Shown in pieces: positions 1-48,544 of a stretch of DNA of 48,544 nucleotides (within the stretch, counting starts at the first letter, position 1; the number at the start of each line of letters is the position of its first letter). The notes beneath the pieces are model-generated. The model saw only the letters and a program-made list of their open reading frames with translations. It was not told the origin of the DNA and did not search any database. The stretch lies in assembly GCA_900316115.1 (NCBI GenBank), contig ONBN01000009.1, forward strand, positions 1 to 48,544, written 5' to 3'. The translations under genes and the position numbers were made by a program. This DNA is from an uncultured Eubacteriales bacterium (GTDB lineage Bacteria; Bacillota; Clostridia; Lachnospirales; Lachnospiraceae).

Positions 1-519
1 GGTCTCCCGGATTCCTTTGCTGATTTTGGCGGCGGAACACTTTTCGGGATTATCCCTAACGTATTGCTCCTGGCACTGGCAGTAATGCTGATCAGCCATA
101 TTATCTGCAGCCGCACACTTTACGGACGCAGGTTATATTCTGTAGGAACAAACCCAAAGGCAGCTCTGATCTCCGGTATTCCGGTAAAGAAAACCATCTT
201 CTGGATCTTTATCCTCAGCGGTCTTTGCTCCGCAGTAGCCGGAATCATCATGATGGGCCAGATGCAGTCTGGTGCATCCAGTTATGGAGCCACACTTTTT
301 AATGACATCATGGGAAGTATCATCGTAGGTGGTACAAGCCCGGCAGGTGGTTCAGGAAAGATTCCGAACACGGTACTTGGTGCTGTATTGATTATTCTGA
401 TCAATATTGCTCTGAACCTTTTAAATACACCTTATTTTATCATTACAATGATCAAAGGTCTGATCATCCTGTTTGCTGCAGCAATCGAAGTATTCAGGAA
501 GAGAAAAGAGAGAGCATAA
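1..519 (+). CDS. Sugar ABC transporter permease (RbsC type), 5' end outside window
   Basis: This is the C-terminal part (172 residues) of an inner-membrane permease of the ribose/xylose/rhamnose ABC importer family (BPD_transp_2). The reading frame is open from base 1, so the N-terminus lies upstream of the window. Visible features are hydrophobic helices, the family segment YGRRLYSVGTNPKAALISGIPV that normally sits in the cytoplasmic coupling region, and the typical GSIIVGGTSPAGGSGK motif before the last two helices. It is followed by a matching ATPase and a second permease, so the importer probably uses two different permeases, as RhaSTPQ and LsrACDB do. The substrate-binding protein is not in view and may lie upstream. 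Confidence 0.9.
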   Translation, partial: GLPDSFADFGGGTLFGIIPNVLLLALAVMLISHIICSRTLYGRRLYSVGTNPKAALISGIPVKKTIFWIFILSGLCSAVAGIIMMGQMQSGASSYGATLFNDIMGSIIVGGTSPAGGSGKIPNTVLGAVLIILINIALNLLNTPYFIITMIKGLIILFAAAIEVFRKRKERA

Positions 520-565
520 TTTACTGGGTTCAGTAATGCAAGATCAGAGAGAGGAAGTGAAGAAG

Positions 566-2080
566 TTGACTGAAAAACGGGATATTATTTTACAGATGGA
601 ACATGTTACCAAGTCTTTTGCTTCGGTACAGGTTCTGAAGGATATTACGATCGCACTGAAAAAAGGTGAGATCCTGGGTCTGGTAGGTGAAAATGGTGCC
701 GGAAAATCAACTCTTATGAATGTACTTGGAGGTATTCATCAGAGGGATGGCGGTAAGATCTATCTGGAAGGAAAAGAATTTGAGCCTACAAATCCAAAGG
801 TGTCAAAAGCGGCAGGTATCGCATTTGTACATCAGGAACTGAACCTTTTTACCAACCTTACAGTATATGAGAATCTTTTCATCACAGAGATGAAAAAGAC
901 AAAAGCAAAAACCATTGATAAGAAAACAATGAAAAAAATCGCCAATGAGCAGCTGAAAGAGCTGGGCATTGAGGGCTTTGATGCAAATACTATCGTAGGT
1001 ACTCTTCCTATGGGACAGAGACAACTGATTGAGATTATCAAGGCTATCATGCAGGATGCAAAGATCATTGTACTGGATGAGCCTACCACTTCTCTTTCCA
1101 ACAAAGAGAAAGAAAAGCTGTTCGGAATCATGCATATGCTTCAGGAAAGAGGCAAATCCATGATCTTCATCTCCCATATCCTGGAGGATGTATTTGAGCA
1201 CTGTGAAGAGATCGCTGTATTACGTGACGGCGAGATTATTTCCCAGAAGAAATCTTCCGAGACAACCAATGCAGAGGTTATTAAGCAGATGGTTGGTCGT
1301 GAGTTGAATAACATTTATCCTACCGTTGAAAAAGGGATTGGTGATGTTGCCTTTGTGGCAAAGGAAATCTGCCAGGAAGGAAGATTTGAGAACCTGGGGC
1401 TTGAGATCCGTGAAGGTGAGATCCTGGGATTATTCGGACTGATGGGCGCAGGACGTACCGAGTTCCTCCGCTGCCTGTTCGGTGTAGATCCTATTTCTGA
1501 AGGACATATTTCCTACAAAGGACAGGAGATTGCTCCGATCACACCGATCAACTGTATTAAAAACGGCATGGCATTTATCACAGAGAACCGTCGTGAGGAA
1601 GGTCTGATGATGCCGAAGACCATCAAGGAAAATGTGGTTATGGCCAGCCTTGATGACATTTGCGATAAGTCATTTATCAACCGTCAGAAGGAAGCGCAGA
1701 ACACAGATAAGATCGTTAAAGAACTGCGGGTTAAAACATTTGATGCATCCAAACAGGCTGTTATCAATCTTTCCGGTGGAAACCAGCAGAAGGTTGTATT
1801 CGGTAAGTGGGTACTCAGGGAGCCTAAGATTTTCTTCCTGGATGAGCCTACAAGAGGTGTGGATGTAGGAGCAAAATACGAGATTTACAGTATTATCAAC
1901 GATCTGGCAAAGAACAAATCTTCCATCCTGATCGTGTCTTCTGAAATGGAAGAACTGATGGGTATGTGTGACCGGATCCTGGTAATGAGCCATAACAAGA
2001 TCACCGGTGAGCTTGAAAAAGGGGAGTACAGCCAGGAAGGTATTATGAAAGCAGCAATAGCAACAGGAGGTGGAAAGTAA
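566..2080 (+). CDS. Sugar ABC transporter ATP-binding protein (RbsA/RhaT type)
   Basis: A double-cassette ATPase of about 504 residues that powers the two flanking permeases. The first cassette has Walker A GENGAGKST near residue 41 and Walker B IIVLDEPTTSL. The second has the degenerate P-loop GLMGAGRTEF, then LSGGNQQKVVFGKW and FLDEPTRGVDVGAK, the standard RbsA layout. I place the start at the TTG at 566: it has an AGGAAG-like ribosome site 8 bases upstream and gives the family-typical N-terminus. The in-frame ATG at 536 has no visible ribosome site and a start at 473 would overlap the permease. The next gene begins on its stop codon (taATG), which suggests coupled translation. Confidence 0.9.
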   Translation: MTEKRDIILQMEHVTKSFASVQVLKDITIALKKGEILGLVGENGAGKSTLMNVLGGIHQRDGGKIYLEGKEFEPTNPKVSKAAGIAFVHQELNLFTNLTVYENLFITEMKKTKAKTIDKKTMKKIANEQLKELGIEGFDANTIVGTLPMGQRQLIEIIKAIMQDAKIIVLDEPTTSLSNKEKEKLFGIMHMLQERGKSMIFISHILEDVFEHCEEIAVLRDGEIISQKKSSETTNAEVIKQMVGRELNNIYPTVEKGIGDVAFVAKEICQEGRFENLGLEIREGEILGLFGLMGAGRTEFLRCLFGVDPISEGHISYKGQEIAPITPINCIKNGMAFITENRREEGLMMPKTIKENVVMASLDDICDKSFINRQKEAQNTDKIVKELRVKTFDASKQAVINLSGGNQQKVVFGKWVLREPKIFFLDEPTRGVDVGAKYEIYSIINDLAKNKSSILIVSSEMEELMGMCDRILVMSHNKITGELEKGEYSQEGIMKAAIATGGGK

Positions 2081-3060
2081 TGGAAACATCCCAGGCAAGA
2101 AAAGATGCGATTTTTAGAAAAAAACTGGTGGATACCTTCTGTAATTACGGAATTTATATCATATTCCTGATTATGATCATTTATTTCTCCGTACAGTCCA
2201 CAGGTTTCCTTTCCCTGAGCAATGCGATCACAGTACTTCAGCTTTCCTCTACACTGGGAATCTCTGTAGTAGGTATGTTCTTCGTACTGATCACCGGAGG
2301 TATTGATATTTCCGTAGCATCCAACATGTATTTTTCAGCAGTTGTGGGAACCACACTTCTGAACAACCTTGGATGCCCGCTGATCCTTTGCTTTGTAGGA
2401 TCCTGTTTAAGTGGTCTGTTGATTGGATGCATCAATGGTTTCTGTGTATCCAGACTGAAGATCGTACCATTTATCACTACACTTGCAACCTACAGTGTTG
2501 CGAAGGGACTTGGACTTATGTTTACCAACCAGCAGATGCTTTTCCTGGATGCAAAGGTAAGGGTTTTCTCTTCTACCAGGATCTTTGGTATTCCGCTGAT
2601 GGTTTACATCTTCCTTGCGGTTGTTATCCTTGGACATTTTGTCCTTACAAAAACCCAGTATGGCCGTCAGCTGTTTGCCTGTGGCAACAACCTGACCGGC
2701 GCTAACAAAATGGGTATTAACGGACCCAGAGTTGTATATATCGCTTATGCAGTATGCGGTGCACTTGCAGGACTTGCAGGTATGGTAAATGCGGCAAGAC
2801 TTAGTGTTATTAATCCTAACTTTGCACAGAATGATGAGTTTACCGTTATTTCTTCAGCAGTTATCGGCGGTGCCAGCCTTTTCGGCGGCAAAGGAAAGGT
2901 AATCCCGGGTGCGATCATCGGTATCGTTATGGTACAGGTAATCAGCAATGGACTTACCATTATCGGAGCTTCTGCATATATCCAGAATATTTTCAAGGGT
3001 CTGATCATTTTCGTAGCAGTAATGGTAGACAGTATCAAGAATAATGGAGATATTCATTAA
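2080..3060 (+). CDS. Sugar ABC transporter permease (RbsC type), second subunit
   Basis: A 326-residue polytopic permease with about eight to ten hydrophobic segments. It contains the family motifs GGIDISVASNMYFSA near residue 68 and VISSAVIGGASLFGGKGKV near residue 255. The start ATG overlaps the ATPase stop codon by one base and follows an AGGAGGTGG site, so it belongs to the same transcript. It is clearly different in sequence from the permease at 1-519, so a heteromeric channel is likely. The substrate is not fixed by the sequence; the downstream rhamnulokinase-like and aldolase genes suggest a 6-deoxyhexose or a similar sugar. Confidence 0.9.
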   Translation: METSQARKDAIFRKKLVDTFCNYGIYIIFLIMIIYFSVQSTGFLSLSNAITVLQLSSTLGISVVGMFFVLITGGIDISVASNMYFSAVVGTTLLNNLGCPLILCFVGSCLSGLLIGCINGFCVSRLKIVPFITTLATYSVAKGLGLMFTNQQMLFLDAKVRVFSSTRIFGIPLMVYIFLAVVILGHFVLTKTQYGRQLFACGNNLTGANKMGINGPRVVYIAYAVCGALAGLAGMVNAARLSVINPNFAQNDEFTVISSAVIGGASLFGGKGKVIPGAIIGIVMVQVISNGLTIIGASAYIQNIFKGLIIFVAVMVDSIKNNGDIH

Positions 3061-3075
3061 TCAAAAGTAAAAATG

Positions 3076-3090
3076 TCAGGAATTTCCTGA
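3076..3090. promoter_or_regulatory. Perfect 15-bp palindrome upstream of the deoR promoter
   Basis: TCAGGAA-T-TTCCTGA is a perfect inverted repeat with 7-base arms. It lies between the permease stop codon and the promoter at 3118-3126, about 30 bases upstream of the -10. It has no T-run, so it is a better candidate operator than terminator. Whether the DeoR protein or another factor binds it is unknown. Confidence 0.4.
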
Positions 3091-3117
3091 AAAACGATAG
3101 TTCCGGTATGGATTTCG

Positions 3118-3126
3118 TGATATAAT
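3118..3126 (+). promoter_or_regulatory. Extended -10 promoter for the DeoR regulator gene
   Basis: TG-A-TATAAT is an exact extended -10 element about 50 bases before the deoR-family start codon. No good -35 box lies 17 bases upstream, which is usual for extended -10 promoters. It implies that the regulator can be transcribed separately from the transporter genes. Confidence 0.6.
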
Positions 3127-3145
3127 CATACCATTAATGCTAATA

Positions 3146-3158
3146 TATCAAATTGATA
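3146..3158. promoter_or_regulatory. Candidate DeoR autoregulatory operator
   Basis: TATCAA-A-TTGATA is a perfect palindrome with 6-base arms placed about 13 bases after the expected transcription start and just before the GGAGG ribosome site of the regulator gene. That position fits autorepression. Assignment to the DeoR protein is an inference. Confidence 0.4.
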
Positions 3159-3174
3159 CCGGAGGTAATCTGTA

Positions 3175-3963
3175 ATGAACGACAACAGGAAAAAAAATAA
3201 AGAAAGACAGGCGCACATTGCCCGGCTTCTGGAAAAAAATGAACGTATCAACGTGAACCAGCTGTTTGAGATACTCCAGGTATCAAAGGAAACCATCCGC
3301 CGTGACCTGAAAGAAATGGAAGAGGCGGGGATCATCCAGAGAGTGCATGGAGGGGCGGTTTTATCCGAGGCTTCCAAAGGGGTGAAGGAGTACCCACTCC
3401 TTACCAGGGAGATCCGTAATTACTCAGAGAAGATTCGGCTTTGCCAGAAGGCAGCAGAGTATATTGCGGACGGGGATACCATCTTTATTGACAACAGTTC
3501 CACTACCCTGAATCTGGTATCCTATATACCGGAAAGCTATCGGGTGACGATCATTACCAATTCCATCAGGCTTCTGGTGGAGGCATCCATTGAGAACCGG
3601 CCTAACCTTACATTTATATGTCTGGGAGGTTTGCTGAAGTCCAAGAATTATTCCCTTACCGGAGTAATGGCTGTGGAACAGATTCATAATTTCCGCCCCA
3701 ATAAGGCTTTTGTATCCTGCCATGGGATCAGCATGACAGACGGGATCACAGACGGAAGCATTTATGAGGTGGATGCAAAGCGTGAAATGCTGAAGCAGGC
3801 AAAGAAAACATTTCTGCTTGCAGATTCCAGCAAGATTGGCAAAACAGGTGTGGTAGTTCTTTCTCAGTTTGATTTCATTGATTGTCTGATTACGGACGAG
3901 ACGGTTTCCGAAGAATACAGGCATTTCATTGAGTCTCAGGGAACTGAGATTGTGACTCTTTAA
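3175..3963 (+). CDS. DeoR/GlpR-family transcriptional regulator
   Basis: A 262-residue sugar-responsive repressor. The N-terminal winged helix-turn-helix spans about residues 10-65 and ends in the family signature KETIRRDLKEMEEAGIIQRVHGGAVL. The C-terminal DeoRC sensor domain follows, with motifs DGDTIFIDNSSTT near 98 and LLADSSKIGK near 215. Such sensors bind phosphorylated sugars. The start ATG follows a GGAGG site. It sits between an importer and a kinase/aldolase set, so it most likely controls this cluster in response to a sugar phosphate made by the kinase. Confidence 0.9.
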   Translation: MNDNRKKNKERQAHIARLLEKNERINVNQLFEILQVSKETIRRDLKEMEEAGIIQRVHGGAVLSEASKGVKEYPLLTREIRNYSEKIRLCQKAAEYIADGDTIFIDNSSTTLNLVSYIPESYRVTIITNSIRLLVEASIENRPNLTFICLGGLLKSKNYSLTGVMAVEQIHNFRPNKAFVSCHGISMTDGITDGSIYEVDAKREMLKQAKKTFLLADSSKIGKTGVVVLSQFDFIDCLITDETVSEEYRHFIESQGTEIVTL

Positions 3964-3969
3964 AAATGA

Positions 3970-3998
3970 AACGGCGGCCATCTAAGGGTGGCTGCCGG
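3970..3998 (+). other. Intergenic hairpin after deoR-family gene
   Basis: An imperfect stem pairs CGGCGGCCA with TGGCTGCCG around a short loop, 10 bases after the regulator stop. There is no T-tract, so it is a weak attenuator or an RNA-end stabiliser rather than a clear terminator. The kinase gene follows 50 bases later and is probably co-transcribed. Confidence 0.4.
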
Positions 3999-4048
3999 TA
4001 AAGTGTCTTACAGGAAACGTCTCCGGCCATGAGACTGGAGGAGTTTAC

Positions 4049-5524
4049 ATGAAATATATCGCATTCGATTTAGGAGCGAGCAGCGGAAAGATGATGCTGG
4101 GAAGCTTTGATGGAAACAAGCTGGATACCAAGGTGATCCACAGATTCCCTAACTGTCAGATTTCTGCAAATGGAAGTTTATACTGGAATTTTCTTGGAAT
4201 ATATCAAAATCTAACAGAAGGTCTTAGGACAGGCTTCCGGGAAGCAGGCGGCGAGATCGCAGGACTGGGAATGGATTCCTACTGCAATGATTTTGGCCTT
4301 ATTGGAAAAAACGGGGACATTATCACTCAGATGCACTGCTACAGGGATGCACGTACAAAAAGGAACAGGGATAAGATTTATGACCTGATTTCCGAAAAAG
4401 AACTTCATCAGCTTACAGGCAACCAGAATGCCCTGTTTAATACTGCTATTCAGCTGGCAGCCATGATACAGCAGGGAGATGGTTATCTTCTGGAAGGGTG
4501 TGAAACTCTTCTTCATTTGCCAGATCTATTGGCATATATGCTCACAGGTGAAAGAAAATCAGAATATACGATTGCTTCTGTAACGCAGATGTTTGATTAC
4601 CGGACAAATCTATGGCATAAGGAAGTGCTGAAAAGATTTAAGATCCCGGAAAAGATCCTTGCGCCTATTGTGGAGCCGGGAACTGTGATCGGACATGTGA
4701 CTGAGGATGTGAAAAGCCTGCTTGGGGTAGGTGATTTTGATGTGATCGCAGTAGGGGAACATGATACGGCTTCCGCAGTGGCAGCTTTGCCTGCACTGTC
4801 TGGAAATCCTGCTTATATCAGCAGTGGTACCTGGTCACTGATGGGGATCGAAACATCCGATTTCTTTACAAACGAAGCAACTTTTAAATATAACATTGCA
4901 TTTGAAGGCGGTGTGGAACACAGATACAGAATGCTGAAAAACGTAATGGGTCTGTGGATCATCCAGGAGTGCCGCAGGGAATATCAGACTATGGGTCAGG
5001 ATTATTCCTTTGGGGAGCTGGCAGCCCTGGCAGCAAAAGAAGCACCATTTGGATCACTGATCGATCCGGACTGGGAAGAATTTTACGAACCTGGAAAAAT
5101 GCTTGAAAAAATCCGGAAATTCTGCAGCATGACAGGACAGAAAGCACCTGAAACACCAGGGCAGTTTGTGCGTGCGGTAGAAGAAAGCCTTGCATTTAAA
5201 TATCGCTGGGTAACGGATGCGTTGGAAGAGATTAACGGAAAGAAAATAGATTGTATCCATATTCTTGGAGGCGGCGGTCAGGACAGACTGCTGGATCAGT
5301 TTACAGCAAATGCCTGCAGACGTCCGGTATATGTAGGGCCTACAGAAGCAGCACTGGCTGGCAATTTCCTGATGCAGATGAAAGCAAAGGGAGAGATCAA
5401 GGATGTATTACAGGGCAGGGAGATCATCAGGAAATCCTTTGATATTGAAGAATTTTTACCTGTAGATCAGGCTGTCTGGGAAGAAAAGTATCAGTATTTT
5501 AAAACTCTTTTAAAAAGTGTGTGA
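4049..5524 (+). CDS. FGGY carbohydrate kinase, rhamnulokinase family
   Basis: A cytoplasmic ATP-dependent sugar kinase of 491 residues, the usual length of RhaB. It begins with the phosphate-binding loop FDLGASSGK. It carries the rhamnulokinase-type stretches LPDLLAYMLTGERKSEYT (near 150), GEHDTASAVAALP, SSGTWSLMGIE and MLKNVMGLWIIQE, and a C-terminal HILGGGGQDRLLDQF nucleotide-binding motif. In L-rhamnose catabolism such an enzyme makes L-rhamnulose-1-phosphate. The usual active-site segment IDTW..DFGLLD reads MDSYCNDFGLIG here, so the true substrate may be another ketose such as L-fuculose. No isomerase gene is visible. The next gene starts within a few bases of the stop. Confidence 0.85.
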   Translation: MKYIAFDLGASSGKMMLGSFDGNKLDTKVIHRFPNCQISANGSLYWNFLGIYQNLTEGLRTGFREAGGEIAGLGMDSYCNDFGLIGKNGDIITQMHCYRDARTKRNRDKIYDLISEKELHQLTGNQNALFNTAIQLAAMIQQGDGYLLEGCETLLHLPDLLAYMLTGERKSEYTIASVTQMFDYRTNLWHKEVLKRFKIPEKILAPIVEPGTVIGHVTEDVKSLLGVGDFDVIAVGEHDTASAVAALPALSGNPAYISSGTWSLMGIETSDFFTNEATFKYNIAFEGGVEHRYRMLKNVMGLWIIQECRREYQTMGQDYSFGELAALAAKEAPFGSLIDPDWEEFYEPGKMLEKIRKFCSMTGQKAPETPGQFVRAVEESLAFKYRWVTDALEEINGKKIDCIHILGGGGQDRLLDQFTANACRRPVYVGPTEAALAGNFLMQMKAKGEIKDVLQGREIIRKSFDIEEFLPVDQAVWEEKYQYFKTLLKSV

Positions 5525-5543
5525 AAAGGAGGTATTCAGGCGA

Positions 5544-6626
5544 ATGAGGGAGACAGAAGAAAAGATCGGCAGAGTGAGAAAGCTGATGGAAGAAAAAGGC
5601 TATGATGCAGTGGTATTGAATACAAATGAGAACTTTTTCTGGATCACAGGAGGAAAAAGTGCTTTTGTAGACAAGTCAGGACCTGCAGCATCCAAGATCC
5701 TGATTACAAAGGATAAAAGCTATGCAGTGTGCAATTCCAGTGAGAGATACCGTGTTATGGAGGAAGAACTGGCTGGGCTTGGTTTTGAACTGATCGGTTA
5801 TCTGTGGCATGAGGATGAAGGCGAGATCCTGAAACCATATCTTCAGGGAATGAAGGTAGTCAGCGACAATGGCTGCTATGGTGAGAATAAAGGTGGTGAG
5901 ATCCAGCCACTCAGGTATATCCTTACAGATGAGGAGATCGCACGGTTCCGTGAGATCGGACCGGAAAGTACAAAGATCCTGGAAGAGTGCTGCCGGCAGA
6001 TCCAAAAAGGAGAAACAGAATTTGAGATCGCAGGCAGGATCACAGGGGCATTAATGGCAAAAGGTTATCAGGTGCCGGTATGCCTAGTAGCAGCGGACGA
6101 CAGACTGAAAAAGTTCCGTCATCCGATTCCTACCGCTAATAAAGTGGAGAAATATGCAATGGCAGCGATCTGTGCACAGAAGTACGGACTGACCATTTCC
6201 ATTTCAAGGATTGTTTCCTTTGGCGAAGTAGACGAAGACAAGATGAAGCGTCTGAAGGCAGTAGTAAAAGTAGACGCAGCATATATTTTATCTACAGTTC
6301 CGGGAGCAACTGCATTAAGCGTTCTGAAAGCAGGAAAAGCGGTTTACGAAGCAGAAGGCTATGGTCCTGATTTTGACCTGCATCACCAGGGAGGTGGTCT
6401 TGGATATCCTACCAGAGACTATTGTACCAATTTTGCCTGCACAGAGGTTGTACATGACAGACAGGGATTTTCCTGGAATCCGACCATTGCAGGTGTGAAG
6501 GCAGAGGATACCTTTATTGTAATTGACGGCAAACAGGAAATTGTTTCCCATACAGGGGAATGGGTTTATGAAGAAGTAGAATATAAGGGACAGAAGATCC
6601 TTCGTCCCGGAATCCTGGTTCTTTAA
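5544..6626 (+). CDS. M24-family (pita-bread fold) protein lacking canonical metal ligands
   Basis: A 360-residue protein with a creatinase-like N-terminal domain (to about residue 130) and a C-terminal M24 aminopeptidase-like domain. The ATG at 5544 is preferred because it has an AAGGAGGT site 11 bases upstream; a GTG at 5517 overlaps the kinase and has no such site. In the M24 domain the two Asp ligands of canonical X-Pro aminopeptidases are missing (region AICAQKYGLTISISR). A His-rich LHHQGGGLGY and the segment WNPTIAGVKAEDT remain. It belongs to a known but poorly characterised non-canonical subgroup of M24. Its role inside a sugar operon is unknown; peptidase activity is doubtful. Confidence 0.8.
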   Translation: MRETEEKIGRVRKLMEEKGYDAVVLNTNENFFWITGGKSAFVDKSGPAASKILITKDKSYAVCNSSERYRVMEEELAGLGFELIGYLWHEDEGEILKPYLQGMKVVSDNGCYGENKGGEIQPLRYILTDEEIARFREIGPESTKILEECCRQIQKGETEFEIAGRITGALMAKGYQVPVCLVAADDRLKKFRHPIPTANKVEKYAMAAICAQKYGLTISISRIVSFGEVDEDKMKRLKAVVKVDAAYILSTVPGATALSVLKAGKAVYEAEGYGPDFDLHHQGGGLGYPTRDYCTNFACTEVVHDRQGFSWNPTIAGVKAEDTFIVIDGKQEIVSHTGEWVYEEVEYKGQKILRPGILVL

Positions 6627-6827
6627 TATATAGTAGTCATATAGTAGTCCATAAAAAACGCAAATGAATTATTATATGGTATACTTGATGATAAACAATA
6701 TATATTTTTATACTTAAAAAGTGCCCGTATAGTATTCATAATATAAGGCGCCGGGAGCGAAAGAACTGCGAAGCCGTACAATGATCCGTGGCATCGAAAA
6801 AACGAAAAGAAGAGGAGAAAAGAAAAA
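6627..6827 (+). promoter_or_regulatory. AT-rich leader region before the aldolase gene
   Basis: This 200-base gap starts with two direct copies of ATAGTAGTC, followed by an AT-rich stretch containing TATACT (6680-6685) and further TATA-like boxes, then a G+C-rich segment from about 6748. The composition fits a promoter plus leader for the aldolase gene, but I cannot match a convincing -35 box, and I see no known riboswitch. Confidence 0.4.
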
Positions 6828-7442
6828 ATGGCAGAGTTATCTTACATGAAAGACAGAGAAGATATGAGCAAGGTCGCACATTACATGTGGGACAGAAGAC
6901 TTACAAATGCTGCAGGCGGAAACTTTGCAGTAAGAGTAGATGATAACAGGATCCTGATCTCTCCATCCCTTATGTCTGAGAGACATTTTTGCGAGATGAA
7001 ACCGGAAGATTTCCTCCTGATCGATTATGATATGAACATCCTGGAAGGTACAGGAAAGCTCTCCCGTGAAGCTTACATGCATGTACTTCTTCTGAAAAAC
7101 TTCAAAAATATCGGCGCAACCATCCATGCTCATCCAATGTACTGCATGGTATTCGTAGCACAGACAAAACCGATCCCGAATATCACAGAGGCAACCATGA
7201 AGAGAGGTCCTGTAGAGTGCATTCCGTATACACAGGCTTATACAAAGAACCTTCATGAAGAGGTTTACAAATACTTTGATGCAAGAAGAGAACTGGCTGA
7301 GAAATATCCGATCGGTGCTATTATGCCGCTGCACGGAGTTGTTGTTTCCGGTTCTGACCTTTTCATGGCATACAGCATGCTTGAGAGAATTGAAGCAGAT
7401 GCTATCTGCAACATTTTCAAAAATAACATCAAAGATATCTGA
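6828..7442 (+). CDS. Class II aldolase (FucA/RhaD/AraD family)
   Basis: A 204-residue zinc-dependent aldolase or epimerase of the class II family, close in length to L-fuculose-1-phosphate aldolase. The catalytic Glu is at residue 81 (SREAY), the zinc ligands are His100 and His102 (HAHP), and the third His is in PLHG at 169. The N-terminal TNAAGGNFAVR phosphate-binding segment is also present. Such enzymes split sugar-1-phosphates to DHAP and lactaldehyde. Together with the kinase it forms the core of a deoxy-sugar pathway. The start follows an AGAGGAG site. Whether it acts on fuculose-1-P, rhamnulose-1-P or another substrate cannot be read from sequence. Confidence 0.85.
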   Translation: MAELSYMKDREDMSKVAHYMWDRRLTNAAGGNFAVRVDDNRILISPSLMSERHFCEMKPEDFLLIDYDMNILEGTGKLSREAYMHVLLLKNFKNIGATIHAHPMYCMVFVAQTKPIPNITEATMKRGPVECIPYTQAYTKNLHEEVYKYFDARRELAEKYPIGAIMPLHGVVVSGSDLFMAYSMLERIEADAICNIFKNNIKDI

Positions 7443-7474
7443 TGTGGTATCTGATATGACAGGAGAAGCCGTAC

Positions 7475-8386
7475 ATGTTTGCTTGTGATCTGCATACACA
7501 TACTGTCCGTTCAGACGGACACATGACACCAACTGAATCTATTGACCGGGCTGCATCCCTGGGGCTGAAGGTAATGGCCATTACAGACCATGATATGACG
7601 CTGCCGGCTGTATGGGAGGGAATCGACCTTGTTTCCTATGGAGCTGCAAAAGGAATCCAGCTGCTACGGGGCATTGAAGTGTCCTGCGACACCTGGAATG
7701 ATGATGTCCATATTATTGGACTGTACTGTAACTGGGACGATCCTGCATTTGCTGACCTGGAGCACAGTGTTCAGACAAGCAGGATGGAAAGCTATCAGGA
7801 AATGATAAGGCAGATGGCAAAGGCCGGTTATCAGGTATCTTGGCAGGAGGTTCTGGAAAATGCAGGGAAAGTGGACTGCCCGGAAACCATCCAGAAAAAA
7901 TCAGTGTATGAGCTTTTTGCTGTAAAGGGGTATGCTCCGGACTGGGCGCAGGCCAAACGGCTGGTACAGTCTGTACCGGAATTTCAGACAAACCGGGAAA
8001 AGCCGGATCCTGTAAAGATTATCCGGCTGCTTCACAGAACAGGTGGCATTGCGATCATGGCACATCCTTTCTTAGTAAAAGAACATCCTCCCTACCAAGG
8101 TAAGACCATGACCCGCTTCCAGTATATGGACATGCTGGTGGATGCCGGACTGGATGGCATAGAGGCAAGCTATACCTATGACAAGTCAAGCTATTCAGGG
8201 AAAAATTCCAAGGCAGAATTGGAACAGCAGATCCGAAGCCGGTATCAGAGCAAAGGAATCTTCTTTTCTGGAGGCTCAGATTTCCATGGTGATCAGAAAA
8301 CAGGCATACCAAACCCCAGGGAACTGGGGGAATGCGGCGTAACCTACGAATATTATACGCAGCATATAGAAATACTGAAAAAGTAA
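7475..8386 (+). CDS. PHP-domain phosphoesterase
   Basis: A 303-residue PHP-fold metal-dependent phosphatase. The N-terminal motif DLHTHTVRSDG gives His7, His9 and Asp14; ITDHD near residue 37 and the C-terminal AHPF and GGSDFHGD complete the usual metal site. Relatives include the nucleoside bisphosphate phosphatase YciV and histidinol-phosphate phosphatases. The start ATG has a GGAG site about nine bases upstream and lies 32 bases after the aldolase, so the two are co-transcribed. In this setting it may remove phosphate from a sugar by-product, which is an inference. Confidence 0.8.
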   Translation: MFACDLHTHTVRSDGHMTPTESIDRAASLGLKVMAITDHDMTLPAVWEGIDLVSYGAAKGIQLLRGIEVSCDTWNDDVHIIGLYCNWDDPAFADLEHSVQTSRMESYQEMIRQMAKAGYQVSWQEVLENAGKVDCPETIQKKSVYELFAVKGYAPDWAQAKRLVQSVPEFQTNREKPDPVKIIRLLHRTGGIAIMAHPFLVKEHPPYQGKTMTRFQYMDMLVDAGLDGIEASYTYDKSSYSGKNSKAELEQQIRSRYQSKGIFFSGGSDFHGDQKTGIPNPRELGECGVTYEYYTQHIEILKK

Positions 8387-8405
8387 AAGCAGTAAGCGAA
8401 AATAT

Positions 8406-8441
8406 AAAACACCGGAGAGCAGGATTGCCCTCCGGTGTTTT
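8406..8441. terminator. Rho-independent terminator after the PHP gene
   Basis: A perfect 12-base-pair stem (AAAACACCGGAG with CTCCGGTGTTTT) around a 12-base loop, ending in T residues. It closes the sugar cluster and can work in both directions. Confidence 0.9.
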
Positions 8442-8462
8442 GGCAATAATTTCTAATGGTAG

Positions 8463-8504
8463 AAGACTCTTCCATAATCAGATAGATGTGAAAGGGTCTT
8501 TTTT
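8463..8504 (+). terminator. Second terminator-like hairpin
   Basis: AAGACTCTT pairs with AAGGGTCTT (one G-U pair) around a 20-base loop, followed by TTTT. It lies 22 bases after the stronger terminator and directly upstream of the toxin-antitoxin promoter, insulating that module. Confidence 0.55.
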
Positions 8505-8538
8505 ACATAAAATAGATGATAAAAAAGATATAATTTTG

Positions 8539-8567
8539 TTGACTTTAAAATAAGGAAAAGATAAAAT
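8539..8567 (+). promoter_or_regulatory. Sigma-A promoter of the toxin-antitoxin module
   Basis: TTGACT and TAAAAT are separated by exactly 17 bases. Transcription would begin near 8574, inside the palindrome at 8573-8586. Confidence 0.75.
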
Positions 8568-8572
8568 GCATA

Positions 8573-8586
8573 GTATCAAATGATAC
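8573..8586. promoter_or_regulatory. Candidate operator of the toxin-antitoxin module
   Basis: GTATCA-AA-TGATAC is a perfect inverted repeat at the expected transcription start, just before the toxin ribosome site. MqsA/Xre-type antitoxins commonly autorepress through such palindromes, so binding by the helix-turn-helix antitoxin at 9052-10080 is likely but not shown. Confidence 0.6.
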
Positions 8587-8601
8587 CTGATGGAGGGCGG
8601 A

Positions 8602-9042
8602 TTGACTGATGAAATAAGGACTCGAATAGAGAGCGAGCTGGAAGTTAAAACTTATTTGCAGAATTTAAAATTTGCACTTAATAATGGAGCAAAGATAAAC
8701 TTTCAGGTCAAAAGATATGTGGACACGAACAGAGATGAAAGATATACAAACCAGTATACAGTAAATATGTTATTTCCAGATGAAAATCCGTTAGATGCAT
8801 TAAGAAGAGAATTATTAAAACTTTCTGTGGAAGATTATATGCGGACTGTAAAAGATATCCGTTTTCCTAAGAGAAGTGAGAAGCGGGAATTTGGAAAGAT
8901 TTACAATGATACAGAGGATGTATATATAAAAATACGGGTTGAGCTTTTGGGAATGTATGGGAGTATGACAACATTTATAATGTCTTTTCATTTTGCAGAA
9001 AAAGCATTTATTCCAGCGATGTTTCCATATAAAAAGCAATAG
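8602..9042 (+). CDS. MqsR-like toxin (predicted mRNA interferase)
   Basis: A 146-residue protein encoded first in a two-gene module. The C-terminal half follows the MqsR pattern: LKLSVEDYMRTVKDI, then FGKIYNDTEDVYIKIRVEL and SFHFAEKAFIPAMFPYK, comparable with the LS..D(Y/F), (E/Q)VY(I/L)KI.V and SFH/SFK stretches of MqsR toxins, which are RelE-fold ribonucleases that cleave mRNA. I place the start at the TTG at 8602, five bases after GGAGG; the ATG at 8590 overlaps that site. The gene is AT-rich compared with its neighbours, and the antitoxin starts nine bases later. The family call rests on pattern matching by eye and is moderate; an unrelated toxin fold is possible. Confidence 0.6.
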   Translation: MTDEIRTRIESELEVKTYLQNLKFALNNGAKINFQVKRYVDTNRDERYTNQYTVNMLFPDENPLDALRRELLKLSVEDYMRTVKDIRFPKRSEKREFGKIYNDTEDVYIKIRVELLGMYGSMTTFIMSFHFAEKAFIPAMFPYKKQ

Positions 9043-9051
9043 GAGGTTTTC

Positions 9052-10080
9052 ATGAATATGAAAATTATTAAAAGTGAAAAATGTCTGTGTGTATGCTGTA
9101 TGGAAATTCATGAAGTAAAGACAGTCCTTGTCAGAGAAAAGGTTACCTTTAAGCGGAGAAAAGTTGATTATGACGCACTTTATCAGTATTGTGATAATTC
9201 AGATGAATTATATATGGATGAACGACAGATACAGGAAAATGATATACGTCTTAAGAACGCATACAGAAAAAAAGAAGGACTTTTGACGTCGGATGAGATT
9301 TGTGCGATCAGAGCAAAATATAACATAAGCCAAAAAGATCTATGTACTTTGTTGGGCTGGGGTGGGAAGACCATTACACGTTATGAAAGCCATCAGGTTC
9401 AAGACAAAGCCCATGACACAATTTTAAAAAAGATAGATGAGGACCCGGAATGGTTTCTCATTTTGTTAAATGATGCAAGGGAATATTTATCAACAGAAGC
9501 ATATCAAAAGTATCTGGGTGTTGCAACTGCATTATATGAAGAAAATAGAGATGCATATTTAAGAAAGGCTATTGAAGCCAGTTATGCAAAATATCAGGGA
9601 AATCAGCTTTTACATGGCAATACGGAACTATCTTTGGACAAAGTAGTTGATATGATAAGATATTTTTCTGCATCAGAGGATGTTACAAATTTGTATAAAG
9701 TGAAATTAATGAAGCTTATGTGGTATGCAGATGCGTTGGCTTACAAAATACGGGGGAGTGCAATTACAGGGTTAGTATATCAGGCATTGCCAATGGGGGC
9801 AGTACCGGTAGGGCATAATTCCATCATCGACCTGAAAAACGTGCCATGTGAAGAAGTAGATATGGGAGAAACCAATGCATATCATTTTGTATTAAAAGGA
9901 AACCAGAGGTTTTTAGCGTTATCAGATGAAGAGAAGAATATTTTAGACATTGTTATACAAAAGTTAGGAAAGATGACAAAAAATGAAATTGTTGCATTTA
10001 TGCATAAGGAACAGGCATATATTATGACAGCATCCAGAGATGTGATTGAATTTAAGTATGCTGAATTTTTGCAAATATGA
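9052..10080 (+). CDS. MqsA-like HTH antitoxin with C-terminal Panacea (SocA/DUF4065) domain
   Basis: A 342-residue antitoxin with three parts. The N-terminus is a Cys-rich MqsA/YgiT-like segment (Cys11, 13, 15, 16 and 47), probably a degenerate zinc site. An Xre-type helix-turn-helix near residues 75-120 contains ISQKDLCTLLGWGGKTITRYE, closely resembling MqsA. The C-terminal half, about 205-330, with YKVKLMKLMWYADALAYK and TGLVYQALPMGAVP, matches the Panacea fold known from hyper-adaptable antitoxins (PanA). It should bind the toxin and repress the module through the palindrome at 8573. The start follows AGGAGG. Low G+C and isolation between terminators suggest acquisition by transfer. Confidence 0.8.
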   Translation: MNMKIIKSEKCLCVCCMEIHEVKTVLVREKVTFKRRKVDYDALYQYCDNSDELYMDERQIQENDIRLKNAYRKKEGLLTSDEICAIRAKYNISQKDLCTLLGWGGKTITRYESHQVQDKAHDTILKKIDEDPEWFLILLNDAREYLSTEAYQKYLGVATALYEENRDAYLRKAIEASYAKYQGNQLLHGNTELSLDKVVDMIRYFSASEDVTNLYKVKLMKLMWYADALAYKIRGSAITGLVYQALPMGAVPVGHNSIIDLKNVPCEEVDMGETNAYHFVLKGNQRFLALSDEEKNILDIVIQKLGKMTKNEIVAFMHKEQAYIMTASRDVIEFKYAEFLQI

Positions 10081-10118
10081 GAAATATGCTCAGTATAAAA
10101 TAAAATCATAAAAACCTA

Positions 10119-10147
10119 TTGACAAAGTAGAGAATACTCGCTATAAT
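10119..10147 (+). promoter_or_regulatory. Consensus sigma-A promoter of cysK
   Basis: Perfect TTGACA and TATAAT boxes with a 17-base spacer, about 120 bases before the cysK start. Transcription should begin near 10154, giving a leader of about 115 nucleotides. Confidence 0.9.
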
Positions 10148-10194
10148 CAGAAACATCAAATACGTAATTCATATATGATAACTAGGAAAAGAAA

Positions 10195-10250
10195 GGCCGG
10201 ACGCAGCACCGGGCAAAGCCTAAAGGCAATTTCGGTGCCAGGCAGCAGGC
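10195..10250 (+). promoter_or_regulatory. Structured cysK leader RNA of unknown class
   Basis: The leader contains nested stems: GCACCG (10206-10211) pairs with CGGTGC (10233-10238), and inside it GCC pairs with GGC across a TAAA loop. Flanking GGCC and GGC segments could form an outer helix. It is short and G+C-rich in an AT-rich leader. It does not match a riboswitch class I can name, and no terminator competes with it. Confidence 0.4.
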
Positions 10251-10267
10251 GGAAAAGGAGAATGATT

Positions 10268-11200
10268 ATGGCGAAAATTAATAAGAGCATTTTAGATCTG
10301 ATTGGAAACACACCTCTTCTTGAGGCTGAGAACATTGAGCGTGCAGAAGGCCTTGAGGCAACTGTCCTGCTGAAACTTGAATATTTTAACCCGGCAGGAA
10401 GTGTGAAGGATCGTATTGCAAGAGCAATGATCGAAGATGCAGAGAAAACAGGCACACTGAAGAAAGGTTCTACTATTATTGAGCCGACTTCCGGAAATAC
10501 AGGTATCGGTCTTGCAGCTATTGCAGCATCCAAAGGATACAGGATCATCCTGACCATGCCTGAGACTATGAGTGTTGAGAGACGTAATATTCTGAAAGCA
10601 TATGGAGCAGAGATCGTACTTACAGATGGTACTAAGGGTATGACAGGTGCCATTGCGAAAGCTAATGAACTTGCAAAAGAGATTCCGGACAGCTTTATTC
10701 CCGGACAGTTTGTGAATCCTGTAAACCCGAAAGCTCATATTGCAACAACAGGTCCTGAGATCTGGAATGATACAGACGGACAGGTAGATATCTTTGTAGC
10801 TGGTGTTGGTACAGGCGGTACACTGACAGGTGTTGGTGAATACCTGAAGAGCAAAAAGCCAGAGGTTAAGATTGTAGCAGTTGAGCCTGCAACTTCCCCG
10901 GTTCTTTCAGAGGGAAAGGCTGGCCCGCATAAGATTCAGGGTATTGGAGCTGGATTTGTTCCGGAGATCCTTAATACCAAGATTTATGACGAAGTGATCA
11001 AAGTTGAAAATGACGATGCATTTGAAACATCCAGAAAGCTGACTAAGAATGAGGGAATCCTTACCGGTATTTCTTCTGGTGCAGCTCTGTATGCAGCTCT
11101 TCAGCTGGCAAAACGCCCGGAGAATAAAGGAAAAACTATCGTAGCCCTTCTTCCGGACAGTGGTGACAGATATTATTCTACACCTTTATTTACGAAATAA
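10268..11200 (+). CDS. cysK: Cysteine synthase A (O-acetylserine sulfhydrylase)
   Basis: A 310-residue PLP enzyme that makes L-cysteine from O-acetylserine and sulfide. The PLP lysine is Lys47 in NPAGSVKDR, the substrate loop PTSGNTG spans 73-79, and the phosphate-binding GVGTGGT and the C-terminal [10 protein letters not shown] are present. The ATG at 10268 is chosen because AGGAG lies seven bases before it; the ATG at 10262 is too close to that site. The Rrf2 regulator gene follows 15 bases after the stop. In Bacillus, CysK also binds the Rrf2 regulator CymR to sense cysteine status; a similar partnership is plausible here. Confidence 0.95.
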
Positions 11201-11215
11201 TCACGGAGGCATAGA

Positions 11216-11650
11216 ATGAAGATATCGACCAAAGGCAGGTATGCCATTCGTCTGATGCTGGATCTGGCCAGCAATGATACGGGGTCACCTATCCGTTTGA
11301 AGGATGTGGCAAAGAGACAGGCTATTTCTGAAAAATATCTGGAACAGATTATTTCTATATTGAATAAAGCCGGCTTTGTCAGAAGTGTGCGAGGTCCCCA
11401 GGGAGGTTATTCTTTGTCCAGGGCACCGGAGGAGTATACGGTCGGTATGATACTCAGGCTTACAGAAGGAAGTCTTTGTCCGGTTGACTGTGCTGCCGAA
11501 GAAAATGGCAGCTGTGACAGGGAGGATACCTGTGTGACACGTATGTTGTGGAAGAAGCTGGATGATGCGATCAGCAGTGTAGTAGATCATGTAAGTCTGG
11601 AAGATCTCCTTTCCTGGCAGAATGCCAGAGCAGATGATTATGTAATTTAA
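11216..11650 (+). CDS. Rrf2-family regulator (CymR/IscR-like)
   Basis: A 144-residue winged-helix regulator beginning with the classic MKISTKGRYAIRLMLDLA. The recognition helix region AISEKYLEQIISILNKAGFVRSVRGPQGGY is followed by four cysteines (88, 92, 100, 106) in the place where IscR holds a [2Fe-2S] cluster, although the spacing CX3CX7CX5C differs from E. coli IscR. Co-transcription with cysK points to control of cysteine supply, iron-sulfur cluster formation, or both. The sequence alone does not separate CymR-type from IscR-type function; the cysteines favour a redox- or cluster-sensing protein. Confidence 0.85.
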   Translation: MKISTKGRYAIRLMLDLASNDTGSPIRLKDVAKRQAISEKYLEQIISILNKAGFVRSVRGPQGGYSLSRAPEEYTVGMILRLTEGSLCPVDCAAEENGSCDREDTCVTRMLWKKLDDAISSVVDHVSLEDLLSWQNARADDYVI

Positions 11651-11672
11651 AGATTTTATATGATATTTAATG

Positions 11673-11710
11673 CTCCCCTGTACAGGTATGCACCTGGCAG
11701 GGGAGTTTTT
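11673..11710 (+). terminator. Terminator after cysK-rrf2
   Basis: CTCCCCTG pairs with CAGGGGAG, extended inwards by further pairing of ACAGGT with ACCTGG, and is followed by TTTTT. It separates the cysteine operon from the phosphate operon. Confidence 0.9.
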
Positions 11711-11780
11711 CGTGATTATACTCAGATGGCAAGCCTTCTGCAATTACACAAACACAGAATTTTACTTTCTCACGATTTCT

Positions 11781-11835
11781 TTTACATGATTTTAACAAAA
11801 CTACGCTTTTTTCTTTTACAAAGGGACTCTACAAT
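11781..11835 (+). promoter_or_regulatory. Candidate Pho box and promoter of the pst operon
   Basis: TTTACA (11781-11786) and TTAACA (11792-11797) are direct repeats with a 5-base gap, the arrangement bound by PhoP of Gram-positive bacteria. Another TTTACA is at 11815-11820 and a possible -10 TACAAT at 11830-11835. No -35 box is needed if PhoP activates. Phosphate-starvation control is inferred from this and from the genes. Confidence 0.5.
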
Positions 11836-11902
11836 AGCACCTGTAAATGAGGCAACAGGAAAAATTAAATAAAGCGAATCAAGAAAGAGGAGAAAGATTA
11901 TC

Positions 11903-12760
11903 ATGAAGAAAAAAATCGCAGCAGTTTTAACAGCAGCAGTATTAGGAGCTACAGCATTTGCAGGTACAGTAAACGCAGCAAGCGGAGATATCACCGTTGT
12001 ATCCCGTGAGGATGGTTCCGGTACAAGAGGTGCATTTATCGAACTGTTCGGAATAGAAGAAAAACAGGGTGATGAGAAAGTAGATATGACTACTGAAGAA
12101 GCAAGCATCACAAACAGCACATCCGTTATGATGACAACAGTTGCTGGTGATGAGAATGCAATCGGATACATTTCCCTTGGATCCCTGGATGACACAGTAA
12201 AGGCAGTAAAGATCGATGGTGCAGAAGCCAGTGTAGAAAATGTATCTGACGGTTCTTACAAAGTATCCCGTCCATTCAACATTGTAACAGGTGATTCCGT
12301 AAGCGATGCAGCACAGGATTTCATTAACTACATTATGAGCGCTGACGGACAGCAGATCATTGAGGACAACGGATACATCAAAGTAGACGCAGAAGCAGCT
12401 GCTTATGAGAGCACATCTCCATCCGGAAAGGTTGTTGTAGCAGGATCTTCTTCTGTAACACCTGTAATGGAGAAACTGGCAGAGGCTTATCAGGAAGCTA
12501 ACAAAGACGTAACTGTAGAGGTACAGCAGAGCGATTCCACAACAGGTATTACATCTGCAAAAGAAGGTATCTGTGACATTGGTATGGCATCCCGTGATCT
12601 GAAAGATGAGGAAAAAGATGGTCTTACAGCACAGGAAATCGCAAGAGATGGTATCGCAGTAATCGTAAACAAAGACAATGATGTAGATGAGCTTACCAGC
12701 GATCAGGTAAAATCCATTTTCACAGGTGAGACAACTACCTGGGATGATCTGGCAAAATAA
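11903..12760 (+). CDS. pstS: Phosphate-binding protein PstS, circularly permuted, no lipobox
   Basis: A 285-residue secreted phosphate receptor for the Pst importer. A Sec signal peptide (about residues 1-26, ending VNAAS) lacks a lipobox cysteine. The two halves are in reverse order relative to standard PstS. The usual C-terminal half comes first, with SREDGSGTR (34-42), ENAIGYISLGS (84-94), SRPFNIVTG and DNGYIKV. The usual N-terminal half follows, with GSSSVTP (181-187), SDSTTGITSAKEG, MASRDL (228-233), DGIAVIVNKDN and IFTGETTTWDDL. Both sets of phosphate-binding residues are kept, so binding is likely. The break lies at the normal crossover between halves, which argues for a real permutation rather than an assembly error. 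Confidence 0.85.
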   Translation: MKKKIAAVLTAAVLGATAFAGTVNAASGDITVVSREDGSGTRGAFIELFGIEEKQGDEKVDMTTEEASITNSTSVMMTTVAGDENAIGYISLGSLDDTVKAVKIDGAEASVENVSDGSYKVSRPFNIVTGDSVSDAAQDFINYIMSADGQQIIEDNGYIKVDAEAAAYESTSPSGKVVVAGSSSVTPVMEKLAEAYQEANKDVTVEVQQSDSTTGITSAKEGICDIGMASRDLKDEEKDGLTAQEIARDGIAVIVNKDNDVDELTSDQVKSIFTGETTTWDDLAK

Positions 12761-12785
12761 ATTTCCCTGATATCACGAAAAAGAA

Positions 12786-12823
12786 CAGCGTCGGTGCTTT
12801 GGAAAAACAGGGCATCGGCGTTG
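12786..12823 (+). other. Intergenic hairpin between pstS and pstC
   Basis: A 12-base-pair stem with G-U pairs joins CAGCGTCGGTGC to GCATCGGCGTTG around a 14-base loop, with no T-run. Such hairpins often protect the receptor mRNA or partly attenuate transcription so that the receptor is made in excess over the permease. Confidence 0.5.
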
Positions 12824-12863
12824 TAACATGTAACCATATCTATCAAAAAAGACAGGTGTATTT

Positions 12864-13721
12864 ATGAATCGAATAAAAGAAAAAGGCATGAAGATCGTGT
12901 TTCTGATCGCAGCATGCACCTCTGTTCTGGCAGTACTTCTGATCTGTATTTTTCTGTTTGCAAATGGACTTCCAACCATTGCACAGATCGGACCTTTAAA
13001 GTTTCTGTTTGGACAGGAATGGAAACCTTCTAACAATAAATTCGGGATCCTTCCAATGATTGTTGCCAGCATTTATGTTACTGGTGGAGCAATTCTGGTA
13101 GGTGTTCCCATTGCAGTTTTTACCTCTGTATTTATGGCAAGATATTGCCCGAAATAAATCTATTGTGTTCTGAAATCAGGAATTGAACTGATGGCCGGGA
13201 TCCCATCTATTGTATATGGATTCTTTGGCCTGGTGTTGATCGTGCCACTGATCAGGGATGTATTTGGTGGACCTGGAGCCAGCATGCTGGCAGCTATCCT
13301 GCTTCTTGGAATCATGATACTTCCGACCATTGTAGGAGTGACAGAGGCAGCCATCCGGGGAGTACCGGAAAGCTATTATGAAGGTTCCCTTGCACTGGGA
13401 GCTACAAAAGAAAGAAGTATTTTTGCAGTTATGCTTCCGGCAGCAAAATCCGGAATCCTGGCAGGTATTGTACTGGGGATCGGCCGTGCTATCGGAGAGA
13501 CTATGGCAGTGGTTATGATCGCAGGAAACCAGCCCAGAATGCCAAAAGGACTGCTGAAAGGTGTCCGTACACTGACCATGAATATTGTAACAGATATGGG
13601 ATACGCAACCGGATTGCACAGGCAGGCATTGATCGCAACGGCTGTGGTATTGTTTGTATTTATTCTGATCATAAATCTGAGTCTTTCTCTGCTGAACAGG
13701 AGGAGTGAAAATGAAGGGTGA
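12864..13721 (+). pseudogene. pstC: Phosphate permease PstC interrupted by an in-frame stop
   Basis: One continuous reading frame encodes a PstC permease of about 285 codons, but codon 98 (13155-13157) is TAA. Before it come the first membrane helix and MARYCPK; directly after it the frame continues IYCVLKSGIELMAGIPSIVYGFFG, the expected next residues of PstC, and runs to the normal C-terminus with the EGSLALGATK and GRAIGETMAV motifs. In relatives the missing position is normally Lys, so a single AAA to TAA change explains it. The second part could restart at the ATG at 13191, but its ribosome site is weak. The rest of the operon is intact. A sequencing error or stop readthrough remains possible. 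Confidence 0.85.
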
Positions 13722-14595
13722 TGCAGCAATGACGATGGAAGGTTCTGTCGCTTATACAGGGACAAAGACGGCAAAACCCAAATATATTGGATCAAAAATC
13801 CTGAAATTTCTGACGATCCTGGCAGCAGGTATAACCTTTGCAGTGTTACTGTTTCTGATCGCATATATACTGGTAAAAGGGGTTCCATATCTGAATAAAG
13901 ATCTGTTTTCCCTTACCTATACATCGGATAATGTTTCACTTGTTCCGGCCCTGATCAATACCTTTATCATGACGATCGTATCACTGGCAATTGCTGCTCC
14001 TCTGGGTATTTTTGCGGCAATCTATCTGGTGGAATATGCAAAAAAAGGAAGCCGTCTTGTGAATGTGATCCGTATTACGGCAGAGACACTTTCCGGTATT
14101 CCTTCTATTGTATTTGGTCTGTTTGGGATGCTGTTTTTTGTAACTGCCCTGAAGTGGAAAATGTCCCTTCTTGCAGGTGCATTTACGATGGTGATCATGA
14201 TTCTCCCGCTGATCATGCGTACTTCAGAGGAAGCCTTAAAATCAGTTCCGGACTCCTACCGGGAAGCCAGTTTTGGCCTTGGTGCAGGAAAGCTACGGAC
14301 GATTTTTACCATTGTGCTTCCTTCAGCAGTTCCAGGAATCCTGGCAGGAGTGATCCTGGCAGTAGGAAGAGTAGTGGGTGAAACAGCAGCGCTGATCTAT
14401 ACCTCCGGTACACTTCCGAAAGTTCCTGACAGTCTGATGGGCTCCGGACGTACCCTGGCTCTTCATATGTATGTTCTTTCCTGCGAAGGTCTGCATATGA
14501 ACCAGGCAGCGGCAACGGCTGTGATCATTCTGTTATTTGTAATGCTTATTAACTGGCTGTCCGGCCGTGTGGCAAAAAGGATAGCGAAAGGATAA
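13711..14595 (+). CDS. pstA: Phosphate ABC transporter permease PstA
   Basis: A 294-residue membrane permease with about six helices. The family motifs are [19 protein letters not shown] near residue 128, and [21 protein letters not shown] plus [15 protein letters not shown], the coupling region that contacts PstB. The start ATG at 13711 has AGGAGGA six bases upstream and overlaps the end of pstC. The N-terminal 30 residues before the first helix are polar. It pairs with PstC to form the phosphate channel; with pstC broken, transport may be impaired. Confidence 0.92.
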
Positions 14596-14599
14596 TTTT

Positions 14600-15358
14600 A
14601 TGAGTGAAAAAACAAAAATCCGGATCAGTAATATGGATCTGCATTATGGTAATTTCCATGCATTAAAGAACATTAATATGGAGATACCGGAGAAAAAAAT
14701 AACTGCATTTATCGGCCCCAGTGGCTGTGGAAAATCTACATTATTAAAGTCTTTAAACAGGATGAATGACCTGGTAGAAGGGTGTAAGATCACCGGAAAA
14801 GTAGAACTGGATGGACAGGATATTTACGGGGATATGGATGTAAATATGCTGCGTAAAAGAGTAGGTATGGTTTTCCAGAAACCCAATCCTTTTCCTATGA
14901 GTATTTACGATAATATTGCCTATGGACCAAGAACCCATGGGATCCGTTCAAAGGCAAAGCTGGATGAAATCGTGGAGAAATCCCTGCGTGATGCAGCAAT
15001 CTGGGAAGAGGTTAAGGACAGACTGAAAAAGAGCGCACTGGGTATGTCCGGTGGTCAGCAGCAGCGTCTTTGCATTGCAAGAGCACTGGCAGTACAGCCG
15101 GAGGTGCTTCTTATGGATGAGCCTACTTCTGCACTGGATCCGATCTCTACCTCAAGGATCGAAGAACTGGCAATGGAATTTAAGAAGGATTATACCATTG
15201 TGATCGTTACACATAATATGCAGCAGGCAACCAGAATTTCCGATAAAACCGGATTCTTCTTACTGGGCGAAGTGGTAGAGTTTGCAGATACGCAGAAATT
15301 GTTCTCCATGCCTCAGGATAAGAGAACAGAGGACTATATTACAGGAAGGTTTGGTTAA
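14600..15358 (+). CDS. pstB: Phosphate ABC transporter ATPase PstB
   Basis: A 252-residue ATPase of the phosphate importer, of normal length. Walker A is GPSGCGKST (39-47), the signature is [15 protein letters not shown], and Walker B is [14 protein letters not shown]. The PstB-specific stretch [24 protein letters not shown] and the C-terminal EDYITGRFG are present. It starts five bases after the pstA stop codon. Confidence 0.95.
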
Positions 15359-15363
15359 AGATT

Positions 15364-16053
15364 ATGGGAACGCATTTTGAAAGAAAGCTGGAAGAATTGC
15401 ATGCACAGATGATCGCAATAGGAAATCTGTGCGAACAGGCGATTACTCTTTCCGCAGAAGCTGTTCGTGGAGGCGGGGATCAGGTCGTCCGTCAGGTATT
15501 TGAAACGGATCGGGATATTGATGCAAAAGAGCGTGAGATTGAAGGACAATGCATGAAACTGCTGCTTCTTCAGCAACCGGTTGCCGGAGATCTTCGGCGA
15601 ATCTCAGCTGCACTTCGTATGGTGGCAGATATGGAAAGAATCGGAGATCAGGCTGCAGATATTGCAGATCTGGCGCTTCATATGGATACTGCAGCAGTAA
15701 AGGTGTCCGCAGATATTGCAGGAATCGCAGATGCTACGGTACATATGGTTCAGGGAAGCATTGAAGCTTTTGTGGACATGGATCTTAAAAAGAGCAGATA
15801 TGTGATCGACAGTGATGACATTGTGGACAATGCCTTTAATGAGATCAAGGAAAACCTGGCAGACCAGATTTATGGTAAAAAGCTGGATGCACGAACAGGC
15901 CTGGATATCCTTATGACTGCAAAATATTTTGAAAGAATTGGTGATCATGCCGTGAATATTGCTGAATGGGTGGAGTTTGCCATTACAGGAGAGCACAGGA
16001 ATAACGAGCATGAGTATGATTTTGAAAAAGAGATGGCTGCTTTTATGAAATAA
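15364..16053 (+). CDS. phoU: Phosphate-signalling protein PhoU
   Basis: A 229-residue helical protein with two PhoU repeats, each holding the conserved metal-binding pattern: MVADMERIGDQAADIADLAL near residue 83 and AKYFERIGDHAVNIAEWVEF near 190. PhoU damps Pst transport and signals to the PhoR kinase when phosphate is plentiful. It starts five bases after pstB. An intact phoU behind a damaged pstC is odd, since loss of PhoU control is normally harmful only when Pst is active. Confidence 0.95.
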   Translation: MGTHFERKLEELHAQMIAIGNLCEQAITLSAEAVRGGGDQVVRQVFETDRDIDAKEREIEGQCMKLLLLQQPVAGDLRRISAALRMVADMERIGDQAADIADLALHMDTAAVKVSADIAGIADATVHMVQGSIEAFVDMDLKKSRYVIDSDDIVDNAFNEIKENLADQIYGKKLDARTGLDILMTAKYFERIGDHAVNIAEWVEFAITGEHRNNEHEYDFEKEMAAFMK

Positions 16054-16256
16054 CTTTTATGAAGTAATACATAACACAGCGATCTGTCTATAATTTGTTA
16101 AGGGTTTTGACCCTATCCCCTATAAGGAGCTGCTGCATGAAAATGCGGTGGCTCTTTTTGAAATGTGGAAGGATTTTCCGTTTCTGGCAATGACAAAACC
16201 GGAAATATCATAATTTATAAGAAAATATATTGTAAAATAGAAAAAAGATTTATGGA
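16054..16256. other. Intergenic region after phoU
   Basis: Holds the terminator at 16127-16159 and an AT-rich segment. No coding signal is visible. It runs into the hairpin element at 16257-16369. Confidence 0.6.
16127..16159 (+). terminator. Terminator of the pst operon
   Basis: GAGC and GCTC enclose an inner pairing of GCAT with ATGC around a GAAA tetraloop, followed by TTTTT. The middle of the stem is imperfect. Confidence 0.65.
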
Positions 16257-16369
16257 CAACACAGCGATTATTGCTATGTTGCATTATGCAAAAAAGATCT
16301 ATGAAAGCCTCGCATGATATATAATCAAAATCTTTTTTGCGATGCAACATGACAATAATTGCTGTGTTG
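16257..16369. repeat. Long-hairpin element E1
   Basis: A 113-base near-perfect inverted repeat with arms of about 40 bases, beginning CAACACAGCGATTATTG and ending with its imperfect complement. The loop holds a 28-base segment (16297-16324) that recurs with one mismatch at 30721-30748 inside element E2. It is non-coding and lies 30 bases upstream of the surface protein start. It looks like a small non-autonomous mobile element or a folded RNA. Confidence 0.8.
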
Positions 16370-16398
16370 AGAGTGTTTGGAAAAGGAGGGCATGATTA

Positions 16399-18231
16399 TT
16401 GAGAAAGGAAAAAGGAAGATGGCTGCACAGGCTGGCAGTGGCTTTTGGTACGGCTGCAGCGGCAGTGATGCTGACGCAGGTTCCGGCAGCTGCAAGAGAA
16501 ATCATATGTAAGGAAGACACTACATACCAGATTAACGCAACAGAAACAAGGACAGTGGACTTTATAAGCGGACCGATTATGCCGGGGGATACCTTGAAGG
16601 TGGAGGGAAAACAGGAGATTTATCCGGCAGATAATGGCGAGCCTGAAAGTGTAGTGCAGAGAGTGGCCATGGATGTTGCAGCATACTGGTACTACCCAAA
16701 GGAAAGTGCGGCCACAGGGCCATTTACCAATCATTATGTTACAGAGTATCCCAGCGACGGATATAAAGCGGGCATTTCCAATGAACAATTGAAGGAAGCA
16801 TTGAAAGGCCTGGAATTTGTAACAACTAAGATTTACAATCGACAGGGAAATTATGTAGAGGTGATTTCCGGCTTTGTGAATAATACAGGAAAAATTCTTC
16901 GGGTAGCTGAGAACGGAGAAGGACCAGGCTGTGATAATATGGCGGCACTGTATGAATATGATGGCGAGGGGAACTGTATACGCACTTATAATCTCAGAGC
17001 CAAGGGCATGATCGTGAGGATATATGAGCCGGAGTGTGATCTCACTTATGATCTGGACGGTGGAAGCATGCAGGGCAAGACAAATCCATCTACTTATACA
17101 GTAGCTACCCTGGAGCCATATTCTGTGAAAATCTGGGGGCCTGTAAAGGAAGGATACCATTGTACAGGTATGGGAACCTCTGATGGACGTTCGTCTCTGT
17201 TTGGAAATGATTTTACAGAAAGTATAGAGGATGGACAGAGATACTTTATCCATGAATACTGGCCGGGATATTTCGGAAGATTTGGAGGAACAGGACAAAA
17301 CAGGGAGTTCCGGTTTTACTTTGATCGCGGGTATACCGCTGTATTCCATGGGAACGGAGGCACGGTGAACGGACAGGATACCTGGATCAGTGAAGTGGAT
17401 CGGGATAAAGGCTCGACCTGGCCTTATAAGTATACGGATGTGATCTTTACGCCTGTGCGTGAGGGATATCAGTTCGAGGGCTGGTACCTGGACGAGAATT
17501 TCAGTCAGAGGTTCTACCGCTTCCAGGATGACCGGACTTATGATAAGACCGGACACGATGACTGGAAGATTCCGTTTTGGACCACGCGCACTGATTATAT
17601 CACAGATCTGTACGCCAAATGGTCAGGCGGTGATGAACCGTTGCCGAGCACAGGACCATCTCCTTCAGAAGCACCGAAGCCAAGTGAAGCACCACAGCCA
17701 ACCCAGGCACCACAGCCAAGTCAGGCACCGGAGCAGAATGTGACTCCTGGAAATACACAGACACCAACACCTGCACCATTTGCTGCTCTTCCAAAGAAGG
17801 GAAGCCAGCACAAGGTAAAAGGTCTGGTTTATAAAGTGACAGCTTCTACAGCTTCCAAGAAAACTGTGACAGTTATGAGGCCTGTGAAGAAAACCGAGAA
17901 AAAGATCACCATTCCTGCATCCATAAAGCTTGGCAAATATACGTATCAGGTTACGGAGATCAATGCCAAAGCATTCAGGAATAATACAAGGCTGACTCAG
18001 GTAACTATAGGGACAAAGATCACAAAGATCGGAAAACAGGCGTTTGAGGGCTGCAAGAACCTGAAGAAGATCACCATCAAGTCTAAAGTCCTGAAGAAGA
18101 TCCAGGCAAATGCTTTCCGTAAGGTGAAGAAAGGCGCCAGGATTTATGTGCCAAGGGCAAAATATAAGGCTTACAGTAAATACTTAAAGGCTGCAAAGAT
18201 AACAAAGGATATTAAGGTTATCCGTAAATAA
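16399..18231 (+). CDS. Secreted surface protein with InlB-type and BspA-type LRR repeats
   Basis: A 610-residue exported protein. A signal peptide spans about residues 1-33 (helix around VAFGTAAAAVMLTQVPAAA). The central part, roughly 215-415, has Listeria/Bacteroides-type repeats, clearest in FHGNGGTVNG to EGYQFEGWYLDENF. A Pro/Ser/Ala linker of about 45 residues follows, then a C-terminal BspA-like leucine-rich domain (VTEINAKAFRNNTRLTQVTIG, KIGKQAFEGCKNLKKITI). It may mediate adhesion or binding to host or diet polymers. Translation probably starts at TTG 16399, eight bases after AGGAGGG; the ATG at 16392 is out of frame. No wall-anchor helix is present at the C-terminus. Confidence 0.8.
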   Translation: MRKEKGRWLHRLAVAFGTAAAAVMLTQVPAAAREIICKEDTTYQINATETRTVDFISGPIMPGDTLKVEGKQEIYPADNGEPESVVQRVAMDVAAYWYYPKESAATGPFTNHYVTEYPSDGYKAGISNEQLKEALKGLEFVTTKIYNRQGNYVEVISGFVNNTGKILRVAENGEGPGCDNMAALYEYDGEGNCIRTYNLRAKGMIVRIYEPECDLTYDLDGGSMQGKTNPSTYTVATLEPYSVKIWGPVKEGYHCTGMGTSDGRSSLFGNDFTESIEDGQRYFIHEYWPGYFGRFGGTGQNREFRFYFDRGYTAVFHGNGGTVNGQDTWISEVDRDKGSTWPYKYTDVIFTPVREGYQFEGWYLDENFSQRFYRFQDDRTYDKTGHDDWKIPFWTTRTDYITDLYAKWSGGDEPLPSTGPSPSEAPKPSEAPQPTQAPQPSQAPEQNVTPGNTQTPTPAPFAALPKKGSQHKVKGLVYKVTASTASKKTVTVMRPVKKTEKKITIPASIKLGKYTYQVTEINAKAFRNNTRLTQVTIGTKITKIGKQAFEGCKNLKKITIKSKVLKKIQANAFRKVKKGARIYVPRAKYKAYSKYLKAAKITKDIKVIRK

Positions 18232-18300
18232 TCATATCATATCATATAATATAATCTCAAATGTTGTATATTGATGTTGGGGGCAAAAATCCCAACTGTG

Positions 18301-18340
18301 ACAGGGCTGTTTCCAGGGATGCGGAAGCAGCCCTGTTTGT
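18301..18340 (+). terminator. Terminator after the surface protein gene
   Basis: ACAGGGCTGTTTCC pairs with GGAAGCAGCCCTGT with one bulge around an 8-base loop, ending in TTTGT. The stretch before it (18230-18250) is a short run of ATATC repeats. Confidence 0.75.
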
Positions 18341-18408
18341 GTATTGTGAAATGTGCATAAAAAATGAGATTCAAAATAAGCGAAACCGACGAAATGATAA
18401 AAGGTATA

Positions 18409-18437
18409 TTGACAAATCGGGGCATGGGGATTATCAT
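18409..18437 (+). promoter_or_regulatory. Sigma-A promoter of the LacI-type regulator
   Basis: TTGACA and TATCAT with a 17-base spacer. The operator at 18452-18465 lies just after the expected transcription start. Confidence 0.8.
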
Positions 18438-18451
18438 TACAGCATAAGTTA

Positions 18452-18465
18452 CGTAAAGGTTTACG
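18452..18465. promoter_or_regulatory. LacI-family operator, site 1
   Basis: CGTAAA-GG-TTTACG is a perfect palindrome with the central layout of LacI-family operators. Its 12-base core GTAAAGGTTTAC is the exact complement of the site at 19551-19562 before the transporter genes, so one regulator probably controls itself and the operon. Confidence 0.75.
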
Positions 18466-18490
18466 CAACAGAAACAAGGTGGTAGACACT

Positions 18491-19486
18491 ATGGCTGAAA
18501 AGAAGATATCAATCATTGATGTAGCACAAAAAGCCGGCGTTTCTACAGCAACCGTCTCGAGGGTTATTAATAAAAATGGGGGATATTCCAAGAAAACGGA
18601 AGAAAAGGTCATGCAGACCATCCGGGAATGTGGTTTTACCCCAAATGGCAACGCAATCAGCCTGAGAACGAACAGAAGTCACTCTATCGGGGTGATTGTA
18701 CCGGACATTACCAATGAGTTCTTTGCCAAGATCGTCCATGAATTGGATATATTCTTTCTGAAGCATCGTTACTCACTGCTGATCTGTGATTCCAATGAGG
18801 ATTACCAATTGGAAGACATGCACATCCGCAATCTGCTCCAGAAGAATGTTGACGGAATCGTTTACATATCCGGACAGGACGAGATCAAGAACATTGGGAA
18901 TATCCAGAGCGTTCCGGTGGTTTACATTGACAGATGTCCTCAGAATGCAGATGTTCTGATTCACTCAGACAATAAGGCAGGCGGATATCTGGCAACAAAG
19001 GAATTACTTAAGAAAGGATGCCGAAAGATACTTCTGATGCGGGATTTAAGATATGCATCAACCATCCGCAACAGAAAGGCAGGATATCTGGAAGCCCTGG
19101 AAGAATTTGGAGTTCCTTATGATGAGTCCCTGGAAATCAGCATTTTTCCTGAATATGATCAGGCAAAGGAAGTGCTGGAGCGTTTGCTGAAGCTGTCGGG
19201 ATGTTATTTTGACGGAATAGTAACAACATGCGATATGATGGCACTTGCCTGCGTCCATGTTTTGACAAAAGCAGGATACCGGATACCTGAGGATGTTAAG
19301 GTGGCTGGATTTGATAATATTTCACTTTCAGAATTCTGTAATCCGCCGCTGACTACCATCACCCAGGACACCAAAGGAATGGCACAATGTGCCGGCAAGG
19401 CCCTTCTGGAGCTGATCCGGCATGGTGAGGTAAAACAAAAGCGTACAGTGCTCCCTGTTTCGCTGGAGGTCAGAAAGTCCACCTGA
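18491..19486 (+). CDS. LacI-family transcriptional regulator of the allose operon
   Basis: A 331-residue repressor. The N-terminal helix-turn-helix is ISIIDVAQKAGVSTATVSRVIN, followed by the hinge and a periplasmic-binding-protein-like sensor domain (IGVIVPDITNEFFAKI, GFDNISLSEFCNPPLTTI). The ATG at 18491 is preferred, with AGGTGG eight bases before it; a GTG at 18479 overlaps that site. It stands 180 bases before the als-like transporter genes, and identical operator cores in front of both make it the likely local repressor, released by allose or a phosphorylated derivative. E. coli uses an RpiR-type regulator (AlsR) for the same genes, so control differs here. Confidence 0.88.
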   Translation: MAEKKISIIDVAQKAGVSTATVSRVINKNGGYSKKTEEKVMQTIRECGFTPNGNAISLRTNRSHSIGVIVPDITNEFFAKIVHELDIFFLKHRYSLLICDSNEDYQLEDMHIRNLLQKNVDGIVYISGQDEIKNIGNIQSVPVVYIDRCPQNADVLIHSDNKAGGYLATKELLKKGCRKILLMRDLRYASTIRNRKAGYLEALEEFGVPYDESLEISIFPEYDQAKEVLERLLKLSGCYFDGIVTTCDMMALACVHVLTKAGYRIPEDVKVAGFDNISLSEFCNPPLTTITQDTKGMAQCAGKALLELIRHGEVKQKRTVLPVSLEVRKST

Positions 19487-19550
19487 GTTTTACCTGATAA
19501 GTACAAGGCGTACAGAAGCGTTTAAAATCTATTTTTTTTTAAACATTCAT

Positions 19551-19562
19551 GTAAACCTTTAC
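19551..19562. promoter_or_regulatory. LacI-family operator, site 2
   Basis: GTAAA-CC-TTTAC, the reverse complement of the core at site 1. It lies about 115 bases before alsA, in an AT-rich region with a TTGAAA at 19586 and TATA-like boxes around 19604-19617 that probably contain the operon promoter. Confidence 0.75.
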
Positions 19563-19665
19563 TTAACGAATATGTGCAAAAATATTTGAAATAAGTTCCA
19601 AATTATAAAAATTATACAGGAAAGGAGCACGTTCACTTGATAATAACAGAGAAAAGAGGGGTAAT

Positions 19666-21183
19666 ATGGAGACTTTAGTAAAGATGGATGGCATTACAAA
19701 GGAATTTCCCGGTGTAAAGGCACTGGACAATATTTCCTTTGAAATCCGCTCTGGTGAGGTACACGTACTCCTGGGCGAGAACGGAGCCGGAAAATCCACA
19801 CTGATGAAGATCTTAAGTGGTGTTTATCAGCCTACCAGCGGTAAGATCACACTGAAGGGCAAGGAATTCACACACTTAACACCGTCTGATTCCTATGAAG
19901 GTGGAATCAGTATTATTTATCAGGAATTAAGTGTAATCAATGAGCTTTCTATTTTGGAAAACCTTTTCGTAGGAAAGCTTCCAACCAAGAAGGTAGCCGG
20001 TATTTCCGTTGTAGATTACGGTCTGATGATGAAGAAGGCAAAAGAAGTACTTGCAAAGGTCGGTATTAAAAGAGATCCAAGACAGTTTGTAGAAGAGATC
20101 AGTATTTCCGAGAAACAGCAGGTTGAGATCGCAAAAGCATTGATTTCCAACGCAGATGTGATCATCATGGATGAGCCTACCACATCTCTTACAACATCTG
20201 AGACAGAGCATCTGTTCAAGATCATCCGTCAGCTGAAAGCAGAAGGAAAAGGAATTGTTTATATTTCCCATAAGATGGATGAGATCAAACAGATCGGTGA
20301 CAGGATCACAGTTCTGAAGGATGGTACCTATGTTGGTACAAGAAATGTGGAAGATGTTACGGTAGATGACATGGTAAAGATGATGGTCGGCCGTGAGATC
20401 AAAGGTACTTACCACAATGAGACAGGCGTTGACCTGAGCAAAGAGCCGGTGATCTTTGAAGCAAAGAACATTTCCCGTAAGGATAAGAGAGTACAGGATG
20501 TTTCCTTCCAGCTTCATAAAGGTGAGATCCTTGGATTCGCAGGTCTGGTAGGATCCGGACGAAGCGAACTTATGAATGCCATCTTCGGTGCAGAACCAAA
20601 GAGCGCAGGACAGGTATTCATTGATGGTAAGGAAGTACATATTTCCAGTCCATATGAAGCCATCCAGAACGGACTTGCAATGGTAACTGAGAACCGCCGT
20701 GAGACAGGTTTCCTGGATAACTTCAGTATCAAACAGAATATTTCAATTGTTCCGTTTTTAAAGACCTCCAAAGGCAAGGGTCTGATCGGTCTTGTAGATA
20801 ATAAAGCCGAGAATGAATATGCCGCAAAAGAAAAGAAAGATATGAGCATCAAATGCCGGGATGTTGAGCAGAACATTACAGAGCTTTCCGGTGGAAACCA
20901 GCAGAAAGTAATCCTTGGAAAATGGATGGCTGCAGAGTCAAGGATCGTTATCTTTGATGAGCCTACAAAGGGTATTGACGTTGGAAGTAAAAGTGAGATT
21001 TATGTACTGATGAGAAAGCTTGCAAATGAAGGCAAGGGCGTACTGATGGTTTCATCCGAACTTCCGGAGCTGCTTTCCGTATGTGACAGGATCTGCGTAT
21101 TCCGTGAAGGCAAGATCCGCCTGACTATGGATGTTACAGAGGCAACTGAGGAAAACATTGTAAAAGCATCTACTGGTGAATGA
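19666..21183 (+). CDS. alsA: D-allose ABC transporter ATP-binding protein
   Basis: A 505-residue double-cassette ATPase of the RbsA/AlsA group. The first cassette has GENGAGKST near residue 38 and VIIMDEPTTSL. The second has GLVGSGRSEL, LSGGNQQKVILGKW and FDEPTKGIDVGSKSEI. It energises uptake through the permease that follows. The gene name rests on the operon context (AlsE, AlsK, AlsB and RpiB homologues downstream) because the ATPase itself does not show its substrate. The start follows GAGGGG. Confidence 0.88.
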   Translation: METLVKMDGITKEFPGVKALDNISFEIRSGEVHVLLGENGAGKSTLMKILSGVYQPTSGKITLKGKEFTHLTPSDSYEGGISIIYQELSVINELSILENLFVGKLPTKKVAGISVVDYGLMMKKAKEVLAKVGIKRDPRQFVEEISISEKQQVEIAKALISNADVIIMDEPTTSLTTSETEHLFKIIRQLKAEGKGIVYISHKMDEIKQIGDRITVLKDGTYVGTRNVEDVTVDDMVKMMVGREIKGTYHNETGVDLSKEPVIFEAKNISRKDKRVQDVSFQLHKGEILGFAGLVGSGRSELMNAIFGAEPKSAGQVFIDGKEVHISSPYEAIQNGLAMVTENRRETGFLDNFSIKQNISIVPFLKTSKGKGLIGLVDNKAENEYAAKEKKDMSIKCRDVEQNITELSGGNQQKVILGKWMAAESRIVIFDEPTKGIDVGSKSEIYVLMRKLANEGKGVLMVSSELPELLSVCDRICVFREGKIRLTMDVTEATEENIVKASTGE

Positions 21184-21208
21184 TAAAAATTAAGAGAGGT
21201 AAAGCGAA

Positions 21209-22174
21209 ATGAGTGAAAATAGTACAACAAAAACAAAACCAAGCTTTGGAACCTTATGGCAGAAATATGGAACCATCGGTATTTTCTTCCTTCTGCTCCT
21301 GGTTCTGATCATTGCAAAACCAAGCAGTATTTTCAATCCTGACAGTATCCCGCAGATCCTGAAACAGAGTGCTGTAAATATCTTACTTGCACTTGGTGAG
21401 TTCTTCGCGATCCTGATCGCAGGTATCGACCTTTCCGTTGGTGCTGTTGCAGGTCTGGTAGGTATGCTGACAGCAAAGATGATGGTTGCAGGTGTTCCCC
21501 TTCCGGTAGCGATCATCGGTGGTATCCTTTTAGGAACACTGATCGGTGCATGTAACGGACTTCTTGTTAATAAGACAGGACTTCATCCTTTCATCGTAAC
21601 TCTTGGTACGCAGAATATTTTCCTTGGACTTATGCTTGTAATCTCTGATTCAAGGAACATTTTCGGATTCCCGGTATCCTTCAGTAAAACAATGAGCAGC
21701 AGTATCCTGTTCCTTCCGGTTCCGGTTATCATCGCTCTTGTTGCAGCAATTTTCTGCTGGTTCTTTACAACAAAATGCAAAGCAGGTAGAAATATCTATG
21801 CATTAGGTGGAAACAAAGAAGCAGCATGGTATTCAGGTGTTAATGTAAACCTTCACACATTACTGGTATTTATGATCTCCGGTACATGTGCAGGTATCGC
21901 AGGTATCGTACTTCTTGGCCGTGTTGGTGCTGCCGCTCCTACAGCAGGTACAGGATATGAGACATACGCAATCGCAGCTTCCATCATCGGTGGAACAAGT
22001 TTCATGGGTGGTAAAGGTAAGATCCCGGGAGTTGTAATCGGTGGTCTGATCATCGGTCTTATCAACTATGGTATGACAGCCCTGACTATCCCAAGCAGTT
22101 ATCAGAAGATCGTAATGGGTGCTCTGATCATTATTTCTGTTGCAATTGACCACTTTGTAGCAAGCAAAAAATAA
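21209..22174 (+). CDS. alsC: D-allose ABC transporter permease
   Basis: A 321-residue permease of the RbsC/AlsC family with about nine hydrophobic helices. Motifs are GIDLSVGAVAGLVGM near residue 70, NKTGLHPFIVTLGTQNIFLG near 118, and ASIIGGTSFMGGKGKIPG near 252. It is the only permease in this operon, so it would act as a homodimer, unlike the two-permease importer at the start of the window. It starts 25 bases after alsA with a GAGAGGT site. Confidence 0.88.
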   Translation: MSENSTTKTKPSFGTLWQKYGTIGIFFLLLLVLIIAKPSSIFNPDSIPQILKQSAVNILLALGEFFAILIAGIDLSVGAVAGLVGMLTAKMMVAGVPLPVAIIGGILLGTLIGACNGLLVNKTGLHPFIVTLGTQNIFLGLMLVISDSRNIFGFPVSFSKTMSSSILFLPVPVIIALVAAIFCWFFTTKCKAGRNIYALGGNKEAAWYSGVNVNLHTLLVFMISGTCAGIAGIVLLGRVGAAAPTAGTGYETYAIAASIIGGTSFMGGKGKIPGVVIGGLIIGLINYGMTALTIPSSYQKIVMGALIIISVAIDHFVASKK

Positions 22175-22249
22175 TGTAATACATATAAGAACCGTAACAA
22201 TCATGTAATACCAAAGAGCCACAACTTTTGGACTAAGGAGAGAAAAGAA

Positions 22250-22927
22250 ATGAAACCAATGTTTAATCCTTCATTAATGTGTATGGATCTTCTTAATATC
22301 AAAGAACAGATCCAGGTTCTGAACAGCCGTGCAGACTTTTATCATGTAGACATTATGGATGGTCATTTTGTAAAGAATATTACCCTGTCTCCGGACTTTG
22401 TAAAAGCAATCCATCCCATCTGTGATATTCCGCTGGACTGTCACCTGATGGTAACAACCCCGGATGACTTTATTGAGCCTCTGGCAAAAGCAGGCGCAGG
22501 TTTTATCTGCCCACATGCTGAAACCATCAATTCCGAAGCTTTCAGGATCATCAAAAAGATCCGTGACAATGGATGTAAGGTTGGTGTTGTATTGAATCCT
22601 GCAACACCGGTATCTTACATCAAGCATTATATCCACAAAGTTGACAAGATTACGGTAATGAGCGTTGATCCTGGATTTGCAGGACAGCCATTTATCCCGG
22701 AAATGCTGGATAAGATCCGTGAACTGAAACAGCTGAAGGAAGAGAACGGATACAACTACCTGATCGAGGTAGACGGATCCTGCAATAAGAGAACCTTCAA
22801 GCAGCTGGCTGAAGCCGGAACAGAGGTATTCATCGTAGGTTCTTCAGGACTGTTTGGTCTTGATTCCAATCTGGAGACAGCATGGGATAAGATGATCGCA
22901 GACTTCAACCAGGAAGTAAATGCCTGA
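22250..22927 (+). CDS. alsE: D-allulose-6-phosphate 3-epimerase
   Basis: A 225-residue TIM-barrel enzyme of the ribulose-phosphate 3-epimerase family, converting D-allulose-6-P to D-fructose-6-P. It follows E. coli AlsE closely: NPSLMCMDLL, YHVDIMDGHFVKNITLSPDFV, PLDCHLMVT, KITVMSVDPGFAGQPFIPEMLDK, EVDGSCNKRTF and VGSSGLFG. Metal and catalytic residues in HVDIMDG, CHLMV and EVDGS are intact. AlsE differs from ordinary Rpe in the LMCMDLL start and the SCN(K/Q) segment, so this is the best-supported marker of the allose pathway in the cluster. Confidence 0.93.
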   Translation: MKPMFNPSLMCMDLLNIKEQIQVLNSRADFYHVDIMDGHFVKNITLSPDFVKAIHPICDIPLDCHLMVTTPDDFIEPLAKAGAGFICPHAETINSEAFRIIKKIRDNGCKVGVVLNPATPVSYIKHYIHKVDKITVMSVDPGFAGQPFIPEMLDKIRELKQLKEENGYNYLIEVDGSCNKRTFKQLAEAGTEVFIVGSSGLFGLDSNLETAWDKMIADFNQEVNA

Positions 22928-22942
22928 GGACAGGAGCAGCCT

Positions 22943-23845
22943 ATGAAAAAAGTAATCGGTATTGATATTGGAGGAACCAATCTTCGGTTCGGTGTTGTGG
23001 ATCATGAAGGTAATCTGGAATATTTTGAAAAGAAATCCAGCGGTTCTCTGGTATCCGAAAATGCAGTTGAAAATTTAAAAAACGAGATACTCAGATATAT
23101 TGATACATATCAGCTGAATAAAGAAGAGCTGGCCATCACCATCGGAGTTCCTTCAGCAGTAAGCAAGGATAAGAGCTTTATCTACTCTTCTCCAAACCTG
23201 AAAGGTCTTGAAAATATGGATCTTGGACATCTTTTAAGAGATGCCCTGCAGATTCCGGTATTTGTAGACCGGGATGTGAACTATCTTCTGATGAATGATA
23301 TCAAGAATTTTAATCTTGATCCTGACCGTGATAAGACCATCCTTGGTATGTATCTTGGTACCGGCTTCGGAAATGCAGTTTATGTAAATGGACAGCTTCA
23401 TTCCGGAAAGCACGGAGTTGCAGGAGAGCTTGGACATATTCCACTTCGGGGCGCCCATGGCCAGTGTGGATGCGGTGGTAAAGAATGCAGTGAGCTTCAT
23501 TGTTCAGGCAAGCATCTTCAGGAAATCAGGGCAGAATATTTCCCTGATACGCTGATTGATGACATCTTCACAAAGCATGGGGATGACCCGGTGATCCAGG
23601 AATATATAGACATTTTGTCTTACCCGATCAGTACAGAGATCACGATCCTTGATCCGGACTATGTGGTAATGGCAGGCGGTGTGATGATCATGAAGGACTT
23701 CCCTATGGAAAGGCTTCTTGAGCAGATCAGAATACGCAGCAGACATCCTTATCCGGCAGAGGATATTCAGTTTATTTTCCCTGAGCATACCCAGACCAGT
23801 GGTGTGATCGGCGGCGCTCTGGCTTATTTTGCCAGTGCAAAATAA
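22943..23845 (+). CDS. alsK: D-allose kinase (ROK family)
   Basis: A 300-residue ROK-family sugar kinase making allose-6-phosphate. IGIDIGGTNLRFGVVD is the N-terminal phosphate loop. GVPSAVSKDKSFIYSSPNL, FVDRDVNYLLMND, YLGTGFGNAVYVNGQLHSGKHGVAGELGHIPL and the zinc motif CGCGGKEC follow. Order and wording match E. coli AlsK more closely than glucokinases. It starts 15 bases after alsE. Confidence 0.88.
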   Translation: MKKVIGIDIGGTNLRFGVVDHEGNLEYFEKKSSGSLVSENAVENLKNEILRYIDTYQLNKEELAITIGVPSAVSKDKSFIYSSPNLKGLENMDLGHLLRDALQIPVFVDRDVNYLLMNDIKNFNLDPDRDKTILGMYLGTGFGNAVYVNGQLHSGKHGVAGELGHIPLRGAHGQCGCGGKECSELHCSGKHLQEIRAEYFPDTLIDDIFTKHGDDPVIQEYIDILSYPISTEITILDPDYVVMAGGVMIMKDFPMERLLEQIRIRSRHPYPAEDIQFIFPEHTQTSGVIGGALAYFASAK

Positions 23846-23968
23846 CTTTTAATAATCTATTATGATAGTGGCTGACAGGGGCTGCCGTGGGGTTTTTCAG
23901 ATACGTGAAGTGGCAGTACCCGGATTCAGTTCATTATAAAAATTCATGAAAAAAGAGAGGAAAAAAAC

Positions 23969-24937
23969 ATGAAAGCAAAAAAAGTATTAGCAGGTTTCTT
24001 ATGTGCAGCAATGACACTTGGTATGACAGTACCGGCAATGGCAGAAGAGTCCGGTGATGCAGAATACGCAATGATCCTGAAGACTCAGGCAACTGACTTC
24101 TGGGTAAAAATGTGGAAAGGTATTGAAGATGAGGCTGAGGCTAAAGGCGTTAAAGTAGACCTTTATGCAGCACAGAGCGAGGAAGATCTGGAAGGCCAGC
24201 TGACAATCCTTGAGAGCTGTATCTCCAAAGGATACAAAGGAATCGGTATCGCTCCTCTTTCTTCTGTAAACGTACTTCCTGGAATCGGCGAAGCTACAGA
24301 GAAGGGCATCACAATTGTTGATATCGATGAGAAATTTGACGAGCAGGAACTGGAGAACCAGGGCGGTGCTACAGTAGCTTATGTTGCAACAGATAACGTA
24401 GCTGTTGGTAACAAAGGTGGACAGTTCATCGTTGACAATGTAGATGAGGGAGCACAGGTTGCTATCATCGAAGGTAAATCCGGAAACCAGTCTTCTGAAG
24501 ACAGAGCTGAAGGTGCAAGAAAAGCATTTGAGGATGCAGGACTTGATATCATCGGAAGCCAGGCAGCTGATTGGGACAGACAGACTGCACTTGATATCGC
24601 TACAACATACATCCAGCAGAACCCGGATCTGAAAGGTATCTACTGCTGCAACGATGGTATGGCTTTAGGTGCAATCCAGGCAGTTATCAATGCTGACAAA
24701 GTTGGCGAGATCCTTGTAGTTGGTACAGACGGTGATACTGAGGCAGTTGAGTCTATCGCAGCAGAGCAGTTAAGCGCAACAGTAGCTCAGGATCCTGCAC
24801 AGATCGGTGCAACAAGCCTTGACCTTCTGATTGATGCTGTTGAGAATGGAACAGAAGCTAAGGTTGGTGAGTTCCCAGAGAAAACACCTATCGATTCCGT
24901 TCTGATCACAGCTGAGAACGCTGCAGATTATCAGTAA
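23969..24937 (+). CDS. alsB: D-allose-binding protein (ABC transporter)
   Basis: A 322-residue exported sugar receptor. The signal peptide (about 1-25) ends PAMAEES. The mature part matches E. coli AlsB: ILKTQATDFWVKMWKGIEDEA, YKGIGIAPLSSVNV, TDNVAVGNKGGQFI, AIIEGKSGNQSSEDR, SQAADWDRQTALDIATT and TVAQDPAQIGATSLDL. The conserved Asp, Arg and Asn residues of the sugar pocket appear present. No lipobox cysteine follows the signal peptide, which is unusual for a Gram-positive receptor. The gene comes after alsK rather than before the ATPase, with a 123-base gap that may hold its own expression signals. Confidence 0.9.
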   Translation: MKAKKVLAGFLCAAMTLGMTVPAMAEESGDAEYAMILKTQATDFWVKMWKGIEDEAEAKGVKVDLYAAQSEEDLEGQLTILESCISKGYKGIGIAPLSSVNVLPGIGEATEKGITIVDIDEKFDEQELENQGGATVAYVATDNVAVGNKGGQFIVDNVDEGAQVAIIEGKSGNQSSEDRAEGARKAFEDAGLDIIGSQAADWDRQTALDIATTYIQQNPDLKGIYCCNDGMALGAIQAVINADKVGEILVVGTDGDTEAVESIAAEQLSATVAQDPAQIGATSLDLLIDAVENGTEAKVGEFPEKTPIDSVLITAENAADYQ

Positions 24938-24981
24938 ATCTGAACAGAGGGATATATAGTAACAGAGTATAAAGAGTAGTA

Positions 24982-25038
24982 AGGCTGCCGTATTAAATAA
25001 GCATCTATTCAAAGAAGCTGTTTATTACGGCAGCTTTT
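24982..25038 (+). terminator. Terminator or attenuator between alsB and rpiB
   Basis: GGCTGCCGTATTAAATA pairs imperfectly with TGTTTATTACGGCAGC and is followed by TTTT. It probably lowers transcription into the enzyme genes below the level of the receptor gene. Confidence 0.7.
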
Positions 25039-25061
25039 AAGTTTCGAGAGGAGAACCCGTT

Positions 25062-25526
25062 ATGAAGGTGGGATTTGGATGCGATCACGTTGCAATTGAT
25101 TTAAAGAATATTCTGATGGAGCACCTAAAAGAAAAAGGCTATGAGTGCGTGGATTTCGGCGCTTATGATCCCAATGTAAAGGTAAACTATCCGGAACCGG
25201 GACGTAAGGTTGCAGAAGCCCTGATGCGTGGAGAGATTGAAAAAGGCGTGCTGATCTGTGGAACCGGCATTGGCATTTCTCTTGCAGCAAATAAGGTACC
25301 GGGTATCCGTGCAGCTGTATGCAGTGAGCCATATTCCGCAAAGCTGACAGTAGAGCATAACAATGCAAACATCATTGCAATGGGCGCCCGTGTAGTCGGA
25401 CCGGAACTGGCAAAGATGATTGTAGATGAGTTCTTTGCTGCAAAATTTGAAGGCGGACGTCATGCAATGCGTGTGCAGATGATCTCTGACATTGAGAAAA
25501 AATATGGAGCCCAGTGGCATGAATAA
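25062..25526 (+). CDS. rpiB: Ribose-5-phosphate / allose-6-phosphate isomerase B
   Basis: A 154-residue sugar-phosphate isomerase. FGCDHVAIDLK at the start, VLICGTGIGISLAANKVPGIRAAVC (catalytic Cys in the ICGTG loop) and the C-terminal EGGRHAMRV match RpiB. E. coli RpiB also interconverts allose-6-P and allulose-6-P, the step needed between AlsK and AlsE, so its presence completes the route. The start follows an AGAGGAG site. The downstream kinase start codon overlaps the end of this gene. Confidence 0.93.
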   Translation: MKVGFGCDHVAIDLKNILMEHLKEKGYECVDFGAYDPNVKVNYPEPGRKVAEALMRGEIEKGVLICGTGIGISLAANKVPGIRAAVCSEPYSAKLTVEHNNANIIAMGARVVGPELAKMIVDEFFAAKFEGGRHAMRVQMISDIEKKYGAQWHE

Positions 25527-26454
25527 ATATATTGGCGTAGAAATCGGTGGTACCAAGCAGCAGGTTGCGGTTGGCTATGGGAACGGAAATATTATTGTCA
25601 GCAGGAATGTAAAACTTCAGTATAAAAGAGGTGCAGAAGATATTCTTGACTGGCTGTCCGAAAATATCAGGGAGCTGCTTGATGAGTATCCAGATGTGTC
25701 CAGGATCGGCGTTGGATTCGGAGGACCGCTGGAATCCTCAACCGGCCGCGTACTTTGTTCTCTTCAGGTTCCAGGATGGAAGGATTTCCAGCTGAAAAAA
25801 TGGTTTGAGGAAGAGTTTCACCTTCCTACAGTGGTGGTGAATGATACAGTAGCCGGTGGAATCGCAGAGCTTTACTGTGGAGCTGGGATTGGTTCCAAGT
25901 CCATGTTTTACACCAACATCGGGACCGGTATCGGCGGAGGGCTTTATATTGACGGGAAGAATTATGACGGAATCGGTTTTGGGGCAGGCTATCTGGGAAA
26001 CAGCCTGATCCCGGACTGGCAGAGCAGTACACCAGGGGCAATGACCCGTCTGGAACTGATCTGTTCTGGCAGAAGCATTGAGAACCGTCTGAATCAGCCG
26101 GGCTATGTACCGGAAACCTCTTCTTTATACAAAGCCGGAGAACGGATCACCTGTCAGGATCTTGGGGATGGAGTAAAGGCAGAAGATCCATTTTGCATGG
26201 AAGAACTGGATCGGATTGCGTCCAGCTTCTCTATCGGACTGGCAAATATTCTGGCTCTTGGGGGGATTCAGAAGATCGTGATCGGCGGAGGCGTAGCAAA
26301 AATGGGAGAGATCCTGTTTTCACGGATCCGCAAATTTACAGAGGAATATGCATTTGTGGCAAATCAGGGAACTTATGTGATCGAACCCTGCAGACTGATG
26401 GATGATGCAGTGATCGCAGGAGCCCTTCTTGCTGCTGACGGAAAGTGGAGATAA
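25519..26454 (+). CDS. ROK-family kinase without the zinc motif
   Basis: A 311-residue kinase-like protein of the ROK family. YIGVEIGGTKQQVAVGYG is the phosphate loop, and GVGFGGPLESSTG, VNDTVAGGIAELYCGAG, TNIGTGIGGGLYIDG and IVIGGGVAKMGE follow family order. The usual Cys-rich zinc motif after the GE.GH signature is missing: the region reads GAGYLGNSLIPDWQSSTPG and then LICSGRSIE. The gene overlaps rpiB by 8 bases, so the two are translationally coupled. It could phosphorylate another sugar entering the same operon, or have a different acceptor. The substrate is not known. Confidence 0.78.
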   Translation: MNKYIGVEIGGTKQQVAVGYGNGNIIVSRNVKLQYKRGAEDILDWLSENIRELLDEYPDVSRIGVGFGGPLESSTGRVLCSLQVPGWKDFQLKKWFEEEFHLPTVVVNDTVAGGIAELYCGAGIGSKSMFYTNIGTGIGGGLYIDGKNYDGIGFGAGYLGNSLIPDWQSSTPGAMTRLELICSGRSIENRLNQPGYVPETSSLYKAGERITCQDLGDGVKAEDPFCMEELDRIASSFSIGLANILALGGIQKIVIGGGVAKMGEILFSRIRKFTEEYAFVANQGTYVIEPCRLMDDAVIAGALLAADGKWR

Positions 26455-26466
26455 AGATAAAAGAGA

Positions 26467-26515
26467 AAACCCAGGTGAAGATCCTTAGATACGGATCTCC
26501 ATCTGGGTTTCTTTT
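26467..26515. terminator. Bidirectional terminator between convergent genes
   Basis: AAACCCAG with CTGGGTTT, and inside it GATCC with GGATC, followed by CTTTT; the opposite strand also ends in T residues. It ends the allose operon and the GNAT gene on the other strand. Confidence 0.8.
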
Positions 26516-26961
26516 ACGAACATTCCCATTTTTTCATAGAATCTGCGGGCATTGTCATTGCCCTCCCACACATTCAAGGTTATATCATAACAGCCCTGGT
26601 CTTTGGCATAAGCCTTTACATAGTCAAACAGGGTCTTGCCGATATGCTGTCCACGACAGTTCTCATCTATACAAAGATCATCAATGAACAGGGTTTTGAA
26701 ATCTTTCATGTTTGTACTGAAAGGCTGACGCTTCATAATACAGAACGCATATCCAACCACCTGATCTTCCTCATCTGTGGCAACAAATACAGGAGTGTCT
26801 TCATTGGAAAAGATCTCTTTCAGTTCTTCAGGTGTGTATTTGGTAGTGCCTGGGATAAAAATATCCGGCCGTATTTTTGCATGAAGTTCAAGGACTTCAC
26901 TTAAAAGTATGGATACCTTTGCCATATCCTTGTCTTCTGCTTTTCTTACAGAAATACTCAT
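26485..26961 (-). CDS. GNAT-family N-acetyltransferase
   Basis: A 158-residue acetyl-CoA-dependent acetyltransferase. The core motif is DDLCIDENCRGQHIGKTLFDYV, whose Arg-Gly-x-x-Ile-Gly stretch binds the CoA pyrophosphate, followed by LNVWEGNDNARRFYEKMGM, the usual C-terminal half of the fold. The substrate cannot be read from sequence. The start has GGAG eight bases upstream. It stands alone, convergent with the allose operon and 70 bases from the kinase gene on the same strand. Confidence 0.85.
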   Translation of the reverse strand: MSISVRKAEDKDMAKVSILLSEVLELHAKIRPDIFIPGTTKYTPEELKEIFSNEDTPVFVATDEEDQVVGYAFCIMKRQPFSTNMKDFKTLFIDDLCIDENCRGQHIGKTLFDYVKAYAKDQGCYDITLNVWEGNDNARRFYEKMGMFVKETQMEIRI

Positions 26962-27035
26962 AGCTGTTTCTCCTTTACATTAATGGTTTAAAGTACTAAA
27001 ATAAATTATAACATGCAAAGAAAGAAATGAAAAGA

Positions 27036-29642
27036 TTATTTTTCTTCAGGCGCTTCTGCCACAGGGAAGGTGATCATTACCTTAAAAAGATCGCCGTCAA
27101 GATGAAGATGGAAGGTGCCTTTCTGCAGTTCTGTCAGTGTTTTGGCAATGGAAAGGCCAAGGCCGCTGCCCTCAGTGCTTCTGGAAATATCTCCTCGGAT
27201 AAAGCGTTCCGTCAGTTCGTCAGCAGAGAAGTTAAGAGCCTGTGAGGAAATATTTTTCGCTGTAAACACAACTTCAGCCCCCTGATTTTCCAGAGAAATA
27301 TACACTCTTGTACCTTCCAGTGCATATTTATAAATATTTGTAAAAAGGTTGGAAAGCACACGCCACATTTTCTGACCATCTGCCTGGATCGTAGGCCGTG
27401 CGGCAGAGAACAGGGTGACAATGGTGAGTTGCCTGCTTTGGAACTGTTCCTGAAATTCGCCGCACACCTGCTGGGTAAGCTCTGTAAAATTCAGAGGCTG
27501 GATATTCAGGGAAACATTACCTGTACTGATCTTGGAAGCTTCTACTACATCCTCTGTAAGAGTTTTCAGGCGGTGAGCCTTTTGATCCAATACATCCAGG
27601 TATCCACAGATCTTTGGATCTGTCAAGTTTTCCTGCTTCAACAGGGAAATATAATTGATAATAGAGGTAAGCGGTGTTTTGATGTCATGGGAAACATTGG
27701 TGACCAGTTCTGTTTTCAGCCGCTCATCCCGAAGGCTTTTGTCCACAGCCGCATCCAGTCCGCTGCCAATATTGTTGATATACTCTGCTGTTCGTTTCTG
27801 ATTGCCTTTCAGGCGGTCTGTGGGGATCTTGTACTGCAGATCCCCTTCTGTGATCCGTTTCAGTCCAAGTGTGATCTGATCCTGTCCATCTGCTTTTTTG
27901 ATCATCCATATCAGTGTGGCTGCGTCCACAAAGAGCAAAAGAAGAAAGATAAATGGCGGGCTGTTTACAGCAAGTATGGAAAGTATAAACTGGAAAAGCA
28001 GGAAAACAGCCAGCTCCAGGGTAAGGGTTATTTTAAGTGCAGTATTTGTAAAATACAGGGAAAGGAAGTTCCATATTTTACGGAAGAACAGCCGGATAAG
28101 GGTGAAAATCTTACATGTAAGACTGTCTTTCCATAAGGATTTTGTCTGGATCCTGCGGATCATGCCAAGGACAAAGGAAAGGATCAGAACAAAGGTATAT
28201 AACAAAAGGAGTGTAAGTACAAAAGCGTGCGCTTTGCTCCCGTTTTGTGTACTGCGGTAAAGTGTACTCAGGGAGATATAGCTTGTTACATAGGAGAGGG
28301 GCAGGAACCAAAGCAGGAAAATCACGGCTGTATAAATTTCCGTGAACCATCGGTCTGCAAAGGTAAGGTGAATCTGGTCATCCTTTGATGTTTTGCCTGC
28401 ATTGAAGCATAGCCACAGGAAACCAATCAGCGTAAGGATAAGTCCTGCGGCAAAGCCTGCAAGGGCAGGACGGGCCCATTTCTGGCAGATCTGATAGGCA
28501 TCAGCATGGGCAGAAAAAACATCTGCTGCAGGATAGCCGGTATCTACTGCCATTGCAAAAGTATAGTCTGAAAGAGTAAGGTGACTGTCCATATCCTGCA
28601 GCCAGGCAGCAACAGACAGTATACCATGACCGGTATTGCTGATGGCAGTGCCTACTGTTTCAAAGGAATGGTCAGAGTCAGTAAGGAGGTACACAGGCGC
28701 CTGTTTCATTTTAGACAGAAGGGAAGCTGTGGAAGTATAGGAGATTTCCTGATTGGAAAAGGCCTTTTTCCCTTCATTATCTACCAAAAGCCAGGTAAGG
28801 TTGGAGTCGGTTTTGTATTCCTGAAGAGTCTGTTCACTGTCAAAATAAGCGGACACCAAAGATAATGTTTTTTCCAGGGCGTTTAACGCATCTGAGACAC
28901 GGTCATTCCATCCTGAGGTATTATTCAGCACATCCAGGAGACTGTCAGCACCATCAGGAGAAAAGGCTTCCACGATAGGTGTCTGTGCACAGCTGGAAAC
29001 GCTTACATATTTTAAAGTGTTTTTATCACCGTCATATATTCCATTAAGGGCTTTGGCAAAAAAATCTGTTTCAACATAATCGTATTCCAGTTCTTCCATG
29101 ATGGTGTCATATACTTCCTTCTCTGTCCATACATCATCATGAAGAAACTGTTGATTATACTGGAAGGTAAGTGTACCGTTTTTCAGCTGGTCACTGAAAT
29201 CTGAGAACCGGAAATAGTCTTTTGTGCCATCCTCTTTTTCGCAGATCACGATGGTATGACTGGGATCAGAATCATAAGACCAGTCATCGGCTGCCCATTG
29301 TTTCAGATCAGAGAAAGAGTAGGCAAGACCGGATGTGTTTTTGCCGGAAAGGGGCTGGTCATTCAGGACTTCGTCCAGGTCAATCATGTCAGAACTATCT
29401 GTGAGAGAAGAAAAACGGGAAACATTTGAATAGGAAGAGGTGATCTTCAGTGCTGCGGTATTAAGATCATCTGCAAACATGGTGGATTCTGTATAGGTAT
29501 CTGCCATCTGTATAGGAGACTGATCTTTACTTAACATATAAGAAAGAAAGCATCCGCACAAAATGAATACACACAGGAAGCCGCAGGTCAGGAACCAGAT
29601 CAGCCCTTTCATCGGACGGCTTCTGTAAAATTTGTTATTCAT
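27036..29642 (-). CDS. Large membrane sensor histidine kinase
   Basis: An 868-residue sensor kinase. One helix at 13-35 is followed by an extracellular domain of about 340 residues, then a cluster of four to five helices between about 390 and 600. A HAMP-like or linker segment leads to the kinase core: the phosphorylated His is in NVSHDIKTPLTSIINY (near 655), the N box in RVLSNLFTNIYKYALEG, and the G2 box in GSGLGLSIAKTL. The mix of a large outer domain and a multi-helix block suggests sensing of wall or envelope cues, but no known sensor domain is recognised. It is encoded 24 bases after its response regulator. Confidence 0.88.
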   Translation of the reverse strand: MNNKFYRSRPMKGLIWFLTCGFLCVFILCGCFLSYMLSKDQSPIQMADTYTESTMFADDLNTAALKITSSYSNVSRFSSLTDSSDMIDLDEVLNDQPLSGKNTSGLAYSFSDLKQWAADDWSYDSDPSHTIVICEKEDGTKDYFRFSDFSDQLKNGTLTFQYNQQFLHDDVWTEKEVYDTIMEELEYDYVETDFFAKALNGIYDGDKNTLKYVSVSSCAQTPIVEAFSPDGADSLLDVLNNTSGWNDRVSDALNALEKTLSLVSAYFDSEQTLQEYKTDSNLTWLLVDNEGKKAFSNQEISYTSTASLLSKMKQAPVYLLTDSDHSFETVGTAISNTGHGILSVAAWLQDMDSHLTLSDYTFAMAVDTGYPAADVFSAHADAYQICQKWARPALAGFAAGLILTLIGFLWLCFNAGKTSKDDQIHLTFADRWFTEIYTAVIFLLWFLPLSYVTSYISLSTLYRSTQNGSKAHAFVLTLLLLYTFVLILSFVLGMIRRIQTKSLWKDSLTCKIFTLIRLFFRKIWNFLSLYFTNTALKITLTLELAVFLLFQFILSILAVNSPPFIFLLLLFVDAATLIWMIKKADGQDQITLGLKRITEGDLQYKIPTDRLKGNQKRTAEYINNIGSGLDAAVDKSLRDERLKTELVTNVSHDIKTPLTSIINYISLLKQENLTDPKICGYLDVLDQKAHRLKTLTEDVVEASKISTGNVSLNIQPLNFTELTQQVCGEFQEQFQSRQLTIVTLFSAARPTIQADGQKMWRVLSNLFTNIYKYALEGTRVYISLENQGAEVVFTAKNISSQALNFSADELTERFIRGDISRSTEGSGLGLSIAKTLTELQKGTFHLHLDGDLFKVMITFPVAEAPEEK

Positions 29643-29666
29643 AAGAACTCCTTTCAGGAAACAACA

Positions 29667-30362
29667 TCAAATTTTTTCCACTTTATAGCCAAGACCCCAT
29701 ACAACCTTCAGGTAACGAGGCTCTTTTGGATTGATCTCTATTTTTTCACGGATATGGCGGATATGTACTGCCACGGTATTGTCAGCTGCAATGGCCTGTT
29801 CATTCCAGATGCTTTCATAAATCTGATTAATAGAATAAACCCGTCCCTGGTGCTTGATCAACAGCAGCAGGATGTTGTATTCAATGGGGGTAAGCCGTAC
29901 CAGTTCTCCGTCTACCGTAACTTCTTTGCGGTCATCGTCAACCATCAGGCCGCCGGTTTCGTAGATATGGCCGCTTTTTTCCTGGGAAACAGAGCCAAGC
30001 TTCATATACCGGCGCAGCTGGGAACGGACCCTTGCCACAAGCTCCAGTGGATTAAAGGGCTTTGTGACATAATCATCTGCCCCTACGTTCAGTCCCAGGA
30101 TCTTGTCTGCGTCTTCAGATTTTGCAGACAGGATAATAATGGGAAGTGAGTTTTCTTCCCGGATCTTCAGTGTGGCACGGATCCCGTCCAGCTTGGGCAT
30201 CATCACATCAATGATCAGCAGGTCTACGTCCTGGGTATGCAGGATCTGTATTGCCTGAACTCCGTCATAGGCTTTCAGTACCTGGTGGCCTTCCTGCTGC
30301 AGATAAATATGGATCGCTTCTACAATGTCTTTGTCATCATCACAAACTAATATATTAGCCAA
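29667..30362 (-). CDS. OmpR-family response regulator
   Basis: A 231-residue regulator. The receiver has the acidic pocket CDDD (8-10), the phospho-acceptor Asp52 in IIDVMMPKLDG, and the switch Lys in VTKPFNPLE. The C-terminal winged helix covers about 130-228 (RLTPIEYNILLLLIKHQGRV, VAVHIRHIREKIE). Translation starts at TTG, eight bases after GGAGGT. Partner of the kinase that follows; target genes are unknown. Confidence 0.92.
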   Translation of the reverse strand: MANILVCDDDKDIVEAIHIYLQQEGHQVLKAYDGVQAIQILHTQDVDLLIIDVMMPKLDGIRATLKIREENSLPIIILSAKSEDADKILGLNVGADDYVTKPFNPLELVARVRSQLRRYMKLGSVSQEKSGHIYETGGLMVDDDRKEVTVDGELVRLTPIEYNILLLLIKHQGRVYSINQIYESIWNEQAIAADNTVAVHIRHIREKIEINPKEPRYLKVVWGLGYKVEKI

Positions 30363-30514
30363 TTTTATTTACCTCCAATGATTAGAGCTTAACAATTTCT
30401 TTTTAAGATAGGGAAAAGGAAAGTCTTAAGAATTTATGAAAATTATAAAATTTTTGGAATTTAAGCCATTTTCGCATCTGTATCAGGGTAGCACATTATT
30501 GGGAGTATGGCAAA
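30363..30514. other. Upstream region of the two-component operon
   Basis: AT-rich sequence upstream (on the minus strand) of the response regulator. It must hold that operon's promoter; I see TATAAT-like boxes but no clear pair with a -35. Confidence 0.4.
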
Positions 30515-30829
30515 CTAATACAGGAAAATAATGATTGGCAAGGGGAGGTTCATTCAATTACTATTGTTACTGGCTCAGGTATATATTCAGAAAAGATATG
30601 CCTATATATCAGGGCTTCGTTTTCGGATTTCTCCCGTGCGCTTATTATATCTGCCATTTGCCAAACTCGCACTTACGTGCTCAAACACGGCAAATAGCAG
30701 ATAAGCTAAGCACGGTCGAAATCTACGAAAGCCTCGCATGATATATAAGCCATATGCTTTTCTGATATATAACGAACGCAACTATAGTATTGAATGGTTC
30801 ACTTACCAATCAGTATTTTCCTGTATTAG
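30515..30829. repeat. Long-hairpin element E2 (315 bases)
   Basis: The whole segment folds back on itself. The left end CTAATACAGGAAAATAATG is matched by its complement at the right end, with arms of about 50 bases at the ends, and imperfect pairing continues inwards to an apex near 30670. It contains the 28-base core shared with E1 (30721-30748), and the segment around 30749-30790 resembles the centre of E3 on the opposite strand. No coding potential. It lies between divergent genes. Confidence 0.85.
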
Positions 30830-30920
30830 AATTTTCTGTATGGTGAGTTGAAAAAGTAAATTACATTTTGCAAGCGGGAATTTTTTGTATTGTTTTGGGA
30901 TTTTGGGTGTGTGATTTTGG

Positions 30921-30949
30921 TTGCAATGGGGGAGGGAGTTGGATATAAT
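30921..30949 (+). promoter_or_regulatory. Promoter of the pullulanase gene
   Basis: TTGCAA and TATAAT with a 17-base spacer. The expected transcript start near 30956 rules out upstream start codons and supports the ATG at 30998. Confidence 0.75.
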
Positions 30950-30997
30950 ATGAAAATTGTGAGGATATACAAGTTTTGTTGGAAGGATAAGGTGTTT

Positions 30998-32920
30998 ATG
31001 AAAAGTATTAGCGAATGGAAAAAGATATATAATACAGAAGATTTCAAAAATAACTATACATACACAGGGAAGGATCTGGGATGTACCTGCACAGAGGAGA
31101 AAACTTCTTTTGTGCTGTGGAGTCCCCTTGCAGAGGAAGTAAATCTTCGGCTGTACAAAGACGGAGAACAGGGAGAATCATATGCATCATTTCCTATGAA
31201 AAAGGAAGAAAAAGGAACCTGGAGATGGGAGACAGAAGAGAACCTGAACGGGGTGTACTATGATTTCAGGCTTTCCATGGATGGAGAGCAGGTATGCCTT
31301 GGGGATCCTTATGCCAGAGCCTGTGGCGTGAATGGCAAAAGGAGTATGGCTGTATTATTGGAAAGCACAGACCCGGAAGGATGGAAGGAAGATAAGGCGC
31401 CTGCAAAGGCAGAGGAAAACATTATTTATGAGATCCATGTAAAAGAATTTTCCTGGGACAGATCCGGTGGATTTCCTGAACAGGATCGTGGAAAATATAC
31501 AGCATTTACAAAAGAACATACTACATTAAATAATGATGGGATCCATCCTACAGGCATGGATTATATGAAGCAGCTGGGCGTGACTTATGTACAGCTGATG
31601 CCTGTATACGACTATGGCTCTGTGGATGAGAAGGATGATCATGGCTTTAACTGGGGATATGATCCTGTGAATTATAATGTACCGGAAGGTTCTTATTCTA
31701 CGGATCCATGCCATGGAGAGGTGCGTATCCGTGAATTTAAAGAGATGGTGCAGGCTCTGCACAAAAAAGGCTTCCGTGTGATCATGGATGTGGTTTATAA
31801 CCATATGTATTCCCTGGATACAAATCTGAATAAAGCAGTCCCATGGTATTATTACCGTGCCTTTGAAAACGGGGAGATCTCCAACGGCTCTGCCTGTGGC
31901 AATGACATGGCAAGTGAGAGGCCGATGTGCGGAGATTATATCCTGGAATCTGTGCTTTACTGGACAGAAGAATATCATATTGACGGCTTCAGGTTTGACC
32001 TTATGGGACTTCTGGATACAGATCTTATGAACAGGATCCGAAAGGAACTGGACGAGCGTTATGGAAAAGGGGAAAAGCTGGTTTACGGTGAGCCGTGGGC
32101 AGCGGATCAAACAGCTATGGAAGGCCACAGTATCCAGGCATTAAAGGCTAATATAGGGCTTCTGGATGAAAATGTGGGCATGTTCTGTGATGATACAAGA
32201 GATGCAATAAAGGGTCATGTGTTTGAGGCAAAAGTACCTGGCTTTGTAAACGGAAAAGGCGGTCTGGAGGAGAAGATCCTTGACAGTGTAAAGGCATGGT
32301 GCATTCCTGGCAGCCAGATCAAATCACCGGCACAGATCATAAGCTATATTTCCGCTCATGACAATCTTACCTTGTGGGATAAGCTTTCTGCTACCATGGA
32401 AGGCGCATCCAGGGAGGAACTTCTCAGGGTGAATAAGCTGGCGGCAGCTGTATACATGACCTGTCAGGGCAATCTTTTCCTGTTATCAGGGGAGGAATTT
32501 GCAAGGACAAAAGACGGAGAGGAGAACAGCTTTAACCTGCCTATAGAACTGAACCGTCTGGACTGGCAGCGGGCTTATGAAAATGAAGAACTGGTAAACT
32601 TTTATCAGGGATTGATCCATCTTCGCAGGCAGATGCCAGGCTTATGCGACAAGACAGCGCAGGCAGCAGAAAGGATCCAGAATCCATGGATCCAGTCTCA
32701 GGCCGTAGGCTTTACTGTGGACAACCAGGACCAGGAGAAAACCTCTGCCTGGAAACAGCTGTACATTGTATATAATGCATCCCGCAAAGCGCTTGAGAAA
32801 TCCCTTCCGGATGGAAACTGGGAGATCCTTGTAAAAGACGGCAGGATCTGTGGCGGCACCTTCTGCAAGGACACAATTACCGTAGAGCCGGTAAGCGCAT
32901 TGATTTTAGGAAAAAAATAA
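30998..32920 (+). CDS. pulA: Type I pullulanase (GH13)
   Basis: A 640-residue debranching enzyme cutting alpha-1,6 links in pullulan, glycogen and branched maltodextrins. An N-terminal CBM48-like domain (about 20-125) is followed by the catalytic barrel with the pullulanase signature FNWGYDPVNYNVPEGSYS. The nucleophile Asp is in GFRFDLMGLLD, the acid Glu in VYGEPWAAD, and the third Asp in YISAHDN. There is no signal peptide, so it acts inside the cell on imported oligosaccharides or glycogen. The length is normal for intracellular type I enzymes. The start has an AAGGTG site. Confidence 0.9.
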   Translation: MKSISEWKKIYNTEDFKNNYTYTGKDLGCTCTEEKTSFVLWSPLAEEVNLRLYKDGEQGESYASFPMKKEEKGTWRWETEENLNGVYYDFRLSMDGEQVCLGDPYARACGVNGKRSMAVLLESTDPEGWKEDKAPAKAEENIIYEIHVKEFSWDRSGGFPEQDRGKYTAFTKEHTTLNNDGIHPTGMDYMKQLGVTYVQLMPVYDYGSVDEKDDHGFNWGYDPVNYNVPEGSYSTDPCHGEVRIREFKEMVQALHKKGFRVIMDVVYNHMYSLDTNLNKAVPWYYYRAFENGEISNGSACGNDMASERPMCGDYILESVLYWTEEYHIDGFRFDLMGLLDTDLMNRIRKELDERYGKGEKLVYGEPWAADQTAMEGHSIQALKANIGLLDENVGMFCDDTRDAIKGHVFEAKVPGFVNGKGGLEEKILDSVKAWCIPGSQIKSPAQIISYISAHDNLTLWDKLSATMEGASREELLRVNKLAAAVYMTCQGNLFLLSGEEFARTKDGEENSFNLPIELNRLDWQRAYENEELVNFYQGLIHLRRQMPGLCDKTAQAAERIQNPWIQSQAVGFTVDNQDQEKTSAWKQLYIVYNASRKALEKSLPDGNWEILVKDGRICGGTFCKDTITVEPVSALILGKK

Positions 32921-32924
32921 AGTT

Positions 32925-33054
32925 GATACAGAAAATAACTATTGGTAAATTGTTAGTATAGTAGTGTTCGTTGTATTGCAGAAAAGCATATCTTTTCTGC
33001 ACAATACAACAAGAAAAACCATATAAAATTTGCTAATTGTTATTTTAATGTATC
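32925..33054. repeat. Long-hairpin element E3 (130 bases)
   Basis: Outer arms pair GATACAGAAAATAACTATTG with its complement near 33030-33054. The core is a strong hairpin, TTGTATTG-CAGAAAAG against CTTTTCTG-CACAATACAA (32970-33009). The left end resembles that of E2, and the core segment GTTCGTT to CAGAAAAGCATAT matches E2 in inverted orientation, so E3 looks like an internally deleted relative. It lies just after the pulA stop and may also act in transcription termination. Confidence 0.75.
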
Positions 33055-33177
33055 TGTTTCCACCCCAGGCTTGGTGGTTGCTTTTTGAGAAAATTTATGG
33101 CATAATAAGTCAACACAAAAGAACAATGCAGTGACCCTACAGACCACTGCAGGTTTTTGAACAGGCAGGAAAGAGAA

Positions 33178-33711
33178 ATGGCAGGTTTTACAAAAGAGGT
33201 TATCATACGGACGCTTCTGGAACTGCTTAACGAGAAGCCTCTGGCGAAAATAACGGTAAAAGACATTGTAGAGCGCTGTGGAGTAAACAGAAACACATTT
33301 TATTATCACTTCCGGGACATTCCGGATGTGATGTACTTTACACTGAAGCGTGAAGTAGACAGGATCATGAGCAGCCAGATGGAGATCGGAAGCTTTATGG
33401 AAGGTCTTGTGCTTCTGGTGGAACGCATGGGAGAGAACAAAAAAGCGATCCTTCATATATACAGGTCAGCAGACAAAGAGATCATGGCGAAATACCTTCG
33501 TGAACTGGCTGAGTACATCATCACCCAGTATGCAGGGAAAGACAGCGAGCTTATGAGGATCCCTGAAGAAGACCGGAAGCTTCTTATGCATTATGAGAAA
33601 TGTGTGATCGTAGGCATGCTTTTGGATTGGATGGATCAGGGGATGAAGTATGATCTGGCAGATTATGCAAGAAGACTGAATGCTATTTTTGAAAAGCATG
33701 GAAGATGGTAA
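33178..33711 (+). CDS. TetR-family transcriptional regulator
   Basis: A 177-residue regulator. The N-terminal DNA-binding domain includes LAKITVKDIVERCGVNRNTFYYHFRDI near 22-48, and the C-terminal helical part (EGLVLLVERMGENKKAILHIY, CVIVGMLLDWMDQGM) resembles the TetR_C_7/DhaS type. ATG 33178 is chosen, with an AGGAAAG site upstream; a TTG at 33157 lacks one. It may control the DUF308 and radical SAM genes that follow, or act elsewhere; no operator was identified. Confidence 0.85.
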   Translation: MAGFTKEVIIRTLLELLNEKPLAKITVKDIVERCGVNRNTFYYHFRDIPDVMYFTLKREVDRIMSSQMEIGSFMEGLVLLVERMGENKKAILHIYRSADKEIMAKYLRELAEYIITQYAGKDSELMRIPEEDRKLLMHYEKCVIVGMLLDWMDQGMKYDLADYARRLNAIFEKHGRW

Positions 33712-33774
33712 ATGCCATAGCTTCCTATATTAAAATTATATAGTACTACATGTAAAATCGTATAACAAAACAAG

Positions 33775-33810
33775 GGGATTATGTTGATTTTTAGACATAA
33801 TCCCTTTTTT
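33775..33810 (+). terminator. Terminator after the TetR-family gene
   Basis: GGGATTATGT pairs perfectly with ACATAATCCC and is followed by TTTTTT. Confidence 0.92.
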
Positions 33811-33815
33811 GTCTG

Positions 33816-33844
33816 TTTTGATCTTATTTTTTTTGCGGTATACT
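33816..33844 (+). promoter_or_regulatory. Probable promoter of the DUF308 / radical SAM pair
   Basis: TTTTGA and TATACT with a 17-base spacer, about 70 bases before the DUF308 start. The -35 box is weak. Confidence 0.5.
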
Positions 33845-33910
33845 TAACCTAGTGCAACGGATATGCCGCTTGGCGGCGGCATCATCATATGAGAAAGGAG
33901 GAGCAGGAGA

Positions 33911-34480
33911 ATGGATTCTCTGAAAACGCTGAAGATAGCCAGAAATGGTTATATAGCAATTTCCCTGATCTTCTGTGCCATGGGGCTTTTTCTTGTGTGC
34001 AGGCCGGAATGTTCGGCAGCTATTTTCTGTACGATTATAGGCCTTTTGTTTATTGCTGACGGGGTCATCAAGATGATCGGCTATTTTTCAAAAGACTTTT
34101 ATTGTCTGGCCTTTCAGTTTGACTTTGCATTTGGAATCCTGATGGCAGCAGTGGGGATCGTGATCCTGGTAAGGCGGGAAAGCATTATGCATCTGATCTT
34201 TGCAGTGCTTGGACTTATGGTACTTATGGATGCTCTTGTGCGGATACAGATGTCAATTGATGCCAGGCGTTTTGGGCTAAGTCTCTGGTGGAGGATCCTG
34301 CTGGCAGCCATACTGGTTGGGATTTTCGGAATGATCCTGCTGATCGATCCTTACGGAGGTGCGAAGATGACCATGGTTCTTACCGGGATCTGCTTCCTGC
34401 TGGAGGGAGTCCTGAATCTGGCAGTGGCCATATACACTGTGAAAGTGATCGAAGGCAAAGGGGACAGGTATGATCAGTGA
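33911..34480 (+). CDS. DUF308 (HdeD-like) membrane protein
   Basis: A 189-residue protein made of about six hydrophobic helices in three pairs, the pattern of the DUF308/HdeD family: ISLIFCAMGLFLV, FCTIIGLLFIADGVIKMIG, FAFGILMAAVGIVILV, LIFAVLGLMVLMDALVRI, RILLAAILVGIFGMILLI and GICFLLEGVLNLAVAIYTV. The function is not established; HdeD contributes to acid resistance in E. coli. The start follows AAAGGAGGAG. The radical SAM gene begins 46 bases later with its own strong ribosome site, so the two probably form one transcript. Confidence 0.8.
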   Translation: MDSLKTLKIARNGYIAISLIFCAMGLFLVCRPECSAAIFCTIIGLLFIADGVIKMIGYFSKDFYCLAFQFDFAFGILMAAVGIVILVRRESIMHLIFAVLGLMVLMDALVRIQMSIDARRFGLSLWWRILLAAILVGIFGMILLIDPYGGAKMTMVLTGICFLLEGVLNLAVAIYTVKVIEGKGDRYDQ

Positions 34481-34526
34481 AAAAAATTATACAATATAGA
34501 AAGGTTTATCTATTAAGGAGGAAATT

Positions 34527-35900
34527 ATGAAGATTACAGACAAGGTAAAACAGGCAGCAATCAGTGCAGCAGTAAAACAGGGATTAAGTTATCTGGAAAA
34601 AGATCCTGAGACCAATATTCCAAAGCTGATGGATCTGGTTGACAAGTATTCCCCGGATGACTGGTACGTGGGCCAGAGAAATGCCATCCGTAATGCAATT
34701 AAAGATAAAGACAGCAACTGGTATCAGCTGATCATGCGTATTTACGATCTTGATCCGGAAGTAAGAAAAGTATTTTTCCAGAACTTTATTATCAATGCCA
34801 GCCTGAAAGGAAGTGCAAGACAGGAAGAAGTTGCAGCAGAGAATAACTGCAATGTACCGTGGGCAATCCTTCTGGATCCTACCAGCGCCTGTAATCTGCA
34901 CTGTACCGGATGCTGGGCAGCTGAGTACGGTCATAAGCTGAATCTGAGTCTTGAGACCATTGATTCTATCGTAAGACAGGGTAAAGAACTTGGTACTTAT
35001 ATGTACATTTACACAGGCGGCGAGCCTACAGTACGTAAAAAGGACCTGATCAAGATCTGTGAGATGCATCCGGACTGCGAGTTCCTTTCCTTCTCCAATG
35101 GTACATTATTTGATGAAGAATTCTGCGATGAGATCCTGAGAGTAAAGAACTTTGTTCCTGCATTCAGCCTGGAAGGCTCTGAGGAAGCCAATGACGGACG
35201 TCGTGGAGATGGCATCTATCAGAAAGTTATGCATGCAATGAAGCTGCTGAAAGACAGACATCTTCCATTTGGTGTATCCACCTGCTATACAGGAGCAAAC
35301 GTAGACAGTGTAAGCAGTGAAGAATACTTTGATCATCTGATCGACTGTGGTGCTCTGTTTGCTTGGTTCTTCCATTATATGCCAGTTGGAAATGATGCTT
35401 CACCGGAACTGCTTCTTACACCGGATCAGCGTGAGAAAATGTATCACAGCATCCGTAAATACAGAGGTACAAAATCTATCTTTACACTGGATTTCCAGAA
35501 TGATGCTGAGTATGTAGGCGGATGTATTGCAGGAGGAAGACAGTACCTGCATATCAATGCAAATGGTGATGTAGAGCCATGTGTATTCATCCATTATTCA
35601 AACTGCAACATCAAAGATACATCCCTGCTGGATGCTCTGAAGAGTCCGATCTTCCAGGCTTATCATGACAATCAGCCATTCAACGAGAACATGCTCAGAC
35701 CATGTCCAATGCTTGAGAATCCGCAGATCCTTCGTCGTCTTGTAAAAGAGACAGGAGCCAAATCTACAGACCTGCAGTCTCCGGAGACAGCAGATCATCT
35801 GTGTGGCAAGTGCGATCAGTATGCAGCATGCTGGAAAGAAAGAGCAGACCAGATGTGGGAAAAGACTCTGGAAGAGAAGAAAGCAAAAGCAGCAAAATAA
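34527..35900 (+). CDS. Radical SAM protein with extra C-terminal cysteines
   Basis: A 457-residue enzyme. An N-terminal helical region of about 110 residues leads to the radical SAM core, whose 4Fe-4S cysteines are 122, 126 and 129 (ACNLHCTGCW). YTGGEP and the other SAM-binding strands follow. The C-terminal part has further cysteines (GGCIAGGRQYLHINANGDVEPC, then RPCP, then CGKCDQYAAC), as in SPASM/twitch domains that hold auxiliary clusters. The reaction is not known from sequence. The long helical lead and the membrane-protein partner gene allow a role on lipids or an envelope molecule, but this is speculative. The start follows AAGGAGG. Confidence 0.82.
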   Translation: MKITDKVKQAAISAAVKQGLSYLEKDPETNIPKLMDLVDKYSPDDWYVGQRNAIRNAIKDKDSNWYQLIMRIYDLDPEVRKVFFQNFIINASLKGSARQEEVAAENNCNVPWAILLDPTSACNLHCTGCWAAEYGHKLNLSLETIDSIVRQGKELGTYMYIYTGGEPTVRKKDLIKICEMHPDCEFLSFSNGTLFDEEFCDEILRVKNFVPAFSLEGSEEANDGRRGDGIYQKVMHAMKLLKDRHLPFGVSTCYTGANVDSVSSEEYFDHLIDCGALFAWFFHYMPVGNDASPELLLTPDQREKMYHSIRKYRGTKSIFTLDFQNDAEYVGGCIAGGRQYLHINANGDVEPCVFIHYSNCNIKDTSLLDALKSPIFQAYHDNQPFNENMLRPCPMLENPQILRRLVKETGAKSTDLQSPETADHLCGKCDQYAACWKERADQMWEKTLEEKKAKAAK

Positions 35901-35972
35901 TTCTTTTGTGGGAATAATGCGAATATAAAAAACAATACGATCATAAAAGACAATACAAACATAAAATAAAAG

Positions 35973-36019
35973 CGGTGCACGGTCAGTGATCCATAAAGGA
36001 ACTGGCAGTGCACCGTTTT
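35973..36019. terminator. Terminator between convergent genes
   Basis: CGGTGCAC pairs with GTGCACCG around a loop with further partial pairing, followed by TTTT; the other side starts with AAAA. Confidence 0.85.
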
Positions 36020-36079
36020 ACGTAATCGGAAATTTCGTTGGAATTTCCGATTGTAGTATGACGTACAGTATTTAGTCTC

Positions 36080-37405
36080 TTATTTTGTAAAGTAAAGGAA
36101 GTCTGCACAGGGGCGCTGGTAATCACTGATCAGGCTGTTCATAACCTTTCCATTGTAGTATAAGGTGGCGGAGCCGCCACCGTCCAGATTGTAGGCATAG
36201 GTGCAGCCATAGGACAAAAAGATATTTACCATATCCCAGTGGTTCAGACCAGTATAGGAGCCGGTGTTTGTAACAAGAAGGACGTAATTGCATGGGGAGA
36301 TCATCCCAATGGCAGTCCTTGGATAATATTTGGACGTTTCAGACCAGGGCGGCTGTACATTGCTATCCTGGATCAGCACAGGCCCGAAGTTGTAGGTATC
36401 TTTTACTCCTGCGGCCAGAAGGTCTTTACCCATCAGCCCCTGGGCTGGGGTATAAATGGTTCCGTCCTTTTTTACTGCCATCACACTGTAACTGGTCATG
36501 TAATCACCATAGATCTTTCCGTTTTTGATACACATGCCAAGGGGGGAGGGCTTCCCAGTCTGGTAACTGAAAGCACTTCCGTTTATTCCGATGATCCCGC
36601 CGTTTGAGGACACGGCACTGGATGTGGTCTGTCTGGTACCGCCGTATGTACCGTAGGATAAAGCGGAACGTAGCTGTGTGGGACTGGAAATATGTATTTT
36701 GGCAACCCAGTAAGAAATATTGTGCATGGATTTCTTACGGAGATCGATCTTCAGGGTGCTGCTTGTGTAGGTATAATGGGAGGAACTTAAGGTTTTTGCA
36801 GGCTGGGGTGCCTTGGTAGCGATCCGCTGGCCAATATTGTTTACATAAGAATCCTCTATCCACTGATTCTTTGCCATAACACCGGAGGTTTTATCAAAAT
36901 AATAATAGAAATTGCCTATTTTCTGCCAGCCTTTGGCCATGGTGGAGTCTGCTAGGAAATAATAGCGTCTGCCTTTGGAGGTAAGCCATTTTTTAGAAAT
37001 GGCTACGCCGTTTTTATCAAAGCAGTAGCGCCTTCCCTTACTGGTAGCCCAGCGGCTGCGGAACATGGCTCCTGTACTGGGAGAACAGTAATAGCGTTTG
37101 CCGCCTTTTGTGATCCATCCGGAAGCACGGCGCCCGTTGGTATAGCTGTAATAATAATTGCCTTTGTACTTGATACGGCCATACATCAGCCGTCCTTTTG
37201 TATTATAGAAATAATAATATCTGCCGATTTTTACCCATCCTCTTCTGGTAGAGGAGGTGGTTTTTACTTCGGCCTTGGAAGCCTTCACATAGGAAGCTGC
37301 CTGTACGGAAGCAGTGCCTGCAAAGCCCAAAAAGAAAACAGACAGGCAGATCAGAAGCCAGTGCCTGAATTTTGGCAGGTGTACAGGTCTGAATAAATCT
37401 TTCAT
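36080..37405 (-). CDS. Wall-binding phosphodiester glycosidase (NAGPA-domain protein)
   Basis: A 441-residue exported protein. The ATG at 37405 is preferred (AGAGGA site); the longer frame to 37459 would reach into the upstream gene. The signal peptide is about 1-36 (helix LLICLSVFFLGFAGTASVQAA). Residues about 50-185 are choline-binding-like wall repeats, five to six units of the GWVKIGRYYYFYNTKGRLMYG type. The C-terminal part is a phosphodiester glycosidase domain (NAGPA family): GGIIGINGSAF, PRTAIGMIS, and YAYNLDGGGSATLYYNGK. NAGPA enzymes uncap phosphodiester-linked GlcNAc; here a wall teichoic or polysaccharide phosphodiester is a likely target. It starts 51 bases after the YitT gene. 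Confidence 0.85.
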   Translation of the reverse strand: MKDLFRPVHLPKFRHWLLICLSVFFLGFAGTASVQAASYVKASKAEVKTTSSTRRGWVKIGRYYYFYNTKGRLMYGRIKYKGNYYYSYTNGRRASGWITKGGKRYYCSPSTGAMFRSRWATSKGRRYCFDKNGVAISKKWLTSKGRRYYFLADSTMAKGWQKIGNFYYYFDKTSGVMAKNQWIEDSYVNNIGQRIATKAPQPAKTLSSSHYTYTSSTLKIDLRKKSMHNISYWVAKIHISSPTQLRSALSYGTYGGTRQTTSSAVSSNGGIIGINGSAFSYQTGKPSPLGMCIKNGKIYGDYMTSYSVMAVKKDGTIYTPAQGLMGKDLLAAGVKDTYNFGPVLIQDSNVQPPWSETSKYYPRTAIGMISPCNYVLLVTNTGSYTGLNHWDMVNIFLSYGCTYAYNLDGGGSATLYYNGKVMNSLISDYQRPCADFLYFTK

Positions 37406-37455
37406 AACAAAAATCCTCTCGAATGCATAGAAAAGCAGGAGCCATCCTGCTTTTC

Positions 37456-38319
37456 TCAATAATCGGTCTTATGGTAAAAGCGTCCGTTGATATAGTCTGT
37501 CTTGATCAGATTTACAAATGCAGACGGATCTGTTTCGTGCACCTTTTTCACAAGAAGCTTTGCCTCATCCCTGGATACTACTGAGTAGATCAGGCTGGTA
37601 CCTTCGCCTGTATAGCAGCCGCTCCCCTCGAAACGGGTGGCTGTATGGTGGGTCAGCTGGGCAATCTCATGATAAACCAGGTCAGGATGTCTGGTGACAA
37701 TAAAAAGTGTATGCTTCTTGTAACGCTGATGAAGCATCTGTATGGTCTGGGTGGAGGTGAACTGGAAAATAATGGAGTACAGTGCCCGGTCCCAGCCAAA
37801 CAGGATACCTGCAGCCACAAGGATACAGGCATTGGCACAGAAAACATAGTTCCAGATATCCTTGCCGCTTTTTTCTGAAAAATAAATGGCAAAGAAGTCT
37901 GTGCCTCCGCTGCTGGTATTGCCGATCAGGCAAAGGCTGATGGAAAAGCCATTGATCAGGCCTCCGAAAATACTGATCAGCAAAGTATCATAGGTGATAG
38001 GCTGTGCAGGAATCAGGTCTGTAAGCACACTGGAAAGAAGGATCACACAGCAGGAGCTGATGGTGAATTTCTTGCCGATAAAGCGGAAGCCTACATAAAC
38101 AGGAATACTGTTCAGCAGAATATTGATCACAGTATAAGGGATCTGAAGTCCTAAAAACTGGTCAAAAATATTCTGAATCAAAAGGGTAAGTCCACTGAAG
38201 CCGCCTGGATAAAGGCCTCCTGCTCTTACAAAGGTCTTAATATTTATAGCGAAAATAGTGGCCGCAAGTACAGCACAGCCGTAGCGTTTGCATTCATGCT
38301 TTATATTCAGTTGTTCCAT
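37456..38319 (-). CDS. YitT-family membrane protein
   Basis: A 287-residue protein with about five helices (for example CAVLAATIFAINIKTFV, TLLISIFGGLINGFSISLCLIGN) and a C-terminal soluble DUF2179 domain (about 210-283, with GEGTSLIYSVVSRDEAKLL). Typical motifs are GGLYPGGFSGL and GNTSSGGTDFFAIY. The biochemical function of the family is unknown. The start has AAGGAG eight bases upstream. Confidence 0.88.
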   Translation of the reverse strand: MEQLNIKHECKRYGCAVLAATIFAINIKTFVRAGGLYPGGFSGLTLLIQNIFDQFLGLQIPYTVINILLNSIPVYVGFRFIGKKFTISSCCVILLSSVLTDLIPAQPITYDTLLISIFGGLINGFSISLCLIGNTSSGGTDFFAIYFSEKSGKDIWNYVFCANACILVAAGILFGWDRALYSIIFQFTSTQTIQMLHQRYKKHTLFIVTRHPDLVYHEIAQLTHHTATRFEGSGCYTGEGTSLIYSVVSRDEAKLLVKKVHETDPSAFVNLIKTDYINGRFYHKTDY

Positions 38320-38333
38320 AACAGTTTCTCCTT

Positions 38334-38379
38334 GTTACAGATATATTTGTTATAGATATATGTGCTACAGGTATATATT
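38334..38379. repeat. Three imperfect 15-base tandem repeats
   Basis: TGTTACAGATATATT, TGTTATAGATATATG and TGCTACAGGTATATA lie head to tail directly upstream of the YitT start on the minus strand. They may contain regulatory or promoter sites; the AT-rich units include TATA-like boxes. Confidence 0.6.
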
Positions 38380-38391
38380 AGATGTTACCGG

Positions 38392-39255
38392 TCAGGAGCG
38401 GGCCTCCCAGCGTCCGGATGCACCGCAGGGAAGGATCAGGCCTGTATTTTTAACTGGAAGGCCGATCTCCTGGGAATCTACATGGCCATTGAAGCTGCGA
38501 AGCTCTGCAGCCAGCATATAAGTAAGTACAGCTGGTGCCAGCCCTGTAGTGTAGGAATTAACAAGGAAGAAAAGGGGCTGATCGCTGAGAAGGGAAGCAC
38601 ACAACCTGATCAGGGGATGGATGGCTTCCTCGATCTTCCATACTTCTCCTTTGGGACCACGGCCATAGGATGGAGGATCCATGATAATAGCATCATAATG
38701 ATTGCCTCTGCGGATCTCACGTTCTACAAATTTCACACAGTCGTCTACAAGCCAGCGGATGGGTGCATCCCCAAGGCCGGAAGCTACTGCGTTTTCTTTG
38801 GCCCATGTAACCATGCCCTTGGAAGCGTCCACATGGGTAACACTGGCTCCTGCAGCAGCTGCTGCAAGAGTAGCACCGCCTGTGTAGGCGAAAAGGTTCA
38901 GAACCTTTATGGGACGGCCTGCATTACGGATCTTGTCCCCGAACCAGTCCCAGTTGGCAGCCTGTTCCGGGAAAAGCCCGGTGTGCTTGAAACTGAATGG
39001 CTTCAGATGGAAGGTCAGGTCGTTATAATGAATGTCCCACTGCTGTGGAAGATTGAAAAATTCCCATTCTCCACCGCCTCTGGAGCTTCTGTGGTAGTGG
39101 GCATTTGGCTTTTTCCAGCCTTTGTCTGTACGTGGGGTATCCCAGATCACCTGAGGATCCGGGCGGATCAGAAGGTAGTCTCCCCATTTTTCAAGTTTTT
39201 CCCCACGGGAAGTATCTATTACCTGATATTCTTTCCAGTTATCTGCAATCCACAT
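38392..39255 (-). CDS. SAM-dependent methyltransferase (rRNA methylase-like)
   Basis: A 287-residue class I methyltransferase of the COG1092/RlmI-like group but without an N-terminal PUA domain. The SAM-binding motif is NLFAYTGGATLAAAAAGASVTHVDAS, and the catalytic-loop motif DPPSYGRGPKGE follows at about 205. The start is the ATG at 39255, with a CGAGGT site; the frame could extend to 39444 but that part looks non-coding. The likely substrate is a ribosomal RNA base; which one is not known. Confidence 0.82.
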   Translation of the reverse strand: MWIADNWKEYQVIDTSRGEKLEKWGDYLLIRPDPQVIWDTPRTDKGWKKPNAHYHRSSRGGGEWEFFNLPQQWDIHYNDLTFHLKPFSFKHTGLFPEQAANWDWFGDKIRNAGRPIKVLNLFAYTGGATLAAAAAGASVTHVDASKGMVTWAKENAVASGLGDAPIRWLVDDCVKFVEREIRRGNHYDAIIMDPPSYGRGPKGEVWKIEEAIHPLIRLCASLLSDQPLFFLVNSYTTGLAPAVLTYMLAAELRSFNGHVDSQEIGLPVKNTGLILPCGASGRWEARS

Positions 39256-39430
39256 TGAATAAAACCTCGTTCTTTTTGATTTTCGTTTGGCAGCAGGTGT
39301 GCCGTATAAGAACAGTATAGTGGAAAAGGGGAGGTTGTGCAAGGTGAAAAGAGGGAGTGGATACAGTAAATATGGTTGGAATATACGAAAAAAGTGCCTG
39401 TTCCATATAAATATTGTATGGGGAAAAGGC

Positions 39431-39460
39431 TTGACAATCAACAATTTAGCATACTAAAAT
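39431..39460 (+). promoter_or_regulatory. Promoter of the aminotransferase gene
   Basis: TTGACA and TAAAAT with an 18-base spacer, about 58 bases before the start codon. Confidence 0.65.
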
Positions 39461-39518
39461 GTAACAGATATACAGGGAACGGAAAAGACCCTGGAAATAC
39501 AGGCAAGAGGAGGAAATT

Positions 39519-40802
39519 ATGAAGAAATATACCGAAATGAACAAGGAAGAACTGCAGGCACTGAAAAAAGAGCTGGACGCACAGTATGCAGAGGTGAAAG
39601 CACAGGGACTTGCCCTTGACATGTCCAGAGGAAAGCCAAGTGCTGCACAGCTTGATCTTTCTATGGAAATGATGGATGTTCTTGGCAGCGGTGATGACCT
39701 GAAATGTGAGACAGGGGTTGACTGCAGGAACTACGGTGTGATCGATGGTATTCCTGAAGCCAAAAGACTTCTTGGGGAAATGTCCGAGGTAGATCCGGAT
39801 CACATCATTATCTACGGTAACTCAAGCCTGAATGTTATGTTTGACAGCATTGCACGTTCCATGACACACGGAGTTATGGGGAATACACCATGGTGTAAGC
39901 TGGATGAAGTAAAATTCCTCTGTCCTGTTCCAGGATATGACCGTCACTTCAAGATCACAGAGTTTTTCGGGATCAAGATGATCAATGTGCCAATGACTCC
40001 ACAGGGACCGGATATGGATATTGTAGAGGATCTGGTAAGCAAAGATGCTTCTATTAAAGGTATCTGGTGCGTACCTAAATATTCCAATCCACAGGGCTAC
40101 ACCTATTCAAAAGAAACGGTTGAGCGTTTTGCAAGACTGAAACCTGCAGCACCGGATTTCCGTATTTACTGGGATAATGCATACAGCATCCATCATCTGT
40201 ATGATGACAATCATGATTTCCTGGTTGAGATCCTTGCAGAATGTGAAAAAGCAGGCAACCCGGATCTGGTATACAAGTTTACTTCCACATCAAAAGTAAG
40301 CTTCCCAGGATCAGGTATTGCAGCAGTAGCAGCGTCTAAGGCAAACCTGGATGATTTCCGTACCTATATGCAGGTACAGACCATTGGTCATGACAAACTG
40401 AACCAGCTGCGCCATGTAAGATTTTTTAAGGATCTGGACGGACTTCATGCACACATGAGAAAGCATGCAGCTCTTCTCCGCCCGAAGTTCGAGCTTGTAC
40501 TGGAGACTCTGGACAAGGAGCTTGGAGGACTTGGTATCGGCGAGTGGACAAGACCTCACGGTGGATACTTTATTTCCTTTGACGCACTGGATGGCTGTGC
40601 AAAGGCAATTGTGGCAAAAGCAAAAGAAGCAGGTGTTGTACTGACTGGCGCAGGTGCAACCTATCCATATGGAAAGGATCCGAAAGATTCCAATATCCGT
40701 ATTGCACCATCCTTCCCTACACTGGAAGATCTTGGAAAAGCAGCACAGGTATTTGTTTTATGTGTAAAACTTGCAAGTGTGGAAAAACTATTAGAAATGT
40801 AA
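39519..40802 (+). CDS. PLP-dependent aminotransferase (aspartate aminotransferase, PF12897 type)
   Basis: A 427-residue fold-type I aminotransferase. It has the subgroup start LDMSRGKPSAAQLDLS, the YGNSSLNVMFD cofactor loop, the YSNPQGYTYS and YWDNAY motifs, and the PLP-lysine segment FTSTSKVSFPGSGI. This matches the alternative aspartate aminotransferase class seen in Corynebacterium and clostridia, so aspartate/2-oxoglutarate transfer is the best guess. The start follows GAGGAGG. It heads a run of plus-strand genes. Confidence 0.87.
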   Translation: MKKYTEMNKEELQALKKELDAQYAEVKAQGLALDMSRGKPSAAQLDLSMEMMDVLGSGDDLKCETGVDCRNYGVIDGIPEAKRLLGEMSEVDPDHIIIYGNSSLNVMFDSIARSMTHGVMGNTPWCKLDEVKFLCPVPGYDRHFKITEFFGIKMINVPMTPQGPDMDIVEDLVSKDASIKGIWCVPKYSNPQGYTYSKETVERFARLKPAAPDFRIYWDNAYSIHHLYDDNHDFLVEILAECEKAGNPDLVYKFTSTSKVSFPGSGIAAVAASKANLDDFRTYMQVQTIGHDKLNQLRHVRFFKDLDGLHAHMRKHAALLRPKFELVLETLDKELGGLGIGEWTRPHGGYFISFDALDGCAKAIVAKAKEAGVVLTGAGATYPYGKDPKDSNIRIAPSFPTLEDLGKAAQVFVLCVKLASVEKLLEM

Positions 40803-40855
40803 GACCAGCGGGCCTGTAAAGCCACAGACCCTTATGGCAGGATCGGAGGCAGTTT

Positions 40856-42256
40856 ATGGCAGAAGAAAAAAGGAAAATGGGAACAGGAAAAAAGATTGTG
40901 ATCGGACTGATCGTTTTTCTCATCCTTTGTACAGCAGGAGCGTATGCTTATGGAGTACATTATTTCAGCAGCCATTTTCTGCCCGGATCCACTGTAAATG
41001 GATTTAACTGTTCTTATATGACAGCAGGGGAGGCAGAAAGCCTTCTTGGAGAAAGAGTGCATGCATATGCACTGGCAATCGGTACAAAGAATAATGGACA
41101 GGAAGGAATCACAGCAGAGGAGGTGGGGCTTTCCTACCAGTCTACCGGAAGTGTACAGAAGCTGATCAAAGATCAGGACCGTTATAAATGGTTCTTGGCT
41201 TTTGGACAGGATCAGGTGTATGATGTGGCTGAAGATATTTCCTATGATGAGGATAAGATGACAGAAGCTGTGAACAACCTGAAATGCATGGATCCGGAGA
41301 CAATGATCCAGCCAGTGGATGCTCAGATCAAGGACACAGGGGAGAAGTTTGAGATTGTGCCTGAGGTGGTAGGGAATGCCCTGGATCCACTGAAGTTAAA
41401 GCAGGTGATCGCCCAGGCAATGCTGACAGGGCAGCGCCAGGTGAATCTGGAGGATGAAGCCTGCTATCTGAAGCCGGCAGTATACAGCTCAGATGAACAG
41501 CTGATCCGTAACTGTGAGCAGATGAACAAACTGTCAGATGTGATCATTACCTATGATTTTGCTGACAGGACAGAGACTGTGGACAGAAGTGTGATCGCCG
41601 GCTGGTTTAATATTGACCAGAACGGGGATGTGTATCTTGACGAGACACTGGTGGCAAAGTATGTGGATGAGTTAGGATACAAATATGATACATTTGGAAA
41701 GGCACATACTTTCCTCACATATGATAACAGGGAAATAACAATAGAAGGCGGAGATTATGGATGGGCCATTGACCAGGAGGCGGAGACAAAGGCGCTTCTG
41801 GAGGCTGTAGAAAGCGGGGAAACCCAGGTAAGACAGCCAATATACGCTTACTCAGGATGGAGCCGTGCTACCAATGATATCGGCTACACTTATGTGGAGA
41901 TCGACCTGACCAATCAAAGACTTGTATTTTACAAAGACGGGAAACCGATCATAGATACTCCTGTAGTAACAGGAAATCCAAATATAGATGGCTGTGCTAC
42001 CCCTACCGGGTGTTTTGCACTGGCAAACAAAAAATCTCCTTCCGTGCTTACAGGAGAGGATTACGAGGCAGAAGTCACTTACTGGATGCCTTTCTCAGGA
42101 AATGTAGGGATCCACGATGCTGTGTGGAGGACAGAATTTGGCGGCAATCTTTATCAGCTGGAGGGATCCCATGGATGCGTAAATTTACCGTATGACCAGG
42201 CAGCGGCTCTTTACAGCAATGTGGAGATCGGCATGCCGGTAGTGGTATATGAATAG
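40856..42256 (+). CDS. L,D-transpeptidase with peptidoglycan-binding domain
   Basis: A 466-residue membrane-anchored cell-wall cross-linking enzyme. One N-terminal helix at about 14-34 anchors it outside the cell. Two PG_binding_4-like segments cover the middle, and a YkuD catalytic domain lies at about 345-466: YVEIDLTNQRLVFYKDGK, TPTGCF, GIHDA and the catalytic SHGCVNLP. It makes 3-3 cross-links or attaches proteins to the wall. Its downstream neighbours ddl and murF make wall precursors, so this is a cell-wall cluster. Confidence 0.92.
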   Translation: MAEEKRKMGTGKKIVIGLIVFLILCTAGAYAYGVHYFSSHFLPGSTVNGFNCSYMTAGEAESLLGERVHAYALAIGTKNNGQEGITAEEVGLSYQSTGSVQKLIKDQDRYKWFLAFGQDQVYDVAEDISYDEDKMTEAVNNLKCMDPETMIQPVDAQIKDTGEKFEIVPEVVGNALDPLKLKQVIAQAMLTGQRQVNLEDEACYLKPAVYSSDEQLIRNCEQMNKLSDVIITYDFADRTETVDRSVIAGWFNIDQNGDVYLDETLVAKYVDELGYKYDTFGKAHTFLTYDNREITIEGGDYGWAIDQEAETKALLEAVESGETQVRQPIYAYSGWSRATNDIGYTYVEIDLTNQRLVFYKDGKPIIDTPVVTGNPNIDGCATPTGCFALANKKSPSVLTGEDYEAEVTYWMPFSGNVGIHDAVWRTEFGGNLYQLEGSHGCVNLPYDQAAALYSNVEIGMPVVVYE

Positions 42257-42326
42257 AAGAAATGAATATAAGAAATATATACAGGAAAGTATATACAAGG
42301 AAATGAATATAAGGAGATGAAATCTT

Positions 42327-43364
42327 ATGAAGATCGTTGTTTTGGCAGGCGGAACCAGTACAGAACGAGATATTTCCATTATGTCAGGTACAGGCATCTG
42401 TAAGGCACTGAGACAGAAAGGACATCAGGCAGTTCTGGTGGATATTTTCTGTGGTATAGAGAATGTGGACTGGGCAGATCCTTTCCCAAAGGAATATGAT
42501 GTTGACCAGGCAGTTGAATATATGAAAAGCTTTAATCCTCAGATTGAAGCCATGAAAGCCGAAAGACGCAGCTTTTTCGGACCTAATGTACTGGAACTGT
42601 GTCAGGCTGCTGACATTGCATTTCTGGGACTTCACGGAGCAAATGGGGAAGATGGCAAAGTACAGGCAGCTTTTGACCTGATGGGGATTAGATACACAGG
42701 CACCGGTTATCTTAGCAGCGCCATCGCCATGGACAAATGCATGACAAAAGAATTTTTCTTGGCACATCATGTACCTGCACCAAAGGGAGCTACCCTGGAA
42801 GGGGAGAATGGCTTTGATACAGATCTGGCTGCCCTTGGACTGGAGTTCCCTGTGGTTGTTAAGACCAGCTGCGGCGGTTCCAGTGTAGGCGTTTATATTG
42901 TAAATGACCAGAAAGAGTATGAGGAAGCGCTGAAGGAAGTAAGCGTTTACGGAAATGAAGTGGTTGTAGAGGAGTACATAAAGGGTCGTGAGTTTTCTGT
43001 GTCTGTAGTGGACGGAAAGGCTTATCCTATCATTGAGATCGCACCGATCCAGGGCTTTTATGATTACAAGAATAAATATCAGGCTGGTTCTACAGTGGAA
43101 ACCTGTCCTGCGGATATTTCACAGGAGCTGACTGAAAAGATGCAGGATCTGGCTGTAAAGGCTGCAAAGGCTCTGAAGCTGGAAGCTTACAGCAGACTGG
43201 ATTTCCTTATGAAGGAAAACGGGGATATGTACTGTCTGGAGGCAAACACTCTTCCGGGTATGACGCCTACAAGCCTGATCCCTCAGGAAGCAAAGGTTCT
43301 GGGTATGGATTATTCTCAGCTTTGTGAGGAACTGATCCGCTGCTCTATGAAGAAATACAGGTAA
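42327..43364 (+). CDS. ddl: D-alanine--D-alanine ligase
   Basis: A 345-residue ATP-grasp enzyme joining two D-alanines for the peptidoglycan stem. Motifs: VLAGGTSTERDISIMSG, LHGANGEDGKVQ, VVKTSCGGSSVGV, VEEYIKGREFSVSV and the C-terminal EANTLPGMTPTSLIPQEA. The Tyr/Phe pocket residue that separates D-Ala-D-Ala from D-Ala-D-Lac types was not judged. The start has an AAGGAGAT site. murF begins six bases after the stop. Confidence 0.95.
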   Translation: MKIVVLAGGTSTERDISIMSGTGICKALRQKGHQAVLVDIFCGIENVDWADPFPKEYDVDQAVEYMKSFNPQIEAMKAERRSFFGPNVLELCQAADIAFLGLHGANGEDGKVQAAFDLMGIRYTGTGYLSSAIAMDKCMTKEFFLAHHVPAPKGATLEGENGFDTDLAALGLEFPVVVKTSCGGSSVGVYIVNDQKEYEEALKEVSVYGNEVVVEEYIKGREFSVSVVDGKAYPIIEIAPIQGFYDYKNKYQAGSTVETCPADISQELTEKMQDLAVKAAKALKLEAYSRLDFLMKENGDMYCLEANTLPGMTPTSLIPQEAKVLGMDYSQLCEELIRCSMKKYR

Positions 43365-43369
43365 AGATC

Positions 43370-44740
43370 ATGAAAAATCTAACATTGGAAAATATTGCGA
43401 AGGTCTGTGGCGGCGTTTACCATGGGCCTGAAAATAAAAAGAATACAGAGGTTTCCTCTATTACTACAGACAGCCGGCAGATACAGTCGGAAGGTCTGTT
43501 TGTGCCCATTGTAGGGGAGCGTGTGGATGGTCATAAGTTTATTCCACAGGTAATGGAAAAGGGCGCTCTTGCCACATTATCCGAAAGACCTTTGGAAGGA
43601 GCACAGTATCCTTATATACAGGTGCAGTCTTCCCTCCAGGCTGTGAAGGACATTGCAGAATTTTATCTGCAGCAGCTGGGGATCCCGGTGGTTGGTATTA
43701 CCGGCAGTGTAGGGAAAACAAGCACAAAGGAAATGATTGCTTCTGTGCTGAAGGAAAAATACAAAACCCTGAAAACCCAGGGGAACTTTAATAATGAACT
43801 GGGACTTCCGCTTACTGTGTTCAGGCTGCGTGAGGATGATCAGATCGCAGTCCTTGAAATGGGGATCAGTAATTTTGGGGAAATGACCCGACTTGCAAAG
43901 ATCGCCAGACCGGATACCTGTGTGATCACCAATATCGGTACCTGCCACCTGGAGTTTCTGGGGGACCGGGACGGAGTATTAAAGGCCAAAACAGAGATCT
44001 TCCAGTATGTGAAGCCTGATGGTCACATTGTGCTTAACGGGGATGATGACAAGCTGTGCACAGTAAAAGAATACAATGGTATAAAGCCTGTATTTTTCGG
44101 CCTGGATCAGGGGCTTTCCATCTATGCAGATGAGATAAAAAGTCTGGGACTGAAAGGGATGTCCTGCAGGATCCATATGGGAGAAGAAAGCTTTCAGGTA
44201 AGGATCCCCATGCCTGGCCAGCACATGATCTATAATGCACTGGCAGCAGCTGCTGTTGGCAGGATCTATGGACTGACCATTCCTCAGATCTGTCAGGGAA
44301 TCGAAAGCTATGAGTCTATCAGCGGCAGGTTCCATATGATCGATACAGAGAAATACCTGATCGTAGACGACTGTTATAATGCCAATCCTATGTCCATGAA
44401 AGCATCCCTGGATGTATTAAAGGACGCAGAAGGCAGGAAGGTGGCAGTTCTTGGCGATATGGGTGAGCTTGGAGAGGATGAGATCGCTCTTCATGAGGGC
44501 GTAGGCAGCCATGCTGCAAAATGCGGGATCGATCTTTTGATCTGCAGCGGCAGCCTTTCAAAGTATCTGGCTGAAAAGGCAAAGCAGGAGAATCCGTCTC
44601 TTGATGTGATCTATGAGCCGGATCGTGAGGTTTTGATAAGCAAGATCGGAAGCTATGTAAAAGAAGGAGATACGATCCTTGTAAAGGCTTCTCATTTTAT
44701 GCATTTTGAAGAACTTGTAAATAAACTGCAGGAGGGCTGA
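43370..44740 (+). CDS. murF: UDP-MurNAc-tripeptide--D-alanyl-D-alanine ligase
   Basis: A 456-residue Mur ligase adding D-Ala-D-Ala to the UDP-MurNAc-tripeptide. The N-terminal MurF-specific domain (VSSITTDSRQIQSEGLFVPIVGERVDGH) is followed by the P-loop GITGSVGKTSTKEM, the NFNNELGLPLTVF motif and the C-terminal DDCYNANPMSMKASLDVL. It sits directly after ddl, which supplies its substrate, a common operon pairing. Confidence 0.95.
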   Translation: MKNLTLENIAKVCGGVYHGPENKKNTEVSSITTDSRQIQSEGLFVPIVGERVDGHKFIPQVMEKGALATLSERPLEGAQYPYIQVQSSLQAVKDIAEFYLQQLGIPVVGITGSVGKTSTKEMIASVLKEKYKTLKTQGNFNNELGLPLTVFRLREDDQIAVLEMGISNFGEMTRLAKIARPDTCVITNIGTCHLEFLGDRDGVLKAKTEIFQYVKPDGHIVLNGDDDKLCTVKEYNGIKPVFFGLDQGLSIYADEIKSLGLKGMSCRIHMGEESFQVRIPMPGQHMIYNALAAAAVGRIYGLTIPQICQGIESYESISGRFHMIDTEKYLIVDDCYNANPMSMKASLDVLKDAEGRKVAVLGDMGELGEDEIALHEGVGSHAAKCGIDLLICSGSLSKYLAEKAKQENPSLDVIYEPDREVLISKIGSYVKEGDTILVKASHFMHFEELVNKLQEG

Positions 44741-44747
44741 TGCCCGT

Positions 44748-44780
44748 GATACTGCTGGTCACTGGCTGGCAGTATCTTTT
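44748..44780 (+). terminator. Terminator after murF
   Basis: GATACTGC pairs with GCAGTATC, with weaker pairing inside, followed by TTTT. Confidence 0.85.
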
Positions 44781-44891
44781 GTAGGTGCGAAAATTGACAG
44801 GCAGACAGAGAATTTGACGAACGATTTTTATACCGCAGGTTCCTATTTCGGGGTATAATCTTTTTTAGCAAAAAGATATAAGGAGGAGCTT

Positions 44892-45485
44892 ATGGTAAAA
44901 AAAATCATGGATCTGTACGTGCTGCTTTATTGTATGGCAGGACTTGGTATCCTGGGCGCAGCAGGTATGCTTGCCACAAATCTTTCTTACAGAAGGATAA
45001 TCAGAAAAACAGGCCGCTTATCAAATTTAAAAGAGAAGTGGCTTAATTTATGGAAAACAAGAGACAGACTGCTGCATCGGATGAATCGTTTTGTATGGTA
45101 TTGTTCTTTGCTGTCTACAGCGTTCCTTGGACTGGCCTTTTATCTGACAACTGCCTATGACCTGGAAAAGGGCATGCCATTAATCTATTTGTATACAGGG
45201 ACTTTGGTTCCTGTGGTGCTGATGCTTTTCCGCTGGGGACTGGATTTTTCTTATAAAGAAAGTCTGGTGATGGGCACGCTGTCTGATTATATTGAGCAGA
45301 TGCGTACCTGGGTGGAGGAAATCCCTGAGAAGGAGAAAGCAGATCCGGTTTTGAAGGAGCAGGTGGTGGATAAGATCACAGCCAGCATCCGGCAGACCGC
45401 GGCATCTGGCAGTCATTTCAGCAAGATGCTTACACCTGAAGAGGAAGAGATCATGCGAGAGATCATACGGGAATTTATGGACTGA
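44892..45485 (+). CDS. Uncharacterised membrane protein
   Basis: A 197-residue protein with helices at about 8-29, 66-85 and 97-115, and a C-terminal soluble, charged part of about 80 residues (IPEKEKADPVLKEQVVDKITASIRQTAASG). I do not recognise a family. It has its own GGAGG site and is preceded by a TATAAT box at 44854-44859 without a clear -35. It lies alone between the wall genes and the dehydrogenase. Confidence 0.65.
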   Translation: MVKKIMDLYVLLYCMAGLGILGAAGMLATNLSYRRIIRKTGRLSNLKEKWLNLWKTRDRLLHRMNRFVWYCSLLSTAFLGLAFYLTTAYDLEKGMPLIYLYTGTLVPVVLMLFRWGLDFSYKESLVMGTLSDYIEQMRTWVEEIPEKEKADPVLKEQVVDKITASIRQTAASGSHFSKMLTPEEEEIMREIIREFMD

Positions 45486-45573
45486 AGCAAATATATTATG
45501 AAGTGAGTCATTACATTTGAGATACATATTATGAATCATTATATTGAAATACATATGAGAAGGAGATTACAGG

Positions 45574-46530
45574 ATGAAGATCGTAATATTGGAAGCAGAT
45601 AGCCTGGGAGAAGATATGGTATTTACTCCTTTTGAAGAGTTTGGGGAAGTGGTGATCTATCCTGCCAGTACCAGTGAACAGGTACCGGAGCGTGTAAAGG
45701 ATGCAGATGTGGTGATCGCCAATAAAGTGCCTATCTGTGAGGCAACTATCGGACAGGCGGAGAATCTGAAGCTGGTATGTCTGACTGCTACAGGGATCAA
45801 TAACCTGGATGGAGATTATCTGACTGCAAAAGGGATCGCTGCTTACAATGTAGCCGGATATTCCACCAACGGAGTGGCACAGCATACATTTGCACTGCTT
45901 TTCTATATTCTGGAAAAGCTGTCCTATTATGACCAGTATGTAAAATCCGGGGATTATGCACGAGGAAGCTGTTTTTTCCATTTTGGTAAAAGCTTCTGTG
46001 AATTGCAGGATAAGACCTGGGGGATCGTAGGGCTGGGAGCCATTGGAAGAAGAGTAGCGCAGCTGGCGGAAAGCTTTGGCTGCAAGGTGCTTTGCTATTC
46101 TGCATCAGGACATAAGTATGACAGCAAATGTGAGCAGACGGATTTTGATACTCTTCTGGCAAAGTCAGACTTTATTTCAGTCCATGCACCCTTAAATGAA
46201 TATACAGAGAACATGTTTACACTGGATGCTTTTAAAAAGATGAAGAATACAGCCATTTTTATTAATGTGGCAAGGGGAGCACTGGTAAATGAACAGGATC
46301 TGTATACTGCGCTGACTACAGATGAGATCGCAGGCGCAGCCCTGGATGTGCTTTGTAAGGAGCCTATGGATCCTGAGAATCCTCTTCTTAAGATCCAGGA
46401 CAGCACCAGACTGCTGATCACACCGCATATCGCCTGGGCTGCAAAAGAAACACGTTTCCGTGTAGTGGATGAGGTGGCAAAGAATATCCGCCGCTTCAGC
46501 CAGGGAGATACCACAAACCGGGTTTATTGA
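45574..46530 (+). CDS. D-2-hydroxyacid dehydrogenase
   Basis: A 318-residue NAD-dependent dehydrogenase. The nucleotide fold is GIVGLGAIGRRVAQLA near 150, and the catalytic Arg is in NVARGALVNE, the Glu in LCKEPM and the His in TPHIAWA. It could be a lactate, glycerate or hydroxypyruvate enzyme; the sequence does not settle this. The stop codon overlaps the end of the convergent kinase gene by seven bases. Confidence 0.88.
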   Translation: MKIVILEADSLGEDMVFTPFEEFGEVVIYPASTSEQVPERVKDADVVIANKVPICEATIGQAENLKLVCLTATGINNLDGDYLTAKGIAAYNVAGYSTNGVAQHTFALLFYILEKLSYYDQYVKSGDYARGSCFFHFGKSFCELQDKTWGIVGLGAIGRRVAQLAESFGCKVLCYSASGHKYDSKCEQTDFDTLLAKSDFISVHAPLNEYTENMFTLDAFKKMKNTAIFINVARGALVNEQDLYTALTTDEIAGAALDVLCKEPMDPENPLLKIQDSTRLLITPHIAWAAKETRFRVVDEVAKNIRRFSQGDTTNRVY

Positions 46531-47867
46531 AGCGGTGGCAGATCCTGCCAAAGCGGGATCATGATATCAATAAAAAATTCATTATCAACATGGGAGAACC
46601 GGGCAAAGCCATGATACTTTTCGGAGATTGCTTCGATAGAGGAAAGGCCGATCCCGCTTCCTCCCTGTCTATGTACGGGCAGATACTGCCCGTTTCTTTT
46701 ATTTACTTTTCCATCAAAATTATTGGTGGAAACAATACACAGATTCTTTTCATTTTCTACAGTAACGGACAGGTCATGGTATTTCAGACTGTCTGAGACG
46801 GTATTACATGCTTTCACAACATTTTCAAGAAGATTTCCCACCAAAGTACAAAGATCCACATCTCCTACAGGGATCTTGTAAGGAAGCTGGATTTTCCAAT
46901 GTGTATGGATCTGCTGATTCTGTGCTACCTGCTGATAGTAATTCAGCAGGGAATTTAAGGCATAGTTGTGGCAAAAATCACTGGTTTCCTTTATTGGCAG
47001 TGTTTTCATATATTCGTCCAGATAAGAACTGAGAGAAGCATATTCCTGCTCCTTTACAAGCCCCTGAAGTGTTACCACTGTCTGTCGGAAATTGTGGCGC
47101 AGTACAGCTGTCTGCTCCATATACTGCTGCTGTCTTTGATACAGGGATTCCTGCATGTTCATAAGCTGCAGCTTTCGAGAATTCTCTGCATTTGCCAGGA
47201 TGGTCCGGGCTACAAAATAGAAAACAAAATAAATAAAGCACAGCATGAAAAGCAGGCTTACCAGTATCTGCCAGAATACAATAAATACACGGTAAGAATA
47301 AAGCACCTGATAATTGTGGGGAATAATGACAATGTTCAGAAGAAAAAATGTACAGGAAACCAGAGCCATGGTATACCAGGGAGCATCTGCCTTCAGGGAA
47401 TGGACAAGTCTGCTTCCGTAATGGGCAACCGGCCATGCAAGGATCAGAACCAGAAGAAAGCTGCATCCACATTGAAAAAGACTGGCTTCCAGGCTGAAGC
47501 TGTCTGCCGGTGTATAAGGATGGAGCCAGGCGTCAAAGCCTCTGGAAAAATTACTGCAAAAAGCCATCAGTGCGCCGCACAGGCAGAATGTATTCAGGTT
47601 CTGGCTGAAGCGGGTGGTAAGAAGATGGTTATAGCCTGTAAAAAATATGATCATCAGAATACTGAATATGATGTTGGAGTCCACATGGAAGAGGAAATTC
47701 ACGCCGATCCCGACGGGCACCAGCACAGCAAAAAGCAGTAAGAATGTAAGGATCACGGATCTGCGCTGCCATTTCATATGCTGTCTCATAGGGAGAAAAC
47801 AGAATACGGCTGCGGGGATAATGGGCAGATAGGTGCAAAGCTCTAAAAGAAAATCCTGCAGGGTCAT
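46524..47867 (-). CDS. AgrC-like sensor histidine kinase (GHKL)
   Basis: A 447-residue sensor kinase with about six N-terminal helices (to about 220), then a coiled region and a GHKL core. The phospho-His region is LRHNFRQTVVTLQGL, the N box NLLENVVKAC, and the G box GGSGIGLSSIEAIS. The pattern fits the AgrC/VirS peptide- or quorum-type kinases. Its start codon overlaps the stop of the LytTR regulator gene (ATGA). No peptide-precursor gene is visible in the window. Confidence 0.88.
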   Translation of the reverse strand: MTLQDFLLELCTYLPIIPAAVFCFLPMRQHMKWQRRSVILTFLLLFAVLVPVGIGVNFLFHVDSNIIFSILMIIFFTGYNHLLTTRFSQNLNTFCLCGALMAFCSNFSRGFDAWLHPYTPADSFSLEASLFQCGCSFLLVLILAWPVAHYGSRLVHSLKADAPWYTMALVSCTFFLLNIVIIPHNYQVLYSYRVFIVFWQILVSLLFMLCFIYFVFYFVARTILANAENSRKLQLMNMQESLYQRQQQYMEQTAVLRHNFRQTVVTLQGLVKEQEYASLSSYLDEYMKTLPIKETSDFCHNYALNSLLNYYQQVAQNQQIHTHWKIQLPYKIPVGDVDLCTLVGNLLENVVKACNTVSDSLKYHDLSVTVENEKNLCIVSTNNFDGKVNKRNGQYLPVHRQGGSGIGLSSIEAISEKYHGFARFSHVDNEFFIDIMIPLWQDLPPLQ

Positions 47868-48448
47868 GTAAGCAGACTCCTTTCTGTCATCTTACGCCGG
47901 ATGGAGGAAAAGGTGTAATCCTCCCATTGCTGGCGGATCTTGGAAATCCTGCGTGTAGATACAGGAAGCTTCTGGCCACCGGAAAGAATGCATAAGTTGC
48001 TGTCAAAGCCGGAAATGTAATCCATGTTTACGAGGATCCCACGGTTGATCAGGCAGAAGCGGCTTTCATTTTCAAGGGGAGCAGTAAGCTTTGAAAAGCC
48101 GATCAGCGGATCATAACGGTTGCCCTTATGGTCGGTCACAATGGTACGGTGATCGTCAGAAAGAATGCTGACGATCTCTGTATAGGGAACCCGGATAGTC
48201 TGACGGCTGCAGGTAAATTCCAGGTACTGGATCTCAGTACGGAGAAGACGCATGGCATCACGGAGCACTCGGGAAATATCCTCCTGTGTGGCAGGCTTCT
48301 GAAGATAATCAAAAGCATGACAGCGGAATGCCTGGGGCAGATGGTCATTGCTGCTTGTAAGGAAAATGATCAGGCAGCTGTCATCCTGCAGACGGATCTG
48401 CTGGGCTGCTTCAATGCCTGTCAGTCCGTCCATGTAGATATCAATAAC
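47864..48448 (-). pseudogene. LytTR-family response regulator, 5' end truncated
   Basis: The remaining frame encodes the last half of a receiver domain (VIDIYMDGLTGIEAAQQI, then FLTSSNDHL and FDYLQKPATQED with the conserved Lys) and a complete LytTR DNA-binding domain at the C-terminus (residues LEFTCSRQTIRVPYTEIVSI onward). Continuing upstream, homology stops at 48448, exactly where an in-frame stop appears and unrelated AT-rich DNA begins. About 50 N-terminal residues, including the acidic pocket, are missing. A start at the internal ATG (48433) would give a receiver that cannot fold. The kinase gene behind it is intact. Confidence 0.75.
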
Positions 48449-48544
48449 TCAAACTTCGCACTTGAATAAGTGCTTATGCACCTTGAAAATTCAATAAATA
48501 TTGGCAATAAAATAGCATGAAACCATCTGGTTTGGTATAATTGA
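48449..48544 (+). mobile_element. Probable insertion-sequence end cutting the LytTR gene
   Basis: From 48449 to the window edge the sequence does not belong to the regulator. It begins with a perfect short hairpin (GCACTT-GAAT-AAGTGC, 48458-48473), is AT-rich, and ends with an extended -10 box (TGG-TATAAT, 48533-48541) pointing rightwards, as expected for the promoter of a transposase just past the edge. The transposase itself is not visible, so the element type is an inference. Confidence 0.4.

Follow-up and report, generated by a model that had tools for sequence, protein, structure and literature searches.

A circularly permuted phosphate-binding protein, PstS, at the head of a pst operon in a Lachnospiraceae genome

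A pstS gene whose two halves appear in reversed order raises the question of whether its product is truly a circularly permuted receptor and, if so, whether it keeps the fold and pocket of PstS and how such an order arose. The gene lies in a window of 48,544 nucleotides (the whole stretch of DNA analysed here), contig ONBN01000009.1 of an uncultured Eubacteriales bacterium of the family Lachnospiraceae (assembly GCA_900316115.1). It occupies positions 11903–12760 of the forward strand as an uninterrupted ATG open reading frame of 285 amino acids, assigned to a circularly permuted phosphate-binding protein by structure matches and a fold model, and is preceded by a ribosome-binding-site-like GAGGAG (11887–11892, forward strand) 10 bases upstream of the ATG.

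The permutation and the operon

The initial annotation had described reversed halves behind one signal peptide, and on both points it proved right: the circular permutation is real. The PstS of Clostridium perfringens (PDB 4q8r/4gd5), which carries the same pocket motifs in canonical N-to-C order, matches both halves of the window PstS (45% identity over the aligned half), as two stretches in swapped order and far beyond chance. Query residues 28–161 correspond to 4q8r chain residues 118–245 (domain i-Evalue 3.4e-26) and residues 175–283 to chain residues 4–113 (4.9e-27), and the canonical connection, 4q8r residues 114–117, is absent from the alignment. The family model TIGR02136 also falls into two stretches on the window PstS, with a total of 195.8 bits against a cut-off of 206.6, versus 247.2 bits in one stretch on a canonical relative (L040); PF12849 scores 141.3 bits in 2 stretches against a cut-off of 27.

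Along the protein, the motifs run in the order signal peptide, SREDGSGTR, ENAIGY, GYI, linker, GSSSV, SRDL and TTWDDL. The signal peptide (residues 1–25; 11903–11977) has a pLDDT below 50 in the predicted model, lacks a lipobox cysteine, and ends in VNA followed by AS, which by eye is signal-peptidase-I-like. It is followed by the ancestral C-terminal segment (residues 28–161; 11984–12385), by a new linker from the old C-terminus to the old N-terminus, left unaligned between the two matches (residues 162–174; 12386–12424), and by the ancestral N-terminal segment (residues 175–285; 12425–12757), where the N-half of the canonical query L040 is also placed.

Two ordinary pstS fragments joined in the wrong order by faulty assembly or gene prediction could give the same picture, and the interruption of the adjoining pstC indicates that the assembly may contain errors. 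However, the permuted gene is not an assembly artefact, because the same protein (98% identity) and about 4 kb of DNA (92.8% identical) are also present in a contig of Blautia glucerasea (L002); moreover, 37 of 64 related loci in the genome_contigs set have the C-N order (26 are N-C and 1 is N-C-N-C), and PDB 4h1x shows the same order. Other genomes and a crystal structure have thus already refuted this explanation, to which we assign next to no probability. Structure 4h1x is PstS2 (SP_2084) of Streptococcus pneumoniae TIGR4, which shares its permuted order, breakpoint and fold with the window PstS, and chain A gives a single collinear match (query 24–283 to chain 5–264, E 1.9e-75). It was released in 2012, and the permuted form is common in the window's own family, so that the initial annotation's view of the opposite order as the one seen in known PstS proteins is not supported.

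The permuted pstS heads an operon on the forward strand, followed by the permease gene pstC (12864–13721), broken by an in-frame TAA at 13155–13157 and uninterrupted in B. glucerasea L002, the permease gene pstA (13705–14595; TIGR00974, 270.5 bits, cut-off 193.45), the ATPase gene pstB (14600–15358; TIGR00972, 420.2 bits), the only one of 129 matches above the family cut-off in the window's genome, and the regulator gene phoU (15364–16053; TIGR02135, 189.6 bits, cut-off 130.25). The stop in pstC may mean that transport is lost in this strain, or it may stem from a wrong base in the assembly. In the window's genome, which is 91.46% complete, a search at E ≤ 1 gave the window PstS as the sole PstS match, whereas S. 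pneumoniae, the host of PstS2, has two Pst systems (PMC4913102). A search with L040 (E ≤ 1e-8) of the genomes of the window, L002, L009, L011, L020 and L036, with a completeness figure for the window's genome only, hit the permuted gene in each as a pair of neighbouring half matches and found no second, canonical PstS. Most likely, the window PstS is the predicted phosphate receptor of the adjoining Pst importer. Elsewhere in the window, positions 9052–10080 encode a SocA-like Panacea domain protein with a sub-threshold MqsA-antitoxin match, which with the adjoining short open reading frame at 8590–9042 possibly forms a toxin-antitoxin pair.

Lobes, hinge and phosphate pocket

A fold prediction, proposed as a check of the permutation, yielded a confidently modelled two-lobe PstS fold (type II substrate-binding protein), which aligned structurally with 4h1x over 257 of 257 residues at an rmsd of 1.2 and 50% identity. 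In PhoX, domain II comprises the continuous residues 101–251, domain I is split, and a 16-residue strand, 93–108, serves as the hinge (PMC5439949); the domain layout of CpPstS is similar (PMC12421899). The hinge of our model is a long strand, 242–256, and the return crossover should, by homology, be strand 122–129. By homology to the published domain limits, lobe II would consist of residues ~28–121 and ~250–285 and lobe I of residues ~122–249 in one piece, in contrast to the C. perfringens protein, in which lobe II is continuous and lobe I is split. The ancestral C-terminal segment would then carry most of lobe II (with SREDGSGTR) and the second part of lobe I, and the ancestral N-terminal segment the first part of lobe I (with GSSSV and SRDL), the hinge strand (~242–256) and the first part of lobe II.

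With these limits, the join would fall within lobe I, and both new termini would belong to lobe II. The initial annotation had placed the join at the natural crossover between the lobes, which must be revised: the swapped halves are not lobes, the linker (~162–174), which is without helix or strand in the model and variable in sequence among relatives, lies inside lobe I, and the cut corresponds to a loop inside lobe II (the gap at 4q8r residues 114–117) rather than to a lobe crossover, as judged from homologous lobe limits. On this layout, the permutation would add no crossover; instead, the continuous lobe would be a different one, and so would the lobe that bears the N-terminus. By contrast, the permutation of TpMglB-2 from Treponema pallidum, a type I sugar-binding protein, needs a fourth crossover near the hinge (PMC4990184). 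OpuAC of Bacillus subtilis (PDB 2b4m, 2b4l, 5nxx and 3chg) binds betaines and shows 10–13% identity to the window PstS; sequential matches of similar size were listed for further type II binding proteins as well, and we do not assign the window PstS to the OpuAC group.

The chain would therefore be expected to start in lobe II and cross to lobe I, where the old C-terminus, the new linker and the old N-terminus would follow one another within the same lobe, and then to recross on the long hinge strand and end in lobe II. Since both the crossovers and the pocket are retained, the lobes should trap phosphate between them and hand it to PstC/PstA in the usual way.

That all binding segments remain, as had been noted from the sequence, is borne out by six predicted pocket residues, R35, G40, T41, S184, S212 and S230, which are invariant in 36 permuted sequences (the window protein plus every permuted genome_contigs locus except L005 and L015, 35 of 37). 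In the alignment, R35 falls on Arg125 of 4Q8R, one of the residues that contact phosphate (PMC12421899), and the spacing of R35/G40/T41 and S184/S212/S230 is that of PhoX Arg159/Gly164/Thr165 and Ser34/Ser62/Asp80 (PMC5439949), with Asn201 outside the mapping. The position of PhoX Asp80 is a serine in the window PstS; this is not due to the permutation, because canonical 4q8r has the same GMASRD motif.

Distribution and origin of permuted PstS

The same order, sought in genomes of the window's family, turned out to be common there. At E ≤ 1e-10, 97 of 150 genomes had a match, and among the matches listed, 50 of the 150 (the window's own included; counted by hand) had a single stretch running through both halves, two of them (G146 and G051) with a stop, while the remaining 47 of the 97 had half-length stretches only. 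The C-N order was confirmed on DNA for 30 of the 50 (L001, L066–L094). Three of the 50 had additional matches: canonical halves in G087, a single partial match in G038, and two matches beyond those listed in G093. Two single-stretch (permuted) matches per genome were observed in G021, G026, G036, G050, G074, G077 and G124; in G077 the two share a strand and are separated by about 220 bases. Across the phylum (398 genomes, E ≤ 1e-28, a strict limit that hides canonical forms), there were 14 permuted genes, including that of the window, and 2 fused tandems; in the family of an Anaerolineaceae locus, 42 of 61 genomes matched at E ≤ 1e-12, with 2 permuted genes and 2 fused tandems.

Permuted homologues were also found in a plasmid record of Treponema saccharophilum (61%) and in an Eggerthellaceae metagenome bin, a kind of assembly that can be contaminated, and single-piece (permuted) matches in a Monoglobus plasmid record and in five unannotated faecal records labelled 'Bacteriophage sp.', which may be bacterial or viral in origin. 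The Treponema plasmid and Eggerthellaceae homologues suggest that permuted PstS has moved by horizontal transfer.

For the phylogenies, the permuted halves were rearranged to canonical order. In a 127-row PstS tree, the permuted label changes 2 times, versus 37.6 in shuffles. In a 72-row tree (29 of 83 permuted and 35 of 48 canonical rows), 28 of the 29 permuted rows, together with canonical-order L041, lie behind one branch with support 99/98, and 4h1x and L001 are behind the same branch. A 79-row tree (35 of 81 permuted rows; L111 and L118 left out) places all 35 permuted rows and L041 on one side of a branch with support 98.9; constraining the permuted rows to group without L041 was not rejected (p-AU 0.688), and the constrained tree had a better likelihood than the first free search. 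In L041 (2833–3705), both halves match permuted proteins best, and forcing it outside the permuted clade was not rejected (p-AU 0.312); it may be a pre-permutation sister or a reversal.

A single origin of the permuted form is most likely. That permutation happened independently at least twice within the same loop, giving the main clade in one case and L109 in another, seems unlikely: L109 (branch length 1.9–2.7) does fall outside the main clade in the 127-row and 72-row trees, and tandem fusions at three places in the tree indicate that the first step recurs, but the 79-row tree groups L109 with the permuted rows (a 36-row group, support 98.9), and in the 72-row tree, forcing this one long-branched row together with all other permuted rows, without L041, was not rejected (p-AU 0.139).

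The permease shows a similar pattern. With 118 rows of PstC (five loci gave no PstC match), the permuted label changes 2 times, versus 34.3 in shuffles, and in a 65-row tree chosen without L109, the partners of permuted PstS sit on one branch with support 89. This tree used 29 of 77 permuted rows; the long-branched L109, L024 and L101 were not taken, and L042, L060, L111, L121 and L123 were left out. The PstC split nearly equals the PstS split, and therefore permuted PstS and its own permease largely share a history. The permutation may, as the initial annotation proposed, alter contact with the permease; the finding here is limited to permuted PstS being mostly paired with a PstC lineage of its own.

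How one half could come to precede the other is illustrated by fused tandem PstS proteins (N-C-N-C, single frame, 531–587 residues), found at L038, L107, L108 and L146 (genomes G460, G503, G552 and G556), which comprise an Anaerolineaceae bin, one more genome from that family's set and two from the Bacillota. Their halves are repeated in one frame, and the middle of the chain (C1-N2) shows the permuted order; unlike the window PstS, they consist of two complete canonical copies, which in L038 (G552) are 79% identical. In the 72-row tree, they occupy three separate places, with copies that pair within their own lineage, which implies three separate in-frame duplications. Descent of the permuted clade from these tandems is unsupported, as they lie outside it; they are therefore analogues of the intermediate rather than the intermediate itself, and show that the first step of a duplication-and-trimming route occurs, not ancestry.

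A literature search found no description of a permuted PstS, a weak absence as subscription journals were thinly covered, and no paper for 4H1X; words starting with 'permut' occur 0 times in the available text of PMC4913102, PMC12096839, PMC12421899 and PMC5439949. The title of PDB entry 9l8j (Synechocystis Sll0540, a phosphate-binding protein), for which the search found no paper, contains the phrase 'evolutionary hotspot', which may bear on PstS rearrangements.

Membrane anchor and significance

By a motif rule applied to related rows, a lipobox was absent from 18 of 80 permuted proteins and from 0 of 40 canonical ones, a suggestive contrast; it was scored in the other 62 permuted homologues, L026 being ambiguous among them, and L143 and L144 lay outside the scan. 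Fifteen of the 18 make up a Blautia-containing clade (L001–L014 and L035) that includes the window protein, and the motif scan found the lipobox cysteine of Gram-positive substrate-binding lipoproteins in none of these 15 rows. Across the permuted rows of the tree, lipobox presence switches 4 times. Proteins of the Blautia clade have nearly no spacer ahead of the first strand.

The missing lipobox in the Blautia clade and the interrupted pstC of the window could be read as signs of a phosphate sensor or scavenger, uncoupled from the adjacent permease and membrane-free in Blautia. We consider this very unlikely, given that the protein is the sole PstS match in its genome and is encoded by the first gene of the operon, that most permuted homologues do score a lipobox, that pstC is uninterrupted in B. 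glucerasea, and that PstC clusters with permuted PstS.

Taken together, we hold with high confidence that the window PstS is a Pst phosphate receptor of a permuted, PstS2-like form, which most likely had one origin. An in-frame tandem duplication of pstS would have come first, after which the leading N-half and the trailing C-half would have been lost; the permuted gene would then have been passed on together with its own permease genes, both vertically and by horizontal transfer, and the Blautia-clade protein would later have lost its lipobox, as a result of which it might be secreted as a free protein or retained through a signal peptide that stays uncleaved. A more far-reaching combination is tentative and, on balance, doubtful: that duplication and trimming can be traced, with tandems surviving in at least three lineages, that the permuted clade replaced the canonical form in many Lachnospiraceae, with L109 perhaps a second permutation and L041 perhaps a reversal, and that the move of the N-terminus to lobe II changed anchoring and thereby allowed Blautia to drop the lipid anchor. 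Within the set that was scanned, permuted proteins alone showed loss of the lipid anchor.

The window PstS is not unique: its clade is widespread, one member has a solved structure, and the kind is known yet seemingly undescribed. Because TIGR02136 scores it below the cut-off, and because two plasmid records label permuted proteins merely as 'substrate-binding domain-containing protein', annotation may miss part of the phosphate transport of gut Lachnospiraceae. The coexistence of canonical, fused-tandem and permuted PstS in nature offers a clear natural system in which the origin of permutations can be tested directly, and lets one test whether the anchor point of a binding protein affects delivery to its permease.
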